Shown: positions 1 through 64,000 of the stretch, in pieces
Numbering within the stretch: the first letter of the stretch is position 1
Layout of the letters: every line of letters starts with the position of its first letter
Origin: Verrucomicrobiaceae bacterium
GTDB lineage: Bacteria; Pseudomonadota; Gammaproteobacteria; Pseudomonadales; CAMLJR01
Assembly (NCBI GenBank): GCA_028293825.1
Contig: JAQGNY010000011.1
Location: forward strand, 83,952 to 147,951
Direction of reading: 5' to 3'
Length of the DNA: 64,000 nucleotides
Position numbers and translations under genes: made by a program
Notes under the pieces: generated by a model
The model's database searches: none
What the model was told of the DNA's origin: nothing
Seen by the model: only the letters and a program-made list of their open reading frames with translations

Positions 1-105
1 CGGGTGATGAATGCGGATCACGGTGATTTAGCGAATGACGGCAATCAACCACAGCAAATCGGTTTTGTCGGCGTACTCGGCGTGTCATTTCTAACGGCCA
101 TTTAA
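1..105 (+). CDS. C-terminal fragment of an unidentified protein (window edge)
   Basis: Open frame from base 1 to TAA at 103-105: [34 protein letters not shown]. Confidence 0.45.
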
Positions 106-146
106 TTCAAAAACCATTTTACGAATATCAATTAGGGAGTACGGCA

Positions 147-1139
147 ATGAAGATAAACGCACTAAAAAAATTCTTTAACCGCAGTTTGCAATTATTTGCT
201 GCAACGCTGCTGATCGCATCGCTACCGACGTGGGCCGCGCCGTTAAAAATTGGCTACAGCGATTGGCCGGGATTTGTTGCGTGGCAAATCGCCATCGATA
301 AAGGCTGGTTCAAAGAGGCTGGCGTTGATGTGCAATTCGAGTGGTTCGATTATTCCGCGTCGCTCGATGCATTTTCGGCGGGCAAGATCGATGCAGTTGG
401 CGTGACTAATGGCGATGTTCTCGTGATCGGTGCCAACGGCGCGAAAAGTGTGATTACACTGATCAACGATTACTCGAACGGCAACGATATGGTTATCGCA
501 AAATCGGGGTTGCACAGTATCAAGGATTTAAAAGGCAAGAAGGTTGGTGTCGAAATGGGCTTGGTCGACCACTTGCTGCTGTTAAATGCGCTGGAAAAAA
601 ATGGTATGAAAGAAAGCGACGTAACATTGGTCAATGCGCCCACCAATGAGTTGCCGCAAGTACTCGCATCGGGTGATGTCGATGCGGTTTCGGTATGGCA
701 GCCCAATTCAAATATCGCGTTGAAATTATCGCCAGGATCAATATCGGTTTACAACTCATCCGATGAGCCCGGCTTGATTTACGATGCGTTAACGGTAAGT
801 CCGTCGAGCCTTTCCAATCGTCGCGCCGATTGGCAAAAAGTATCGAAAGTTTGGTATCGAATTGTCAGCTACATCTACGATCCCGCCACGCATGCCGATG
901 CGGTAAAAATTATGTCGGCACGCGTTGGGATAAAACCGCAAGATTATGAGCCGCTATTGAAAGGCACAAAAATTCTGACATTGCCCGAGGCCAAACAAGC
1001 ATTTGTAAAAGCCGATGGATTCAAGTCGATTTATGGATCGTCAAAAACCGTCGATCAATTCAATATCAAATACGACGTGTATAAACAGTCACAACCGGTT
1101 GATGCTTATTTCGATCCATCATTGACGAACGGTTTGTAA
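147..1139 (+). CDS. NitT/TauT-family ABC transporter substrate-binding protein
   Basis: Signal peptide plus SsuA/TauA-like fold text ([35 protein letters not shown]). Confidence 0.85.
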
Positions 1140-1150
1140 CGAAGCGCTTT

Positions 1151-1870
1151 TTACGGCGCTTTTGCATCGCTGACTGTCACCGGTTGACCGCGATAAATGG
1201 CCGGAAACAAACGTCTGAAGTTTTCTACTTTTGGCAGATCGTTATACACAATGTACGGATATTTGGGATTGCGAATCAAAAAATCCTGGTGATAACTTTC
1301 TGCCGGATAAAACTCTTTTAGCGCATCGACTTTCGTCACTGCAACATCCGAAAACACATGGGCGGCATTTAATTGCGCGATATAGGCCTGTGCAATATTT
1401 TTCTGCGTGTCATCGGCGTAAAAAATTGCCGAGCGATATTGCGTGCCGGTATCCGGACCTTGACGATTTAATTGGGTTGGATCGTGTACCACTGAGAAAA
1501 ATATCTGCAGCAATTCGCCGTAAGATACTTCCGCCGGATCGAAACTAATTTGCACCGATTCCGCATGACCGGTAGAACCGGAGCTGACGATATCGTAATG
1601 CGCATTCGCGCGATTGCCGCCGGAATAGCCCGACAATACTTTATGCACGCCGCGCACATGTTGATACACGCCCTGCACACCCCAGAAGCATCCGCCTGCC
1701 AGCACCGCAGTTTGCAATGCGCCGGCGCTTTTTGGGTTGTCGAGTTTCGGCGCGGGAATGACGACTGGTGCTTCGGCGGCATTTAATAGCGGCTGCCACA
1801 ACGCGGCAACGGCACCAAGCAGTACGAACATAAACAGCGGTACGGCTCGCTTCAATTTTTTGGAAATCAT
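1151..1870 (-). CDS. msrA: Peptide-methionine (S)-S-oxide reductase, N-terminal membrane/signal segment
   Basis: GGCFWGVQGVYQHVRGV active-site motif; hydrophobic N-terminus. Confidence 0.95.
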   Translation of the reverse strand: MISKKLKRAVPLFMFVLLGAVAALWQPLLNAAEAPVVIPAPKLDNPKSAGALQTAVLAGGCFWGVQGVYQHVRGVHKVLSGYSGGNRANAHYDIVSSGSTGHAESVQISFDPAEVSYGELLQIFFSVVHDPTQLNRQGPDTGTQYRSAIFYADDTQKNIAQAYIAQLNAAHVFSDVAVTKVDALKEFYPAESYHQDFLIRNPKYPYIVYNDLPKVENFRRLFPAIYRGQPVTVSDAKAP

Positions 1871-1949
1871 GTGACTGTCTCCAGTTGTTCTGGCCGCATC
1901 GAATATGAATTAACAGTCGACGCGAATCGAATTTCTAAAAAGAATATCG

Positions 1950-2600
1950 TCACGCGCGCGCGACGAAATGCAGTGCCACCGAATTCATGCAGTAACGCAA
2001 TCCGGTTGGTTTCGGGCCATCGTTAAATACATGCCCCAGATGTGCATCGCAACGGCTGCACGACACCGCTACGCGTACCATACCGAAGGTCGAATCCTTC
2101 GTTTCGGTTACATTGAAATGTGAAATCGATTGCCAGTAACTCGGCCAGCCGGTGCCTGATTCAAATTTGGTTTTGGCATCGAACAATGCCGTATCGCAAC
2201 AAATGCAGCGGTATAAACCCGCTGCGTGATTATTGACGTACTGCCCACTGAATGGCCGTTCGGTGCCTTCTTTTCGCGTGACTTGAAACGCGTCCGCTGA
2301 TAATTGTTTACGCCATTCGCTCTCGTCTTTAATCACGCGGGCAAGTTCTGTTGTGCCTTCGCTAACGCCGGCGACGGAGAAATTTTCAATCATAATTTTG
2401 TCACTCGATTTCGGACCGGACAGCGTGTCAGCTAATGTTTTATTCGCGAACGCAAAGCTGGCGCCCATCAGTAAACCAGTGCCGAGAAAACGTCGGCGCG
2501 ACGCGTTGATTGCTGTCGCTGCGCTTTCTAATAAATCAGCTTTGTTCGTCATTGCGCTCACCGTTTTTAACCGTAAATTTGTTGTTGAACCGTTAACCAA
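1950..2600 (-). CDS. msrB: Peptide-methionine (R)-S-oxide reductase, Tat-like signal (RRRFLGTG)
   Basis: ESGTGWPSYWQ, CSRCDAHLGHVF, RYCMNSVAL motifs; true start may be downstream of 2600. Confidence 0.95.
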   Translation of the reverse strand: MVNGSTTNLRLKTVSAMTNKADLLESAATAINASRRRFLGTGLLMGASFAFANKTLADTLSGPKSSDKIMIENFSVAGVSEGTTELARVIKDESEWRKQLSADAFQVTRKEGTERPFSGQYVNNHAAGLYRCICCDTALFDAKTKFESGTGWPSYWQSISHFNVTETKDSTFGMVRVAVSCSRCDAHLGHVFNDGPKPTGLRYCMNSVALHFVARA

Positions 2601-4458
2601 ATGTGAATGAATACGCCTGCACGCCGGCGTCTAAAAATTCGATGGTGAAAGTGCGATCACGGGTTTTCTCGCCTTGGCGAATCAGCTGATACAGCCGTTG
2701 CTCGCGGATTATACCTTCGCCATTTTTATCGATATCGCTACCGTGATCGTCTCCCGGTGCGGCGCCATCGATAGTGACGCGAAAACGTATCGGTTTATCG
2801 TCCACGGCCGGGCCCAACACCAAATGCAAATCGCGCGCATGAAAATGATAAATAATTTTGCTGTGAGTTTCGTTCGCTATCGCCTGTTCGCCGCCCACGG
2901 TCCATTTGCCGTCCAGCGCCCATTGATTCAGTTGCAACGTTTTTGGCGCGGTGTAAACGGCGGCTTGATCGCGTGCGAAAGGAATTGACGAACTGAAATT
3001 TTCCGCGCGCTCGTATCCGACATAGGTTTCTGGCGAGCCCACACTGCTGTCATCGGCGGCCATTTCAATACCTTTGGTCGGCACCGCCTGCGTTATCGTC
3101 GGCAGATTTTTTACGTTTGCCTCTTCCAACAATTTACGAATCAGCTGTTCGGACTCGTCGTAATTGCCTTCGCCAAAATGATGGCCGCGAATACGACCGT
3201 TGGCATCGATAAAATAATGCGCAGGCCAATAGCGATTGCCGAACGCCTTCCAGATGACATAGTTGTTATCGAGCGCGACCGGATACGTAACGCCGAGATC
3301 GCGCACCGCGCGGCGTACATTCTTCTCGTCTTTCTCGAACGCAAACTCCGGCGCGTGCACGCCAATTACCACTAGACCGTGATCTTTGTATTTGTCGTAC
3401 CAGTTTTTTACGTACGGCAACGTGCGCAAGCAATTGATGCAGGAGTAAGTCCAAAAATCGATCAGTACAACTTTTCCGCGCAAGCTCTCGGCAGTGAGCG
3501 GCGCCGAGTTAAGCCACGTGACCGCGCCATCGAGCGACGGTAATTCACCCTCATCGGCTACCGGTGCCGTCGATGCTTTGGCCGCCATCATCGCGCCGCC
3601 CATCATCGTATTGCTCATCACGTTCGAGTCGGCCCCGCCATTCATCGAATTGGTCATCGAGCCATTCATTGCGCTTGTCATGGAGCCATTCATCGCACCG
3701 TTCATTACGCCAGGCGTGCCGCCGTCCTGCGCGGATTCCGGGTTTAATTTAGCGAGCAAGGATTGTTCGAGGCGGTTAGTGCTCGACAGCGACAGCTGCG
3801 TAAGTAGTCCGGTGTCCAAGCCAAGGCTAATCGCAACTACCGCTGCGATAACCGCCACACCCAAACCGCGGCGCACCCATTCGCCGGCACCGAACGATTG
3901 TTTCAATGCGGCGAATAAACGATTACCGGCGCGCGTAGCAATCGCCAGCGAGGTCATCGCGCCGAGAGCGTAAGCAAACAACAGCAACGATGTTTGCGTG
4001 TTGGGGCCGGAAATCGCCGCGCCGGTTAATATCAATCCCAAAATCGGACCGGCGCACGGCGCCCACAAAAAACCGGTGGCGATACCGATCACAAACGACT
4101 GCAACACGCTGGCATTGCCACCGCTACCGGTGCGCTGTAATAAGCGATTGCCGAGCGCAACAAACGGTTTGGCGATCCAATCGGCCAAACGCCGGGACAA
4201 TAGCGCCACGCCGAAAGCCGTCAGCAACACCAACGCAAACACTCGCCCGTAGGTATTGAGGCGCACCGCCCAACCGCCGCCCACTGCCGCCAAAGTAGCG
4301 ATCACCGCAAACGTCAGCGCCATACCGATCAACAACGGCAGCGTACTTTTCGCAAATGAGCGCTCGGTGCGCGCAAACACAAACGGCAGCACCGGCAAAA
4401 TGCACGGACTTAGTATGGTGAGCGCACCGCCGAGGAAAGCGATTATTGCAATAAGCAT
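2593..4458 (-). CDS. DipZ-like protein: CcdA transmembrane domain, Met-rich linker, TlpA-like thioredoxin domain, C-terminal domain
   Basis: SPCILPVLPFVF and WAPCAGPILG (CcdA); FWTYSCINCLRTLPYVKNWY thioredoxin motif. Confidence 0.9.
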   Translation of the reverse strand: MLIAIIAFLGGALTILSPCILPVLPFVFARTERSFAKSTLPLLIGMALTFAVIATLAAVGGGWAVRLNTYGRVFALVLLTAFGVALLSRRLADWIAKPFVALGNRLLQRTGSGGNASVLQSFVIGIATGFLWAPCAGPILGLILTGAAISGPNTQTSLLLFAYALGAMTSLAIATRAGNRLFAALKQSFGAGEWVRRGLGVAVIAAVVAISLGLDTGLLTQLSLSSTNRLEQSLLAKLNPESAQDGGTPGVMNGAMNGSMTSAMNGSMTNSMNGGADSNVMSNTMMGGAMMAAKASTAPVADEGELPSLDGAVTWLNSAPLTAESLRGKVVLIDFWTYSCINCLRTLPYVKNWYDKYKDHGLVVIGVHAPEFAFEKDEKNVRRAVRDLGVTYPVALDNNYVIWKAFGNRYWPAHYFIDANGRIRGHHFGEGNYDESEQLIRKLLEEANVKNLPTITQAVPTKGIEMAADDSSVGSPETYVGYERAENFSSSIPFARDQAAVYTAPKTLQLNQWALDGKWTVGGEQAIANETHSKIIYHFHARDLHLVLGPAVDDKPIRFRVTIDGAAPGDDHGSDIDKNGEGIIREQRLYQLIRQGEKTRDRTFTIEFLDAGVQAYSFTFG

Positions 4459-4609
4459 TTCTGATTCCTTGTGTAGCTCGTGTGGTGGACGACTGGGTGC
4501 TTGATGCGCGAACGATAAAAATCAATGTTGGCTAGGATGCCGCTCGAATATCACACGCACGTGGCCGAGTTATCACATTTGTGTCACGGGACAGCGAGCG
4601 CGATTTCAG

Positions 4610-5038
4610 TTAATCGGCCACACCCAAAATAACGTGCGACGCTTTGAATAACGCAGTGGCGGTCTGCCCCGCTTGCAATCCTAGCGAATCGACGCTGCTG
4701 TTGGTGACGATTGCGACTAAAGCCGCGCCGCCGGCGAGCGTTAAAATAACCTCACTGTTAACCGCGCCGCGCTCGACGCTATCAATAGTGCCGGCAAATG
4801 TATTGCGCGCGGAAGTACGAACACTTTCACCAGCCGGCGCGAGAATAATCCACGACGCTTTAATTAATGCAAAAGCCTCTACCCCCACTTTCAAACCGAG
4901 ATTTTTCGTGCTTGCTTGCGTGATGGTAGCGACGATGCAATCGCCGCCGCTCAGCGTTAATTCGATTTCGTCGTTGACCGCGCCGCGTTGAATGGCACTG
5001 ACCTTACCGCTGAATTGATTACGAGCGCTGGTACGCAT
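4610..5038 (-). CDS. Molybdate-binding protein with two TOBE/Mop domains
   Basis: Two homologous repeats: SARNQFSGKVSAIQRGAVNDEIELTLSGG / SARNTFAGTIDSVERGAVNSEVILTLAGG. Confidence 0.9.
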   Translation of the reverse strand: MRTSARNQFSGKVSAIQRGAVNDEIELTLSGGDCIVATITQASTKNLGLKVGVEAFALIKASWIILAPAGESVRTSARNTFAGTIDSVERGAVNSEVILTLAGGAALVAIVTNSSVDSLGLQAGQTATALFKASHVILGVAD

Positions 5039-5485
5039 GGTGGATCTCCCAATGTATGGATGTGTGACGCGATAATATCCCCAGCGACCGCGCGTTGCTC
5101 AAAAAAAATCGGCATGCTGCTATGCCAGCAATCGAAATGCACCGGTGCAGCAATATTGCGCCGGAAATCTAGATCCAAAATAGTGGCGAGTTTTCGTTAG
5201 GAATTACGCCGAGTTCTCTACACAACACTTTTATACAGCGCGTTGTTCGAACTTGGCGTTTTCTAGATTAAATACGAGTCGCAATCTTCGCTGGATTCAT
5301 AACCAAAGCGTTCGATATAAAAACGCGCAGACTTAATTGCTACTAACGATGCGGTAACAAAAACAGGTTATATTAAATGTTGGATAGGGCTATGGAGGTG
5401 TGAATTACGATTCGGCTAAACAGCTCGGTATTTATTTTTTGAATTCCGGCGAGAAAACGAATAATCCACCAAGAAAGTGAACGAA

Positions 5486-6832
5486 TTACAACGAATGCAA
5501 AAATTGTTCGATTGCGCTGCGCTCGGCGCTCGATAACGCAACGAATCGCTGGCGCGCAATTTTTGCTTCGCCATCGTGCCACAGTATCGCTTCAGTCAAC
5601 GTGCGTGCGCGACCATCGTGCAGGTACGATTGGTATTCGCTAATAAATTCGGTTAGCCCAATTCCCCACAACGGCGGCGTACGCCATTCGCGACCCGATG
5701 CGAAAAAATCAGGCCGATTATCCGCAAGACCGTCGCCCATGTCGTGAAGCAACAAGTCAGTATAGGGATGAATTTCCTGTTTAACCAAATGCGGAAAACG
5801 CTCATTTTTTCCGGTGCGCAATGAAGGTTGATGACACAGAGCGCAGCCGCTGTCGCGAAATAGTTTTTCGCCACGCTGCACTTGCGGATCGCTTTTATCG
5901 CGCTGCTCGGGTGGCGCCAAATGCGTAAAATAAAACTCCAGCGCCGCTAATTGCACATCGGTTAATTCGGGATGCCCGCCACTCGGTGCCGCCAAACACG
6001 CGGCCTGTATCGGCGTACAATTCTCTTGTGGATGTAGTGTTGAGGTTATGCCCAAATCGCCGATCATTGCCGCTACGATTTGTTCACGCAGTGTCGCGGT
6101 ATTTGCTTTCGCGCCAAAGCGGCCGATCGCGCTCTTCTGTGTTTGCGCACTCCATACCCAATTTATTTTTCCGTTAACGCCGTCGGCTTTCTTTTGCTTG
6201 GCGAGACGCAACAAATAGCGCTCGTCGATTGCCTGCAGTAATCCCAAGCCGAATACGGGCGGTCCAACGCGCGCTGACGACAGCACGTCATCCAGTGCGC
6301 CGTAATTTAAATCGTGAAAACTGAGTAGCGGACGGCGCATTGAAATCACCGTGCCGTCATTCAGTTGCGTTTCGAATTCCTGCCACACAATCGTCGCGAT
6401 ACCCTCGCCGGGCACGCCGGGAATTCCCTGCTCGTTTAATTGATCGCCGTAATTCGGATGTGGCTTCGGACCGCCGTGGCTGTTTTCTCCCGGCACCGAT
6501 AAGCGCACCAACATCGATTGCATACGTTGCTGCGAATTTTCGGGCGCGCGACCACGGCCATTTTTCGGATGACAGGAAATACACGAGATGCGGTTATAGA
6601 GCGGGCCGAGCCCAACAGCCGTGTCGTTCGCCGGCGCAATCACCCAACTTTGATGAAACAGCGCGCGCCCGCGAAAAAACTGCTCGCGCTCGGTGTCGGT
6701 TAAATTAGGCAGCGGCTGACCGAACGCTTCGCGGCCGGCAACCGGTGCTGGCTGCTTTATTTTCGCTGTTGTGAATGCGCAGGAAAATGTGGCGATTAAA
6801 ATAATCAGCGCGCGGTTATGCCAACAATTCAT
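5486..6832 (-). CDS. Di-heme oxidoreductase (DUF1111/thiol oxidoreductase-like c-type cytochrome)
   Basis: CISCHPKNGRG and CALCHQPS heme motifs; ATGA overlap (6829-6832) with upstream gene supports this start rather than 6895. Confidence 0.85.
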   Translation of the reverse strand: MNCWHNRALIILIATFSCAFTTAKIKQPAPVAGREAFGQPLPNLTDTEREQFFRGRALFHQSWVIAPANDTAVGLGPLYNRISCISCHPKNGRGRAPENSQQRMQSMLVRLSVPGENSHGGPKPHPNYGDQLNEQGIPGVPGEGIATIVWQEFETQLNDGTVISMRRPLLSFHDLNYGALDDVLSSARVGPPVFGLGLLQAIDERYLLRLAKQKKADGVNGKINWVWSAQTQKSAIGRFGAKANTATLREQIVAAMIGDLGITSTLHPQENCTPIQAACLAAPSGGHPELTDVQLAALEFYFTHLAPPEQRDKSDPQVQRGEKLFRDSGCALCHQPSLRTGKNERFPHLVKQEIHPYTDLLLHDMGDGLADNRPDFFASGREWRTPPLWGIGLTEFISEYQSYLHDGRARTLTEAILWHDGEAKIARQRFVALSSAERSAIEQFLHSL

Positions 6833-8142
6833 ACCGCCGTATTTTCCAACAGTGCTTTGGCCTGCGTAACTCGATTGTCGGTTTCGGAGCGCCAAGTGCG
6901 CTCGATATCGCTGAGCGTTGGCTCTGCGCCTTCGATCCGTTCGCGAAATATTTTTTGCAGCTCAGCGCTTGCAGCCTGTTCTTCTCGCAACGGCGCCGCA
7001 GATAAAATAGCGCGCGCACTCGTCATCGTGCGCCCCAATTTTTCCTGCGCATGCAATTGCTTCCATAACGCCGCTTGCTCGTCGTGTCGATACGCCAAAT
7101 GCTGATCGAAATACGCAGCAATAACACCGAGCCGGTTGCGCCCGACATCGTTGTCGTAATCGAGCTCGCCGCGCGCCGCCGCATCGAACGGGCGGTAATA
7201 ATCCGCGTCGAGTTGCGTATACGCCGCAGGCAACACTGGCAATTTGCGAATGTCCGGATGTGTCAGTAATAACTGGCCTGCTTGGGACAACACGAACTCG
7301 GCGAATGCACGCGCACCATCGCCATTCGATGCGCTCGCGGTAATGGCGATGTGCCCGGGATTGATGCCGCTGCGATGCGGATACGCAAATTTTAATTTGG
7401 CGCCATTCGCTATTGCCGACGCGACAAAAAAGTCGATCGATAAGCCGACGGCGCAGCGACCGGATGCAACATCGTCGCTGACGAAACTGGCGCCGTGCTC
7501 CATCAACACCGATTGCGCGGCGATTTCATTCCACAACGCCCAGCCCTGTTGCCAACCGTATCCCTGCAAAACAATATCGATCATCACCGGTGCGAAACCA
7601 ACCCGCGCCGGATTTGGCAATGCAATCTGCCCGGCCAAACGCGGATCGGTTAAATCGCGCCAATCTTTTGGTTGCCGCACACCCAATCGTGTTAACGCCG
7701 ATTCATTGATAGCAAAACCGTAACCGGCCATTTCGGTCGCGACAAAATAATCGTCCGCATCGCGCAATTGCGTGTGGCCTATTTTTGTCGGCAGTTTCGT
7801 GCGGTCGATATCGAGCTTGCGCAAAGCGTTTTCGGATTTAAGCCGCGCGAAAGTTCGCGGCGACGCCGACCAATACACATCGACGCCACTTTGTTGCGGT
7901 TGTAATAAATACGGCAACGCGTCGCGCGGCATCCGCCAGATAATTTGCAGCCGATATTCCGGGTGCAATTTTTCGAATGCTGCTTCGAAGCGCGATACCA
8001 CCTCATCAGGATAACTGGTGACAACAACAACATTGCGCGGATCGGCGCGCAGCGGCAGCGCGACAGTGGCAAGAGCCACCGCCGAACCTTTTAGAAAATT
8101 ACGTCGATTAAGCGCGAATACAGTTGATTTAGAATTTGTCAT
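6829..8142 (-). CDS. Extracellular solute-binding protein, Fe(3+)-family-like, no adjacent permease or ATPase
   Basis: Tat-like signal RRNFLKGSAVALATVALPLRA; VVTSYPDEVVSRFEAAFEKLHPEYRLQII. Confidence 0.8.
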   Translation of the reverse strand: MTNSKSTVFALNRRNFLKGSAVALATVALPLRADPRNVVVVTSYPDEVVSRFEAAFEKLHPEYRLQIIWRMPRDALPYLLQPQQSGVDVYWSASPRTFARLKSENALRKLDIDRTKLPTKIGHTQLRDADDYFVATEMAGYGFAINESALTRLGVRQPKDWRDLTDPRLAGQIALPNPARVGFAPVMIDIVLQGYGWQQGWALWNEIAAQSVLMEHGASFVSDDVASGRCAVGLSIDFFVASAIANGAKLKFAYPHRSGINPGHIAITASASNGDGARAFAEFVLSQAGQLLLTHPDIRKLPVLPAAYTQLDADYYRPFDAAARGELDYDNDVGRNRLGVIAAYFDQHLAYRHDEQAALWKQLHAQEKLGRTMTSARAILSAAPLREEQAASAELQKIFRERIEGAEPTLSDIERTWRSETDNRVTQAKALLENTAV

Positions 8143-8172
8143 CGCTTGGCTCCCTTCAAAATATTGTCGCGC

Positions 8173-10164
8173 TTAAAAGCCAATGTTGAATTGCGCGAAA
8201 TAGGTACGGCCCGCTTCGGGAAAGCCTTCAGAATATTCGTAGAGTCGATCGAATAAATTACGCACGCCGATTTCCACCAGCAAACTTCTTTCAAACAAGC
8301 GATAGCCGGTTTTCAAGTTGGCGATGCCGAAGCCGCCGACTTGTTGTTTACCGTCGCTGGTTGAATAACGCGATGACGACACCTCAACGCTGCCGGTTGC
8401 CGTCCACAGATCGTCGATATGCCAGGTCGCGTCGCCGACCAATTTGTGGCGCGGCGTATCGGTGAGATGAACGCTGGAGTCGCTTATATTTTTGCGGCTG
8501 ATATAACCGTAACTGGCGCCGACATCCCACGAGTTAAGATCGGCGCGTACGCCGCCGTCGAACCCATCGATACGCACCTTGCCAACGTTTTGCATTTGCG
8601 TACACGGCGGTGTGGAACAGGCCGTCGCTGGAATACTAATCGCCTGTATTAAATCGCTGACTTCCGAGTGATAAACGCTGGCATTCCAATGCCATATTGT
8701 TGCGAAGACATCGTCATAGCCAATTTCAAAATGATTGGCGCGCTCGGACTTTAAATCGGCATTTGGCAGTGCCGTACCCATGCGATATGAATAACGATCT
8801 TTAATGGTCGGGAAGCGGCTTTTGCGTGCGAAGGTCGCATGCAATAAACCCGAATCGGTCGACTGATAAAACAGACCCAGCGTCGCGTTGTTGGCATTGC
8901 TGTCATCGCGTGCAAAATCCGAAACCACTCGCGTTTTTGCGTTGTAATCCTCGGCCTGCAAACTGTCGCGCCAATCGTGCGAAACCCCGGCAACCAGCGA
9001 TAATTTATCGGTCAGATCGTGCGTGTCTTCGAGCGCAATCGATTGCGTACGATCTTCATCGTGGCGAATCGGTTCGCCGGCGTTGTGTTCGCGATGCACA
9101 TCGTCTTTCCAGTGATACGCCGTTTTCAGCAGATTAATATCGCTCAACTGAAAATCGCCTTCGACGCTGGCGCCATTGGTGTAGTCGTCATACCAGCTTT
9201 GAAATGAAGAGCCTTTTTTCTGCGTGGTATAGGTGGCGTCGTCATACGCAAACAGCGAGTTTTGGTAAGTGTCGTGGAATGCTCGCGACTTCAACGTCGC
9301 GATGCCGATCTGCGTGCTGGAAATAAAATAAAGACTGTCCTTATCCCAATACGGCCATTGCCAGTAGCGCGCGGTTACGCCCGGTACCGATCCCGCATAC
9401 GGCGGGTTGCCTTTGACGCCGTGCTGCGAAATGTAATTCAGGCTGTATTCGTCGGTCGCATTCGGCGTGAATCCGACTTTTAAATTGTATTTGCGATCGG
9501 TGTTGTAACTGTTGTCACGATTGCCGCCATCTTCGGATTTCACCGCATCGAAACTATCCGGCAAGCGATAGAAGTTTTGATCGAGATATGACGCGCCGGC
9601 CTGTATGTACCAGTTGCCTTGATTGCTGCCGACATTGGCGTAAATACGGTTGCCATTATTTTTGCCGTTATCGGTCCAAGTCGCGCCACCGCCGACCTCG
9701 CCCTCGAATTCTTTTTGCGGTCTGCGGCTAACTAAATTAATTGCGCCGCCGAGTGTATTCGGCCCATAAATTAATGAGCTGAAACCTTTGGCAACATCAA
9801 TGCGCGACAAATCGAAGGTATTGAAACGACCGAGATCGACATAACCGTCGTACGGCACATACACGGGTATGCCATCGACAAAAACGGGCACTTGGCGCAA
9901 ATCGAAACCGCGCACGTAAACCATTTCCTCATTGCGCGCGCCGACTTTACTGATGCTGATCCCGGCGGTGGTATTGAGCGCGGTGCCGACCGTTTCCTTG
10001 TCGTACAGACGCATGGTTTTTACGTCGATGCTCTGGCCGTTTTCGATCGATTCGTGCAGCGCGCTGGCGGTGACGACAACCGTACCGAGCGTGAATATGC
10101 CGTCATCGGCGCCGAATGCAGCGCCGCTCGATGCAAGCAATAGCGAAATTACTGTCTTTCTCAT
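8173..10164 (-). CDS. TonB-dependent outer-membrane receptor
   Basis: Plug domain (GISISKVGARNEEMVYVRGFDLRQVPVFVDGIPVYVPYDGYVDLGRFNTFDLSRIDVAKGFSSLIYGPNTLGGAINLVSRRP) and C-terminal aromatic GF. Confidence 0.93.
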   Translation of the reverse strand: MRKTVISLLLASSGAAFGADDGIFTLGTVVVTASALHESIENGQSIDVKTMRLYDKETVGTALNTTAGISISKVGARNEEMVYVRGFDLRQVPVFVDGIPVYVPYDGYVDLGRFNTFDLSRIDVAKGFSSLIYGPNTLGGAINLVSRRPQKEFEGEVGGGATWTDNGKNNGNRIYANVGSNQGNWYIQAGASYLDQNFYRLPDSFDAVKSEDGGNRDNSYNTDRKYNLKVGFTPNATDEYSLNYISQHGVKGNPPYAGSVPGVTARYWQWPYWDKDSLYFISSTQIGIATLKSRAFHDTYQNSLFAYDDATYTTQKKGSSFQSWYDDYTNGASVEGDFQLSDINLLKTAYHWKDDVHREHNAGEPIRHDEDRTQSIALEDTHDLTDKLSLVAGVSHDWRDSLQAEDYNAKTRVVSDFARDDSNANNATLGLFYQSTDSGLLHATFARKSRFPTIKDRYSYRMGTALPNADLKSERANHFEIGYDDVFATIWHWNASVYHSEVSDLIQAISIPATACSTPPCTQMQNVGKVRIDGFDGGVRADLNSWDVGASYGYISRKNISDSSVHLTDTPRHKLVGDATWHIDDLWTATGSVEVSSSRYSTSDGKQQVGGFGIANLKTGYRLFERSLLVEIGVRNLFDRLYEYSEGFPEAGRTYFAQFNIGF

Positions 10165-10207
10165 ACAGGCTCCCCAATTTGAATTACTTAAGACGAGTTT
10201 TAGTTAT

Positions 10208-10231
10208 CGCTATATTTAACCAGATATATCG
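10208..10231. promoter_or_regulatory. ModE-like palindrome upstream of the TonB receptor operon
   Basis: CGCTATAT-N8-ATATATCG; 44-67 nt upstream of the receptor start. Confidence 0.6.
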
Positions 10232-10263
10232 TTGGATAAAATTTTTATTGATTTACGACACGG

Positions 10264-13200
10264 CTAATAAACGTCACGCACGTAGCGTTTGGCGGCGGCA
10301 AGTTCGCACACATAATCCGCCGCCTTGGCCGCTGTCATCTCGCCATGCGCAGCCACCACGGCCTGCAACATACGATCGACATCCTTCGCCATCCGACTGG
10401 CATCGCCGCACACATAGAAGTGCGCACCGTCCTGCAACCAACGCCACAACTCGGCGCCGTGTTCGCACATGCGATCCTGCACATAAATTTTTTCGGTTTG
10501 ATCGCGCGAGAATGCCAAGTCCAAGCGCGTCAGAAATTTATCGGCGCGCCATTTCTCCAGTTCGTCCCGGTAATAAAAATCGGTTGCCGCATGTTGTTCG
10601 CCGAAGAACAACCAATTCTTACCGGTGGCGCCAGTGGCCTGACGTTCATGTAAAAACGCGCGAAACGGCGCTACGCCAGTGCCCGGCCCAACCATGATCA
10701 TCGGCACGGTGGGATCGCTCGGCGGGCGAAAATGCGCCGATTTTTGCAGAAATAACGACACCGCGCTGTCGTTGACGCGATCCGCCAGAAAAGTCGACGA
10801 CACGCCTTTGCGCTGTCTATTTCGATAGTGATAGCGCACGGCTGATACGGTCAGATGCACTTCGTTTGCGAACGCTTTTGGGCTGGACGAAATCGAATAC
10901 AGACGCGGTTGCAGGCGCCTCAACAAACTCTGCAGATCGGTCGGATTGAATTTCGCAGCGGGATGCTCGCGCAATACATCGACCAGTTGCTTGCCCCACA
11001 GCCAGTCTTTCAATTCATTTTCGCGCTCGGGTTTAAGCAACGCGGGTAATGGTTCAGCGACGGCGCTGCGCGCGGCGATCGCTTCCAACATCGCGCGCGA
11101 CGGCTGTGCAATTTCATAGTGATTACACAATGCGGCGTGCAGCGGAAATTCGCCAAGCTCGGGTAGTGCAACAGGCGTTTCTTTTGGTAACCCAAGTACG
11201 TCGATAAATTCATCGACCAGCTCGGCGCAATTGCTCGGCCACACACCCAGCGCATCGCCCGCTTCATATTGAAACGAATCGTCCAGTGCGAACGCGAAAT
11301 GTCGCGTCTCTTTACTCGATCCGTCACCGTTCAAACGCTGATTCATGATTAAGCGCGATGCGAATGGCGATTTTTTTGTGTATGCGGGCTCTGATTTTTT
11401 ATTGACAGTTATTGTGGATGAATCCAGCACTGCTGTTTTCGTAGCGTTTTTCTCAACAACGTTCTCGGCGTCATTCGCGCTGCCTTTACCTTCAATCAAT
11501 GCCGCAGAGATTGTATGCAGCCAATTTTTCGCTGGCGTTTCAAAATCGGAATCGCAATCGATGCGCGCACTTAATCGCTGTGCGCCAAGCGCTTCCAATC
11601 GCGCATCGAGCTTGCGACCGAAACCGCAGAACTGACCGTAGCTGGAATCGCCAAACGCGAGCACGCCGTAGCGTGTGCGTTCAAGTGCCGGTGCATTATC
11701 GGTTTGCAACGCATGCCACAGTGCTGCGCCGTTATCGGGTGGATCGCCGTCGCCAAATGTGCTGGTCAGCAATAATAAATTTTGCGCCTTGGATAAATCG
11801 GCGGGCGCGAAAGCATCCATGCTGTGCGAAGTCACGTCGAAATCGCTCGCTTTGAAATGTTCGGCACATTGATCCGCGAAACTCTCAACGTTGCCAGTTT
11901 GCGACGCCCATAAAATGGTTACCGATGTTTTCGCAATGACTGGAACTATTGATTGTGATGACATCGGCGATTGCGGTGGTGAATATGCCAGCGGTTGCGC
12001 GTCATAGTTGGATGTTCCAGACCGCGAAAATAAACCGGCGAGCATCCCGTCGATCAATATTCTTCGCGCCGGTTGCAGCGGCGCGTTTGCAGGAAGCGTC
12101 GGTACGCCGCCCGCCCCGCGCCCCGCCTCACTGCTTAACCCCAACAAAAAGCCCTGCAAATACAGCTGTTCTTGCGCATCCAAAACCGGGGCCTGCGCAA
12201 CCTCCAAACCGAGCAATTGAGCCAACGCGGTAATTTGCATGGTGTCGATTTCCGTAATCGTGGCAGTTCGGGTATCGGTATGGACCATCGTGCGCATGTC
12301 GGTTTTGGTGGCGATAGCTACGTTGCTGTCTTCAGTATCTGCGTTAGCGTCCGCGTCGATATGTACCACTGGAATTTCCTCCGCAACTTTGCACAACATG
12401 ACTGCGCAAAATTTAAATTCGGGTTGTTGCGAAATCGGATCGATGGCATCGCTGGTAACGGCATTGATCGCAAGGTCCTCGCCAAACACATCGTTCCAAT
12501 GAAACGGTGCGAAGCAATTACCGGCGCGTACGCGGTCCGTCACCACCGCCGGCAATATGGCGCGGCCGCGCCGCGAGCGAATTTCAACACGATCCTTGTC
12601 GCAAATATTCAATGCGGCCGCGTCTTCGGGATGCAACTCGACAAACGGACCGGGATTTAATTTATTAAGCGTTGCGATTTTTCCGGTCTTCGTCATCGTA
12701 TGCCATTGATGTTGCAGGCGACCGGTATTAAGCACGATGGGGAAATCAGGATCGGGCATTTCCGCTGCATCCATATGCGGGCGTGGAAAAAACACACCCT
12801 TGCCGCTCGCTGTCGCGAATGTCAGGCACGGTTGAGCGCCATCGTCATCGCGGCGCAATTTTTGGCTGACACCATCGTTCAAATACCGAATCGGATGCCG
12901 ATCATTGTTGTCGGCGGGCGGACACGGCCACTGCAATGAGGTTTCGCGCAGACGCGAATAACTCGCACCGCGAATGTCGTAACCGGTGTTCGGATTCCAG
13001 AATTTTTTTATCTCATCGAAAACGTCTGTCGCCGATGCGTAAGTAAATGCGTGCGCATAACCCATCGCGCAGGCGACGCGCGCGATAATTTGCCAATCAG
13101 CCATTGCATCGCCGGGCGGATCGATCGCGTGCTGCATCAGCGTTAAATTTCGCTCGGAATTAATCATCACGCCTTCGGCTTCGGCCCACAGCGCGCCCGG

Positions 13201-14538
13201 CAATAAAATATCGGCGTAACGATTGGTTTCGGTATCGAGGAACGCATCCTGCGTGATGACCAATTCGCAAGCTTGCAGAGCAGCGATAACATTTTTTCGA
13301 TTCGGCACGGTCGCTACCGGATTGGTGCAAATAATCCAGCAGGCTTTTATTTGTCCGCTTTGCATGGTGTCGAACATCGCGACGGTGCCGCCGCCGAGTC
13401 GCGTGTGCAAAGTGTCTCGCGCTACTCCCCAAGCTTGTTCGACAAAGTGACGATCGTCTTCGACCAATACTGAGCGCTGACCGGGCAAGCCCGGGCCCAT
13501 GTAGCCCATTTCGCGTCCACCCATTGCGTTGGGCTGGCCGGTCAATGAAAACGGACCACTGCCGAGACGGCAGATTGCGCCCGTTGCCAAATGTAAATTG
13601 CAAATCGCATTAGTATTCCAGGTACCGTGCGTGCTTTGGTTCAAGCCCATCGTCCAGCAGCTCATCCAATTGGCGGCATTGCCGATTAATTCGGCGGCCT
13701 GACAAATATCCGCAATATTTAATCCGGTAATTTCCGCAACTTTTCCCGGCGTGTAATCGGCGAGAAATTCCGGCATCGCCTCCCATCCTTCGGTGAACTC
13801 GGCGATGAATTCGGCATTCGTGTGATTATTTTTTTGCAGTAGATGCAACAAGCCATTCAACAGCGCGAGATCGGTACCGGGTTTTATTTGCAGGAATAAA
13901 TGTGCTTTGTCGGCGGTTGCGTTGCGACGCGGGTCGACCACGATTAATTTCGCGCCGGCTTTAATGCGATCCATCATGCGCAAAAATAAAATCGGATGGC
14001 AGTCGGCCATGTTTGCGCCGATGACGAAGAACACATCGGCGTGATCGAAATCCTGATACGAGCCCGGCGGTCCGTCGGACCCGAGCGATAATTTATAACC
14101 GCTGCCGGCGCTGGCCATGCACAGGCGCGAATTCGATTCGATCTGATTGGTGCCGATAAAACCTTTAATTAATTTGTTGCAAAGATATTGCGCTTCCAGC
14201 GACATTTGTCCGGACACATAAAAAGCAAACGCATCCGGGCCGTGTTCGTCGATAATTTTGCGCAAACGTTGTGCGGTATCGGCGATGGCCGCGTCCATTG
14301 CAAGTGGCGTTGGATCTTTATCGCGCTGCTGACGGATGTAGGCTTTTTCCAAACGACCGGAATTGCGCAACGCGCCCGCACTGGTCGCGCCTTTCGTGCA
14401 CAACCGTCCGAAGTTGGTCGGATGCGATTTATCGCCGCTGACTTTCACAACTTTGTTATCGGCAACTTCCAATAACATACCGCAGCCTACCCCGCAGTAT
14501 GGGCAAACCGTAGCGACTGTTTTATTTGCTGTGGCCAT
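10264..14538 (-). CDS. Fused assimilatory nitrate reductase (molybdopterin, 4Fe-4S) and CysJ-type flavodoxin/FAD/NADPH reductase
   Basis: CPYCGVGCGM N-terminus, molybdopterin oxidoreductase body, then ILWASQTGNVESFADQCAEHF flavodoxin and GPGTGVAPFRAFLHERQATG reductase motifs. Confidence 0.93.
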   Translation of the reverse strand: MATANKTVATVCPYCGVGCGMLLEVADNKVVKVSGDKSHPTNFGRLCTKGATSAGALRNSGRLEKAYIRQQRDKDPTPLAMDAAIADTAQRLRKIIDEHGPDAFAFYVSGQMSLEAQYLCNKLIKGFIGTNQIESNSRLCMASAGSGYKLSLGSDGPPGSYQDFDHADVFFVIGANMADCHPILFLRMMDRIKAGAKLIVVDPRRNATADKAHLFLQIKPGTDLALLNGLLHLLQKNNHTNAEFIAEFTEGWEAMPEFLADYTPGKVAEITGLNIADICQAAELIGNAANWMSCWTMGLNQSTHGTWNTNAICNLHLATGAICRLGSGPFSLTGQPNAMGGREMGYMGPGLPGQRSVLVEDDRHFVEQAWGVARDTLHTRLGGGTVAMFDTMQSGQIKACWIICTNPVATVPNRKNVIAALQACELVITQDAFLDTETNRYADILLPGALWAEAEGVMINSERNLTLMQHAIDPPGDAMADWQIIARVACAMGYAHAFTYASATDVFDEIKKFWNPNTGYDIRGASYSRLRETSLQWPCPPADNNDRHPIRYLNDGVSQKLRRDDDGAQPCLTFATASGKGVFFPRPHMDAAEMPDPDFPIVLNTGRLQHQWHTMTKTGKIATLNKLNPGPFVELHPEDAAALNICDKDRVEIRSRRGRAILPAVVTDRVRAGNCFAPFHWNDVFGEDLAINAVTSDAIDPISQQPEFKFCAVMLCKVAEEIPVVHIDADANADTEDSNVAIATKTDMRTMVHTDTRTATITEIDTMQITALAQLLGLEVAQAPVLDAQEQLYLQGFLLGLSSEAGRGAGGVPTLPANAPLQPARRILIDGMLAGLFSRSGTSNYDAQPLAYSPPQSPMSSQSIVPVIAKTSVTILWASQTGNVESFADQCAEHFKASDFDVTSHSMDAFAPADLSKAQNLLLLTSTFGDGDPPDNGAALWHALQTDNAPALERTRYGVLAFGDSSYGQFCGFGRKLDARLEALGAQRLSARIDCDSDFETPAKNWLHTISAALIEGKGSANDAENVVEKNATKTAVLDSSTITVNKKSEPAYTKKSPFASRLIMNQRLNGDGSSKETRHFAFALDDSFQYEAGDALGVWPSNCAELVDEFIDVLGLPKETPVALPELGEFPLHAALCNHYEIAQPSRAMLEAIAARSAVAEPLPALLKPERENELKDWLWGKQLVDVLREHPAAKFNPTDLQSLLRRLQPRLYSISSSPKAFANEVHLTVSAVRYHYRNRQRKGVSSTFLADRVNDSAVSLFLQKSAHFRPPSDPTVPMIMVGPGTGVAPFRAFLHERQATGATGKNWLFFGEQHAATDFYYRDELEKWRADKFLTRLDLAFSRDQTEKIYVQDRMCEHGAELWRWLQDGAHFYVCGDASRMAKDVDRMLQAVVAAHGEMTAAKAADYVCELAAAKRYVRDVY

Positions 14539-14562
14539 ACTCTACGTCCGCAAATCATGTGT

Positions 14563-14620
14563 AAAAAAAAGCGCTCATCGCCGTAAAACTCCTTCTTTGG
14601 AGTTAAACAACCATGAGCGC
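14563..14620 (-). terminator. Intrinsic terminator in the nitrate reductase leader, enclosing hexaloop hairpin P2
   Basis: GCGCTCAT (14613-14620) pairs with ATGAGCGC (14571-14578), followed by 8 T (14563-14570) on the minus strand. Confidence 0.85.
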
Positions 14621-14660
14621 CATTGCCCTACTTTCTGGTAAAACCCTCCGACATTGGAGG
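14563..14660 (-). ncRNA. ANTAR-protein-responsive antitermination leader (dual hexaloop)
   Basis: P1 CCTCC-AATGTC-GGAGG (14645-14660) and P2 AACTCC-AAAGAA-GGAGTT (14587-14604); both six-base loops have A1 and G4; P2 lies inside the terminator. Confidence 0.82.
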
Positions 14661-14703
14661 AATCGAGATCTCACACGCATTGATTAATTAACAACGAACC
14701 AAC

Positions 14704-14727
14704 CGATATGTCCCACGGGATATATCG
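14704..14727. promoter_or_regulatory. ModE-like palindrome upstream of the nitrate reductase leader
   Basis: CGATATGT-N8-ATATATCG, same geometry as 10208-10231. Confidence 0.6.
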
Positions 14728-14732
14728 TTAAA

Positions 14733-14748
14733 AGCAAAGCGCACGCCA
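14733..14748 (-). promoter_or_regulatory. Candidate sigma-54 (-24/-12) promoter
   Basis: TGGCGT-N5-TTGCT on the minus strand, consensus spacing. Confidence 0.5.
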
Positions 14749-14802
14749 ATGCGCCAGCGCCTTACAATTCAAGGGCTTTTTATTATTTACGGAATAAATC
14801 GC

Positions 14803-14847
14803 GCTGCGTCGTGGTGCGCGCGAGCGCTTTGCGCACAATAGATGTGC
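14803..14847. promoter_or_regulatory. Two candidate NtrC-type enhancer sites, centres 30 bp apart
   Basis: GCAC-AATAGAT-GTGC (14833-14847) and GCTG-CGTCGTG-GTGC (14803-14817). Confidence 0.5.
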
Positions 14848-14929
14848 CGAAAAGCACGAAATGATTTGAAGTGGAAGACGCTGAATTATCTTTAGAAGGG
14901 TGTTTCTATTAGAAGGCTTTAAAAGTTAC

Positions 14930-15829
14930 TTAATCGGCGCTCACTACAACTTTTTTCTCGCCTCTGATTACATATAAACCACTTATCACGACAATGGCGG
15001 CACCGATAAGCATCGAGCTGCTCGGCAGCGCGGTCCAAAATATCCAATCGAATAATAAGCCCCACAAGAGCGCGGTGTACTCGAACGGTGCGACTGTAGC
15101 CGCCGGCGCCAGCCGAAAAGCCAACGTCAGTAAATATTGGCCGAATGCACCAGCCACGCCAATGCCGGCAATCCACGGCCAGTGCGATGATTGAATCGGT
15201 ACCCAATTGAGACTCGCCAACATACCTGCGACCACGGTCGAAATAATCATGGTCCATAAAACCGTGGCGGCGGCGGAATCGGTGCGCGCCAGCACGCGAA
15301 TCAAAATCGAGCTGATCGCGTATTGAAACGCCGTTGCAAATGCGGCCAGCCCGCAGAGCGTTAACAATCCTGAACCTGTCGGCCGCAAAATTATCAGCAC
15401 GCCCGTTAATCCAGTGGCGACCGCCAACCATTTTTTCCACGTTACCTTTTCACGCAGGAATAAAACCGACATCGCTGTTATCAATAGCGGGCCGCATAGT
15501 CGTATCGAATACGCATCGCTCAGCGACAGAATGCTCAGCGAATAAACGAATGACGCCAAAATGCCCACGCCCAGCAAGCCGCGTAGCAGATGAATTGGCC
15601 AATTAATGGCAAATAAGTTTTTGTGTTGCCCCGAGGCGAGCGTGAATAGCAACACCAGCGGCAAGGATGCGATGCCGCGAATAAACGAAACCTGCAACGC
15701 AGGATAGGTCGCGACCAGATGTTTCATCGACAAATCCATCACCGCGAATGCGCCAATGGCGCAGAGCATCCAAACAATTCCGCGCAACGATGAATTTGTT
15801 AGAGAAGATTGTTTAAGTGTGTTCGGCAT
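14930..15829 (-). CDS. EamA/DMT-family transporter
   Basis: Ten-helix DMT pattern, duplicated EamA-like halves. Confidence 0.85.
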   Translation of the reverse strand: MPNTLKQSSLTNSSLRGIVWMLCAIGAFAVMDLSMKHLVATYPALQVSFIRGIASLPLVLLFTLASGQHKNLFAINWPIHLLRGLLGVGILASFVYSLSILSLSDAYSIRLCGPLLITAMSVLFLREKVTWKKWLAVATGLTGVLIILRPTGSGLLTLCGLAAFATAFQYAISSILIRVLARTDSAAATVLWTMIISTVVAGMLASLNWVPIQSSHWPWIAGIGVAGAFGQYLLTLAFRLAPAATVAPFEYTALLWGLLFDWIFWTALPSSSMLIGAAIVVISGLYVIRGEKKVVVSAD

Positions 15830-16802
15830 TTTCCGTAACGCTACTCGACACAGCAGCTACTGCGCCCAATGCATTTTCCACCGCCGCTTCCACAGCGTAA
15901 CCCGCTGCCACCCACGCATCGATGCCGCCGAGTAGCGGTCGCACGCGGGTGAATCCTTTATTCATTAACAATTTGGCGACGCGTGCGGCGGAGGCTTCGT
16001 TCGGGCACGCGCAATAAACAATGACTTCGTCATCGAGCGAACCTTCGATCACCAGTTCTTTCATATCGGCGAGCGAGATTATTTTCGCACCGGGAATGCG
16101 CTCGCGCTGCGATAACGCGGCGCGTACGTCGAGCACGGTCGGTGTGCGGCCATTGCGAAATAACTGCTCGAGCTCGCCGACGGTGATGCGCGCCATGCGC
16201 AGTTCTTTAAAGAAGCGATAACGCTCCCACCATTTGCTGGCAATGAAAATCACGAACGCCAATGCGATCAGCAACGCACCCCACTTACCCAACTGCGCGA
16301 GCACATTTAGCAATTCGTCGATGGCATTGCTAAACAGCGAGCCGAGAAAAATGGCCAGCCCAGCCCACAATGCGGCGCCGATACTATCGAAGAATATAAA
16401 TGTCGAGCGGCGGGTATTAAGTGTGCCGGCCAATGCGCTGGCCACCGACGCAAAACCGGGAATAAATTTGGCGACGACCAGCGAGGGCGCACCCCACCGC
16501 AAATAAATCGATTCGGTTTGGTTAACGCAGGAATCGGGCGATAACGAAATTCGACACAGTGTCGACAATATTTTTCGTCCGTAACGCTTGCCGGCCTGGT
16601 ACCACACCAAATCGGAGATCAGCGATGCGACAACTGCCGTCAACAACAATAGCGGCGCCGAATATTCGCCGCGGCTGACCAGCGCGCCGGTAATGACCAA
16701 CGTTGGATAGGCTGGAACAGGCACGCCGAGTTGCTCCACCAGGACATTGGCGAAGACCAGAAATAGCCCGTATTGCTCGATCAGGTGGAGCAGAAAATTC
16801 AC
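15813..16802 (-). CDS. DedA-family membrane protein with C-terminal rhodanese domain
   Basis: DedA text (KFIPGFASVASALAGTLNTRRSTFIFFDSIGAALWAG) then rhodanese VLDVRA...EVIVYCACPNEASAARVAKLL. Confidence 0.9.
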   Translation of the reverse strand: MNFLLHLIEQYGLFLVFANVLVEQLGVPVPAYPTLVITGALVSRGEYSAPLLLLTAVVASLISDLVWYQAGKRYGRKILSTLCRISLSPDSCVNQTESIYLRWGAPSLVVAKFIPGFASVASALAGTLNTRRSTFIFFDSIGAALWAGLAIFLGSLFSNAIDELLNVLAQLGKWGALLIALAFVIFIASKWWERYRFFKELRMARITVGELEQLFRNGRTPTVLDVRAALSQRERIPGAKIISLADMKELVIEGSLDDEVIVYCACPNEASAARVAKLLMNKGFTRVRPLLGGIDAWVAAGYAVEAAVENALGAVAAVSSSVTENAEHT

Positions 16803-16964
16803 GGCAGCTGTCCGTTAAAGTAAGGGCAGATCGTACCCTAAATCGGCATCAACGCAGGAACGGTTTTATTAATCGACATGCCAGAGCAAGACTATCGTCG
16901 CAACCGCAGTAGCTTTGGTCATTAGCGCACTAATTCAACCGCGCACTTAATTTATTGACCCTAT

Positions 16965-18008
16965 TCAATGCGAATCGTCGATCAAATACCCTGACATTTC
17001 AGGTGTGGCGCGGGCGCTGAAACCCGCACCGTCGCGCAGAATAAAATAAGCCGCCAGATGCATGCGCTGCGCAAACGCAAAACCGCGCTCCGGCCCCATC
17101 ACCTCCAGCGCCGTATCATAGCCATCGGCCAGCACGGCGGTCGGTGCTGCGACAGTGACCGACGCCAGGTTATGCGCGATCGGTCGGCCGGTACGCGGAT
17201 CGATCGTATGCGAATAACGAACACCGTCCTTCTCGAAATAATCGTGATAGTCACCGGCAGTGGTAACGCCGATATTCGATCCGGCCAGCATTTGCTGCGC
17301 GTCCGCCAGTCCGTCGCCGGGTTTTTCAATGCCGATATGCCACAACTCCTGCTCGGCATTGCGACCCACGAGTCTCAACTCGCCACCGACCTCCACCAGA
17401 AAATCGGTGTAACCCAGCGCGCTTAATAATTCAGCCAATTGATCGACGGTGTAGCCCTGCGCGATGCCGTTTACGTCGATTGTCAGCGCCCGGTTTTTCC
17501 TTGCGCGTGATTGGGCGCGGTCGATTTCAAGATTGCGATAATCCACCAGCGCATGAGCAGCTTCGATTTCGGTTGTTGCAGGAATAGTCTTGGTTTTCTT
17601 ATGCGGCCCGAAACCCCATAACTCCACTAACGGCGCCACGGTAATATCGAAGGCGCCATCGCTTTCTTTACTGATTCGATTTGAAACGGCGATGACTTCG
17701 GCAAGATCGTGACCGAGCGGAATCCATTCGCCGACATTGGCGCGATTGAAGCTACTCAGTTCGGAGTCATCCCGATAATTCGATAACGCCAGATCGATTT
17801 CCTGCAAGCGCTGCTCAACACGTAGCTGTAAATCGCTGGCGGATTGCGAACCATGTGTATCGACTACGGTGATGTGATACGTCGTGCCCTGCGCTTCCCC
17901 CGCAAATTTAACGACGTGTTGCCGTTGACATCCACTTAGCGGCATCAACAAAAAAATCATGAAAACAGGAAAGAAAAACTTTGAAAGAGCTGAAAAAAAA
18001 TAATTCAT
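16965..18008 (-). CDS. apbE: FAD:protein FMN transferase
   Basis: Lipoprotein signal (LSGCQ); GFDITVAPLVELWGFG, DVNGIAQGYTVDQLAELL, YSHTIDPRTGRP. Confidence 0.93.
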   Translation of the reverse strand: MNYFFSALSKFFFPVFMIFLLMPLSGCQRQHVVKFAGEAQGTTYHITVVDTHGSQSASDLQLRVEQRLQEIDLALSNYRDDSELSSFNRANVGEWIPLGHDLAEVIAVSNRISKESDGAFDITVAPLVELWGFGPHKKTKTIPATTEIEAAHALVDYRNLEIDRAQSRARKNRALTIDVNGIAQGYTVDQLAELLSALGYTDFLVEVGGELRLVGRNAEQELWHIGIEKPGDGLADAQQMLAGSNIGVTTAGDYHDYFEKDGVRYSHTIDPRTGRPIAHNLASVTVAAPTAVLADGYDTALEVMGPERGFAFAQRMHLAAYFILRDGAGFSARATPEMSGYLIDDSH

Positions 18009-18031
18009 ACGACGCCGATCACGATTGCAAT

Positions 18032-18451
18032 TTACAGTTTCGCCAACGTCAATGGATCAAACTCGGCGTTGAAATAACGACGCACCGCTTCGATAAATTC
18101 TGAGTTCTGCGTTGTCGCATGCGCAAACAGTGTCATCGATGAACAGAATTTCATTGCATCGATATCTCCGAGCATGTGCTCGATCGAATGCGCGGCATGA
18201 CCGTTAACTATCTGCGTACATTCGCGTAAACGCGGCCCTAAAATGGAATGCAGTATATAAGCCTCGGCTTCCGCCACCGAAGCAATCGCAAATATTTTTG
18301 AAATTTGACTCTGCCCCAGCCCGCTGATCTGTGGAAAAATAAACCATATCCAATGCCCCGTTTTGCGGCCTTGCTGCAACTCGCGCAAAACCTGGCCATA
18401 CACAGGATTTTGCGCGTCGACAAAACGTTGCAAATAAAAAGGATCGCTCAC
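18032..18451 (-). CDS. DUF1810-family protein
   Basis: LQRFVDAQNPVYGQVLRELQQGRKTGHWIWFIFPQISGLG. Confidence 0.85.
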   Translation of the reverse strand: MSDPFYLQRFVDAQNPVYGQVLRELQQGRKTGHWIWFIFPQISGLGQSQISKIFAIASVAEAEAYILHSILGPRLRECTQIVNGHAAHSIEHMLGDIDAMKFCSSMTLFAHATTQNSEFIEAVRRYFNAEFDPLTLAKL

Positions 18452-18511
18452 TTACTGGTCGCTCTTTGGCTTTTCTCTTTTTTTGGTCTTTTCTTTCTTT
18501 TCAATTCAGCG

Positions 18512-19285
18512 TCAGAGCTGATGCATATCGCCATCGATAGGTAACATTTGGCCGGATATTGATTTGCCGTGATCAGACGCCAGAAACACCGCCAGTGCAG
18601 CAATGTCGCGCGGATCGATCAACTGCTTGATGGATTGATTGGCCAGCGACGCCAGCTTTACCTCTTCCACGGTTTGGCCACTGATTTGCGCGCGGCCTTC
18701 AAATACTTTCTGAATACGTTCGCCCTCGACGGTGCCAGGCAGAATCACATTGGCGCGAATGCCGTATTGACCCAATTCAATCGCCAGCGTTTTTGTGAAG
18801 CCGACCAACGCCCATTTCGAAGAAGAGTACGCGCTGCGATTGGCGTATCCAAATCGACCGGCGGCCGATGAAATAGTCACAATCGCGCCTGCAGATGATT
18901 TTTTCAGATACGGAATTGCGAGCCGCGTGACATGAAAGGTAGCGCTGAGATTAATTTGAATAACCTTATCCCATTGCTCCGGCGTCACCTCTTCAACCGG
19001 TGCGGTAGGTCCGGCAATGCCCGCGTTATTCACGACCACATCGATTCCGCCCAATGTATCGGCGGCAAACGCGACGGTTTTTTCGATATCCGCCAGTTTT
19101 GAAACATCGCAAACCTGAGTGGCGAGACCGGGAATTTCAGCCGCTAAATTGTCCAGACCGCTAGCGTCAATGTCGCAAACAAATACGTTGGCGCCCTGAG
19201 CGGCGAACGCTCGCGCAATTTCACGGCCGATTCCGGAGGCACCTGCTGTAATAAAAACGCGCTGGACCATGGCTGATTTCCTCAA
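18512..19285 (-). CDS. SDR-family oxidoreductase
   Basis: TAGASGIG, NNAG, YSSSKWA motifs. Confidence 0.9.
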   Translation of the reverse strand: MRKSAMVQRVFITAGASGIGREIARAFAAQGANVFVCDIDASGLDNLAAEIPGLATQVCDVSKLADIEKTVAFAADTLGGIDVVVNNAGIAGPTAPVEEVTPEQWDKVIQINLSATFHVTRLAIPYLKKSSAGAIVTISSAAGRFGYANRSAYSSSKWALVGFTKTLAIELGQYGIRANVILPGTVEGERIQKVFEGRAQISGQTVEEVKLASLANQSIKQLIDPRDIAALAVFLASDHGKSISGQMLPIDGDMHQL

Positions 19286-19663
19286 GTTGAAGTGCTCTTA
19301 AGTTGTTAATGGCGCTGCTTAAATTTTCTCTGCGACACCTTTATTATCGCCGCTAGCGATGGGTACCCACCGGCGAAGTATATCGATTCCTTACGCGATA
19401 GGCGCTAAGCACCCTGCTCGTCGCCATTGTCTGCATGCTCGGAAAGGAAATTACCATTTTTAAATGCAGCACATAACGGCGTCGTTTGCATGCTCTTTAA
19501 AAGCACAAGCATATGCGTTTTTAATTCGATGCCTGCGCCGCGCAAAACTAAGTCTTCAATAAACGTCGATTCGTCAGAATGGAATATCTAAGTAATTTTT
19601 TCTTATTTTTAATCAGCGGACCACGATGATACTTTGCTCGAATACTTTTAATGAGTAACCGTG

Positions 19664-19882
19664 ATGAGCATTTCTTCGATCAATCCCCGCAACCAATTTC
19701 GTGGCTCCGTTTCGCAAATCAATATTGGCCCGGTGATTAGCGAAGTCGAAGTACAAACAACATCAGGCATAGTGACGTCGTTAGTTTCGACGCGCGCCGT
19801 GCAGGAACTCAATCTCCAAGTCGGCACGGATGTAATTGCTTTCGTAAAAGCAACCGATGTCGCGCTGGCCAAACTGGATTAA
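19664..19882 (+). CDS. Single-domain molbindin (TOBE/Mop; SsuF-like)
   Basis: SINPRNQFRGSVSQINIGPVISEVEVQTTSGIVTSLVSTRAVQELNLQVGTDVIAFVKATDVAL. Confidence 0.85.
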   Translation: MSISSINPRNQFRGSVSQINIGPVISEVEVQTTSGIVTSLVSTRAVQELNLQVGTDVIAFVKATDVALAKLD

Positions 19883-21007
19883 ATGACGATGGCAGAATTG
19901 CTCGAAGCTAAATTCGATTCGCGTCATTTCGTGCCTGCGTTTAAAAACGTCAGTCGTGACGTGGTCGAGTTCGATAATCCCCCGGCCTATTCGCGCAGTA
20001 TTCGCGCTACAGCGCTAGTGTTTGAAGACCCAGCGTCTAGAGCGCTATACGAGCGCTTGGAAAAACTCGCGCCCAGCAACGCAAATGTTCTCATCATTGG
20101 CGAGACCGGCACCGGCAAAGAATTGGTGGCGCGGCAGGTGCATCGCCTGAGCGGGCGCGGCAAGGGCCCTTTCATTGCGGTCAACTGCGCGGCACTACCG
20201 GAGCAATTGGTTGAGAGCGAATTATTCGGACATGAAAAAGGTGCTTTTACCGGAGCCCAGGAACAGAAAAAAGGTTGGTTCGAAGTCGCCAACGGCGGCA
20301 CTCTATTTCTCGATGAAATTGGCGATTTGCCACCTGCGACTCAAGTGAAATTATTGCGCGTGTTGCAGGAGCGCGTATTAAGTCGCGTCGGCAGCCGCAC
20401 CACTATCCCCATCAATATTCGTTTAGTGGCAGCGACCAATGTCAATCTGGAAGAGGCCGTAAAAACTGGTCGCTTCAGAGAAGATTTGTACTATCGTTTA
20501 AATGTTGCGAAAGTGAATCTGCCGCCATTGCGCGAACGGCTTGGCGATATTGGGCCGCTGGCGGAACATTTTGTGGAAACGTACCGCGAGAATCTCGGCA
20601 TAGCGGCTGCCGGTATTTCCGAATCCGCGCGCGAAGCGTTATTGGATTATCCATGGCCCGGCAATATTCGCGAGTTGGAAAACGTCATTCACCACGCCAT
20701 GCTGGTGATGCAAAACAACATCATCGAAGCCGAAGATCTCGATTTAGCGAAATACAGTTTTTCGAGATCATCGCCCGATCAATTGCAGCAAGAGGTGAAT
20801 GATCGCCAGGCCAATTTATCGCTTGAGCATGCGCTGCTGGATTTACTGGATGGTCACGGCAAGCATTTATTCGCCGATATCGAAGCGCGCGTAGTTCGCT
20901 GCGCCTTCGAATATTGCCAACACAATCAATTGCAGACGGCAAAACTATTGGGTATCAGCCGTAATATTTTGCGGCACCGCTTGAAATTGTACGGAATGCT
21001 GCAGTAA
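19883..21007 (+). CDS. Sigma-54-dependent activator lacking a sensory domain (SfnR-like)
   Basis: Walker A GETGTGKE, GAFTGA loop, C-terminal Fis-type HTH; ATG directly follows the molbindin stop. Confidence 0.88.
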   Translation: MTMAELLEAKFDSRHFVPAFKNVSRDVVEFDNPPAYSRSIRATALVFEDPASRALYERLEKLAPSNANVLIIGETGTGKELVARQVHRLSGRGKGPFIAVNCAALPEQLVESELFGHEKGAFTGAQEQKKGWFEVANGGTLFLDEIGDLPPATQVKLLRVLQERVLSRVGSRTTIPINIRLVAATNVNLEEAVKTGRFREDLYYRLNVAKVNLPPLRERLGDIGPLAEHFVETYRENLGIAAAGISESAREALLDYPWPGNIRELENVIHHAMLVMQNNIIEAEDLDLAKYSFSRSSPDQLQQEVNDRQANLSLEHALLDLLDGHGKHLFADIEARVVRCAFEYCQHNQLQTAKLLGISRNILRHRLKLYGMLQ

Positions 21008-21038
21008 CAGCGCGGAAAGTGAAACGTCCAATCGAAAA

Positions 21039-22463
21039 TTACTGTGCGGCTATTATATCGAGTGAATCGGATAAATCGAATGAATCGAGTAAATGCCGCA
21101 CAGCTTTTTCAACATGTGCTCGCAACTCGGGCACGGCAGTAGCTTCCCAATATTTGGCTTTCAAAAATGGGCCGACATAAAAAATATTTGTCGACGCATT
21201 TCCGTTCGCCGAGATAACCGCGTAGTTATCGTTAACGTTAATGCCCAACTGCAAAATATCCTGACTGATAGCGCCGCGTTGCAATAAAGCCGTCAACAAC
21301 GGATTCGTCGAATGCTTTAAATTATTGCTCGGCCCGGTGCAATTAATTACTGTGCCGACTCGCGTAGTAATTACTTCGCTTCTCCCACGCACACGCCAGC
21401 TTACATTTACTGCACCTTCGCTTTCGTTTTCATACAGATGCGAAAGCCGCCCGGCATTGATGGTCAGCTGCTTGGTCAGTAATAAATCCTGTAATGAGGC
21501 CGCTACCGGCGGTGCCAGCCGGTGTCGATGTACATCCCAATAAATAAGGCAGTGGCGCAAAAAACGCCGGCGCTCGCTGTCGCTGATTTTTTCTTGCCAC
21601 ATAGTGGGCGTGTGCGGACGCAGTGCACCGATAAGACTTCGCCAATTACTACCGTCAACGACAGCGGTTTTTGCGAGCACACGCAATTGACGCAAAACTG
21701 CTGAAATTTGCAGCTCCGATTTAAACAGTGAAGCGGGCAGCGTTACATCATGTGGCTCTTGACTTAAACCACGGTGAGCCAGCGGCGTGAGGCCACGTCG
21801 AGATAACGCAAAAATGGGCTGATTGAAATTTTTAGCACCCAGCGACAATGCGACATCGACGGCGGTTAAGCCGGCTCCAATCAGCAACATTGGTTGCTGC
21901 CTATCGATTGAGTCAAGGATTTGCAATGCCCAGGGATCGCGAATATACCGTTTACTGCTTCGAAAGAATTCCGCATCTAAGCCAGAAGGATCGGTCGGTA
22001 TGGTGTTTCCTGTCGCCAATAAAACTTTATCCGCATCCACTATTTGTCCATCGGACAATTCCACGTGCAGCAAACCTTCTCTTTCGTGCACATCAATAAC
22101 ACTGCCCTGAACAATCGAAAACTCAATATTTGAATTTTTCTCTGCGATCGATTCACGCAGCAACGATTGCAAATAATCGCCATAAACATAGCGCGGCAAA
22201 AAATCGGCACTCGCCGCCGTGGCGTCCGAACTTTTTGCAAACCTCAGAAAATGTTCCGGGTCGTTGGCGAATGCACTCATGCTGCCGGCGGGCACATTGA
22301 GCAGATGTGTTTTTTCTCCGGCCGCATAGGCAATGCCGCGCCCCGCTTCATCGCGGTCAATCAGCATGATTTGAAGAGCGCTATTCGATTTGCTTTTGAG
22401 CAGATGTATCGCCGCCAATGTTCCACAAAACCCAGCACCGACTATTACAATTTTTTTCGACAT
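21039..22463 (-). CDS. FAD/NAD(P)-binding protein (YdhS-like)
   Basis: VIVGAGFCGTLAAIHLL; DRDEAGRGIAYAAGEKTHLLNVPAGSMSAF. Confidence 0.85.
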   Translation of the reverse strand: MSKKIVIVGAGFCGTLAAIHLLKSKSNSALQIMLIDRDEAGRGIAYAAGEKTHLLNVPAGSMSAFANDPEHFLRFAKSSDATAASADFLPRYVYGDYLQSLLRESIAEKNSNIEFSIVQGSVIDVHEREGLLHVELSDGQIVDADKVLLATGNTIPTDPSGLDAEFFRSSKRYIRDPWALQILDSIDRQQPMLLIGAGLTAVDVALSLGAKNFNQPIFALSRRGLTPLAHRGLSQEPHDVTLPASLFKSELQISAVLRQLRVLAKTAVVDGSNWRSLIGALRPHTPTMWQEKISDSERRRFLRHCLIYWDVHRHRLAPPVAASLQDLLLTKQLTINAGRLSHLYENESEGAVNVSWRVRGRSEVITTRVGTVINCTGPSNNLKHSTNPLLTALLQRGAISQDILQLGINVNDNYAVISANGNASTNIFYVGPFLKAKYWEATAVPELRAHVEKAVRHLLDSFDLSDSLDIIAAQ

Positions 22464-22767
22464 CAGAAAAATCTTTAATTAATTATTTGGATTGTTTAAT
22501 TTCTAATCGCAGTATTTCACGTCGGTTGATGTGCTTATTTTCACGACATTTAAAATCATAACATCGTCAAATAATCTAAAAGCTATTTAGTGAAGTAATT
22601 CTTGCACACGATCGAGGCACTGTTGCTGTAGCAGCAATTCGCTTTCATTTTTCACTTATTCCCTTTCTTTCCACGCATTAACGTGTTCCCTTCAAGTTCG
22701 GCATTGCGGCGGAATAACCATAGAGTTAAATACTATTTCCCAGGTTCATTTCACACAGGTACTTTAC

Positions 22768-22779
22768 TGGCTATAGCCA
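22768..22779. promoter_or_regulatory. Perfect 12-bp palindrome upstream of the encapsulin operon
   Basis: TGGCTATAGCCA, about 100 bp before the rhodanese start. Confidence 0.3.
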
Positions 22780-22876
22780 CCAGCGCTTCGGCATTAGTTA
22801 GATACATCCAGAGGCGTTGGTTGAGCGCAGAAATGTGTTGGCTGCATTAAATGATTCATTTTTCGGAGATATTCTA

Positions 22877-23392
22877 ATGAGCGTTGCCATTCAAGCGACC
22901 ACCACGAATGCATCTAATGAAACTGACGAGTCGGCGAATTTATCTGCAGCAGCAACCGCTATTTTGCAAAAGGCGCGCGATGCAGCGGCCAGCGATAACC
23001 TCGATTACGCGGGCGGTGTTTCGCCTGTCGATGCGTGGACTTTATTTTCCGAAGGCGCCGCAGTATTAGTCGATGTGCGCAGCGGCGAAGAACGCAAATT
23101 CGTCGGTCATGTACCGGATACGTTACACGTAGCGTGGGCAACCGGAACATCGTTAACACGCAACCCGCGCTTCACGCGCGAGCTCGAAGCAAAAGTTAAA
23201 AAGGATCAGGTTGTACTGTTATTGTGCCGCAGTGGCAAACGCTCGGCCGCCGCCGCGCAAGCCGCGACCAAAGCTGGGTTCACGCAAGCGTTCAATGTGT
23301 TGGAAGGTTTTGAAGGCGAAATAGATGCGCAGCAACAACGCGGTGGCTTAGGCGGTTGGCGTTTTCATAGCCTGCCTTGGACTCAAGATTAA
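22877..23392 (+). CDS. Rhodanese-like sulfurtransferase
   Basis: VLVDVRSGEERKFVGHVPDTLHVAW...VVLLLCRSGKRSAAAAQAA; start after GGAG preferred over 22817. Confidence 0.9.
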   Translation: MSVAIQATTTNASNETDESANLSAAATAILQKARDAAASDNLDYAGGVSPVDAWTLFSEGAAVLVDVRSGEERKFVGHVPDTLHVAWATGTSLTRNPRFTRELEAKVKKDQVVLLLCRSGKRSAAAAQAATKAGFTQAFNVLEGFEGEIDAQQQRGGLGGWRFHSLPWTQD

Positions 23393-23468
23393 CCAGTGAT
23401 GGTTCTCGCGTACTCTCGTAGAAGAGTAAAAACGTAGAAATAGCCATCACACAGAAAGAAGAAGCGGT

Positions 23469-24431
23469 ATGAGTTCTGATACAAATGATTTGTTCGGCGA
23501 ACAACAAAAGCCCAAATGGGATCTCAACGCGATCGTGGTTGATTTGCGAGCTCAGCGCGAACGCTGGCGCAGCGAGCAACATCGCAATCTGGAATTTGGC
23601 GGCCGCGAATTACCTTCGCGCGAAGCATTGCGCGATATCGCCGATGCGCTGTGCGGCGCACTTTTTCCGATGCGGTTGGGACCACCTGATTTGCGTCAGG
23701 AAACGGAAGATTTTTATATCGGTCATACGCTCGATACTGCATTAACAGCACTGCTTGAACAGGTGCGACTAGAGCTGCATTACAACTCGCGACACGCAAC
23801 AACAGTTGATGAAGGTATCGATCAAGAAGCCATTACCATCGTCAGAAAATTCGCTGCTCAATTAGGAACAATTCGCGGCGTACTCGACAGCGATATTCAA
23901 GCGGCTTATCGCGGTGATCCCGCCGCGCGCAGCGTCGACGAAGTATTGCTCTGTTATCCCGGCATTATTGCCATCATCCACCATCGCTTAGCGCATGTAC
24001 TTTACAAGCTCGGCGTGCCGTTGCTCGCGCGCATTATTGCCGAGCGCGCGCACTCGGAAACCGGCATCGATATTCATCCGGGCGCAAAAATTGGCGCAGG
24101 ATTTTTTATCGATCACGGCACCGGTGTTGTGATTGGTGAAACAGCGGAAATTGGTGAACGCGTGCGCCTTTATCAGGCTGTCACCCTCGGTGCGAAACGT
24201 TTCAACACCGACGCGGAAGGCAATTTGCAGAAAGGTCAGCCGCGACATCCCATTGTTGAAAATGACGTCGTTATTTATGCGGGTGCCACCGTGCTCGGCC
24301 GCATAACTATTGGTCATGGCTCGACGATTGGCGGCAATGTTTGGCTTACCCGTAGCGTGCCGCCGGGCAGCAATGTCACGCAGGCAAACTCCCAACACGA
24401 AGTTCCCGCAAAAGAAAATTTAAGCTTATGA
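23469..24431 (+). CDS. Serine O-acetyltransferase (EpsC/CysE type)
   Basis: SETGIDIHPGAKIGAGFFIDHGTGVVIGETAEIGERVRLYQAVTLGA hexapeptide repeats. Confidence 0.93.
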   Translation: MSSDTNDLFGEQQKPKWDLNAIVVDLRAQRERWRSEQHRNLEFGGRELPSREALRDIADALCGALFPMRLGPPDLRQETEDFYIGHTLDTALTALLEQVRLELHYNSRHATTVDEGIDQEAITIVRKFAAQLGTIRGVLDSDIQAAYRGDPAARSVDEVLLCYPGIIAIIHHRLAHVLYKLGVPLLARIIAERAHSETGIDIHPGAKIGAGFFIDHGTGVVIGETAEIGERVRLYQAVTLGAKRFNTDAEGNLQKGQPRHPIVENDVVIYAGATVLGRITIGHGSTIGGNVWLTRSVPPGSNVTQANSQHEVPAKENLSL

Positions 24432-24682
24432 CGCAGCTGTCTGATCAATTCGGTTCCATTGTTCGGCGCTCGCGCGAAAGCAATGGTTGGTCGCAAGAAG
24501 TACTTGCAGATCGCGCGGGACTTAATCGTTCGTATCTTGGTGAGATCGAACGCGGCAGCGCTGTGCCGTCGTTAACGACAATTTCAAAAATAGCGACAGC
24601 GCTTGAAGTGAGTGTGTCCTCTTTAATTGCTCTCTGCGAACAGCCCTCTTTTTTGAATAATGTTCAACTAGCCAACGAATGA
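24428..24682 (+). CDS. XRE-family HTH regulator
   Basis: GWSQEVLADRAGLNRSYLGEIERGSAVPSLTTISKIATAL; ATGA overlap with upstream gene. Confidence 0.9.
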   Translation: MTQLSDQFGSIVRRSRESNGWSQEVLADRAGLNRSYLGEIERGSAVPSLTTISKIATALEVSVSSLIALCEQPSFLNNVQLANE

Positions 24683-24715
24683 TGGGTATAGGCGGTTGAC
24701 TGAGCCTTAGCGCTG

Positions 24716-24739
24716 AACGATCTTAGCTTATCGTTTTTT
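24716..24739 (+). terminator. Weak hairpin plus T-run between the XRE and encapsulin genes
   Basis: AACGAT-N8-ATCGTT followed by TTTT. Confidence 0.4.
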
Positions 24740-24776
24740 CTACTATGTATTCCGTTTATCTCTAACAGGGAGCCCG

Positions 24777-25709
24777 ATGATGGCTGACACTCCAGATGTG
24801 CAATTAGCGCTTGGCGACAATGCCGCGCGCCAACTTGCCAATGCAACTAAAACCGTACCGCAGTTATCAACTATTTCGCCGCGATGGCTCGTTCACTTGT
24901 TGCAATGGTTACCTGTTGAAGCAGGTATTTATCGCGTCAACAAAGTTAAAAACCCAACCCAGGTAAATGTTGCGTGCACGCAGCGCGATGAAGCGGACCT
25001 TCCGCAAACATTTGTCGATTACGAAGAAAATCCACGCGAATATTTTTTGAATGCTGTCACCACGGTGTTAGATGTTCACACTCGCGTATCGGATCTTTAC
25101 AGCAGCCCGCACGATCAAATCAAAGAGCAATTGCGCCTGACGATCGAAACGATCAAAGAACGCCAGGAAAGTGAATTAATTAATAACCCCGAGTACGGTC
25201 TGCTCGCCGCAGTTGATGATTCGCAGCGCATTTCGACATTGACCGGCGCGCCGACACCGGACGATCTGGACGACTTAATTACGAAAGTGTGGAAAGAGCC
25301 GGGCTTTTTTCTCGCGCATCCACTCGCCATCGCTGCGTTCGGTCGCGAATGCACACGCCGCGGCGTACCACCGCCCACAGTGAGCTTATTCGGCTCGCAG
25401 TTTTTAACCTGGCGCGGATTGCCATTAATTCCATCGGACAAAGTTCCGGTCGAAGACGGCAAAACCAAAATCATTTTGATGCGCGTTGGCGAGAAACGTC
25501 AGGGCGTGGTCGGTGTATTCCAGCCCGGCCTTGCTGGCGAACAAAGCCCCGGTTTGTCGGTGCGCTTTATGGGTATCGGCCGCAATGCCATCGCCTCGTA
25601 CTTAATTTCGCTGTACTGCTCACTCGCAGTATTAACCGAAGATGCACTCGCTGTGCTCGAAGATGTGGAAGTCGGCAAATATCATGAATACCCCGACACC
25701 TACAAATAA
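24777..25709 (+). CDS. srpI: Family 2A encapsulin shell protein (SrpI-like)
   Basis: Whole-protein resemblance: ARQLANATKTVPQLSTISPRWLVHLLQWLPVEAGIYRVNKV...NPREYFLNAVTTVLDVHTRVSDLY; next gene is a cysteine desulfurase with a long N-terminal extension. Confidence 0.92.
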   Translation: MMADTPDVQLALGDNAARQLANATKTVPQLSTISPRWLVHLLQWLPVEAGIYRVNKVKNPTQVNVACTQRDEADLPQTFVDYEENPREYFLNAVTTVLDVHTRVSDLYSSPHDQIKEQLRLTIETIKERQESELINNPEYGLLAAVDDSQRISTLTGAPTPDDLDDLITKVWKEPGFFLAHPLAIAAFGRECTRRGVPPPTVSLFGSQFLTWRGLPLIPSDKVPVEDGKTKIILMRVGEKRQGVVGVFQPGLAGEQSPGLSVRFMGIGRNAIASYLISLYCSLAVLTEDALAVLEDVEVGKYHEYPDTYK

Positions 25710-27525
25710 CGGAGCCACGGGCTTGTTCGACGAAGCGACGTTAAATCGTTTGGCGGGAGAGTTCTTCGCCGCGCTGCCAGGTTCGCCGCAATCGGCTTTG
25801 GACTTTTCATCGCCGAAGCCGCCGGTGGATCCCGGCATTGCGCAACGCGCCCCTTCGCTAACACCATCGGCGACCACCCAAACGGGTGTGCCGGATGTGG
25901 TGAACCAAAGCGCACCGGCGCTCGGTCGCGGCGGCAACCCCGTATTGGGTGTGCCCGAAGCTTACGCGGCTGCGCTGCCGCAAATCAGCTCGCCACCTTC
26001 GCGTGCGCCGACACCAGATTTGCCGACGGGCATATCACCGCCCACTTCGCCCTATTATTTTTTGGGCGAGTCGAGCGCTTATCCATCGGCGTTGCCCGCG
26101 CAACAGGACGTGCCGATTGACGATCGCGTTAGCGCGCAGTCGTTTGGTTTGCCCGGCGCTGCGGAATTGAAAGCACTGCTGAGCACCGACCGCATCGCGC
26201 AGCCTGCCGCACCGCAAGCGCAGAGCGGCAACCAATCGTTTTATTTTCTCGATGCGCAATCGTCGAACGATAAATCGATTCCCGCCCTCGCACCCGGCGC
26301 GCATCCGCCGTTCGATGTGAACGCCGTGCGTCGCGATTTTCCGATTCTGCAAGAGCGCGTGAATGGTCGCCCGTTAATTTGGTTCGACAACGCGGCGACC
26401 ACGCACAAGCCGCAGTCCGTCATCGATCGTCTTGTGTATTTTTACGCGCACGAAAACTCCAACATCCATCGCGCTGCGCACGAACTGGCAGCCCGCGCGA
26501 CCGATGCATACGAGGGCGCCCGCAACAAAGTCGCGCGGTTTCTCGGCGCCGGTTCGGCCGACGAAATTGTGTTTGTGCGCGGCGCCACCGAGGCGATCAA
26601 TTTAGTCGCAAAAAGCTGGGGCAAACAAAATATCAAAGCGGGCGATGAAATTATCGTGTCGCTGCTCGAGCATCACGCCAACATCGTGCCGTGGCAGCAA
26701 TTGGCGGCCGAAACCGGCGCAAAAATTCGCGTCATTCCCGTCGACGACAGCGGCCAAATACTGCTGGAAGAATATCGCCGCCTGTTGAACGACCGCACCA
26801 AGCTGGTCGCAATCACGCAGGTTTCGAATGCGCTCGGCACGGTGACGCCAGTCAAGGAAATCATCGATCTCGCGCATCGCCAAGGCGCCTGCGTATTGGT
26901 CGATGGCGCGCAAGCGGTGTCGCATATGCGCGTCAACGTGCAAGCGCTCGACGCTGACTTCTATGTGTTCTCCGGCCACAAAGTATTCGGCCCCACCGGC
27001 ATCGGCGTGGTCTACGGCAAGTCGGCGATTCTCGAATCGATGCCGCCGTGGCAAGGCGGCGGCAATATGATTGTCGATGTCACGTTTGAGCGCATTCAGT
27101 ATCAGGATGCACCCGCGCGCTTTGAGGCGGGCACCGGCAACATTGCCGATGCGGTTGGCCTTGGTGCGGCCATCGATTACGTCGAGCGCATCGGTCTGGA
27201 AAACATTGCCCGTTACGAACACGATCTGCTCGTGTACGCCACGCAAGCGTTGAAAACCATTCCGGGCTTGCGCCTGATCGGCACCGCGGCGGACAAAGCC
27301 AGCGTCGCCTCGTTCGTGCTGAACGGCTACTCCAACGAGGAAGTCGGCAAAGCACTGAATCAGGAAGGCGTTGCGGTCCGCACTGGACACCATTGCGCGC
27401 AACCAATTCTGCGTCGCTTCAGTCTCGAAAACACGGTCCGCCCATCACTGGCCTTCTACAACACCTGCCAGGAAGTCGATGTGATGATTTCCGTGTTACT
27501 GCGCCTGCGCGGCAACCGCCGCTAA
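25684..27525 (+). CDS. Family 2A encapsulin cargo: cysteine desulfurase with disordered N-terminal targeting domain
   Basis: SufS-like domain (WFDNAATTHKPQSVIDRL, SGHKVFGPTGIGVVYGK, VRTGHHCAQPI) after about 200 Pro/Ala/Ser-rich residues; start overlaps the shell gene by 26 nt. Confidence 0.93.
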   Translation: MNTPTPTNNGATGLFDEATLNRLAGEFFAALPGSPQSALDFSSPKPPVDPGIAQRAPSLTPSATTQTGVPDVVNQSAPALGRGGNPVLGVPEAYAAALPQISSPPSRAPTPDLPTGISPPTSPYYFLGESSAYPSALPAQQDVPIDDRVSAQSFGLPGAAELKALLSTDRIAQPAAPQAQSGNQSFYFLDAQSSNDKSIPALAPGAHPPFDVNAVRRDFPILQERVNGRPLIWFDNAATTHKPQSVIDRLVYFYAHENSNIHRAAHELAARATDAYEGARNKVARFLGAGSADEIVFVRGATEAINLVAKSWGKQNIKAGDEIIVSLLEHHANIVPWQQLAAETGAKIRVIPVDDSGQILLEEYRRLLNDRTKLVAITQVSNALGTVTPVKEIIDLAHRQGACVLVDGAQAVSHMRVNVQALDADFYVFSGHKVFGPTGIGVVYGKSAILESMPPWQGGGNMIVDVTFERIQYQDAPARFEAGTGNIADAVGLGAAIDYVERIGLENIARYEHDLLVYATQALKTIPGLRLIGTAADKASVASFVLNGYSNEEVGKALNQEGVAVRTGHHCAQPILRRFSLENTVRPSLAFYNTCQEVDVMISVLLRLRGNRR

Positions 27526-27556
27526 CACGGCGCGAAGTACACGCAGCAAAACGAAT

Positions 27557-27592
27557 AGTGGAAGCGCCTTATTGGGCTTCCACTGTTTATTT
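27557..27592 (+). terminator. Probable operon terminator
   Basis: AGTGGAAGC...GCTTCCACT 9-bp stem followed by a T-rich tract. Confidence 0.7.
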
Positions 27593-27730
27593 GCAGCAAA
27601 CAAACGAACCTCCCCGTTACCCGATCCATTTCACCTGCCCCATTACCTGCGCTTCTATCCGCTCTACTAAATCAAACATCGCGTTAATGCATCACCCACG
27701 CCGCTGTATCTAATTCGCAACTAGCGCGAG

Positions 27731-28045
27731 TCAACTCAAACTGAGCAAAAGCCTATTCAAAGTGAGCGAAAGCTTATGCAGAACGAGAAATAACTAACAC
27801 AGACAGAGCAATAACTATCGCAGACAGAGAAAAAGCTATCGCCGACATAGATCGAGCTAGCTCAGCGATAGAAAAAGCTAACTCAAATTGAGATAAATCT
27901 ATCTCCGCAATAGATAAAGCCAGCGCAGAGATAGAAAAAACTATCTCCGATTGAGATAAAGCTAACTCCGCGATAGATAGAGCTAGCTCCGCTAGAGAAA
28001 AAGGTCACTCCGAACGAGGATGAGCTAGCTCCGAGCAAGCTAACG
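27731..28045. repeat. Degenerate 21-bp tandem array, 15 units
   Basis: Consecutive 21-mers such as CTAACTCAAATTGAGATAAAT / CTATCTCCGCAATAGATAAAG / CTATCTCCGATTGAGATAAAG / CTAACTCCGCGATAGATAGAG. Confidence 0.92.
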
Positions 28046-28590
28046 CGAGCGCTTAGAGAGAAACAGCAGAACAAAACTGAGCCGGAGACCGCTCAAGGCA
28101 AGATCGAGGCACCGTCGAGCGCACTATTTTTTACTTCAACCAAAACCGCCGCTGACGTCAGCCCAAGCCCGCCACAGAATCCAATTAATTCTGCCAGTAA
28201 TTCCCGTCTGTTGAGCCACACAAGCGGATTGCAAACCCGACTTTAGCTGCCGCGCGTTATCAATGACTCGCAATGATATTCATAGCGCCCATCGATGAAA
28301 GTGCTCGCGTCGATACCCTTGGAGATTCGCACGCATTCTTCAAATAACCACTCATCGCTCCCATTGGACAGGTGAGGATATTCGGGTTAATTTTGCACCT
28401 CGCTACGGACAGCAACCCCATCCCCAATGTTGGTGCGGCTTCCACGGTATTTTGAAAGGCTGCAGAAATGGACACCATCAACCGACGCATCTGCGTTAAC
28501 CGCCAAAACCCAAGATCAGACGACGCGTCGCGTTTAATTTTTAAATGCGGACGTGTCTGCTTACTAATTTGTTAGCGAAAGGAGAGATTG

Positions 28591-28989
28591 ATGAATCGCA
28601 GAATATTCGTTGGTGCATGTATTTTTCTTGTAGGCGTGTCATGCTTTCCGCACGTTCAAGCCGCAGATGTTTCTATCGATGATAAGTGTTCGAAAGGATC
28701 TGCAATGGACATGTAAGACTGCGTCAGCAACGAACGAAAAATTTTAGATGAAAAACTTTCCAGCATTGTAAAAAATATTCGGGATCACTATTCATACATA
28801 AAAATAGATTCGCATCAAACCAAATGGCGAAGTTACGTAGACGCCTGGTGTGAAGAAATAGTCACTTTGTCTCATTGGGACGGTGGCAGAGAAACCGAAC
28901 ACTGCCTCATTAAGCACATCGAATCTCGCATTGAAGAAATCAATGAATATATGTGTGATGAAAATGGTTGCCCGCAGCCAGATCGCTAA
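28591..28989 (+). pseudogene. Small secreted Cys-rich LprI/DUF1311-like protein interrupted by one in-frame TAA
   Basis: Signal peptide MNRRIFVGACIFLVGVSCFPHVQA; TAA at 28714-28716; frame stays open to 28989. Confidence 0.75.
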
Positions 28990-29070
28990 CAAGGCAAAGC
29001 AATCGCAGCCTTCGGCTGCTGGGACTGTCAAACGCTACGCGTTTGCCAGCCCCTGTTTGCGTCGTTATGA
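28984..29070 (+). other. attC-like integron recombination site A
   Basis: CGCTAAC...GGGACTGTCAAACGC...GCGTTTGCCAGCCCC...GTCGTTATGA; paired R and L arms. Confidence 0.82.
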
Positions 29071-29090
29071 ATCCTAAAAGGATCTTTTGA

Positions 29091-29966
29091 ATGAATGGTT
29101 TATCCGTTGTTTTTACGATCTTTGTTTTATTTTTTTTATCGATTTCTGTAGATGCCAATGAGCTTCAGAAGGCATGCGATTATTCTGGAAGCTACGATGA
29201 ATGGGCAAACTGCTTCGTTGACCTCCATGCCAAAGAGTGTCTTTCGGGGGGTATAGCTGGCACTTCTCAATGCGCTGATGAAAAGCAAACCGAGGCCAAC
29301 TCGCTTTTAAAAGAAGAGATTTCAAAGCAACAAAAACTCTATGGCTACTTTGAGGAGCTAGAAAATGCTGTTGGTCTTTACAACGTATTCATAAAAAACT
29401 ACTGCGGAATCGAGAACACCTTTGATTTTGAAGAGAGTGAACCCAAGCTAAATGTACTTCACATATACGAGTGTCGAGGCAGACTAAAATTACATCTTTT
29501 AGATGACCTGAGAGACCTCGGAAAAAGTAATGAAGCCAAAAATCAGCCCAACGATGGATGCGCCGAGGCGAAAGGGACAGATGCATATATTGCATGCATC
29601 ATGAAAGGCTTTGGCGCTAGAAACTTGAGCTTATGCGCCCAAAATACCCCAAAAGAAAAGGAATCGTTTAATCTAGAATTATGCAACAAGAAATCCAAAG
29701 CTAATACTGACGCAAGAATAAAAACCCAAAAGGAAGTAGAGGGAAATATTAATCTTCTTATGACAAAGCTAATTAGCCATATTAGCAGCGACTACATTAG
29801 AGGAAATGTCAAAAAGGGCCTTCCGAGCCTAGAGAAAAACTGGAGTGACTTTTTGAGCGAAGTGTGCATGTACGAATATTGGGTAAGAAAAAATACTGAT
29901 ATAGATGAATGCAAATTAACCTTTAACTACTCCAGGTATATCTATCTTAAAAAGATATTTGAGTAG
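29091..29966 (+). CDS. Cassette-borne secreted Cys-containing protein, LprI-like C-terminal signature
   Basis: Signal peptide; W-x2-F-x3-C...C-x6-R (NWSDFLSEVCMYEYWVRKNTDIDECKLTFNYSR). Confidence 0.7.
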   Translation: MNGLSVVFTIFVLFFLSISVDANELQKACDYSGSYDEWANCFVDLHAKECLSGGIAGTSQCADEKQTEANSLLKEEISKQQKLYGYFEELENAVGLYNVFIKNYCGIENTFDFEESEPKLNVLHIYECRGRLKLHLLDDLRDLGKSNEAKNQPNDGCAEAKGTDAYIACIMKGFGARNLSLCAQNTPKEKESFNLELCNKKSKANTDARIKTQKEVEGNINLLMTKLISHISSDYIRGNVKKGLPSLEKNWSDFLSEVCMYEYWVRKNTDIDECKLTFNYSRYIYLKKIFE

Positions 29967-30006
29967 ATTTTATGGCCAGATATTGCATGGACTCTGTGGC
30001 GAGCAT

Positions 30007-30099
30007 TCATAACAAACACGCGCAGCACGCCGTTGTCGATGGCAACGGCTGGACAGCCACACGCTGCGCGCGTGTCTGCCGCTGGCGTGGTCGTTAAGC
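30007..30099 (+). other. attC-like integron recombination site B
   Basis: R'' TCATAAC, R' GTTAAGC (exact GTTRRRY), complementary L arms GCAGCACGC / GCGTGTCTGC. Confidence 0.82.
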
Positions 30100-30102
30100 T
30101 TT

Positions 30103-30423
30103 ATGAAGCGAAAGATTTCGTGGATTATTTCAACCATCTCTTTCTTCGTGCCCTCTATATGGGCTTATTTTGCAATTAGAGCAGATGGCGCAGCGCAGAA
30201 AGCAGCTAATCCTTCGGGACAGTTTTGTGGGAACGTTTACGTATCAATAATTACCGTCGCTCTTTTTGCAGCAGGTACTTTGGCTTTGGTGGCGCTCATG
30301 CTCAATGTTGTTTCCATGCGTCAGGCCGTCAAGAAAGGAATCTTTCGCTATGTTGAGCTTCTTGTTATAGGGTCACCAATTATTGCGGCAGCAGCACTGG
30401 CTGCCAGTATCGCAAATGCTTAA
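30103..30423 (+). CDS. Cassette-borne small membrane protein, hypothetical
   Basis: About three hydrophobic helices; bounded by attC-like sites B and C; stop overlaps R'' of site C. Confidence 0.7.
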   Translation: MKRKISWIISTISFFVPSIWAYFAIRADGAAQKAANPSGQFCGNVYVSIITVALFAAGTLALVALMLNVVSMRQAVKKGIFRYVELLVIGSPIIAAAALAASIANA

Positions 30424-30504
30424 CAAGGCGCTCAAGCGGACAGCAAAAAGCTACGCTTGTTGTTCGCTCTGCTTTGCTGCGGCTGTCCGCTTAGCTTGGC
30501 AAGC
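30418..30504 (+). other. attC-like site C with altered R' core
   Basis: R'' GCTTAAC exact; L arms GCGGACAGC/GCTGTCCGC perfect; R' reads GGCAAGC rather than GTTAAGC. Confidence 0.65.
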
Positions 30505-30749
30505 ATATAGAGAAGCATTCGTCCGAATATCGCGCTTCTGATAATTTCCAGCCGAAAATAACGGCTGTTCGCTTTACCGATCTGCCTGCGCAACGGTGCG
30601 AATCGTTGCCACATTGCGCTAATAAACTATTAAACATGCAACGCGACGAATACCTAATCCAAACGTCAAATCGCGTATGCATTGGAATTTATCCGCATTC
30701 ACAACGGGTGAACGTAACTACTGGAAGTCACATCAAGGGAGATAGAGTC

Positions 30750-31382
30750 ATGCTCAATGCCGTCATCGACATTTCACATCACAACAAAATCAGCAGCCTG
30801 GCAAAGGTTCAAGAGGCTGGAATTCTCGGGGTTTTTCAAAAGGCGACGCAGGGTACTTCATTCGTAGACCCCACCTTTACTACCAATAAAAAGAAAATAA
30901 AAGAAGCCGGCCTGCTGTTTGGCGCTTATCACTTCGGCACTGCAGGCGACGCATCCAATCAAGCCGAATTATTGGTGTCGACTGCCGGCACCGACTCGCT
31001 GCTGGTTCTCGATTTCGAGCCCAACCCACAAGGTCATGACATGAGCCTGCTGGAGGCCGAACAGTTTGTGCATCACATCTTCACCGTTACCGGTCGCTAC
31101 CCCGGCTTATATTCCGGTCACACGATTAAAGAAGCGCTGGCCAATGCGGGTATCACTTCGCCGGAGCAGACCGAGTTATCGAAATGCTGGCTCTGGATTG
31201 CGCAATACGGCCCCGCGCCACTGATCCCCAAGATTTGGTCGCAATGGACGCTGTGGCAATATACGGATGGTGCCGCTGGGCTCGAACCCCATCAGGTCGA
31301 CGGCATCGGCCGCTGCGACCGCGATCAATTCAATGGCAGCGCGGATGAGTTGAACGCGTTTTGGAACGGCAATACCAAATGA
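30750..31382 (+). CDS. GH25-family lysozyme-like muramidase
   Basis: VIDISHHNKISSLAKVQEAGILGVFQKATQGTSFVDPTF...LLVLDFEPN; SD AAGGGAG upstream. Confidence 0.9.
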   Translation: MLNAVIDISHHNKISSLAKVQEAGILGVFQKATQGTSFVDPTFTTNKKKIKEAGLLFGAYHFGTAGDASNQAELLVSTAGTDSLLVLDFEPNPQGHDMSLLEAEQFVHHIFTVTGRYPGLYSGHTIKEALANAGITSPEQTELSKCWLWIAQYGPAPLIPKIWSQWTLWQYTDGAAGLEPHQVDGIGRCDRDQFNGSADELNAFWNGNTK

Positions 31383-31510
31383 CTCCATCAGCGAAAAACT
31401 AATTTGTAATTCCACTATTTGTACGAGTAATTGTAGAGCGCAATAATCCAACGCTCGCCGGTACATTTCATTTATTGCGTTCTGCGTTTTAACGGATTGG
31501 GGAATTCCAT

Positions 31511-31897
31511 ATGACCATCGAACTCGATCACGTCATTGTTTCCGCTCACCACCGCAACAGCTCAGCGAAGCTACTGGCCGAGCTGTTCGGCGTTTCTTGT
31601 GGGCCGGCAACAGCGGGCCCTTTTTTCGCGGTGTATATCAACGATGGCTTGACGCTCGATTTTATTGAAACGGACGAATCGTTTCCGGTCGAGCATTTTT
31701 GCTTTCGCGTCGACGACGCCACCTTCGATAGGGTTCTTGCGAAAATCAAAGCCGCCGGAATTGCTTATCGCAGCGCAATGCATGTGCCGGTCGACGGCAA
31801 GATCAACACCGACTACGGCGGCAAAATGATTTATTGGAATGTGCCCGAAGGCCATCAATGGGAAATGCTTACCGTTAGCTACGCCCGCCAGCGGTGA
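31511..31897 (+). CDS. VOC-family (glyoxalase-like) protein
   Basis: ELDHVIVSAHHRNSSAKLLAELFG...HQWEMLTVSY. Confidence 0.85.
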   Translation: MTIELDHVIVSAHHRNSSAKLLAELFGVSCGPATAGPFFAVYINDGLTLDFIETDESFPVEHFCFRVDDATFDRVLAKIKAAGIAYRSAMHVPVDGKINTDYGGKMIYWNVPEGHQWEMLTVSYARQR

Positions 31898-31980
31898 ATA
31901 AATCAGGTAGTAAAAAACCGATTCACGTTCAGCAAGAACAGTAGGTTCTGGTCATCGATACTCAATGATCGCGTGCTTGC

Positions 31981-32421
31981 TCAATAGCTCTCGCCGCGCA
32001 TGTAATTCTGCAATTGCAGAATCATCGCTTTCTGATCCTCGATGATGTTTTTCACTAAATCGCCGATCGAAATCATGCCGATCAACTCGCCGTCTTGCAG
32101 TACCGGTAAGTGACGGATGTGTTTTTCGGTCATCAGCTCCATGCAGAATTCCATCGTATCGTTCGGCGCGACGCAGATGGGGCTGGCGGTCATGACTTCG
32201 CCAATGGTGGTCGTGCTCGACGAGCGTTCCATCAGTGCGATCTTGCGCGCGTAGTCGCGTTCGCTAAACACACCGACCAATTGACTGTTGTCGAGCACAA
32301 CGAGCGCGCCGATGCCTTTTTCGGCCATCAGTTTGAGTGCATCGAGCACCGTGGTGCCGGGATGAACGCTGTGAAGTTTCGCGTCGCTTTTGGAGTTGAG
32401 AATTTTACTGACGTTTTTCAT
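31981..32421 (-). CDS. Two-CBS-domain protein
   Basis: GALVVLDNSQLVGVFSERDYARKI; HLPVLQDGELIGMISIGDLVK. Confidence 0.93.
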   Translation of the reverse strand: MKNVSKILNSKSDAKLHSVHPGTTVLDALKLMAEKGIGALVVLDNSQLVGVFSERDYARKIALMERSSSTTTIGEVMTASPICVAPNDTMEFCMELMTEKHIRHLPVLQDGELIGMISIGDLVKNIIEDQKAMILQLQNYMRGESY

Positions 32422-32497
32422 GGTTGCTCCCTCGGTTCGTAATCGTCAGGCCTGAAAATACGTTATCGACTATAGGCCTTTCTGTAAAAAATTACTC

Positions 32498-32995
32498 TCA
32501 GCCTAATGCCTGCGGGTTGAGTATCCACACCGAATAATTTAGTGCCGTAGCGAAGCTGACCCATAACAAATACAGAAACAGTAAAGCAGCTGCCAATGGT
32601 TTAATCCGCCAGAAGCAAATAATCGTGGCAACGATAAGCGCCACCAGTAAGACGATATCGGCGAGCGCCACCGCGCCCAGATGCCACTCGAAGAACAGCC
32701 AGCTCCACAACGCATTCACAACTAGCTGAACGAGAAACAGCGTCAACGCATTGCGCGCTGGGCGAAATCCGCCGACGCGCCAAACCAGCCACGCTGAAAT
32801 ACCCATCAGCAGATACAGTACTGTCCACACCGGGCCGAAGAGATACGCCGGCGGCGCCCAATTGGGGCGTACCAATTGCGCATAGAAGGCGCCGGCCTGG
32901 ATCGAAGCTGCGCTGCCGATAGCGGCGGCAATAAAACTCGCAATCAACCAACCGATCAGACCGACGATCTGTTGCTGCTTGGTAAATGGCGTCAC
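32498..32995 (-). CDS. tspO: TspO/MBR-family protein
   Basis: WAPPAYLFGPVWTVLYLLMGISAWLVWR; NALWSWLFFEWH. Confidence 0.93.
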   Translation of the reverse strand: MTPFTKQQQIVGLIGWLIASFIAAAIGSAASIQAGAFYAQLVRPNWAPPAYLFGPVWTVLYLLMGISAWLVWRVGGFRPARNALTLFLVQLVVNALWSWLFFEWHLGAVALADIVLLVALIVATIICFWRIKPLAAALLFLYLLWVSFATALNYSVWILNPQALG

Positions 32996-33019
32996 GGACA
33001 GGCTTCCTGTAGTTGGGGT

Positions 33020-33076
33020 AGCTAATTATTAGTCCGTCAGCTAATTACTAGTGCAGCAGCTAATTATTAGTGGGCG
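33020..33076. repeat. Three 19-bp direct repeats with palindromic core
   Basis: AGCTAATTATTAGTCCGTC / AGCTAATTACTAGTGCAGC / AGCTAATTATTAGTGGGCG. Confidence 0.9.
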
Positions 33077-33124
33077 CGTTAGTTTTATTGCGCTCACTAT
33101 TTCAGCTGCGCAAGAATCACTCAA

Positions 33125-33163
33125 GCTATTCATTGAGGTTATTCATTTAACTTATTCGTTCGA
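33125..33163. repeat. Three degenerate 13-bp repeats
   Basis: GCTATTCATTGAG / GTTATTCATTTAA / CTTATTCGTTCGA. Confidence 0.6.
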
Positions 33164-33348
33164 GTTGCTCTGCAAATGGTTAATACCCGCGAGCCCGCTG
33201 CCCTCCTTCATTTCGCGTAGGCAGTTTTATCGCTCCCGAATAAACTAACGCGTTGCCATGCAAACGCTGGCAGATGTCACTGTTATTTGTCATTCTGCGA
33301 CGCTGCGCCACGGACTGCATAATCGCTATTAAATAGAGGGTAAAACCT

Positions 33349-33747
33349 ATGACTATCAAAATCACTCGCGACACCTCAGGTGTAATGAAGCATCGGATTC
33401 AAATTCGCGACCATGTGGTTATCGCCGATATCGACGAAGCCGGAGGCGGCGAAGACGCCGGCCCGAGCCCGCACGATCTGTACGACTCCGCGCTGGGTGC
33501 CTGCAAAGCACTGACCGTATTGTGGTACGCGAAACGCAAACAAATTCCGGTCGAGAATATTGAAGTCGTGGTCGAGCGCGACGATTCAGAAGAATCCAAA
33601 GGCATCTATCGCTTAAAAACCAAGCTCGCATTGACTGGCGACTTGACCGAAGCGCAACGCAGCGAATTATTAAATGTCGCCGGGAAATGTCCGGTGCATA
33701 AATTAATGACTAAAGTAACAACGGAAATCGAAACCGAGTGGTTGTAA
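33349..33747 (+). CDS. OsmC-family protein
   Basis: GPSPHDLYDSALGACKALTVLWYAKRKQIPVENIEV. Confidence 0.9.
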   Translation: MTIKITRDTSGVMKHRIQIRDHVVIADIDEAGGGEDAGPSPHDLYDSALGACKALTVLWYAKRKQIPVENIEVVVERDDSEESKGIYRLKTKLALTGDLTEAQRSELLNVAGKCPVHKLMTKVTTEIETEWL

Positions 33748-33787
33748 ATTCTTCCATCATTCTCCGCTGATAATGCTCAGGTGACGT

Positions 33788-34654
33788 ATGTCTACGATTA
33801 AAATTATTAAGCCCCATGAAAAAGATTTAGGCGGCGGATTTGTCGTACGGCGTTCGCTGCCGGAAGCGGTGACACGATCGATTGGTCCGTTTATTTTTTT
33901 CGATCACTTCGGTCCGGTGATTCATCACCCCACCGATAATTTCGATGTGCGCCCGCATCCGCATATCGGTCTTGCCACCGTCAGTTATTTATTTGAAGGC
34001 GCGATGCAGCACCGCGACAGTCTCGGCTCGGTGCAACGCATCGAGCCCGGTGCGATTAATTGGATGACAGCCGGCAACGGTATTGTGCACTCCGAACGTG
34101 CGCCCGATGAGTTGCGCGCAACACCGTATCCGCTGCACGGTTTGCAATTGTGGGCGGCGCTACCAACGGCTTATGAGGAATGCGAACCCGCATTCAGTCA
34201 TACGCCGGCCTCGGCGATTCCGGTATTGACTGAAGAATTATTCAGCGCACGTGTGTTAATCGGTTCTGCGTTTGCGCTGACCTCGCCAGTCGAAACATTT
34301 TCCGAAACGCTTTATGTCGATTTCGATGCGCGCAGCGGCGCTGTGATCAATCTGCCTGCAGCGCCAATCGAGCGCGCTATTTATCTCGTCAGCGGTGTTA
34401 TTGAAATCGATGGCGAAACGCTATCGGCACTGCAATTAGGCGTTTTAAATACAAGCGCCGCTGTTATTACCGTATCCGAAGATGCGCGCTTTGTACTGAT
34501 CGGCGGTGCTGCTGTCGATGCTCCGCGTTTCATGTGGTGGAATTTTGTGTCGTCGCGCAAAGAGCGTATCGAACAAGCCAAACAGGATTGGCAAGCGCAA
34601 CGTATGGGCAGTGTCGCCGGTGAGACTGAATTCATTCCATTGCCGGAACAATAA
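33788..34654 (+). CDS. Pirin-family protein
   Basis: PFIFFDHFGPV...VRPHPHIGLATVSYLFEGAMQHRDSLG. Confidence 0.93.
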   Translation: MSTIKIIKPHEKDLGGGFVVRRSLPEAVTRSIGPFIFFDHFGPVIHHPTDNFDVRPHPHIGLATVSYLFEGAMQHRDSLGSVQRIEPGAINWMTAGNGIVHSERAPDELRATPYPLHGLQLWAALPTAYEECEPAFSHTPASAIPVLTEELFSARVLIGSAFALTSPVETFSETLYVDFDARSGAVINLPAAPIERAIYLVSGVIEIDGETLSALQLGVLNTSAAVITVSEDARFVLIGGAAVDAPRFMWWNFVSSRKERIEQAKQDWQAQRMGSVAGETEFIPLPEQ

Positions 34655-34722
34655 TTCGCTGAGCAGGCGCGACAGCGCTTCTGAGTTCAAGACTAGGCAC
34701 TGACAAAGATGGTAAAGAACAA

Positions 34723-36822
34723 TTGACCGCACCAAATTACTTACACGAACAATTTGAGCTGATGTTGTCGCATGGCGTTGCCGGCATTTTTCGACAGCAT
34801 ATGAGCGCCGCTGGTAAGCGCATTGAATCGACCGACAATTGGGTGCGTGTCGATACGCAATTATTTGGCATTACCGATAATCAAAAGCGCGATTTGATCG
34901 ATGTACTAAAACAATTAAATGTCGATGACCAGGCTGCGGTTTTCGATGCGATTGATAATGCCGTTGCGCAAAACAGATCGGAATCTCAAATTGAAGTGCG
35001 CACAGCCGGCGTCGCAATGCGCTGGTTGCGGCTAACTATTCGAGTGCAGCGCAACAATGACGCGTCGTATGTCGACGGCATATTTCGCGACATCACTGTA
35101 GAAAAACGCCATGCGCTGGAGCTCGAAGACCTTCGCAACCATCTTCGCCAGGTATTGGAAATCGCCGATGCCGGCATGTTCCGCGTTGCAATAGCATCGA
35201 CCGTTGATAACATTTCGGAATCCGAGCAGCCGGTCGGCTGGGATTTCAATACCTCTGCGCTATACGGCTCGAAAGGGATATCGCTGTCACCAGCGGAAAT
35301 TTTCGCACGCATTCACCCGGAGGATTTGCCAGCTCTGCAAGCTGCCTTTGCGCCGACGATGTACGAAAAAAACGAGCAGCTCGAAATTGAATTTCGCGCG
35401 CTGTGGCCGGATGGTTCGGTGCATTGGATCTTAAGCAAATCGCATTTGGAATTTAATGCGAGCGGCGTTCCCAATTTCATTACCGGTATTCAACTCAATA
35501 TCACTGGTCGTAAATTGAGTGAACAACGCATTGCACATATGGCCGGACACGATGCGCTGACTGGTTTGCCAAATCGCGCGCTGTGCAGTGAAACATTGCA
35601 GCGTGCGATTGCCGCGGGCAACCGCTACGGTCATTATTTTTCGTTGATGTTTATCGATCTCGATCGGTTTAAAACCATTAACGATACGTTGGGCCATGCC
35701 GCTGGCGATGAATTAATTCAGGAAATGGCGCGGCGTTTTCGCTCGGTACTGCGCGCCAGTGAATTTGTTGCGCGTCTCGGTGGCGATGAATTTGTCGTGC
35801 TCGCTCAAGAAATTTACGATGAAGAATCGGCCGCATCCGTGGCGCGCAAATTATTGAGCGTCGCCATTGCGCCAATCATGCTGAACGGTCAGGAATGCAG
35901 AGTTACCGCCAGTATCGGCATCAGCATGTACCCGCGCGATGGTGTCGATGAGCAGGCATTAATGAAGCACGCCGATATGGCGATGTATCTGGCGAAGGAA
36001 GAAGGCAAAAATAATTTTCAATTTTATTCGGACCAAATCAAAGTTCAATCGCTTGAGCGTTTGGCGCTCGAAACCAATTTGCGCGAAGCATTAGTGCGCC
36101 GCGAACTTTCTTTGCAGTATCAGCCGAAAATTGATTTACACAGCGGCAATCTCACCGGTGTCGAAGCATTACTGCGTTGGCAAAATGCTGAACTTGGCTC
36201 GGTCGCACCGCTGCGGTTTATTCCAATTGCGGAAGAAACCGGCTTAATTGTCGCAATCGGTAAATGGGTTTTGAACACGGCCTGCCATCAAGGTGCGCAA
36301 TGGCAAAAAAGCGGACTCGCTATTGTGCCGATCGCGGTAAATGTTTCGGCGCGGCAATTTGCCGACGATCATATTTATGACGACATCGTCGATGCATTGC
36401 AGCGCTCCGGCCTGCGCCCGGAAATGCTCGAGATCGAATTGACCGAAGGCATGATGATGCAAAACGTCGAACGCGCAGTGCGATTGCTCAGCGCGATTAA
36501 AGAGCTCGGTGTGCGCATAGCGATTGATGATTTTGGCACCGGTTATTCGTCGCTCGCGCAAATTCGTCGGTTCCCGGTCGACACATTAAAAGTGGATCGT
36601 TCGTTCGTGCGTAACATTCAAGACGATCACGACGGCCAGGTTATTACCGACGCCATTATTCGCATGGCGAAAATGCTATCGCTCACGGTGGTGGCCGAAG
36701 GCGTTGAGACACAGGCGGAAGCAAATTTTTTACGCGAACGTTCCTGCGATCAAATCCAGGGTTATTACATCAGTAAACCGGTCGACAGTCTGGCGCTGGC
36801 TGCATTGTTAAAGGATTTATGA
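34723..36822 (+). CDS. PAS-GGDEF-EAL protein (TTG start)
   Basis: RLGGDEFVVL and GVEALLRWQN intact. Confidence 0.93.
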   Translation: MTAPNYLHEQFELMLSHGVAGIFRQHMSAAGKRIESTDNWVRVDTQLFGITDNQKRDLIDVLKQLNVDDQAAVFDAIDNAVAQNRSESQIEVRTAGVAMRWLRLTIRVQRNNDASYVDGIFRDITVEKRHALELEDLRNHLRQVLEIADAGMFRVAIASTVDNISESEQPVGWDFNTSALYGSKGISLSPAEIFARIHPEDLPALQAAFAPTMYEKNEQLEIEFRALWPDGSVHWILSKSHLEFNASGVPNFITGIQLNITGRKLSEQRIAHMAGHDALTGLPNRALCSETLQRAIAAGNRYGHYFSLMFIDLDRFKTINDTLGHAAGDELIQEMARRFRSVLRASEFVARLGGDEFVVLAQEIYDEESAASVARKLLSVAIAPIMLNGQECRVTASIGISMYPRDGVDEQALMKHADMAMYLAKEEGKNNFQFYSDQIKVQSLERLALETNLREALVRRELSLQYQPKIDLHSGNLTGVEALLRWQNAELGSVAPLRFIPIAEETGLIVAIGKWVLNTACHQGAQWQKSGLAIVPIAVNVSARQFADDHIYDDIVDALQRSGLRPEMLEIELTEGMMMQNVERAVRLLSAIKELGVRIAIDDFGTGYSSLAQIRRFPVDTLKVDRSFVRNIQDDHDGQVITDAIIRMAKMLSLTVVAEGVETQAEANFLRERSCDQIQGYYISKPVDSLALAALLKDL

Positions 36823-36912
36823 CCGCTGCGAACAGACAATGATTATTGAAGCTTTAACACGTGTAGGAATTGACGCGTTTAATGCCGTAAATTTGCCTGA
36901 CTAAAAAAGTGG

Positions 36913-36940
36913 CGATTATGTTTGCGTTTCACCATAATCG
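36913..36940. promoter_or_regulatory. Inverted repeat upstream of the hypothetical/TetR pair
   Basis: CGATTATG-N12-CATAATCG. Confidence 0.4.
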
Positions 36941-36979
36941 TGCGGACTTTACTTTTTCAATTGCGATGGAGATAAGGAT

Positions 36980-37450
36980 ATGCCTGCATCTAATTTCGTC
37001 GACTCCTGGTTGCAAATGTTTTCCTCCTCACTAACGTCGCCGACGTCGGTTCATTTACCCGGCAGCGGCAATATCGGCGGCTTTACTTATCAACCGTATA
37101 CGGTGTGGGAAGCGCCTTCGCTTTATCGCGGCAATAGCACGCTGGAACAATCGATTTATACCGAAGTAGCAAGCCCCGGCAAACAACTCGGCAAATTAAT
37201 TGATGCGGTAATGGCGCTCGCGCATGTGGTGCAGACGGATTCCAAGACATCGAACGCATTAAATACAGCCATCGAAGAACTAAAACCTATCGCCGATCAA
37301 ATCAATAATTTAAAGGCGCCACATTTAAATAATATCGAGCAGACCGCGCGCGACGATCTCGACAAACTGTTGCGCACCAATAAAAAATCACTGCACGCAT
37401 TGCTTACCGAATACAGCAAAAAATTGGATAAAGAATCCGGAACCGATTAA
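36980..37450 (+). CDS. Hypothetical protein
   Basis: Open frame; stop overlaps the next start (TAATG). Confidence 0.7.
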   Translation: MPASNFVDSWLQMFSSSLTSPTSVHLPGSGNIGGFTYQPYTVWEAPSLYRGNSTLEQSIYTEVASPGKQLGKLIDAVMALAHVVQTDSKTSNALNTAIEELKPIADQINNLKAPHLNNIEQTARDDLDKLLRTNKKSLHALLTEYSKKLDKESGTD

Positions 37451-38100
37451 TGGCAAGCGAAAAGAAAAAAGACAGCGCGTATTCAAAAGGCGCGCTGAAA
37501 TTGATGGTGACCGCCGAACGACTGTTTGGCGAATACGGCATCGACAATGTATCGCTGCGCCAGATTGTCACCGCCGCCGGACAAGCCAACAGCTTCGCCA
37601 TTCAACATCATTTCGGCAATAAAAAAGGGTTGATTCAATCCGTCTACGACATGCGCGTGCCGGTGCTCGATAGTGGCCGTATGGCGCGACTCGAAACAGC
37701 AAAAGATAAATTCGGCAACGCCACTGTTTCGCAATTGCTCGCCGCGCTATTTATGCCGGTTGTTGAGGACTTGAGCGAAACAGCACAACGCAGCTATGCA
37801 TTATTTAACTCGCGCCTGATGCATGTTGAAGTCGGCGAGCATCCGTTTGTGTTGAGCAAAGTACAGCAACCGGCCACGGAAGAAATCAATGTGCGACTTA
37901 AAGCACATTTTTCGTATTTGCCAGATGAAGTTTTTCGCCTGCGCTTGCGCTTAGCCAGCGAATTATTTTTAGCAGGATTAGTTGAACGACGTCATCTCAG
38001 TACCACGCGCAACAATCCCTACCCCACCCCGGCACCATTCTGGAATGAATTACTGCAGGCTGCAGAAGCTATATTGCGAGTGCCGTATACAGCCGGATAA
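37450..38100 (+). CDS. TetR-family regulator
   Basis: N-terminal HTH: AERLFGEYGIDNVSLRQIVTAAGQANSFAIQHHFGNKKGLIQSVYD. Confidence 0.88.
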   Translation: MASEKKKDSAYSKGALKLMVTAERLFGEYGIDNVSLRQIVTAAGQANSFAIQHHFGNKKGLIQSVYDMRVPVLDSGRMARLETAKDKFGNATVSQLLAALFMPVVEDLSETAQRSYALFNSRLMHVEVGEHPFVLSKVQQPATEEINVRLKAHFSYLPDEVFRLRLRLASELFLAGLVERRHLSTTRNNPYPTPAPFWNELLQAAEAILRVPYTAG

Positions 38101-38188
38101 GACCATTTAGACCGATTAGTTCGGCAAATTCAGAAATGAAGATTGTTTAACAGCAGTTAAGCCAATCAGTAGAATACCCAGCTTGCTT

Positions 38189-38995
38189 TCAAACCTGCGC
38201 AAACTGTTCCAGATAATCTTCAAGATCGGCAAAATGCGCCAGATGCGTAGTTTGACCGCCGTCGATGGTAATTAATTGCCCAGTGATATAACGCGATTCA
38301 TCGGCTGCTAAAAATGCCGCCAATGCAGCAATGTCCTCGGGCTTGCCTAAATTTTCAGTCAACGAATGACGATGTAAAATCGCGGACAATTCCGGCGATA
38401 CATCTTTAAAGTTTTCAGTAATGATCGGCCCCGGCGCGATAGCGTTGCAGCGAATATGTTTGCGCCCATGCTGAGTTGCTACGTATTTAGTAAAAGCAGC
38501 CACCGCGGCCTTGGATGTCCCATACGCGATTCGCAATGCGTCGCCGCTAAGCGCGCCGTTCGATGCAGTATTGATAATCGACCCGCCGCCGTTGGCGATC
38601 ATGTGCGGAATAGCATGACGACAACCGAACATGCAGCCAGTGACATTCACATGCATGATGCGGCTCCACACTTCAACCGGTGTGTCGATTACCGTTAAAT
38701 CGGCATTTTGCGTCGCGCTATCGGTCAGCGCCGCGTTGTTAAACAGAATGTCGATACGGCCATACCGTTTTATCGTTGCATCGACAGCGGCTTTAAACGA
38801 TTTCTCTTCGCCGATATCAAGCTGAATCGGAAATACATTGTCACCCAATTTATCCGCCAGCTTTTGCACGCGGTCTTCGAATAAATCGGCTGCGACAACG
38901 ATGCCGCCTTCAGCCACGAAGCGTTCCGTGCAAGCCGAACCGATGCCGCCGCCCGCGCCGGTAATCAACGCCACTTTATTTTGCAGTCGGTTCAT
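38189..38995 (-). CDS. SDR-family oxidoreductase
   Basis: TGAGGGIG, NNAA, YGTSKAA. Confidence 0.9.
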   Translation of the reverse strand: MNRLQNKVALITGAGGGIGSACTERFVAEGGIVVAADLFEDRVQKLADKLGDNVFPIQLDIGEEKSFKAAVDATIKRYGRIDILFNNAALTDSATQNADLTVIDTPVEVWSRIMHVNVTGCMFGCRHAIPHMIANGGGSIINTASNGALSGDALRIAYGTSKAAVAAFTKYVATQHGRKHIRCNAIAPGPIITENFKDVSPELSAILHRHSLTENLGKPEDIAALAAFLAADESRYITGQLITIDGGQTTHLAHFADLEDYLEQFAQV

Positions 38996-39084
38996 CGCAG
39001 CGGTCCTATTTTTAATTTTTATTAAAATAATTAATTGCGCTGCTAAAAACAGCGCGATTGGCAGGTTGAATTGCGAGTCCGAAT

Positions 39085-40176
39085 TTAGTCGAGATTAAAT
39101 AATTTGTGCGTTTCCAAATCATCCGCGGCGCGGCAAAACCGTTCGAGCGGTCCCATCGTTTCTTCGCGTGGATTGATATTCGACTGCCACGCGACCAAGC
39201 CCCACACCACCATGCGCCGATATTCTTCCCACATTGCGTCGAAGCTGATTTTCACGCCTTGTTTTGCGAGCCCATCGAGATAAAGTTTCAACAAATCGCG
39301 CTCCGCTTTGCGACGATCCTCAATCGTGATCGATCCAATCATGAAATAAGTAATGTCGCGCCAAGGCCGACCTTTGCGCACGATTTGCCAATCGAACCAC
39401 ACTCGCTCGCCATTCGGACGGCGATAACTATTACCGAGATGCGCATCGCCATGAATTAAACACAGTGGCCCTTTATAGGCGCGCTCCTGTTCGCATTGCT
39501 GCCGAAATGCCGCCCGCAAACGATTGGGATCACCGGCCATTAATTGCGGAAACATCGCCACGCGCTCGGGAATTCGATTATGCGCGGCGAAATAATCTTC
39601 CATCATGCTCCAGTAATCATCGGTCGCCGTGTCCGGTGCCATTGCTGTTTGCAGCCATGTTTGTCGATCCAGCTCCGGATGCCCCCACGATGCACCGTGC
39701 ATACACGCCATACCTTCCAGCGATTTCGCCATATCGTCGAGCGTGATCGGCCGCGCCGACGTACAAAACTCGCCGCCTTCGGGCACCAGATCCTCCAATA
39801 TGATTAAACCCTGCTGACCTTGCGCATCGTCATCCCAATCGGCAAAAAAACAGATCGGCGCGGGCAGTGGCAGCTTGCTGGCAAGTTCTTTATAAAAACG
39901 CGCTTCGTTGACGCATACGGGACTGCTCAGCGGGCTGCCTGACCAATTCGCTTTTAAGCAAACCTGATCGGGAATGCCCGCATCCTTGCCAGCCTGATTC
40001 AGACTCAACTTTACCCGCGCTTTACTGGTGTGGCCGACGATAAATTCGAGCACCTCCAACGAGTTGACGACCACACCGGGATATTGTGACTGCAGCGTGC
40101 GCGTCAACCATTCGGCATTAACCTGCGCAAAATCGAGCGGGAGTCTTTCGCTGCGCTGACTGGATGGAGTGCTCAT
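39085..40176 (-). CDS. APH/EcKL-like phosphotransferase
   Basis: LCLIHGDAHLGNSY and VWFDWQIVRKGRPWRDI; start taken at MSTPSSQRSE rather than 40371. Confidence 0.8.
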   Translation of the reverse strand: MSTPSSQRSERLPLDFAQVNAEWLTRTLQSQYPGVVVNSLEVLEFIVGHTSKARVKLSLNQAGKDAGIPDQVCLKANWSGSPLSSPVCVNEARFYKELASKLPLPAPICFFADWDDDAQGQQGLIILEDLVPEGGEFCTSARPITLDDMAKSLEGMACMHGASWGHPELDRQTWLQTAMAPDTATDDYWSMMEDYFAAHNRIPERVAMFPQLMAGDPNRLRAAFRQQCEQERAYKGPLCLIHGDAHLGNSYRRPNGERVWFDWQIVRKGRPWRDITYFMIGSITIEDRRKAERDLLKLYLDGLAKQGVKISFDAMWEEYRRMVVWGLVAWQSNINPREETMGPLERFCRAADDLETHKLFNLD

Positions 40177-40501
40177 TATTATTGGCCTCTGTATGCTGAT
40201 TTTTATTAATTCGATCGTATTAATTCGGCCGACATTACCACTCGATTTTTTTAAAAACAAGCAAATAGACAAAACCATATAGCAAGAAATGGCAAAATTT
40301 AATACGTATGTATTAAAATCGTCAAACCAAAGCCAAGGCCTCCGTCTTAAAGCGCTCGCCCAACCCGCCACGATGAAAGATCACGGCGGATAAACTAAGC
40401 AAAAATCCAGATCATCGACCATGCATGCGGCGGTGCTGCTTTGAATCGTACGTGTCGCATGGTAAATAGGCTGTCGTTGCTAACTATGGAGCTTCACCGC
40501 A

Positions 40502-40894
40502 ATGCCCAGCACTACCGCCGACAAAAAAATAACTAAAGGCGCTCGCTTACGCGCGCAGTTGCGTATTTTGCTCGACGATGAAATTGCGCTGGGCCCGGGC
40601 AAAGCCGATTTACTCGAGGCAATACGTGAAACTGGCTCCATCTCCGCCGCCGGTAAAAAAATGAGCATGAGTTATCGGCGCGCATGGTTGCTGGTGGATG
40701 CAATGAATCGCTGTTTTAAATCGCCGTTAGTCGATACGGCAAAAGGAGGTGTCGATGGCGGCGGCGCACGACTCAGTGAACACGGCGCAACCGTATTGGC
40801 AAATTACCGGGCGATGGAACAAGCCGTGGCGCGCATCACGGATAAACATTTCGAAGCGATTAAACCGCTTCTGAAAAAAAATCCTGTCATCTGA
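40502..40894 (+). CDS. ModE-type winged-helix regulator, DNA-binding domain only
   Basis: GPGKADLLEAIRETGSISAAGKKMSMSYRRAWLLVDAMN; no C-terminal TOBE region. Confidence 0.88.
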   Translation: MPSTTADKKITKGARLRAQLRILLDDEIALGPGKADLLEAIRETGSISAAGKKMSMSYRRAWLLVDAMNRCFKSPLVDTAKGGVDGGGARLSEHGATVLANYRAMEQAVARITDKHFEAIKPLLKKNPVI

Positions 40895-40933
40895 TCTTGT
40901 TTTCTCATTGGAATCGCGCCGCGCGAGCAATCG

Positions 40934-40957
40934 CAATATATCCATGTAAATATAACG
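40934..40957. promoter_or_regulatory. ModE-like palindrome upstream of modA
   Basis: CAATATAT-N8-ATATAACG. Confidence 0.65.
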
Positions 40958-41016
40958 GCGTGTAAACTACCTCCGGCCGTAGCGGCCATCTAATAACATT
41001 TCCTCGAGGATGAACC

Positions 41017-41790
41017 ATGCGCTGCACCCGTTTATCGATTCGCACATTGGCCGGATTATTTCTCAGCGTCATATTGCTGCAACCGCTGGCTCACGCAGAT
41101 GAAGTAAAAGCTGCCGTCGCTGCGAATTTCACTGCCGCGATCAAACAACTGACGCCATTATTCGAGCAAAAAACCGGGCACAAATTAGTTGCCAGTTTCG
41201 GCGCCACCGGTCAGCTGTACGCGCAAATTAATAACGGCGCACCGTTCGATGTTTTTCTCGCCGCTGACGATCAGGCGCCGCAGCAATTAATTGCCAGCGG
41301 CAATGCTGTCGCCGGTTCGCATTTTATTTATGCACGCGGACGTCTCGCGCTGTGGAGCAGCACGCCCGGTTATGTGGACAGCAACGGCGATATTTTGAAA
41401 AGCAATAAATTTGAAAAAATCGCGGTGGCAAATCCGAAAATTGCGCCGTACGGCAAAGCAGCCATCGAAACCTTAACCGCGCTAAAACTGCTCGAACAAT
41501 TGCAGCCGAAATTTGTTACTGGTGAAAATATCGCGCAAACCCAACAATTCATCAGTACCGGCAATGTACCGCTCGGCTTTATTGCACTCGCTCAAGTTAA
41601 CGCATTACCAGCAACTGAGCGCGGCAGCTTCTGGGTGGTACCGGATAAATTGCACGAGCCTATCGAGCAAGGCGCAGTGCTATTAAAGAATGCCAATGCT
41701 GACGCCAGTGCCGCTACTGCATTTCTCGCGTTTTTAAAATCGCCTGAAGCAGTCACCGTTATTCGCGAACTGGGTTACGAAGTCCCGTAG
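41017..41790 (+). CDS. modA: Molybdate ABC transporter substrate-binding protein
   Basis: EVKAAVAANFTAAIKQLTPLFEQKTGHKLVASFGATGQLYAQI. Confidence 0.95.
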   Translation: MRCTRLSIRTLAGLFLSVILLQPLAHADEVKAAVAANFTAAIKQLTPLFEQKTGHKLVASFGATGQLYAQINNGAPFDVFLAADDQAPQQLIASGNAVAGSHFIYARGRLALWSSTPGYVDSNGDILKSNKFEKIAVANPKIAPYGKAAIETLTALKLLEQLQPKFVTGENIAQTQQFISTGNVPLGFIALAQVNALPATERGSFWVVPDKLHEPIEQGAVLLKNANADASAATAFLAFLKSPEAVTVIRELGYEVP

Positions 41791-41803
41791 CTTTTTTGCG
41801 TCA

Positions 41804-42511
41804 TTGTTCGAAATAGGAAATGCGTCGTTGAATGTTGCAAGCATCGACTGGCAGCCCATTTGGTTGACGCTGCGACTCGCCAGCATTACCACGGTTGTAC
41901 TCATGGTGGCTGCGATACCTCTCGGCTGGTGGCTTGCGCGCACGCACTCGTGGATGAAGCAGCCGTTATCCGCAGTGTTTGCGTTGCCGCTGGTATTACC
42001 GCCTACCGTTCTCGGTTTTTATCTATTGTTGCTACTAGGCCCGCATGGGCCGGTTGGCGGACTTACACTTTCACTGGGCCTCGGCACCCTGCCCTTTACG
42101 TTTACCGGATTAGTCATCGCATCGAGTTTGTATTCGCTGCCGTTCGCACTACAGCCGATTCAAAATGCATTTGAAAATATCGGTAGTCGTCCATTTGAGG
42201 TGGCAGCAACTTTGCGCGCCACACGCTGGGATCGCGCGGTTAGCATCGCATTGCCATTGGCGCGCAATGGTTTGCTGAGTGCTGCGGTTTTGGCTTTTGC
42301 CCACACTATCGGTGAGTTCGGCGTGGTGTTGATGATTGGCGGCAATATTCCCGGCGCCACTAAAGTGTTATCGGTCGCCATTTACGATCATGTCGAATCG
42401 ATGGAATACGCGCAGGCGCATTGGTTAGCCGGCGGCATGCTCGCGTTTTCGTTTATTACTTTGCTCACGCTGTACATCGTCAGCGGCCGTTCGATGCGAA
42501 TTGTTCGATGA
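41804..42511 (+). CDS. modB: Molybdate ABC transporter permease
   Basis: PLVLPPTVLGFYLLLLLG; HTIGEFGVVLMIGGNIPG. Confidence 0.95.
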   Translation: MFEIGNASLNVASIDWQPIWLTLRLASITTVVLMVAAIPLGWWLARTHSWMKQPLSAVFALPLVLPPTVLGFYLLLLLGPHGPVGGLTLSLGLGTLPFTFTGLVIASSLYSLPFALQPIQNAFENIGSRPFEVAATLRATRWDRAVSIALPLARNGLLSAAVLAFAHTIGEFGVVLMIGGNIPGATKVLSVAIYDHVESMEYAQAHWLAGGMLAFSFITLLTLYIVSGRSMRIVR

Positions 42512-42569
42512 ACACTATTGTCCGATGAAAACTGTAGTTCGATGAGCACAATTGCCTGATGAAAACTAT
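42502..42569. repeat. Four 17-bp tandem repeats spanning the modB-modC junction
   Basis: TGTTCGATGAACACTAT / TGTCCGATGAAAACTGT / AGTTCGATGAGCACAAT / TGCCTGATGAAAACTAT. Confidence 0.9.
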
Positions 42570-43632
42570 CGAAGCGCGTTTTAACGGCACCTTCGGCAAC
42601 TTTAATCTGAATGTTGCGTTGAGTATTCCAGGCAGCGGCATCACTGCACTATTCGGCGAATCGGGTGGCGGCAAAACCAGCTTGCTGCGCTGTATCGCCG
42701 GACTGGAGCAATTAAATGGCGGCTATTTGCGCGTAAACGATGTCGTCTGGCAGGACCACAAAACATTTATTCCCACTCATCGGCGCGCGATTGGTTTTGT
42801 GTTTCAGGAAGCGAGCTTATTCGCGCACTTGAATGTGCGCCGCAATCTCGAATACGGCTATAAACGCACGCCGATCTCTGCACGGCGACTCGGCTTTGAC
42901 GAAGTCGTCGCTTGGCTCGGTGTGGAAAATTTTCTGCAGCAAATGCCGCACACACTATCGGGCGGACAGCGTCAGCGTGTTGCCATTGCACGCGCGTTAC
43001 TGAGCAGCCCACAGCTGTTATTAATGGACGAACCACTCGCCAATTTGGATTTAAACAGTCGCGCGGAAATTCTGCCGTATCTCGAACAACTGCACGATCG
43101 ACTCGACATCCCCGTTATTTACGTCAGCCATACGCCGGCCGAAGTGGCACAACTGGCCGATCATTTAGTGTTGCTCGAACGCGGACATATCACTGCCAGC
43201 GGGCCCATTAATGAAATGCTGACGCGCCCAGATTTAACACCGGCGCAACAGGATGAGGCGAGCGCCGTTATGGAAGGCCGCGTAATCGAGCACGATCTTA
43301 TATTTCATTTAACGCAGATTGCAGTACCGGGTGGCACCGTTGCAGTCGCATTTCGCGAACTACCTATCGACCATGCGGTGCGCGTGCGGATTCTCGCGCG
43401 CGACGTAAGCATTGCACTCACTCCGCCGCAAAATACCAGCATCACCAATGTGCTGCCGGCACGTGTTATCGATATCACGGAAGCGCCGAACAGTGCTCAA
43501 GCACTGGTACGACTCGATCTTGGTGGCACAATTATTCTATCGCGGATTACGCGCCGCTCAGTCGTACTGTTAGATATAAAAACCGGATCGCCTGTTTACG
43601 CACAGGTGAAAAGCGTTGCGTTAATATGCTGA
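42559..43632 (+). CDS. modC: Molybdate ABC transporter ATP-binding protein
   Basis: GESGGGKTSLLR, LSGGQRQRVAIARALL, C-terminal TOBE. Confidence 0.95.
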   Translation: MKTIEARFNGTFGNFNLNVALSIPGSGITALFGESGGGKTSLLRCIAGLEQLNGGYLRVNDVVWQDHKTFIPTHRRAIGFVFQEASLFAHLNVRRNLEYGYKRTPISARRLGFDEVVAWLGVENFLQQMPHTLSGGQRQRVAIARALLSSPQLLLMDEPLANLDLNSRAEILPYLEQLHDRLDIPVIYVSHTPAEVAQLADHLVLLERGHITASGPINEMLTRPDLTPAQQDEASAVMEGRVIEHDLIFHLTQIAVPGGTVAVAFRELPIDHAVRVRILARDVSIALTPPQNTSITNVLPARVIDITEAPNSAQALVRLDLGGTIILSRITRRSVVLLDIKTGSPVYAQVKSVALIC

Positions 43633-43660
43633 AAATTTCGAAAAATTTTCAGCATATTAA
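43621..43660. terminator. Perfect 18-bp inverted repeat, 4-nt spacer, overlapping the modC stop codon
   Basis: TTAATATGCTGAAAATTT-CGAA-AAATTTTCAGCATATTAA. Confidence 0.6.
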
Positions 43661-43738
43661 AACGATGTGGACTTAGGACGGCGTTCGCTCTATGTAACAG
43701 CGAATGAGAGCGAACGTTAAAGCCGCGTTTGTGACGGC

Positions 43739-45424
43739 TTAAATTTTTGACGCCGCATTGCGACCGGCACGACGACCGGCAAATACGCAATCCGCTATCG
43801 ACGTGCCGCTGACATAGAAACGCGAGCAAATGCCGATGGCATTGCGACCGGCGGCATATAAGTTCGCAATCGGAGTACCGTCGTCGCGTTTGACATGACC
43901 GGTTGTTTCATCAACCACCAACCCGCCCATTGGAATGGTGGGACAGGGATATTTTTTGCTGTCGATTGAAATATCGATCGCGTAAAACGGCCCTTCATTT
44001 AATGTATCGAGATATTCCGCCGGCTTGCCAAGCGGATCGACGCGCTGGGCCACGATCTCGTTATAGTCGGCAACGGTTTTTTCAAACTTAGCAGCGTCGA
44101 CGCCGAGTTTTTGCGCCAGCTCGTGCAGCGTTTTTCCTTTCTTGGTGTTGCTCGATAAATTAATTAATTGAAACAAGCCATATGACAACCACTCCGGCAG
44201 CCAACCGGGTTTGAACGTCGGTATCACCGCTTTCCAAGCTTCACCGTAAACTGGCTTGCCGAAAATCAACCACGCCTTTCTATCGGGCAACGCCGCAATA
44301 CGTTCGCCCATTCGGCCCAAATACACATCCTCCGAAACAAAGCGCTGCGCCTGACTGTTAATTACGATGCCTTTTACGAACGCCGTTGGAGGGCTGATCG
44401 AGCGCCATGCGGAAACGCGCTCCATTTCACCGATCGCACCGCCCGCCGTTTGCCCAAGCCGAATACCGGCACCATCGCAACTGATCGTGCCCAACGCCAT
44501 CGCGCCCGCATAATTTGGCGCGTAGTGCTGCACCATCGGTCGATTCATCGCAAAGCTGCCAGTGGAAAGAACGACGCCTTTTTTGGCACGAATCAATATG
44601 CGCTCACCGGCCTCGCGTTCGATTGCATAAGTTTTTCGCGCTGCGCGCTGAATCACCGGCTCGAAATAATTAAGACCCGAATTAATAATTCGAATCAGCC
44701 GCGAATGTTGCTTTAACGCGTTGCTCTGCGCCGGAATACGCTGAACCTCAACACCGATTACGGCCTGTGTTTTATCGAGCACCAAGCGAATCGCCGGTGC
44801 GTGCGGCAACAGGCGCACGCCTTTATCGAGCGCCGCTTTTTTTAAAATGGCGAATAAAGTGCCGCCGGTATAACCTTTGCCCAATACGCGATGCCCGCGC
44901 GGTGCCGGTCGTGCTTGCTCGCGATAGCCGGCTACCAATTCATTGCCGGAAAAATACAAATAAAATTCTTCGGGCGGGTACGAGCGTTTGGTTTTATAAA
45001 CACTGCCTTGAAAACCAACGCCGTGACTCATCAACCATTCGAGATTCGCGTTGCTCTGCTCGCAAAATTTGCGCAGCGTGTCATCGCTGACTACGCCTTC
45101 GGTTTCGAGCTTCAAATACTTATACATTTCTTCGGGCGTGTCGTTGTAACCGCCTTCGCGCTGAAATTGCGTGCCGCCACCACCGTAATAAACGCCACCG
45201 CTGATTGCCGTTGCACCGCCGCCATCGAAACGATCCACCGCGAGCACGTCGACACCCTGCTCTTTCGCTTCGAGCGCTGCGCACACGCCGGCGCCACCAA
45301 AACCGACCACGACCACATCGGCGCTATCGCTCCATGTCGCGCTATCGGGATTGTCTAATATCAGCGGCGCCTCAATGTGCGAATTCCAGGCAGCATCACC
45401 GGGCTTTACCGTCTCTTTATTCAC
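43739..45424 (-). CDS. FAD-dependent dehydrogenase (3-ketosteroid dehydrogenase/fumarate reductase superfamily)
   Basis: DVVVVGFGGAGVCAALEAKEQGVDVLAVDRFDGGGATAISGGVYYGGGG. Confidence 0.85.
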   Translation of the reverse strand: MNKETVKPGDAAWNSHIEAPLILDNPDSATWSDSADVVVVGFGGAGVCAALEAKEQGVDVLAVDRFDGGGATAISGGVYYGGGGTQFQREGGYNDTPEEMYKYLKLETEGVVSDDTLRKFCEQSNANLEWLMSHGVGFQGSVYKTKRSYPPEEFYLYFSGNELVAGYREQARPAPRGHRVLGKGYTGGTLFAILKKAALDKGVRLLPHAPAIRLVLDKTQAVIGVEVQRIPAQSNALKQHSRLIRIINSGLNYFEPVIQRAARKTYAIEREAGERILIRAKKGVVLSTGSFAMNRPMVQHYAPNYAGAMALGTISCDGAGIRLGQTAGGAIGEMERVSAWRSISPPTAFVKGIVINSQAQRFVSEDVYLGRMGERIAALPDRKAWLIFGKPVYGEAWKAVIPTFKPGWLPEWLSYGLFQLINLSSNTKKGKTLHELAQKLGVDAAKFEKTVADYNEIVAQRVDPLGKPAEYLDTLNEGPFYAIDISIDSKKYPCPTIPMGGLVVDETTGHVKRDDGTPIANLYAAGRNAIGICSRFYVSGTSIADCVFAGRRAGRNAASKI

Positions 45425-45526
45425 GTGATGATTCCGAAATTATTGGAACGAACTCGCATCCTAATTGCGCAGAAGTCAAAATTTAAAATTTTCTCTCTTT
45501 TATTTTAATTGCTGCTGAGGCTTAAT

Positions 45527-46879
45527 TTATTTTTGATAAAGGTATTCATGTAGAACTTCATGGAAATGCGAAATCTGAACTTCCTGAACCGGATTGGTCC
45601 GCAGTCCTTTTAAACCGAGTGAATGCAAACCGCGTTGCACGCCTTCCATATTGCGTAAATCCTGCACCAGCAATTTCGGAATTTTATCGATGTGCTGTTT
45701 CCAATCTGCATAAAATTCGCGCTCCAGTTTCGGTACTTCATGCGGTGCCAAACGCAAAATCGACCACATATCGAAAATACACGATTCGGGATTACCCCCA
45801 TTCGGACGCGAGCGAAAAACCAGACAGCCATCGAAAGCAAAAACCAATACCAGATTCGGAAATACGTTCCAATCGACGCCGGCATCCATCGCCTGCTCCA
45901 TCGTCAGAATCGGCCATTGCACGCCTTCTTTCGCTGCCGCTTCCATCATAAAACCGATGGCGCCCATGGTTACTTCCATCGCCGTTTTACCGGCGGGAAT
46001 TTCAGAGAGCACGCGCTGTGCAGCATTCGCGCTGCGCACCGTGACTTGCCCTTTGCCTTCGGCATCGCCGACCCACTCTTTGAAAATATCGAGCACGCCA
46101 GCGATACCTTCGCGCAAATCTTCTGGCACCGGTTTACCGGTGCGGCGTGATGGCGCGCCCATCGGCCGTTCCAGCAAATAAATATGTTTGCCATGCTGCC
46201 CTTCGGCAAAGCTTTTATTCGCTTCATCGACCAGCGGCAAATACTGCGGATGAATCATCGCGACGTGATAGCTTTCCATAAAAGATTCAAGCGCGGTTTT
46301 CCAATTGGTGTTGATGATCATCGTTTTGTACCAGCCAAAACGCATTTCATCGAACTTCATCGGATCGAGCGCGCGTTTGACTGGCGCGATAAATTGCTCG
46401 AACGGTTCGGCGTCCGCCGCCATATTGATAAAAACGAAACCGCCCCAGGTGGCAACGTTCACTTCGCTCAAATGCAAATCGGCATCGGCCATATCGGCAC
46501 AACCGGCCCAATCGTCGCGATCTTGCACGCGCAGCAAATCACCGCTTAAATCCCATTGCCAGCCGTGAAAGCCGCAATGCAATTTCGTCACCGAACCGCA
46601 GCCCGATGTCAATTGCCGACCGCGGTGCAAACACACATTGTGAAATGCTTTGATGGTGCCGGCTTGCGAGCGCATTACGATAATCGATTGATCGAGAATA
46701 TCGTACGTAACGTAGTTGCCGACCTGCAGAATTTCTTCTTCGCGACATGCTACTTGCCACGCGCGTGGCCACAGATTTTGTTTTTCGAGCGCAGCGACAT
46801 CCGCCGAAATATTGTCTTCCTGCGGCACGAAATCCGCGCGCACGGTGCGGATCAAATCAGGTTTGCGCATCTCATTCAT
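45527..46879 (-). CDS. Rieske-type ring-hydroxylating oxygenase alpha subunit
   Basis: CLHRGRQLTSGCGSVTKLHCGFHGWQWDLSG. Confidence 0.93.
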   Translation of the reverse strand: MNEMRKPDLIRTVRADFVPQEDNISADVAALEKQNLWPRAWQVACREEEILQVGNYVTYDILDQSIIVMRSQAGTIKAFHNVCLHRGRQLTSGCGSVTKLHCGFHGWQWDLSGDLLRVQDRDDWAGCADMADADLHLSEVNVATWGGFVFINMAADAEPFEQFIAPVKRALDPMKFDEMRFGWYKTMIINTNWKTALESFMESYHVAMIHPQYLPLVDEANKSFAEGQHGKHIYLLERPMGAPSRRTGKPVPEDLREGIAGVLDIFKEWVGDAEGKGQVTVRSANAAQRVLSEIPAGKTAMEVTMGAIGFMMEAAAKEGVQWPILTMEQAMDAGVDWNVFPNLVLVFAFDGCLVFRSRPNGGNPESCIFDMWSILRLAPHEVPKLEREFYADWKQHIDKIPKLLVQDLRNMEGVQRGLHSLGLKGLRTNPVQEVQISHFHEVLHEYLYQK

Positions 46880-46974
46880 AGCAACCCTCGCTTATTTTTA
46901 TTTGGCTAGACTTTATTTTGCCGAATTTTTCTGTCTGAATTTTTTTGGCCTCCTGTTCAAGAAGGCCGAGTCGC

Positions 46975-48159
46975 TCAGCGCATTTCGAGCAGGTTTTTCA
47001 AATTGCTGCTCATTACCATTTGCTGTTCGTGCGGCGTCAGATCGCCGATATCTTTAAAGAAATCGAGTGGCTGCGCGAGCCCTTCCGGATGCGGCCAATC
47101 GCTGCCGAATAACACGTGCTCCAAGCCGACCAGTTCGATAACTTTCTTCACCGGATCTTCATAGAACGGTGCAATGTAAATGTGTCGGCGGAAGGTGTCG
47201 ACCGGATTTTCTTTAAATTCTTTCGGCATTTTATGAAATGCCGATTCGAGCCGCTTCAACAACGGCTCCAGCCATGCCGAGCCATTTTCCAACGATGCCA
47301 CGCGTACGCCCGGATGCCGATCGAACACACCATGACAAACCAATGCCGCCAGCGAATCCTGAATTGGCCGACCGAGCACGACATCGAGCACTTCTTTAAA
47401 AGCGTCTTTTTCGAACGGACGCGTTTCACCGGCGCCGCCTGCCGTCCACCACTGATATATACGGTCGTAACCGGTATCCGATGTATGCAATGCCACCAGC
47501 ACTTTGGCCTCGGCAATACGCGCCCAAAATGGATCGAATTCTTTAAAGCCGAATGAGCGCCCACCGCGCAGTCCCGGCACCGGTGCCGGGCGAATCAAGA
47601 TCACGCGCGCGCCGGCTTTAATGACGAAATCCAGCTCCTGCAACGCCAGATCGAGATTCGCTAAATTTACCGCTGCAACCGGGAATTGTCGGCCATTGGT
47701 AAAACCGTATTCGTCTTGCACCCAACGATTCAGCGAGTGAAACAACCCGGCAATCGCATCGGGCTTATCGCCGAGGCGCTCTTCGATAATCGACGCCAGC
47801 GTCGGCAATAAAATGCTGGCGTGGATACCCTGCGAGTCCAGCATTTTCAAATGCGCAGGACCGTTGTGAAACGCCGCGTCACTAGGCACCGGTTTGCCAC
47901 CGATTTCGCGCAGCGATAAGCCTTCCGGGTTTTCGCCGCGATACCATTTTTCGTGCGAGCCAGGCGCCGCAACTACTTCAAAGGCTGGATTTGGAATGTA
48001 TTCCGACAGCATGCCCGCGACAGCCAGCTTAGTGCGACCGTTGATGGTGACGTACTGAAACTCCTTGCTGAACTGCTTGGGCAGGTAGCGCAAAAAAGCA
48101 TCGGGCGTTTCGTAATAGTGTTGATCGGCGTCATAGATGGGATAAGCGGGAGTCGACAT
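46975..48159 (-). CDS. Amidohydrolase-2-family protein
   Basis: YDADQHYYETPDAFLRYLP...VLFGSDWPHPEGL. Confidence 0.88.
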   Translation of the reverse strand: MSTPAYPIYDADQHYYETPDAFLRYLPKQFSKEFQYVTINGRTKLAVAGMLSEYIPNPAFEVVAAPGSHEKWYRGENPEGLSLREIGGKPVPSDAAFHNGPAHLKMLDSQGIHASILLPTLASIIEERLGDKPDAIAGLFHSLNRWVQDEYGFTNGRQFPVAAVNLANLDLALQELDFVIKAGARVILIRPAPVPGLRGGRSFGFKEFDPFWARIAEAKVLVALHTSDTGYDRIYQWWTAGGAGETRPFEKDAFKEVLDVVLGRPIQDSLAALVCHGVFDRHPGVRVASLENGSAWLEPLLKRLESAFHKMPKEFKENPVDTFRRHIYIAPFYEDPVKKVIELVGLEHVLFGSDWPHPEGLAQPLDFFKDIGDLTPHEQQMVMSSNLKNLLEMR

Positions 48160-48313
48160 AGGACCTCCAAATTCAGATTAATGCGGCGCGATGGCACGGC
48201 GCCCGCGACGATTCAAGTTGGAGCGAATGCTACACGATAACTGTTAAAGTGTCAGCTTTTATCGCCATTAGCCTGTCCCAAATACGCGCAGTAAAAGGAT
48301 TAATTAACGGTAA

Positions 48314-48958
48314 TTAAATGCTGCCGAGCGCGGCCGCGCCGCCAATGGTGAAACTCATTACCCTTGCGATCAACGTGTCGTGATCGCTCGAACTGCACAG
48401 CCCCTCCGATAGCTGTTCCAACTCGTAAACTTCAAACGCCATGTGCCCGATCATCCAGTGAATGAAATACATCAACCAGCTGGCGCGTTCGCGTGCATAA
48501 CCGCCGCGCACCAACTCCGCGACGTAAAACTCGAACACCGGTTTGTAGGCATCGCGCAGCGGTTTTAGTAATTCCGGGCGATCGCTGAGACTGTCGGAGT
48601 GAATCATCAATTTCAGGTAATAGCGCCAGCCAATTTGCTCTGTCGGCAAACGCGCCAGCGGTGTAATAAAGGCACACACGATAATTTCCGCGCTGAGCGG
48701 TTCGTTATTATTCGCCAGCAGCGCCTCTTGCAACGCGCGATAAGTCGCCTGCGTTACCGGTTCGGCGCGACGCGCGATAACCTGTCGAAATAATTCGTCT
48801 TTCGAGCCGAAGTGATAGCGTGTCAAACTCAGCTCTGTCCTCGATGCCGCCGCCACTTCGCGAATCGACACGCCGTAGTAACCGCGCCGCGCGAATAATT
48901 GCTCTGCTGCGTCGAGAATGCGCGCCGCTGTCGAACCGGGAATTAAAACGGATTCCAT
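48314..48958 (-). CDS. TetR-family regulator
   Basis: RILDAAEQLFARRGYYGVSIREVAAASRTELSLTRYHFGSKDELF. Confidence 0.9.
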   Translation of the reverse strand: MESVLIPGSTAARILDAAEQLFARRGYYGVSIREVAAASRTELSLTRYHFGSKDELFRQVIARRAEPVTQATYRALQEALLANNNEPLSAEIIVCAFITPLARLPTEQIGWRYYLKLMIHSDSLSDRPELLKPLRDAYKPVFEFYVAELVRGGYARERASWLMYFIHWMIGHMAFEVYELEQLSEGLCSSSDHDTLIARVMSFTIGGAAALGSI

Positions 48959-49161
48959 GATTTAAGCTCGTAGAGTTAAGCGTGCAATATAGCGCATCGA
49001 TAAAATGGCTTACCTGGTTCGAACATTTAATTGCTGGCGCAGTCTGTTATTTAACGCAGGCGCACGCACTGATCCAATAGATTCCTTATCCAGTCGACCG
49101 TTTATTTAATCATCACTTATCCAATCAACTATTTATCTAAAAACACAGAGGAGAAAATAAT

Positions 49162-49950
49162 ATGAAAAAACTCGAAGGAAAAACGGCTGTAATCACCGGT
49201 GCCGGCGACGGCATCGGTCGCGCTGTAGCACGGCGCTTTGCCGATGAAGGCGCAAACATCGTTATCGCCGAATTAAACGCGGAACGCGGCACCGCGCTGA
49301 CCGACGAATTAAATAATGCCTACGGCTTGAAGGCATTGTTCGTGCAAACCGACGTCTGCGAAAAAGCACAGGTGCAGGCGATGGTAAAGATCGGCGCCGA
49401 CCATTTCGGCAGCGTCGATATTCTGGTCAACAATGCATGGGGCGGCGGCAGCTTTCGCCGTGCGGAAAATAAAACCGACGAAGAAATACAATTCGGTTTA
49501 GATATGAATTTGTGGGCTGGATTCTGGTCGATGAAAGCGGCGTTTCCTTACATGAAAAATAACAATTGGGGACGCGTTATCAATATGTGCTCCATCAATG
49601 GCGTCAACGCATACACCGGCACGCTCGAATACAACGTCAGCAAAGAAGCGTTACGCGCACTAACGCGCAGTCTTGCCCGCGAATGGGCGCCGTATCAAAT
49701 TTGCGCGAATGTGATTTGTCCGTCCGCGCTAACCACCGCGCTGCTGCAACTGTTGGAAAAAAGCCCGAAGCTCGCTGCCTCGGCACCGATGCCACCGATG
49801 GGGCGAATCGGCGATGTCGATAAAGATATCGCGGGCGTTGCGCTATTTCTTGCCAGTGAGGATGCAGCCTACGTCACCGGCAATACCTTGTTTGTGGATG
49901 GCGGCACACATATTAACGGCGGGGGTTGGTCGGTCGATTTACCCGAATAA
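49162..49950 (+). CDS. SDR-family oxidoreductase
   Basis: TGAGDGIGRA, NNAWGG, YNVSKEA. Confidence 0.9.
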   Translation: MKKLEGKTAVITGAGDGIGRAVARRFADEGANIVIAELNAERGTALTDELNNAYGLKALFVQTDVCEKAQVQAMVKIGADHFGSVDILVNNAWGGGSFRRAENKTDEEIQFGLDMNLWAGFWSMKAAFPYMKNNNWGRVINMCSINGVNAYTGTLEYNVSKEALRALTRSLAREWAPYQICANVICPSALTTALLQLLEKSPKLAASAPMPPMGRIGDVDKDIAGVALFLASEDAAYVTGNTLFVDGGTHINGGGWSVDLPE

Positions 49951-50034
49951 TCTGTGTTGAATTGAATTTTATATTTCCAACGCAAGAAAAAAACTCAACC
50001 GCAGCGCATCAATAAATTGTCGATACGTGAACTT

Positions 50035-51519
50035 TTATGACGGCTCTGCGCTGCGAAATAAATCCTTCACCGCCTGCAAGCTGACTTTAAGCGACGGCGT
50101 GCGTGGCAGCTTCTCTACAATACGAATTGCTGCAGGAATGTGATGCGCGGGCAAACGTTCGCGCACAAAATTTTTCAGCTCATCTTCGCTGGGCGCGGTA
50201 AATCCGCTGCGCAATTCGATCGCCGCCACCGGCACCTGTCCCAGGCGCGCATCGTCGATACCGACCACAGCTGCATCGAGAACGGCCGGATGCTGCTGCA
50301 ATATTTTCACTACTGTTTCCGGCAGAATTTTAAATCCGCCGCGATTGATTGCACCGTCGCCACGGCCATGTAAATAGACAAAACCTTCGGCGTCGATCGA
50401 CGCAACATCGGTCGTGCGCACCCAATCCTTGTTGACCAGCGGCACCAGCGCTTCCAAATAACCCTGTTCACCAGACGCAACCTCGTTGTTTGTGGTCGGA
50501 TCGATCACACGCAATTGCACATTCGGAAACGGCTTGCCGATGCTGCCCGGCTTTTTTGTGCCGAATTGTTTATACAAATCGGGCGTCCACGCAATGATGG
50601 TGCCGGCGAATTCGGTGGCGCCGTAACCCCAGATTACCGGCAGGCCATATATTTCTTCGAATTGTTTTTGCGTCGCCTGCTCAAGCGGCGCCGAACCACC
50701 GAAAATAAATTGCAGCGAAGCCAGATCGGCGCGCGGCACTTTCGCTTCGAGCAACATGCGAATCACTGTTGGCTGCACACCGACCTTGGTGATTTGATGG
50801 CGCTTAACCGCACCGACCCAATCGTCGACGGTAAATTTTTCCAACAACACCATGCGCTTGCCGACGAATCCCGCACCTAACACCTGACATATGCCGCCGA
50901 TGCCACCGAATGGCCAGAACACCAAGTCGGGCGGCTCGCTCGCGCTGGCTTCAACTTGCGCGCTGGCGCTCGACGCCGCACGCTCAAGAATCGGCATACG
51001 AATATGAATGCGCTTCGGTGCACCGGTGGTGCCACTGGTGAGCACGCCGATACCGGGCTCCTCGGGTTTTTTTGCAAATGGCCCTGCTCCCACTTGCGCA
51101 AGTTGTGCGACTAACGTCACGCGCTCGTGCTGCGCACTGATCGCAATACCGAGCGATCCGGCTTTTTGCGCAGCGGCAATTACAGTCGGCGTCCAATCGT
51201 CGCGATCGGCAATTACCGCAGCAAAACGCAATTCCTCGACATCATTCGCCATTGCTTCCGGCGATTGAAACGCATAGATCATGGAGAACGAACGCTGCGC
51301 TGCGACAAATCCGAGAATAGCTGCCGCATGCGGCAACCGGTTGCGCACGATAATGCCAACCGCAGCATCGTTCGGAATATTGGCTTCATCCAGCAGCTGA
51401 ATAATACGATCCGCGATAGCGGCTATCGTGCCGCGTGAGTACCACCGCTGCTGAAACTCAATAACATTTTCATCAGGACTGGCGTAAAGACGTTCGCGAA
51501 TCGTGCTGCTGAAATCCAT
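50035..51519 (-). CDS. Class I adenylate-forming enzyme (acyl-CoA synthetase-like)
   Basis: VLTSGTTGAPKRIHI; GYGATEFAG; YLHGRGDGAINRGGFKILPETVVKIL. Confidence 0.9.
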   Translation of the reverse strand: MDFSSTIRERLYASPDENVIEFQQRWYSRGTIAAIADRIIQLLDEANIPNDAAVGIIVRNRLPHAAAILGFVAAQRSFSMIYAFQSPEAMANDVEELRFAAVIADRDDWTPTVIAAAQKAGSLGIAISAQHERVTLVAQLAQVGAGPFAKKPEEPGIGVLTSGTTGAPKRIHIRMPILERAASSASAQVEASASEPPDLVFWPFGGIGGICQVLGAGFVGKRMVLLEKFTVDDWVGAVKRHQITKVGVQPTVIRMLLEAKVPRADLASLQFIFGGSAPLEQATQKQFEEIYGLPVIWGYGATEFAGTIIAWTPDLYKQFGTKKPGSIGKPFPNVQLRVIDPTTNNEVASGEQGYLEALVPLVNKDWVRTTDVASIDAEGFVYLHGRGDGAINRGGFKILPETVVKILQQHPAVLDAAVVGIDDARLGQVPVAAIELRSGFTAPSEDELKNFVRERLPAHHIPAAIRIVEKLPRTPSLKVSLQAVKDLFRSAEPS

Positions 51520-51599
51520 GGGAGCCTCGTGCTGCTAATCTATAGTGAATGAGTTTAAAAAATAATTATTGTTTGCTGTGTTGACGTTGCTGAAGCCGC

Positions 51600-52457
51600 T
51601 TAATTAAGCGCCGCACGGCCGTTATTAATCGCAATGACATTTCGCTCAACAACCGTTATTACAAAACTAATTTCATTTGCGTCGCGCCACAAATCCACCC
51701 GCAAAGTCTCGCCGGGAAATACCGGTGCGGTAAACCGCGCGGATATCTGCGCGATCCGCGCGGCATCGTATTCGCACAGCGTTTTTATCAGCGCGTAACC
51801 GGCAATGCCGAAAGTAGCAAGGCCTTGCAAAATCGGTCGCTCGAAACCGGCTTGTTGCGCGATCTCAGGATCGGCATGCAATGGATTCATATCGCCATTA
51901 AGCCGATATAACAAAGCCATTTGCGGCAGCGTTTTTATTTCACACACATAATCTGGGGCGCGCTGCGCAATTAAATGCGGCGCCGGCGCACTGCGTTGCG
52001 GACCGCCGATGCCGCCATCGCCGCGACAAAAAACAGTTTGTGTTGAGGTGCAAATTAACGCATCGGTATTCGCATCGACGATGGTGCGCTCGTAATAAAC
52101 CAACGCACCTTTACCCTCGCCTTTATCGATAATATCGACAATGCGCGAACGGCCGATCACACTCGCCGCCGTCGGTAACGGCTGGTGCAAAATTAAACCT
52201 TGCTCAGCGTGCACGATTTTTTTCCAATCGATGCCGGTATCCAGATCGCGCGCCCAAAAACCCGGGTGCGCCAATACCACGCCAAACGTTGGCAATGCTT
52301 GCAGATTTTTTTCGTAAACAAATTTGAGCTGCGCCGCATCGGTTGGATCGGCACCGATGCCGAGACTCAATGCATAACGCATCACATCGTGAGCGCTATA
52401 GGTTTGGCGCGAATCTGGAATCTTCAAATTTAAAAGCTGGTCGTAGTTCGCTGCCAT
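51600..52457 (-). CDS. MaoC-like dehydratase
   Basis: YRLNGDMNPLHADPEIAQQAGFERPILQGLATFGIAG; start taken at MAANYDQ. Confidence 0.9.
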   Translation of the reverse strand: MAANYDQLLNLKIPDSRQTYSAHDVMRYALSLGIGADPTDAAQLKFVYEKNLQALPTFGVVLAHPGFWARDLDTGIDWKKIVHAEQGLILHQPLPTAASVIGRSRIVDIIDKGEGKGALVYYERTIVDANTDALICTSTQTVFCRGDGGIGGPQRSAPAPHLIAQRAPDYVCEIKTLPQMALLYRLNGDMNPLHADPEIAQQAGFERPILQGLATFGIAGYALIKTLCEYDAARIAQISARFTAPVFPGETLRVDLWRDANEISFVITVVERNVIAINNGRAALN

Positions 52458-52495
52458 TGCTGTGCAATCTCGAATATTAATTTTTATCGCAATGA

Positions 52496-53275
52496 TTAAA
52501 CGCCGTGAAATTCCGGCGCGCGTTTTTCGCGAAACGCGGCAATCGCATTTTGATGATCGGCCGATAAATACAGCGTCGGTTGAATATCGATTTCCGCACG
52601 CAGCGCATCGTCGAGCGTGGTGCAACCTTTTGCAAAAGTGCTTTTCAACATCGCGACCACCAGCGGCGGCGCAGCCGCATAACTTTGCGCAACGGTTAAC
52701 CCAGCATCGCGCGCGCGGCCGACTTCACTGATTTCATCAATCAATCCCAGTGTTAGCGCTTCTGCCGATTCGACCGTGCGCGCCGTAATAAATAATTTTT
52801 TCGCAGCGCCCACGCCGATACGTTGCGGCAATGTCCACAACAAACCCATATCGGGAATTAATCCGACTTTGGCAAATACCGCGGAAAATTTGCCGCTCGG
52901 CGATGCCACCACATAGTCACAGGCGGCGACTAACGATAACCCCGCACCAAATGCATAACCCTCGACAGCGGCGACAATGGGCTTGGGCCCGCCGCAAATA
53001 CTGCGAATGACACGGTGCGCCGCTTCGATACGTTGTCGACTGCCGAGAATCGGCCGCTCCGCAGTCATCGCGGACACATCGCCGCCAGAGCAGAAATGGT
53101 CGCCGGCACCGGTCAATACAATCGCGCGACATTCAGTGTCGGTTGCGAGGACCTGCAATTGTTCGGCAAGTGCGTGCAAAATTTCCGTCGATAGCGCATT
53201 GCGTTTCTCGGGTGCATTCAACGTGATGACGACAACATTGCCTATGCGCTCGTTGAGCACTGATTCGGACATCAC
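52496..53275 (-). CDS. Enoyl-CoA hydratase/isomerase
   Basis: ALSTEILHAL...LTGAGDHFCSGGDVSAM...VEGYAFGAGLSL. Confidence 0.93.
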   Translation of the reverse strand: MMSESVLNERIGNVVVITLNAPEKRNALSTEILHALAEQLQVLATDTECRAIVLTGAGDHFCSGGDVSAMTAERPILGSRQRIEAAHRVIRSICGGPKPIVAAVEGYAFGAGLSLVAACDYVVASPSGKFSAVFAKVGLIPDMGLLWTLPQRIGVGAAKKLFITARTVESAEALTLGLIDEISEVGRARDAGLTVAQSYAAAPPLVVAMLKSTFAKGCTTLDDALRAEIDIQPTLYLSADHQNAIAAFREKRAPEFHGV

Positions 53276-54147
53276 ACGGCCTCCATAAATTCGTTAGCTA
53301 ACAATGCGCGCAATACGCCGATCAATGCCACCGGCTGATCGAACATGATGTGATGATGCGCGTCGGGAATTTCGATGGCGGCGCCCGCGCTCGCGATTGC
53401 ATCGACAATGCGGCGCGCGCGCTTCGCACTGACGACCAAACTGCGCTCGCCATAAATATAATTCACCGGCGTTTCGATACGCGCCAACACTGCAGCGCCA
53501 TCCAGCTCGGTCGGACCTGCGCCCGGCAAATCCAAATCGAATTTCCACATCCAACCGTCGGGCGTTTCACGCATCGACGCGGCAGCCACATAATCGATAA
53601 TTTGCGCAGCGGCGATCGGTTGTTCTGGCGATAAACGAAAACGTTCGCGCGCGGCAGCGGCTGTTGCATAAGGGCGTCGGCTGCCTAGACGCGGATATTC
53701 GGGTAACGGGCCTTGCTCGGCAAAATGCATGTAGCTGTCGACAACGATTACGCGTTTAAACCATTGCGGATAATCGCTGCAGGCGCGCAATAAACGCGAA
53801 CCGCCATAGCTGTGGCCAATGCCAATCGGTTTCAATAGATTCGCGTGCTGAATAACAGCGCCGATATCTTTTAGAAAAATTTCTGCCGGATAATTACCGC
53901 GATGACCGCTGTCGCCCATACCGGATAATTCCATCACCACTACGTGAAACTGTTCGGCAAATAATGGCGCAATAAAATCCCACCAGCGCACGTGCGCGCG
54001 ATAGCCTGCGACAAACAATAAACTAGGACGCCCATCCGCACTGCCCCATTCGAGATAGCTAATCGGCGTGCCGTCAGCATCGGCGCTCCGCGCAACGCCG
54101 GGATTTGCCAGCGCGCGCGCAAACCAACTGTCAGTTGCTTCGCTCAA
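53272..54147 (-). CDS. Alpha/beta hydrolase
   Basis: GHSYGG nucleophile elbow; YIYGERSLVV; DAHHHIMFDQP. Confidence 0.88.
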   Translation of the reverse strand: MSEATDSWFARALANPGVARSADADGTPISYLEWGSADGRPSLLFVAGYRAHVRWWDFIAPLFAEQFHVVVMELSGMGDSGHRGNYPAEIFLKDIGAVIQHANLLKPIGIGHSYGGSRLLRACSDYPQWFKRVIVVDSYMHFAEQGPLPEYPRLGSRRPYATAAAARERFRLSPEQPIAAAQIIDYVAAASMRETPDGWMWKFDLDLPGAGPTELDGAAVLARIETPVNYIYGERSLVVSAKRARRIVDAIASAGAAIEIPDAHHHIMFDQPVALIGVLRALLANEFMEAV

Positions 54148-54193
54148 AATAATTGAACTCCGCTCACAGCGCCTGCTCCGTTTTGCAACGACA

Positions 54194-55204
54194 TTATTTA
54201 AACGCGCTCAACGCGACATTAAGACGTTCGCGGCAGTCATTGACCATGCGCTGCAACAACTCTTCGCAACTGGGAATGTCGTCGATCAAACCCACCACTT
54301 GGCCGCCCCATACCAAACCGTCATCGACAGTGCCACTTTCCAACGCTTCGCGACCGCGCGCGCCTTTTACCAAATGATGAATATCTTTGAACTCGCAGCC
54401 GCCCGTGCGATTCTCAGTGGCGACCACTTCATCGGAAATTTCATTTTTTAACACGCGGCCGCTGTTGTGCAGCGTGCGAAAAATAATATTGGTATCGCGC
54501 TCGGTTTTATTCACCATCATCTGTTTGACGTTGTTGTGAATCGGCGCTTCCAACGTTGCGCAAAAGCGCGTGCCCATATTTACGCCTTCGGCACCGAGCG
54601 CAAGTGCCGCCGCAAGCCCGCGTCCATCGCCGATGCCGCCCGATGCCAGCACCGGTATTTTTAGTTTTCTTGCAGCGGCGGGAATTAATATCAAACCGCC
54701 AACGTCATCCTCGCCGGGGTGGCCTGCGCACTCGAACCCATCGATGCTGACAATATCGACGCCGTTGCGCTCCGACGATAAAGCATGTCGTACCGCCGTG
54801 CATTTATGAATAATAGTGATGCCGGCTTTTTTTGCTTTCGCGATAAATTCTTTCGGATTGTTGCCGGCGGTTTCGAGAATCTTTATGCCCGAGTGAATAA
54901 TCGCGTCGAGATAGGCTTCATACGGCGGCGGCGTTGCCGACGGCAAAATCGTCAGATTGACGCCAAACGGTTCAGTGGTCATGCCGCGACAGCGTTCGAT
55001 TTCCTGCAACAATGCCTCCGGTGTGGGTTGCGTCAACGCCGTCAAAATGCCAAGGCCGCCGGCATTGGAAACTGCCGATGCCAGCTCAGCACGTCCCACC
55101 CACATCATGCCGCCCTGCACGATGGGATAGCGAATTCCGAGCATTTCGGTCACGCGCGTGTGCATCGCGGGGGCAATTTCACCAGCGCGTACTGTTTGAC
55201 TCAT
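54194..55204 (-). CDS. Nitronate monooxygenase-like flavoprotein
   Basis: RYPIVQGGMMWVGRAELASAVSNAGGLGILTAL; GFECAGHPGEDDVG. Confidence 0.92.
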   Translation of the reverse strand: MSQTVRAGEIAPAMHTRVTEMLGIRYPIVQGGMMWVGRAELASAVSNAGGLGILTALTQPTPEALLQEIERCRGMTTEPFGVNLTILPSATPPPYEAYLDAIIHSGIKILETAGNNPKEFIAKAKKAGITIIHKCTAVRHALSSERNGVDIVSIDGFECAGHPGEDDVGGLILIPAAARKLKIPVLASGGIGDGRGLAAALALGAEGVNMGTRFCATLEAPIHNNVKQMMVNKTERDTNIIFRTLHNSGRVLKNEISDEVVATENRTGGCEFKDIHHLVKGARGREALESGTVDDGLVWGGQVVGLIDDIPSCEELLQRMVNDCRERLNVALSAFK

Positions 55205-55338
55205 CGATTTTCCCTCAGTGAGATTTAATTATTAATGCCGGCTTAAAAAACCTATTCGCTTGATTCTGAATAGATTGCTTTCGCGAAAATACGTTTCTAT
55301 TTTTTTTGCTTTATGTTGTGTCGTTTATTTTCTGATTT

Positions 55339-56475
55339 TTATTTATCGACAAACTGACGAGCAATAACAAGTCGCTGAATATCGCTGGTGCCTTCATAAA
55401 TTTGACAGACGCGTACATCGCGATAAATACGCTCCACCGGAAAATCCTCGGTGTAACCATAGCCGCCGTGAATTTGAATCGCATCCGAGCACACGCGCTC
55501 GGCCATTTCGGAAGCAAATAATTTTGCCATCGATGCTTCCTGCAAACACGGTTGACCGGCATCGCGCAACGCGGCAGCGTGCAAAATCATTTGCCGCGCG
55601 ACTGCAATTTTTGTCGCCATATCCGCCAGTCGAAATGCCACCGCCTGATGCGAAATAATCGGCACACCAAAACTGCTGCGCTCGTTCGCATAGCGCGCGG
55701 CGGCTTCGAGCGCGGAACGCGCCATACCGACCGATTGCGCGGCAATGCCAATACGCCCGCCTTCAAGATTGGAAAGCGCGATCTTGTAGCCCTGCCCCTC
55801 CTCACCCAATAAATGGTCGGCGGGAATTTCGCAGTCGTCGAAACGAATTTGCGCGGTATCGGACGCGTGTTGACCTAATTTATTTTCAATGCGATCGACA
55901 ATATAGCCCGCCGTTTTAGTCGGCACGATAAACGCGCTAATGCCTTTCTTACCCGCATCGGGATCGGTCACTGCCAGCACGATGGCGATGTCGCCATTTT
56001 TGCCCGACGTAATAAATTGTTTGGTGCCATTCAACACCCAGCCGCGCTCGCTTTTAAGTGCACGGGTACGCAGCGCCGATGCATCGGAACCGGCCTGCGG
56101 TTCGGTCAGACAAAATGCACCGAGCCATTCGCCACGCGCCATCGGCTTTAAGAAATAGTCGCGCTGCTGCGGATTGCCGAATTTTAAAATCGGCATGCAG
56201 CCGACCGAATTGTGCACGCTCATGATCGTGGACGTAGCGCCTTCGCCAACGGCGATTTCTTCGAGCGCCAGCGCATAGGAAACATGATCCGATCCCGCAC
56301 CGTCGTATTCTGGCGGCACCAGCATTCCCAACAAACCGAGCTCGGCCATTTCGGCTAGCGCTTCAGCCGGAAAAGCATGATCGCGATCGCGCTGCGCAGC
56401 GAACGGTGCCAGGCGTGTGCTGGCAAACGCACGCGCGGCATCGCGGATCATGGCCTGCTCGGATGTCAGAATCAT
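55339..56475 (-). CDS. Acyl-CoA dehydrogenase
   Basis: [60 protein letters not shown]. Confidence 0.95.
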
Positions 56476-56727
56476 TTCTTACCTCGGCATAAACGGATTT
56501 GAAGCGCGGCGCACAGTGTTCTTATAGCTAGCGGCGCCAACATTCAACACAGCGTTGTTCAGAAGGTATTGAGCCGGCTTGCCTAACCATTACGGCGCTC
56601 TCGCCGTGACGCCAAAAACTAATGTATAGTCAGTTTATCACGAAGCAGGCGCTCAAACGCAATGCCAATCGACGCCGTTACAGAACCGGTATAAACGATA
56701 AAAAAGCCGTTATTTGAGGAGTTTTTC

Positions 56728-58287
56728 ATGCGCGCCTATTTGCCGCTGACGCTTGCCGACACGCTCGAACTTAATGCCAGTCGCTTCGGCGATCAGCTCG
56801 CCTACGTGGTTGGCGAGCGAAAATTAACGCATGCACATTTACTGCTGCGCGCGAAAAAAATCGCCTCGGCATTGGAGCGCCTTGGCGTTCGCAAACAGGA
56901 TCGGGTTTCTATGCTGTCGATGAATTCGATTGAATACGGCGAAGTGCTCGCGGCTGGCCAACTCAGTGGAATTATTATTGCGACCATTAATTTTCGATTA
57001 GCTGCGCCGGAAATTTTCTATATCGCCAACGATACCGCGCCGCGCGTTTTAATTTTCGAAGCTAGTTATTTGCCGGTCATCGAACAACTGCGCGCGCAAT
57101 TAAAAACTGTTGAGCACTACATTTGTATAGATGGCGAAACTGAATGGGCCACGTCTTACGAAAAACTCGTCGGCACTGGCGACGAATCCGGCCCTGCTAT
57201 TCGCGCTGCAGAAGATGATATTGCGTGCCTGATTTATACCAGTGGCACCACCGGTAGACCAAAAGGCTGTATTTGGGGTCAACGCGAATACCGCCAACTC
57301 GCGCAAATTCTTGCCTGTGAACAACGTACTGGGTCAGCCGATCGCGCGCTATTGGTGATGCCGATGTTTCATATCGGCGCGATGGCGATTCAATTAGCAA
57401 TACATTTTCGCGGTGGCGCTGTACACCTGCACCGGCAGTTCGATCCGGCTGCGTTGCTCACCACAACGGTTCGCGGAAAAATTACGCTGCTGCATTTGGC
57501 GCCAACGATGGTGCAAATGGTGCTTGAGCAGCCCGGTATTGACGATATGGATTTATCGCATTTGAAAACACTGATTTACTCGGCGGCCGCAATGCCGGGA
57601 CCGGTGTTGCAGCGCGGACTTAAATTGCTCGGCAATGTTTTTTTACAAATGTACGGCCAATCGGAAGTAATTACCGCCGGCCTACAACCGGAGCAACATT
57701 TGCCGAATGGCAGCGCGCAACAGAAACGCTGGCTCACTTCGGTAGGGCATGCGTTTCCAAGCACGTTGTTAAAAATAATTGACGATAACGGCAATGACTG
57801 CGCGATTAGTGAAGCCGGTGAAATTGCTGTTAAAACCGTAGCAATGGCACGCGGCTATTGGAACAACCATCCCGGCACACTCGATACCTTTCGCGATGGC
57901 TGGTGCCACACCGGCGACATGGGCAAGCTCGACGAAAATGGATTTTTATATTTGGTCGATCGCAAAAAAGACATGATCATTTCCGGCGGCGAAAATATTT
58001 ACTCACGCGAAGTCGAAGAAGCGGTGTTATCGCACGCCGCTGTTTCCGAATGTGCCGTCATCGGTTTGGCGGACGAGAAATGGGGCGAAGCGGTTTGCGC
58101 CATTGTCGTTTTGAGAAAAAATCAATCAATCCGTGAAAATGAATTAATCGAACATACGAAAACACAAATCGCCAGCTACAAAAAACCGAAGATCATCATT
58201 TTTGCCGACGAACTGCCTAAACTCGCGACAGGAAAAATCAACAAAATCGAATTACGCGAACGATTCGCCACTAAGAAAATAAACTAA
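56728..58287 (+). CDS. AMP-binding acyl-CoA ligase
   Basis: LIYTSGTTGRPKGCIWGQ; YGQSE; DRKKDMIISGGENIYSREVEEA. Confidence 0.95.
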   Translation: MRAYLPLTLADTLELNASRFGDQLAYVVGERKLTHAHLLLRAKKIASALERLGVRKQDRVSMLSMNSIEYGEVLAAGQLSGIIIATINFRLAAPEIFYIANDTAPRVLIFEASYLPVIEQLRAQLKTVEHYICIDGETEWATSYEKLVGTGDESGPAIRAAEDDIACLIYTSGTTGRPKGCIWGQREYRQLAQILACEQRTGSADRALLVMPMFHIGAMAIQLAIHFRGGAVHLHRQFDPAALLTTTVRGKITLLHLAPTMVQMVLEQPGIDDMDLSHLKTLIYSAAAMPGPVLQRGLKLLGNVFLQMYGQSEVITAGLQPEQHLPNGSAQQKRWLTSVGHAFPSTLLKIIDDNGNDCAISEAGEIAVKTVAMARGYWNNHPGTLDTFRDGWCHTGDMGKLDENGFLYLVDRKKDMIISGGENIYSREVEEAVLSHAAVSECAVIGLADEKWGEAVCAIVVLRKNQSIRENELIEHTKTQIASYKKPKIIIFADELPKLATGKINKIELRERFATKKIN

Positions 58288-58332
58288 AAACCAAACATAA
58301 AGAAGGCCAAATAAGTACCGCTCGGGACAGCA

Positions 58333-59136
58333 CTACAATTTGGTACTGTCCCACAGTTTTACAAAATCACTCAATTCGGATTGATTCAAGTCTGAAACAA
58401 TCCACATCGCCATGCCGCTCTGATGCCAGCGATAGCTGTTGTAGCCATTACGGACTTGAAATTCTGACGCGGACAGCGTTGATTTTTCTGCGGCCTCCGG
58501 CCACACAAATAAATTAATCGAATGCTTGCCGCGCAGATAAACTAGCGCCGCCACTTCGCGCCCGTTCAAGTAGTCGAGCCTACCGCCCGCCAATGGAAAA
58601 CCTTGCGCGCTGAAATTTCTTACCGGAGGCGCGAAATCGAGACGACCGTCAAACCATGGCTTCACATTGTGTTGATCGTTAGATTCGACATCGAGTAAAT
58701 GGCCGGGCTGCAGCGAGCGAATATGTTCGGCCACGACCGCATCCAGCAATGGCTCCTGCGCGGGACTGACGATAAAGAACGCCAAGCCTGCAGCCAGTGC
58801 CGCGCCGGCGCCGAATGTCGATATCGAACGCTTGTACCAGGTGTTGGCTTTATTCGGCAGTTTAATTACGGGGTTGGATTTAACCGGCGTTGCGGCTTTT
58901 GTTTCGGCTGCTATTTTACGTTGCAACAGCGCGCGAAAATCTGCAGATGCCGTATGCCGCTCCAACTCATTGCGCAGCGACTGCTTTAAATCCATTAATT
59001 GCCGATAGGTTTGTTCGCAGTGCGCGCAGGTAGCGCGATGCGCGGTAATGCTGACCGCCTCTGCGGCGCGCAATTCACCGTCGATATCGGCCTGAATCAA
59101 TAATTCCATTTCAGCACATTGATTGGTTGCGTTCAT
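58333..59136 (-). CDS. Anti-sigma factor with zinc-finger (ZAS) motif
   Basis: HRATCAHCEQTYRQL; one TM helix; TAATG overlap with the sigma gene. Confidence 0.88.
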   Translation of the reverse strand: MNATNQCAEMELLIQADIDGELRAAEAVSITAHRATCAHCEQTYRQLMDLKQSLRNELERHTASADFRALLQRKIAAETKAATPVKSNPVIKLPNKANTWYKRSISTFGAGAALAAGLAFFIVSPAQEPLLDAVVAEHIRSLQPGHLLDVESNDQHNVKPWFDGRLDFAPPVRNFSAQGFPLAGGRLDYLNGREVAALVYLRGKHSINLFVWPEAAEKSTLSASEFQVRNGYNSYRWHQSGMAMWIVSDLNQSELSDFVKLWDSTKL

Positions 59137-59678
59137 TATCTTGCCTCCTGTTGCACGGCTTCAATCAACAGACGCCGCGCACGCCACAACCGAGACATCA
59201 CAGTACCGAGTGGAATATTCGCTATCTCTGCAATTTCGTTGTAAGACAAATCTTCAAGCTCGCGCAGCACCAGACATTCGCGCAAATCAGTCGGCAAACG
59301 ATTGAGCAGCGCCGTTAAATAGCCGCGCTCGCGCTGTTTGATCAACGTCGCAATCGGATCGTCACTGGGATCGATCAACGCCTCGGGCGGAATCGACTCG
59401 GCATTTTCGTCGGGCTCGCTATCAATCGACACTGTCTTGATTTCCTGCGTCGAACGTAAATTTTTATACGCGACATTGCGGACAATTTGCAAAATCCAGG
59501 CGCGCGCATTGGTACCTTTAAATGTCGAAAAATATTTCAACGCGCGCAACATGGCTTCTTGCACAACATCCTCAGCGGCGCTGCTATCGCGCATCAACCA
59601 CCGCGCGAGGTTATACGCGGCGTCGAGATGCAAGAGCGCAACGGTTTCAAAACTCGCAGACTCGCCAAGCTCAATCAT
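59136..59678 (-). CDS. ECF RNA polymerase sigma factor
   Basis: DAAYNLARWLMRDSSAAEDVVQEAMLRALKYF...LEDLSYNEIAEIANIPLGTVMSRLWRARRLL. Confidence 0.94.
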   Translation of the reverse strand: MIELGESASFETVALLHLDAAYNLARWLMRDSSAAEDVVQEAMLRALKYFSTFKGTNARAWILQIVRNVAYKNLRSTQEIKTVSIDSEPDENAESIPPEALIDPSDDPIATLIKQRERGYLTALLNRLPTDLRECLVLRELEDLSYNEIAEIANIPLGTVMSRLWRARRLLIEAVQQEAR

Positions 59679-59738
59679 CGGCTCATGTCACCAACACGTT
59701 GAAAATCAACATTGTCAAAATTTATCTCACAGTCTTTT

Positions 59739-60164
59739 TCAGTGCGCGGACAACGTCCTTAAATAACTAATAATATCGGCGCGATCGTTTGCTTCAGGTA
59801 TCAAAAAATCCATTTTTTGTCCCGGAATAAATACTTCCGGATTCGTCAGCCACGAATCAAGCGTTTTCTCATTCCATACTACATGAGAACTTTTTAAGGC
59901 CGATGAATAATTGAAATCCGCCACTGAACCGGCCTTGCGCCCGAACACACCGCGATGAGCAGGACCTTCGCGGTTGCCATCGACCGCATGGCATGCCGTG
60001 CAACGCGACTGATACAACTGTTGTCCTCGCGCTGCGTCGCCGGTATTCGCATGTGCCGAGAAGGCACCGAATAATAAACCGAAAAATATTATTGGTTTTG
60101 TATATTTAATTTTTGAAGAAAATTTAATGTCAGTTATGAATTGTCCGATTCGATTCTTCACCAC
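59739..60164 (-). CDS. Class I c-type cytochrome
   Basis: CTACH; FIPGQKMDFLIPEANDRADIISYL. Confidence 0.92.
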   Translation of the reverse strand: MVKNRIGQFITDIKFSSKIKYTKPIIFFGLLFGAFSAHANTGDAARGQQLYQSRCTACHAVDGNREGPAHRGVFGRKAGSVADFNYSSALKSSHVVWNEKTLDSWLTNPEVFIPGQKMDFLIPEANDRADIISYLRTLSAH

Positions 60165-61184
60165 TCAGCCTCCGAGAAAAACGGATTGCGCGAAAGGATC
60201 GACGTGCTGGGCAACGGTCTCCTCGGCCAGGGACCTGTCAGTGATAGTCGCGCGTTTTGCGTTGCCCTCAACCTGAATCGTGGCAATACCTAATACCGAC
60301 TTCAACGTTCCGGCAGGTACCACCAGCGGTCCCGGCCCTGCTGCCGAACCCGGTGTGGACTGCGGAAATGCGGTTGAACGCGCGGTGTGAAAACTCACAT
60401 TACCCTCGACTTTCTGCATGATTTGATGAATATGGCCGTTGAGGACAGTGACCGAACCGAAACGTTTTAAATACGTTAACGCCTGCGCCGCATCCTGCGT
60501 GCCCCAACCCCAATCCGCATACGCCGACCACAGCGGCATATGCGCGAAGACGACAATCGGTGTGCTGGCAGACAATCCTTTTACATCGCGTTCCAACCAT
60601 TCGAGTTGTTTCGGGCCGAGATAACCCAAGCCACCCTCTTTCAGTTCAACCACATTGACCAGCCCGATAAAATGTACGCCGCGCTGATCGAAGCTGTACC
60701 AACCATTTTCAGCACCTGCGGAGAACCGCGCAAAAAATGGTTTTCCACTATCGATTAATGTGTCGTGTTCGCCGGGTACGTAATGCGTATCGAGACCGGC
60801 ACCGCGAATAATCTGTTCGGCAGTATCGAATTGTTCGGGCTTGGATAATTGGCTGACATCGCCCGTGTGCAATAGCAAAGAAGGCTTCAGATTAATACGT
60901 TTAATATCGGCGATTGCTTCCTGCAACGTGCTGGCCGGATCCATATTCGGATCTTTATTAAAGCCGATGTGACTGTCGCTGATTTGCACGAAGGTGAATG
61001 CATCATCCTTCGGCAAAGCTTCCGCATAGGCACTATTGGTAAAGCCCAGCGAACGCGGCACCCCACCACTCATTGTCCACACCAACCCGGCACCAGCCCA
61101 GGTCATGCATTGCAAAAACGTGCGTCTATTTGTTGACGGCAGTGTGTTTGTTTCGGTTTGAGATGAACTGGATTTATCCCGCAT
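60165..61184 (-). CDS. Metallophosphoesterase with Tat-like signal
   Basis: RRTFLQC; FVQISDSHIG, HTGDVSQL, GEHDT, VLNGHIHQ. Confidence 0.92.
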   Translation of the reverse strand: MRDKSSSSQTETNTLPSTNRRTFLQCMTWAGAGLVWTMSGGVPRSLGFTNSAYAEALPKDDAFTFVQISDSHIGFNKDPNMDPASTLQEAIADIKRINLKPSLLLHTGDVSQLSKPEQFDTAEQIIRGAGLDTHYVPGEHDTLIDSGKPFFARFSAGAENGWYSFDQRGVHFIGLVNVVELKEGGLGYLGPKQLEWLERDVKGLSASTPIVVFAHMPLWSAYADWGWGTQDAAQALTYLKRFGSVTVLNGHIHQIMQKVEGNVSFHTARSTAFPQSTPGSAAGPGPLVVPAGTLKSVLGIATIQVEGNAKRATITDRSLAEETVAQHVDPFAQSVFLGG

Positions 61185-61269
61185 CGCGAGCGCTCCTCAT
61201 GGTTGTTATGAGAGGAGATCAACGCGAGTGGGATTTTATTCCTTAAAATTTATTTTATCGTTGATTTTT

Positions 61270-62217
61270 TTAAACGATTCTCAACCCACGCTGCAACACT
61301 ACTATCGCTTCCTGCAGCTGGCGCTTACTGACTTCGGCATTTGCAAACATTTGCGAGCCGTGGAAAGTACCGGCGAAAACATGCAGCTCGGTTGGTACAC
61401 CGGCTTCCAGTAAATTCAGCGCGTAAATAATATTTTCATCGCGCAGCGGATCGAATTCTGCAGCGACAATGTAAGTCGGCGGTAATCCGCGTAAATCGGT
61501 TGCACGGGCTGGCGCTGCATAAATTGGCACGTCGGCTGCGCCTGGTTGCGTTTTATCGCCAAGATAATATTTCCAGCTCAACTCCGCATGCACGCGACTC
61601 CACAGCGGCGTATCGATAAAATTGCGCATCGATGTGGTTTGTAAACGATCGTCCAACTCGGGTACGCCGAGGTATTGGAAACACAATTTTGGGCCGCTGC
61701 GATCGCGCGTCAGCAATGCCAACGCGGCCGATAAACCGCCGCCCGCGCTGAGGCCATAAACACCGATGCGATTATTATCGACGCCGAGCGATTCAGCCGA
61801 TTTGCTAAACCATGTAAGCGCGCTGTAACAATCTTCTAAACCGGCCGGATACGGATGCTCCGGCGCGAGCCGATAATCGACCGATGCGATCACAACACCA
61901 AGCACTTCACACAGTGCGACCAGACTCGCGTGCTCGGTGTCTAAGCTTCCGATAACAAAGCCGCCAGAATGAATACAGAGCAATCCTGGCACCGCAGCCG
62001 CGCGTTGTTTGGGTGTATACAAGCGCACGCGCAACGGCGCGTCGGTAGGGCCGGCAATCATGTGTTCACCGATATCGACCCCGCTTAAATCGATATCGCT
62101 ATTTATATGCGCGGCCATTGCGGTCAACGTCGCACGCGCAACGCCGACATTCTCGATGCTGAGATCCGGCACCTGTGCAAGGGCATCAACAAATTCTGGA
62201 TCGAAGTTATAGGTCAT
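61270..62217 (-). CDS. HSL-type alpha/beta hydrolase
   Basis: CIHSGGFVIGS; VYGLSAGGGLSAA; FAGTFHGSQMF. Confidence 0.9.
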   Translation of the reverse strand: MTYNFDPEFVDALAQVPDLSIENVGVARATLTAMAAHINSDIDLSGVDIGEHMIAGPTDAPLRVRLYTPKQRAAAVPGLLCIHSGGFVIGSLDTEHASLVALCEVLGVVIASVDYRLAPEHPYPAGLEDCYSALTWFSKSAESLGVDNNRIGVYGLSAGGGLSAALALLTRDRSGPKLCFQYLGVPELDDRLQTTSMRNFIDTPLWSRVHAELSWKYYLGDKTQPGAADVPIYAAPARATDLRGLPPTYIVAAEFDPLRDENIIYALNLLEAGVPTELHVFAGTFHGSQMFANAEVSKRQLQEAIVVLQRGLRIV

Positions 62218-62553
62218 GCATTTCTCCTGATTTCAATTCGGTGGATTGTTTATCGCAGCAGGCGTTTGCTGCGGCACGAAAACCTTTATTATCGCAAAGC
62301 GTATTACCGGCCGGAACGCATTATGAATGCTGTCCATTATGTATCTACATCACACATCAATTTTAAATAGGTAAAGCAAAATTCTATTTGTCTTGTTATC
62401 AAATTAAATCGTGAATTTTTGTAGTCCTGTCGAAGTCGCGAAACTAAGTTAGTCTTCGTACAAATTATCTCACCAACATTCATCGTCAATACTCTTACAA
62501 CCCTTTTTGCCATTACGTTTTTCTAACATCTTTTGCCAACAGGAGTTACCGCA

Positions 62554-63204
62554 ATGATCACAATTCATCATTTATTGGTTTCACAATCCGAACGCGTTAT
62601 CTGGTTAATGGAAGAATTGCAGCTTGCCTATGAGCTTAAAAGCTATCCGCGCAATCCGGAAACTCGTCTGGCCGATCCAATATTTTTGCAACTGCATCCG
62701 CTCGGCACCGCGCCAGTCATTCAGGATGGCGCTATCACGCTGGGCGAATCGTCTGCCATTTTCACTTACGTTCTCGATCTCTACGGCGAGGGCAAATTGC
62801 GCATTGCGCCGGGCCAGCCGAACTATGCCGATTTTATTTATTGGTTTCACTACGCCAACGCGGGTTTGATGCCGCAGGCCATGCAATATTTGTTTGGCGC
62901 AATGGCGGGCGACGATAGCAGCAATCCACGTGCGGCGTGGGCACGCGAACGGTTTGCACGTCATCTGGCCATGATTAACGACCGACTCGCGAACAATGCC
63001 TATGTCGCCGGAGAATTCACTGCCGCCGATATATTGCTGCACTTTCCGTTTGGCACGATGTCATCGTTTGCACCGGTCGATATCAGCGGCTATCCGCATA
63101 TTCGCGCATGGCTCGACCGACTCAGTGCGCGCCCCGCCTACCAAAAAGCGATGAAGCTTGCCGGCCACACGCAAGACCCCGCACAACCGAGCAAGAAGCT
63201 TTAA
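62554..63204 (+). CDS. Glutathione S-transferase
   Basis: HHLLVSQSERVIWLMEELQLAYELKSYPR...GESSAIFTYVLDLYG. Confidence 0.93.
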   Translation: MITIHHLLVSQSERVIWLMEELQLAYELKSYPRNPETRLADPIFLQLHPLGTAPVIQDGAITLGESSAIFTYVLDLYGEGKLRIAPGQPNYADFIYWFHYANAGLMPQAMQYLFGAMAGDDSSNPRAAWARERFARHLAMINDRLANNAYVAGEFTAADILLHFPFGTMSSFAPVDISGYPHIRAWLDRLSARPAYQKAMKLAGHTQDPAQPSKKL

Positions 63205-63239
63205 TTTCCGTTCAAAAAATCGAAACTTAAAAACTAAAA

Positions 63240-63268
63240 CGCCGCGCGTTTCAATAAAACGCGCGGCG
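63240..63268. terminator. Strong bidirectional hairpin between convergent genes
   Basis: CGCCGCGCGTTT-CAATA-AAACGCGCGGCG, 12-bp perfect stem. Confidence 0.85.
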
Positions 63269-63284
63269 CTTGCTTTCGTATTAA

Positions 63285-64000
63285 TCAATTTGGTGGATTA
63301 TATTTACGTACAAATTCGATCGCGGCTTTCAACATCGTCTTTCGTGTTTCATCGCGCGACAACCAGTGATCCTCACCTTTCATTTCAATGAATTCCACGG
63401 ATTTATTCGCATGCTGTAACGCTGAGGCCATGCGCTGACTTTGCGCAATCGGCACGACGGTATCGTCCCTGCCGTGAATCAGTAAAATCGGGCTCCTCGC
63501 CTTATCGGCGAAATACGCTGGGGATATCGATCTCATCGTGGCATCACCCTCCTTATCGGCACCGGTAACCGCGCGCCAATAACGCGTTGCATCGCCGCTG
63601 CGACGATGGCGTTCGAGCTGCCACATAAAAAATGCCGACATATCCGAGGGGCCTGCCACCGCAACCGCGCAACGATAAATGCCCTGCTGTAACGTGACCC
63701 CGGCCAGTGCGGCATAACCGCCATAGCTGGCGCCGACGATGCACACACGCTGCGGATCGATGATACCTTGCGCTGCAAGTGTGCTCACACCGTCGGATAA
63801 ATCCGTTTGCATCTTCCGACCCCACTGCCCGAAACCAGCCTGCTCGAAAGCATCGCCATACCCCGAGGAGCCGCGATAGTTCGGTTGCAGCACTGCGTAC
63901 CCAGCCGATGCATAAGCCTGCGCCCACCAATCAAAACCAATGTCATCGTTGACACCGATCGGACGAGGACATCAGCTGGTGGACCCGCGGCGTGATTGCC
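63285..64000 (-). CDS. S9-family prolyl oligopeptidase-type hydrolase, partial, apparent frameshift near the right edge
   Basis: FDWWAQAYASAGYAVLQPNYRGSSGYG...VGASYGGYAALAG...LIHGRDDTVVP; in-frame TGA at 63972-63974. Confidence 0.85.

Follow-up and report, generated by a model that had tools for sequence, protein, structure and literature searches.

A conserved TonB receptor operon preceded by a ModE-type operator as a likely molybdenum scavenging system

The operon and its molybdenum-related surroundings

What does a cell import through a TonB-dependent receptor that is encoded together with an orphan binding protein and a di-heme enzyme, downstream of a ModE-type palindrome? The question is raised by three consecutive minus-strand genes in the window, the 64,000-nucleotide stretch of DNA analyzed here. 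The first gene (8173-10164) encodes the outer-membrane receptor P0001 (663 aa, family A8), in which both domains of TonB-dependent receptors, the plug PF07715 and the beta-barrel PF00593, are present. It is followed by the genes for an orphan periplasmic binding protein (SBP) of the SBP_bac_6 type, P0002 (6829-8142, 437 aa, PF13343, with a Tat signal), and for the exported di-heme oxidoreductase (DHOR) P0003 (5486-6832, 448 aa from the ATG at 6832); these two genes overlap by ATGA. No gene for a permease or ATPase adjoins the operon in the window. P0003 meets both DHOR criteria, a PF06537 match (E=1.6e-91) and two CxxCH motifs (residues 84-88 and 330-334), which are invariant in 28 sequences. 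Its structural model is of moderate quality (pLDDT 80.9), resembles cytochrome c peroxidases and hydrazine synthase only weakly and gives no mechanism. P0001 did not reach the cut-off of any NCBIfam model, including those for substrate-specific TonB receptors (siderophore, heme, B12, PQQ), and no close paralog was found in the genome, which, judging from 44 barrel matches, encodes about 40 TonB receptors.

The palindromic operator CGATATATCTGGTTAAATATAGCG (10208-10231) is located 44-67 nt upstream of the receptor ATG and matches the pattern perfectly, with the layout CGCTATAT-N8-ATATATCG. The palindrome search detected a second box (14704-14727) upstream of the nitrate reductase fusion gene and a third one (40934-40957) upstream of modA. 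Altogether, the window contains three palindromes (six strand matches), whereas shuffled sequences would be expected to give 0.66 matches. Upstream of E. coli modA the motif recurs with a single mismatch (CGTTATATTGTCGCCTACATAACG). In the complete 4.34 Mb genome these three boxes are the only sites with up to one mismatch, and the receptor box is the sole perfect one. At the two-mismatch level 17 sites were found versus 22 for a reversed-pattern control; since this count does not exceed the control, only the top sites are informative within a single genome. Assuming uniform base composition, chance alone would produce about 0.7 sites with no more than one mismatch in a genome of this size, and the comparative evidence is therefore decisive.

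Several further genes of the window are related to molybdenum. The gene at 10264-14538 (minus strand, 1424 aa) encodes a molybdoenzyme which we take to be an assimilatory nitrate reductase fused to a flavodoxin/CysJ-like reductase, an assignment made from motif knowledge without a Pfam scan. On the plus strand, the open reading frames of modA (41017-41790), modB (41804-42511) and modC (42559-43632) encode the molybdate ABC importer (modABC, 41017-43632); when these were used as queries, their relatives were found to adjoin the operon in other genomes. A ModE DNA-binding domain protein without Mop domains, P0005, is encoded at 40502-40894 (plus strand, 130 aa); its match to TIGR00637 (E=3.5e-24) is below the curated cut-off, and it shares 35% identity over 89 aa with E. 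coli ModE. The operon thus fulfills the two criteria of a ModE regulon member that can be read from sequence, an operator upstream and a ModE encoded in the genome. The next gene downstream of the operon, on the same minus strand, encodes the molybdate-binding di-Mop protein P0004 (4610-5038, 142 aa, two TOBE domains, TIGR00638 E=1.6e-45, PF03459), and mop genes adjoin the operon in other loci too. ModE may therefore be split in this window into the DNA-binding-only P0005 and, far from it, the di-Mop protein beside the operon; it can be inferred that the two perhaps share molybdenum sensing. Downstream of the di-Mop gene (1151-4458) we observed a row of MsrA-like, MsrB-like and DsbD-thioredoxin fusion genes, which probably form a periplasmic methionine sulfoxide repair set.

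The first-pass annotation had reported three consecutive minus-strand genes with an ATGA overlap and without permease or ATPase, and this held entirely when coordinates and domain matches were checked. Its palindrome 44-67 nt before the receptor, with the geometry seen at the nitrate reductase gene and modA, was likewise confirmed by the window and genome scans. It had overlooked the di-Mop gene and the DNA-binding-only nature of the ModE protein.

Conservation of the box and linkage to mod genes

When the binding protein was used to search 84,980 species genomes, 44 loci were obtained, comprising 43 orthologs and one weak cyanobacterial match. The orthologs and four loci from a further search make up a set of 47 loci, in which Alpha-, Beta- and Gammaproteobacteria are all represented. 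These loci are phylogenetically related (several are from Zoogloea, Methylophilus and Azospirillum), and the counts do not represent independent events. All three genes occur together in 42 of the 47 loci. Regions upstream of the receptor gene match at least 12 of the 14 box positions in 18 of 38 cases, whereas 0.02-0.05 are expected from dinucleotide shuffles; at least 11 positions are matched in 24 of 38, versus 0.6 expected. The best box spacer is 8 (18 loci), followed by 6 (6 loci). Across the whole loci 66 boxes were detected, spread over 34 of the 47, compared to 0.4 expected by shuffling; the remaining 13 loci, some of which are truncated, contain no box with 12 or more matches. The control, 18 loci (329 kb) of the ABC-linked sister clade of the binding protein, contained a single box. 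In Azospirillum the binding-protein gene is the first in order and the box is found approximately 65 nt upstream of it, which shows that the box stays ahead of whichever gene comes first when the gene order differs.

Genes for molybdate transport and sensing (modA, modB, modC, modE or mop) are present in 23/47 loci. In L065 the order is modE-modABC-receptor-SBP-DHOR, followed by a modD-like gene, and L030 carries a modD of the same family. In L038 the receptor, SBP and DHOR genes are followed directly by modB-modC (L038:1577-6076 spans the stretch from SBP to modC), no modA was found in the 12.9 kb locus, and ModB and ModC are the only permease and ATPase. Because modB-modC follow the DHOR gene without modA, it is conceivable that the binding protein of this locus stands in for ModA and serves ModBC. 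ModE was detected in all 31 operon-bearing genomes tested, compared to 170 of 300 Burkholderiales genomes. L036 contains its own tonB-exbB-exbD-receptor-PF00174-SBP-DHOR cluster (L036:4958-12621), which is preceded by two ModE boxes and in which the PF00174 protein is fused to a cytochrome c domain.

As a separate observation, a second TonB receptor family is encoded together with a PF01497 binding protein beside the operon in L028, L031, L037, L064 and L066, in most of them with a FecCD permease, an ATPase and a truncated globin; the full set of second receptor, BtuFCD proteins and truncated globin is present in L028, L031, L064 and L066.

The first-pass annotation had named box conservation in orthologous operons as the test of its proposal; this test was run, and conservation is far above chance. 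It had named a clear iron or copper response as an outcome that would refute the proposal; the Fur consensus is not enriched upstream of the receptor, and expression data are not available. The molybdenum link, which had been put forward with caution, is thus supported by box conservation, the mod neighbors and the lack of Fur enrichment. A molybdate chelate as ligand remains plausible and unproven, and a nitrate-linked ligand has no support except for the adjoining nitrate reductase gene.

Receptor modules and the binding-protein clade

Across the loci the receptor is the constant part, which is combined with interchangeable periplasmic modules. The receptor family is present in 15 of 300 Burkholderiales genomes with one copy each: eight receptors are accompanied by SBP and DHOR, five by a PF01497 binding protein (three of these also by a FecCD permease and an ATPase) and two by a small exported PF00174 protein. 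The binding protein of the operon's own clade, termed the Mo clade, occurs in eight of the Burkholderiales genomes, and all eight also encode the receptor. Outside the orthologous loci, receptor relatives without this SBP are encoded with a BtuF/FecCD/ATPase importer (L147, L149, L153, L166, L170) or with a PF00174 protein (L148, L151, L168). A box with 12-14 matches is present in 7 of 11 receptor-family loci lacking the SBP (a count that leaves out the outgroup L171). L166 combines a divergent modE, a perfect box, DUF2478 and BtuFCD; L167, which comes from the taxonomic order to which the window's genome belongs, has a single-domain modE, a box and the receptor; L168 carries modABC, modE, box, receptor and PF00174; and L170 has a perfect box, BtuFCD, a methyltransferase gene, a ModD-like gene and the receptor. 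The relatives in L147, L150 and L152 have no box. In the genome of L152 no ModE was detected above the cut-off, and in L150 the receptor gene is divergent to a nitrate reductase gene.

Two small protein groups were observed in these loci. The small exported PF00174 proteins (oxidoreductase molybdopterin-binding fold, about 180-195 aa; L148:8509-9054, L151:3344-3883, L168:11700-12281) adjoin the receptor and mod genes. At L152:8499-8900 and L166:11474-12046, a gene for a DUF2478 (PF10649) protein separates the receptor gene from that for the PF01497 binding protein, and a molybdenum-related function of DUF2478 is conceivable.

The AlphaFold2 model of P0002 (pLDDT 91.8) meets the SBP_bac_6 fold criterion, and its nearest solved folds are AfuA, FbpA and P5PA. 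The only domain matches are SBP_bac_6/1/8/11; no match to a ModA family was found in NCBIfam. Binding proteins of the Mo clade (at least 40% identity) have the receptor and DHOR as neighbors instead of a permease and ATPase, and a permease and ATPase of the Afu/Fbp type are absent beside them in the window and in the orthologous loci. In the sister clade (about 30% identity), permease and ATPase are encoded alongside in the 18 control loci, which contain no convincing mod neighbors (one weak ModC match). Ahead of the helix at 184, the sister clade has a loop with the sequence SxPSRSGTTH; the residues S176, S181, T184 and H185 are replaced by P, V, A and P in the Mo clade, where W69 and E137 are invariant gains. 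It can be inferred that the small-anion site of the ancestor no longer exists and that the Mo-clade proteins accommodate a ligand which is larger or of another kind. Since both the ABC partners and the inherited anion loop were lost, P0002 probably does not bind bare molybdate; this inference rests on the replaced loop, and no ligand was tested.

Proposed function, rival explanations and related systems

Taken together, the structure of the operon, the conservation of its box, its linkage to mod genes, the co-occurrence with ModE, the absence of a dedicated permease and the loss of the anion loop show that the operon is real, conserved and molybdenum-linked. In the absence of expression, binding or uptake data, we consider it likely that the operon scavenges molybdenum by a TonB-dependent route under the control of ModE. 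The binding of ModE to the box is inferred, as is the direction of regulation: ModE probably represses the operon when molybdenum is sufficient, as for modA, given that the box is only a short distance from the start, in a position like that at modA. When molybdate becomes scarce, ModE would dissociate from its operator close to the promoter, allowing synthesis of the receptor. The ligand is likewise inferred; a molybdenum complex would pass through the receptor, the best candidate being molybdate on a catecholate siderophore or another organic ligand, and a bare-metal substrate remains possible. The orphan binding protein would hold the complex in the periplasm, where the di-heme enzyme, in a role that is only inferred, may act on the ligand or the metal by redox chemistry. 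Molybdate freed in this putative release step would enter the cell via the molybdate ABC transporter, either through ModA or by direct docking on ModBC, and in this proposal the operon has no permease because the freed molybdate would use that transporter. The complete importers among the alternative modules and the PF00174-cytochrome c fusion of L036 fit import with a periplasmic redox step. A catecholate molybdophore made by the organism itself is unsupported, with no isochorismate synthase above the cut-off in the genome; NRPS condensation domains were found in one protein, which has two. A bolder reading, towards which we lean slightly less than against it, is that chelated molybdenum is carried across the outer membrane by a proteobacterial receptor family which is controlled by ModE and works with interchangeable modules in the periplasm; here, a former ABC binding protein and a di-heme enzyme would strip molybdate by redox chemistry and pass it to ModABC.

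ModE activates some molybdoenzyme genes, and the operon could instead import something other than molybdenum, for example part of a cofactor or a source of nitrogen; ModE would then act as an activator when molybdenum is plentiful. The E. coli ModE record lists a dual regulator, the operon abuts the nitrate reductase gene, and the L150 receptor relative is divergent to one. However, the genes that recur beside the operon function in molybdate transport and sensing and do not point to a single enzyme, receptor relatives travel with complete importers of the metal-chelate type and a modD-like gene, and the box is near the start like that of modA, so that this explanation is unlikely. We regard it as very unlikely that the operon is an iron-siderophore system which answers to molybdenum since molybdate competes for catechol siderophores. 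Receptor and binding protein do come from superfamilies in which iron systems are common, and DHOR proteins are known from iron-regulated operons, but the neighbors are mod genes and, with no Fur enrichment upstream, iron regulation was rejected.

Less likely still is a division of labor in which only the receptor is related to molybdenum and the binding protein and DHOR serve periplasmic oxidative protection or sensing. In its favor, the receptor occurs without the pair, and the pair is found apart from the receptor in L034, L111/L154 and L113/L155; against it, the trio is kept together in nearly all orthologous loci, and every Burkholderiales genome with the Mo-clade binding protein has the receptor. 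The box could also be a chance palindrome, and the single-genome estimate given above would allow this. Its conservation over three classes is far above the shuffles, and the shuffles together with the sister-clade and spacer controls all but exclude this explanation.

The scavenging system proposed here resembles methanobactin import, in which the receptor MbnT, the binding protein MbnE and the di-heme enzyme MbnH participate (PMC3621798, PMC7558416): both import, or would import, a metal chelate with a TonB receptor, a periplasmic binding protein for which no inner-membrane partner is known and a di-heme enzyme. Methanobactin import handles copper, whereas the operon is linked to molybdenum and has no chelator biosynthesis genes. 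MbnE is OppA-like, in contrast to the AfuA/FbpA-like P0002, and MbnH is of the CCP/MauG type (TIGR04039), while P0003 is a DHOR that matched no NCBIfam model, TIGR04039 included. Because the binding-protein and di-heme families differ, the operon is not a member of the methanobactin system. With the AfuABC/FbpABC-type ABC importers it shares the fold and ancestry of the binding protein, but not the permease, the ATPase or the anion-loop residues. MolBCA is a molybdate importer of H. influenzae belonging to the BtuCDF class. Its domain make-up (PF01497, FecCD, ATPase) is that of the alternative module found with receptor relatives; this module is absent from the window, and its substrate is untested.

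In Azotobacter chroococcum, one sentence of the genome paper mentions that a gene for a TonB receptor, "potentially for molybdate", adjoins modG, modE and modABC (Achr_39320-39290; PMC4465626). This receptor was described within an ABC-type transporter and without regulatory analysis, and it is not part of a receptor-SBP-DHOR set; the cluster probably consists of the receptor and a BtuCDF-type module as in L147/L153/L166, although the sequences were not compared. A molybdenum TonB receptor has thus been guessed in genome annotation, and we found no characterization in the literature searched. The operon shares its operator motif and neighboring genes with the ModE regulon and modABC; known ModE targets act in inner-membrane uptake, cofactor synthesis and as molybdoenzymes, and the operon would add an outer-membrane receptor, of which no characterized example as a ModE target was found in the literature searched. 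A description of the receptor-SBP-DHOR operon was not found in the open-access literature searched, and unseen accounts may exist. We conclude that the operon probably represents a variation on the known TonB-dependent import of metal complexes.

A shortage of molybdenum restricts the use of nitrate and the fixation of nitrogen, and a large share of the element in soil and water is present as complexes with organic ligands. Through this operon a defined receptor family becomes accessible, together with a putative regulator from which the conditions of its production can be predicted and a putative periplasmic release step that can be tested; Azospirillum, Zoogloea, Azoarcus, Methylobacillus and Herminiimonas are tractable hosts. 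If the proposed function is true, molybdenum would join the metals handled by TonB systems, and ModE would gain an outer-membrane target.

Follow-up and report, generated by a model that had tools for sequence, protein, structure and literature searches.

The nitrate reductase gene nasA of the window (the whole stretch of 64,000 nucleotides analysed here) is preceded by a promoter and a leader on which nitrogen status, molybdenum supply and nitrate presence probably converge. In the model favoured here, which is drawn from sequence, transcription would be initiated by NtrC and sigma-54 under nitrogen limitation, blocked by ModE when molybdenum is sufficient, and extended by NasT antitermination in the presence of nitrate or nitrite. 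A sequence-only reading of this region had proposed four stacked control layers upstream of the gene. Every motif of that reading was found on the minus strand at its coordinates, and the sites of all four layers are present, but NtrC is the enhancer-binding protein and sigma-54 its sigma factor, so that both form a single layer and the inputs are three rather than four.

The fusion gene and its putative NtrC/sigma-54 promoter

The nasA gene (10264-14538, minus strand), identified by sequence and domain matches, encodes a protein of 1424 aa in which a molybdopterin nitrate reductase is fused to a CysJ-like flavodoxin/FAD/NAD module. This NasA/CysJ type of nitrate reductase, widely annotated as 'bifunctional nitrate reductase/sulfite reductase flavoprotein subunit alpha', was described earlier (PMC4013037) and shares its domain order with the window gene at 60-65% identity. 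In Paraburkholderia largidicola, the NasA/CysJ gene lies immediately 3' of nirBD, whereas the window nasA heads its own cluster. The fusion is absent from the sole other genome covered in the genus and family searches, and a class-level search (E 1e-140) among 369 genomes matched its own genome alone. Another NasA, 884 aa long, is encoded on a separate contig of the same genome, after nrtABC, a porin gene and nirB/nirBD, and no ModE box is found in the leaders of this second nasA (nirBD operon).

Upstream of the fusion gene, two NtrC-like sites, GCACATCTATTGTGC (14833-14847) and GCACCACGACGCAGC (14803-14817), precede a sigma-54 -24/-12 element, TTGGCGTGCGCTTTGCT (14733-14749), all on the minus strand. 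As had been claimed from the letters alone, these are paired sites of the GCAC-N7-GTGC type about 30 bp apart: site 1 is exact, whereas site 2 begins exactly 30 bp past it and carries two mismatches. They stand 99 bp (start-to-start) and 69 bp 5' of the sigma-54 element, in which GG-N10-GC is intact and two positions depart from TGGCAC-N5-TTGCW. The -12 element falls at 14735-14734 and the predicted start at about 14722. Both the -24 hexamer and the second NtrC site are imperfect. The genome's own glnA promoter carries a sigma-54 element, TGGCATAGAGTTTGCC, with NtrC-like GCACCATAACAGCGC and GCACCAAAATGGAAC located 88 and 108 bp upstream, and weak-looking sites are thus normal for this genome. 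NtrC (748 bits, exceeding the cut-off) and RpoN are both encoded. The window also encodes, at 19883-21007, a 374-aa sigma-54 activator with AAA+ and Fis-type domains, in which Pfam detected no receiver domain.

Over the whole 64 kb, lone NtrC-like and sigma-54-like matches are rarer than in shuffles and hence unremarkable; since lone motifs are at chance level, whole-window motif counts were dropped as evidence. The arrangement was instead assessed on the 390 bp upstream, dinucleotide-shuffled 20,000 times, using tests devised after the sequence was seen. An NtrC pair with a spacing of 28-34 bp and at most two mismatches in total occurred in 9 of the 20,000 shuffles, and such a pair followed by a sigma-54 element in none. 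Three shuffles contained a ModE box with no more than one mismatch, and the composite of a sigma-54 element and a ModE box at the right distance did not occur. When 392 genomes of the order were scanned for a composite pattern drawn from the nasA promoters of the window and of a relative, G026, the sole matches were these two source promoters.

Conservation in relatives, on which the sequence-only reading had staked its proposal, holds element by element, the whole set occurring together in none of the three relatives examined. In G234, whose enzyme shares 71% identity with that of the window in the N-terminal 400 aa, two NtrC-like sites exactly 30 bp apart lie 96 and 66 bp from the sigma-54 element, and the nasA promoter displays no ModE box. 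A modA-like gene divergent from the nasA fusion (L009, 3925-4833) constitutes another nitrate-molybdenum neighbourhood in this relative. In G026, a strong sigma-54 element is accompanied by a palindrome in the matching place. This palindrome was not retained as strong support and is counted as weak because its half-site spacer is 10 bp instead of 8 bp and its frequency in the G026 genome is that of the background. The nasA fusion of a Klebsiella pneumoniae plasmid, 60% identical to the window gene, is preceded by a sigma-54-like TGGTATAGTTCTTGCT and, a few bases on, by a perfect ModE box, CGATATATATTTAATTATATAGCG, just 5' of the probable ATG; a gene for a TOBE protein lies at its 3' end.

The dual-hexaloop leader

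The dual-hexaloop terminator leader mentioned by the earlier reading is present; that reading gave no hexaloop coordinates, and the second hexaloop is corrected here to 14628-14615. The first hairpin, P1 (CCTCC-AATGTC-GGAGG, 14645-14660, minus strand), is supported by folding, by a descriptor match and by compensatory changes among four leaders of the genome, with both-side changes at 4 of 6 pairs across only four sequences. The second, P2 (GGGC-AATGGC-GCTC, 14615-14628, minus strand), is mutually exclusive with an intrinsic terminator (14563-14620, minus strand) whose arms are located at 14620-14613 and 14578-14571, followed by eight T at 14570-14563. Indeed, the 3' arm of P2 doubles as the 5' arm of the terminator (within 14620-14613), an overlap kept in the three other leaders. 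This sharing is the arrangement described for EutV targets, in which the second loop of an ANTAR dual hexaloop overlaps the terminator (PMC8934654). Both loops, AATGTC and AATGGC, have the six bases with A1 and G4 of ANTAR hexaloops. The leader fold reaches -49 kcal/mol, 5.3 s.d. below shuffles, and a descriptor of dual hexaloop plus terminator had a single match in the window and none in 40 shuffles of it, whereas Rfam at gathering thresholds gave no match. A third hairpin, AACTCC-AAAGAA-GGAGTT (14587-14604, minus strand), was considered, in its ACTCC-AAAGAA-GGAGT form, as the second ANTAR hairpin. Its loop also carries A1 and G4, but it sits inside the terminator loop and has no counterpart in the genome's other three leaders, and P2 was preferred.

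These three further dual-hexaloop terminator leaders precede nirB (L010, 5199-5310), nrtA (L021, 7920-8030) and narK (L011, 7410-7562). In the narK leader, an exceptionally long gap of about 60 nt separates the two hairpins. The sole ANTAR protein of the genome is NasT, its gene being followed by a NasS-like gene, and nasT-nasS adjoin narK. Among the three relatives examined, the hexaloop leader was not found 5' of nasA in G234, in G026 or on the Klebsiella plasmid.

ModE boxes and the TonB receptor cluster

The palindrome near the nasA start is a ModE box with one mismatch, CGATATATCCCGTGGGACATATCG (14704-14727, minus strand), which spans about -6 to +18 with the predicted start inside its left arm. 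Two other boxes are found in the window: CGATATATCTGGTTAAATATAGCG (10208-10231, minus strand), free of mismatches, before a TonB receptor gene, and CAATATATCCATGTAAATATAACG (40934-40957, plus strand), with one mismatch, between modE and modA. Scanning 4.34 Mb of the genome with CGNTATAT-N8-ATATANCG returned no site with fewer than two mismatches other than these three. At two mismatches, 14 more were obtained, the reversed control pattern giving 22 in all. The arms and the 8-bp inner spacing agree with the operators of E. coli ModE, of which the consensus is ATCGNTATATA-N6-TATATANCGAT (PMC545781). The ModE of the window differs from this E. coli type (PMC545781) in consisting of the DNA-binding domain alone and in having nasA and a TonB receptor among its predicted targets. 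The small regulon predicted from the boxes thus includes nasA, the TonB-receptor cluster and modA, modB (assigned by position) and modC (41017-43632, plus strand).

ModE itself (40502-40894, plus strand; 130 aa) aligns with positions 7-101 of a 263-position ModE model. The molybdate-binding domain is absent from the ModE of this genome, which is therefore not of the two-domain E. coli kind, and the molybdenum signal may come indirectly. A promoter integrating nitrogen status, molybdenum supply and nitrate, as the sequence-only reading had proposed, is well supported as a prediction, with this qualification on the route of molybdenum into ModE. A ModG-like double-Mop (TOBE) protein (4610-5038, minus strand), recognized by domain and PDB matches, covers positions 123-259 of the same model. 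Its nearest PDB entry is the molybdenum-binding protein 1h9j, which we take to be ModG of A. vinelandii. ModE and the double-Mop protein could possibly represent a split ModE.

The cluster behind the perfect box, all on the minus strand, encodes a TonB-dependent receptor (8173-10164), a solute-binding protein with a TAT signal (6829-8142) and a di-haem oxidoreductase (5486-6895), the real start of the latter being probably 3' of the ORF start. Relatives of the receptor in plasmid-collection records (L066-L076), 33-39% identical, often occur in molybdenum gene contexts. In E. coli, the receptor gene lies beside FecBCD-like ABC genes and modD, and a Proteus cluster is ordered similarly. The P. 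aeruginosa relative adjoins a molybdopterin oxidoreductase gene, moaA and narIJHG, whereas the Azospirillum one is accompanied by a similar solute-binding protein and di-haem oxidoreductase. ModE boxes with at most two mismatches precede the relatives of E. coli, Proteus, Methylorubrum, Shinella, P. aeruginosa and Azospirillum; those of Paracoccus and Novosphingobium have weaker boxes with three mismatches, and no box was found upstream of the Bartonella and Sphingomonas relatives. Over 175 kb of receptor loci, 9 of the 11 boxes with at most two mismatches lie directly before operons or receptor genes. These receptors are probably a ModE-controlled family, the candidate substrate being molybdate or a molybdate chelate.

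Proposed mechanism, alternatives and known systems

From the sites, their geometry, the encoded regulators and the regulon, all read from the sequence, we infer protein binding, the start site, the direction of molybdenum control and the isoenzyme roles. When nitrogen is limiting, sigma-54 polymerase at 14749-14733 would be activated by phosphorylated NtrC from its sites at 14803-14847. With sufficient molybdenum, ModE bound at 14704-14727 would cover the predicted start and block the promoter; it is this position of the box that leads to predict blocking and not activation. By default, the transcript would end at the 14563 terminator, whereas nitrate or nitrite would free NasT from NasS, and NasT would then stabilize P1 and P2 so that the terminator cannot form. 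As ModE would also govern modABC and the downstream TonB-receptor cluster, scarce molybdenum would switch on the fusion enzyme and molybdate acquisition together. The predicted rule is that nasA is on at low nitrogen, with nitrate present and molybdenum scarce.

Repression of a molybdenum enzyme when molybdenum is plentiful is counter-intuitive. It makes sense if the enzyme is an isoenzyme for scarcity, made together with molybdenum uptake. Tentatively, the NasA-CysJ fusion may thus be a ModE-repressed isoenzyme for molybdenum scarcity, co-expressed with TonB-dependent uptake of molybdate or its chelate, while the ModE-independent NasA would serve molybdenum-replete cells. The molybdenum-controlled alternative nitrogenases offer a parallel to such an isoenzyme.

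The opposite direction of control, in which ModE activates from the same sites and nasA is on only when molybdate suffices for active enzyme, would be physiologically sensible for a molybdenum enzyme, and ModE of E. coli is indeed able to activate molybdenum-enzyme and cofactor operons. However, its activating sites in E. coli lie upstream of the promoter, unlike the nasA box, which overlaps the predicted start, and sigma-54 promoters use AAA+ activators. Moreover, the start-region ModE site of anfA accompanies repression (PMC9542535). Activation is therefore considered unlikely. More improbable is that the 14704 palindrome belongs to another regulator or forms a 5' mRNA hairpin, leaving control to nitrogen status and nitrate only. 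The truncation of ModE and the lack of a box in G234 would fit such a reading, whereas the exclusivity of the three boxes genome-wide at no more than one mismatch, the perfect box in the equivalent place on the Klebsiella plasmid and the presence of boxes upstream of genes related to the adjacent TonB receptor gene argue for ModE.

About as improbable, finally, is a sigma-70 promoter located elsewhere, with coincidental sigma-54 and NtrC matches and the RNA leader working alone. Each motif is singly common by chance, but the joint geometry was never reproduced in the 20,000 shuffles, and similar sigma-54-like elements precede narK, nrtA and glnA in the same genome. The sequence-only reading had itself named a sigma-70 start elsewhere as the case against it, and no sigma-70 promoter-like match is present within 14530-14960.

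Several parts of the favoured model, with NtrC/sigma-54 initiation, ModE blocking and NasT antitermination, are already known. NtrC/sigma-54 initiation joined to ANTAR antitermination on nas operons is exemplified by NasR of Klebsiella oxytoca and by NasS-NasT of Paracoccus, Azotobacter and Pseudomonas putida (PMC3795266, PMC5424462), with joint NtrC and NasT control in P. denitrificans (PMC5424462). The window resembles these classical operons in that initiation would depend on general nitrogen control and elongation on nitrate-dependent leader antitermination. It differs from them by the additional ModE operator over the start and by its enzyme, a NasA-CysJ fusion encoded beside molybdenum-related genes. 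A ModE site in the start region of a sigma-54 promoter, as predicted for nasA, is likewise known from anfA of Azotobacter vinelandii, which is repressed by molybdenum (PMC9542535). Unlike nasA, anfA encodes an alternative-nitrogenase activator, and the passages on it mention no antitermination leader. No precedent was found for joining these parts at a nitrate reductase gene whose ModE regulon also takes in a TonB receptor: a literature search that covered few subscription papers returned nothing in which ModE regulates nas genes or is linked to TonB receptors.

If the model is true, nitrate assimilation would have a single promoter and leader that respond to metal supply, to nitrogen status and to the presence of substrate, and the use of nitrate would be linked to a family of TonB receptors under ModE control, of which members were found here in both Alpha- and Gammaproteobacteria. 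It would then be possible to test directly whether molybdate enters cells via TonB receptors, also with the E. coli operon encoding ABC, methyltransferase, modD and receptor functions, which is found in 2,121 of 5,426 complete genomes.
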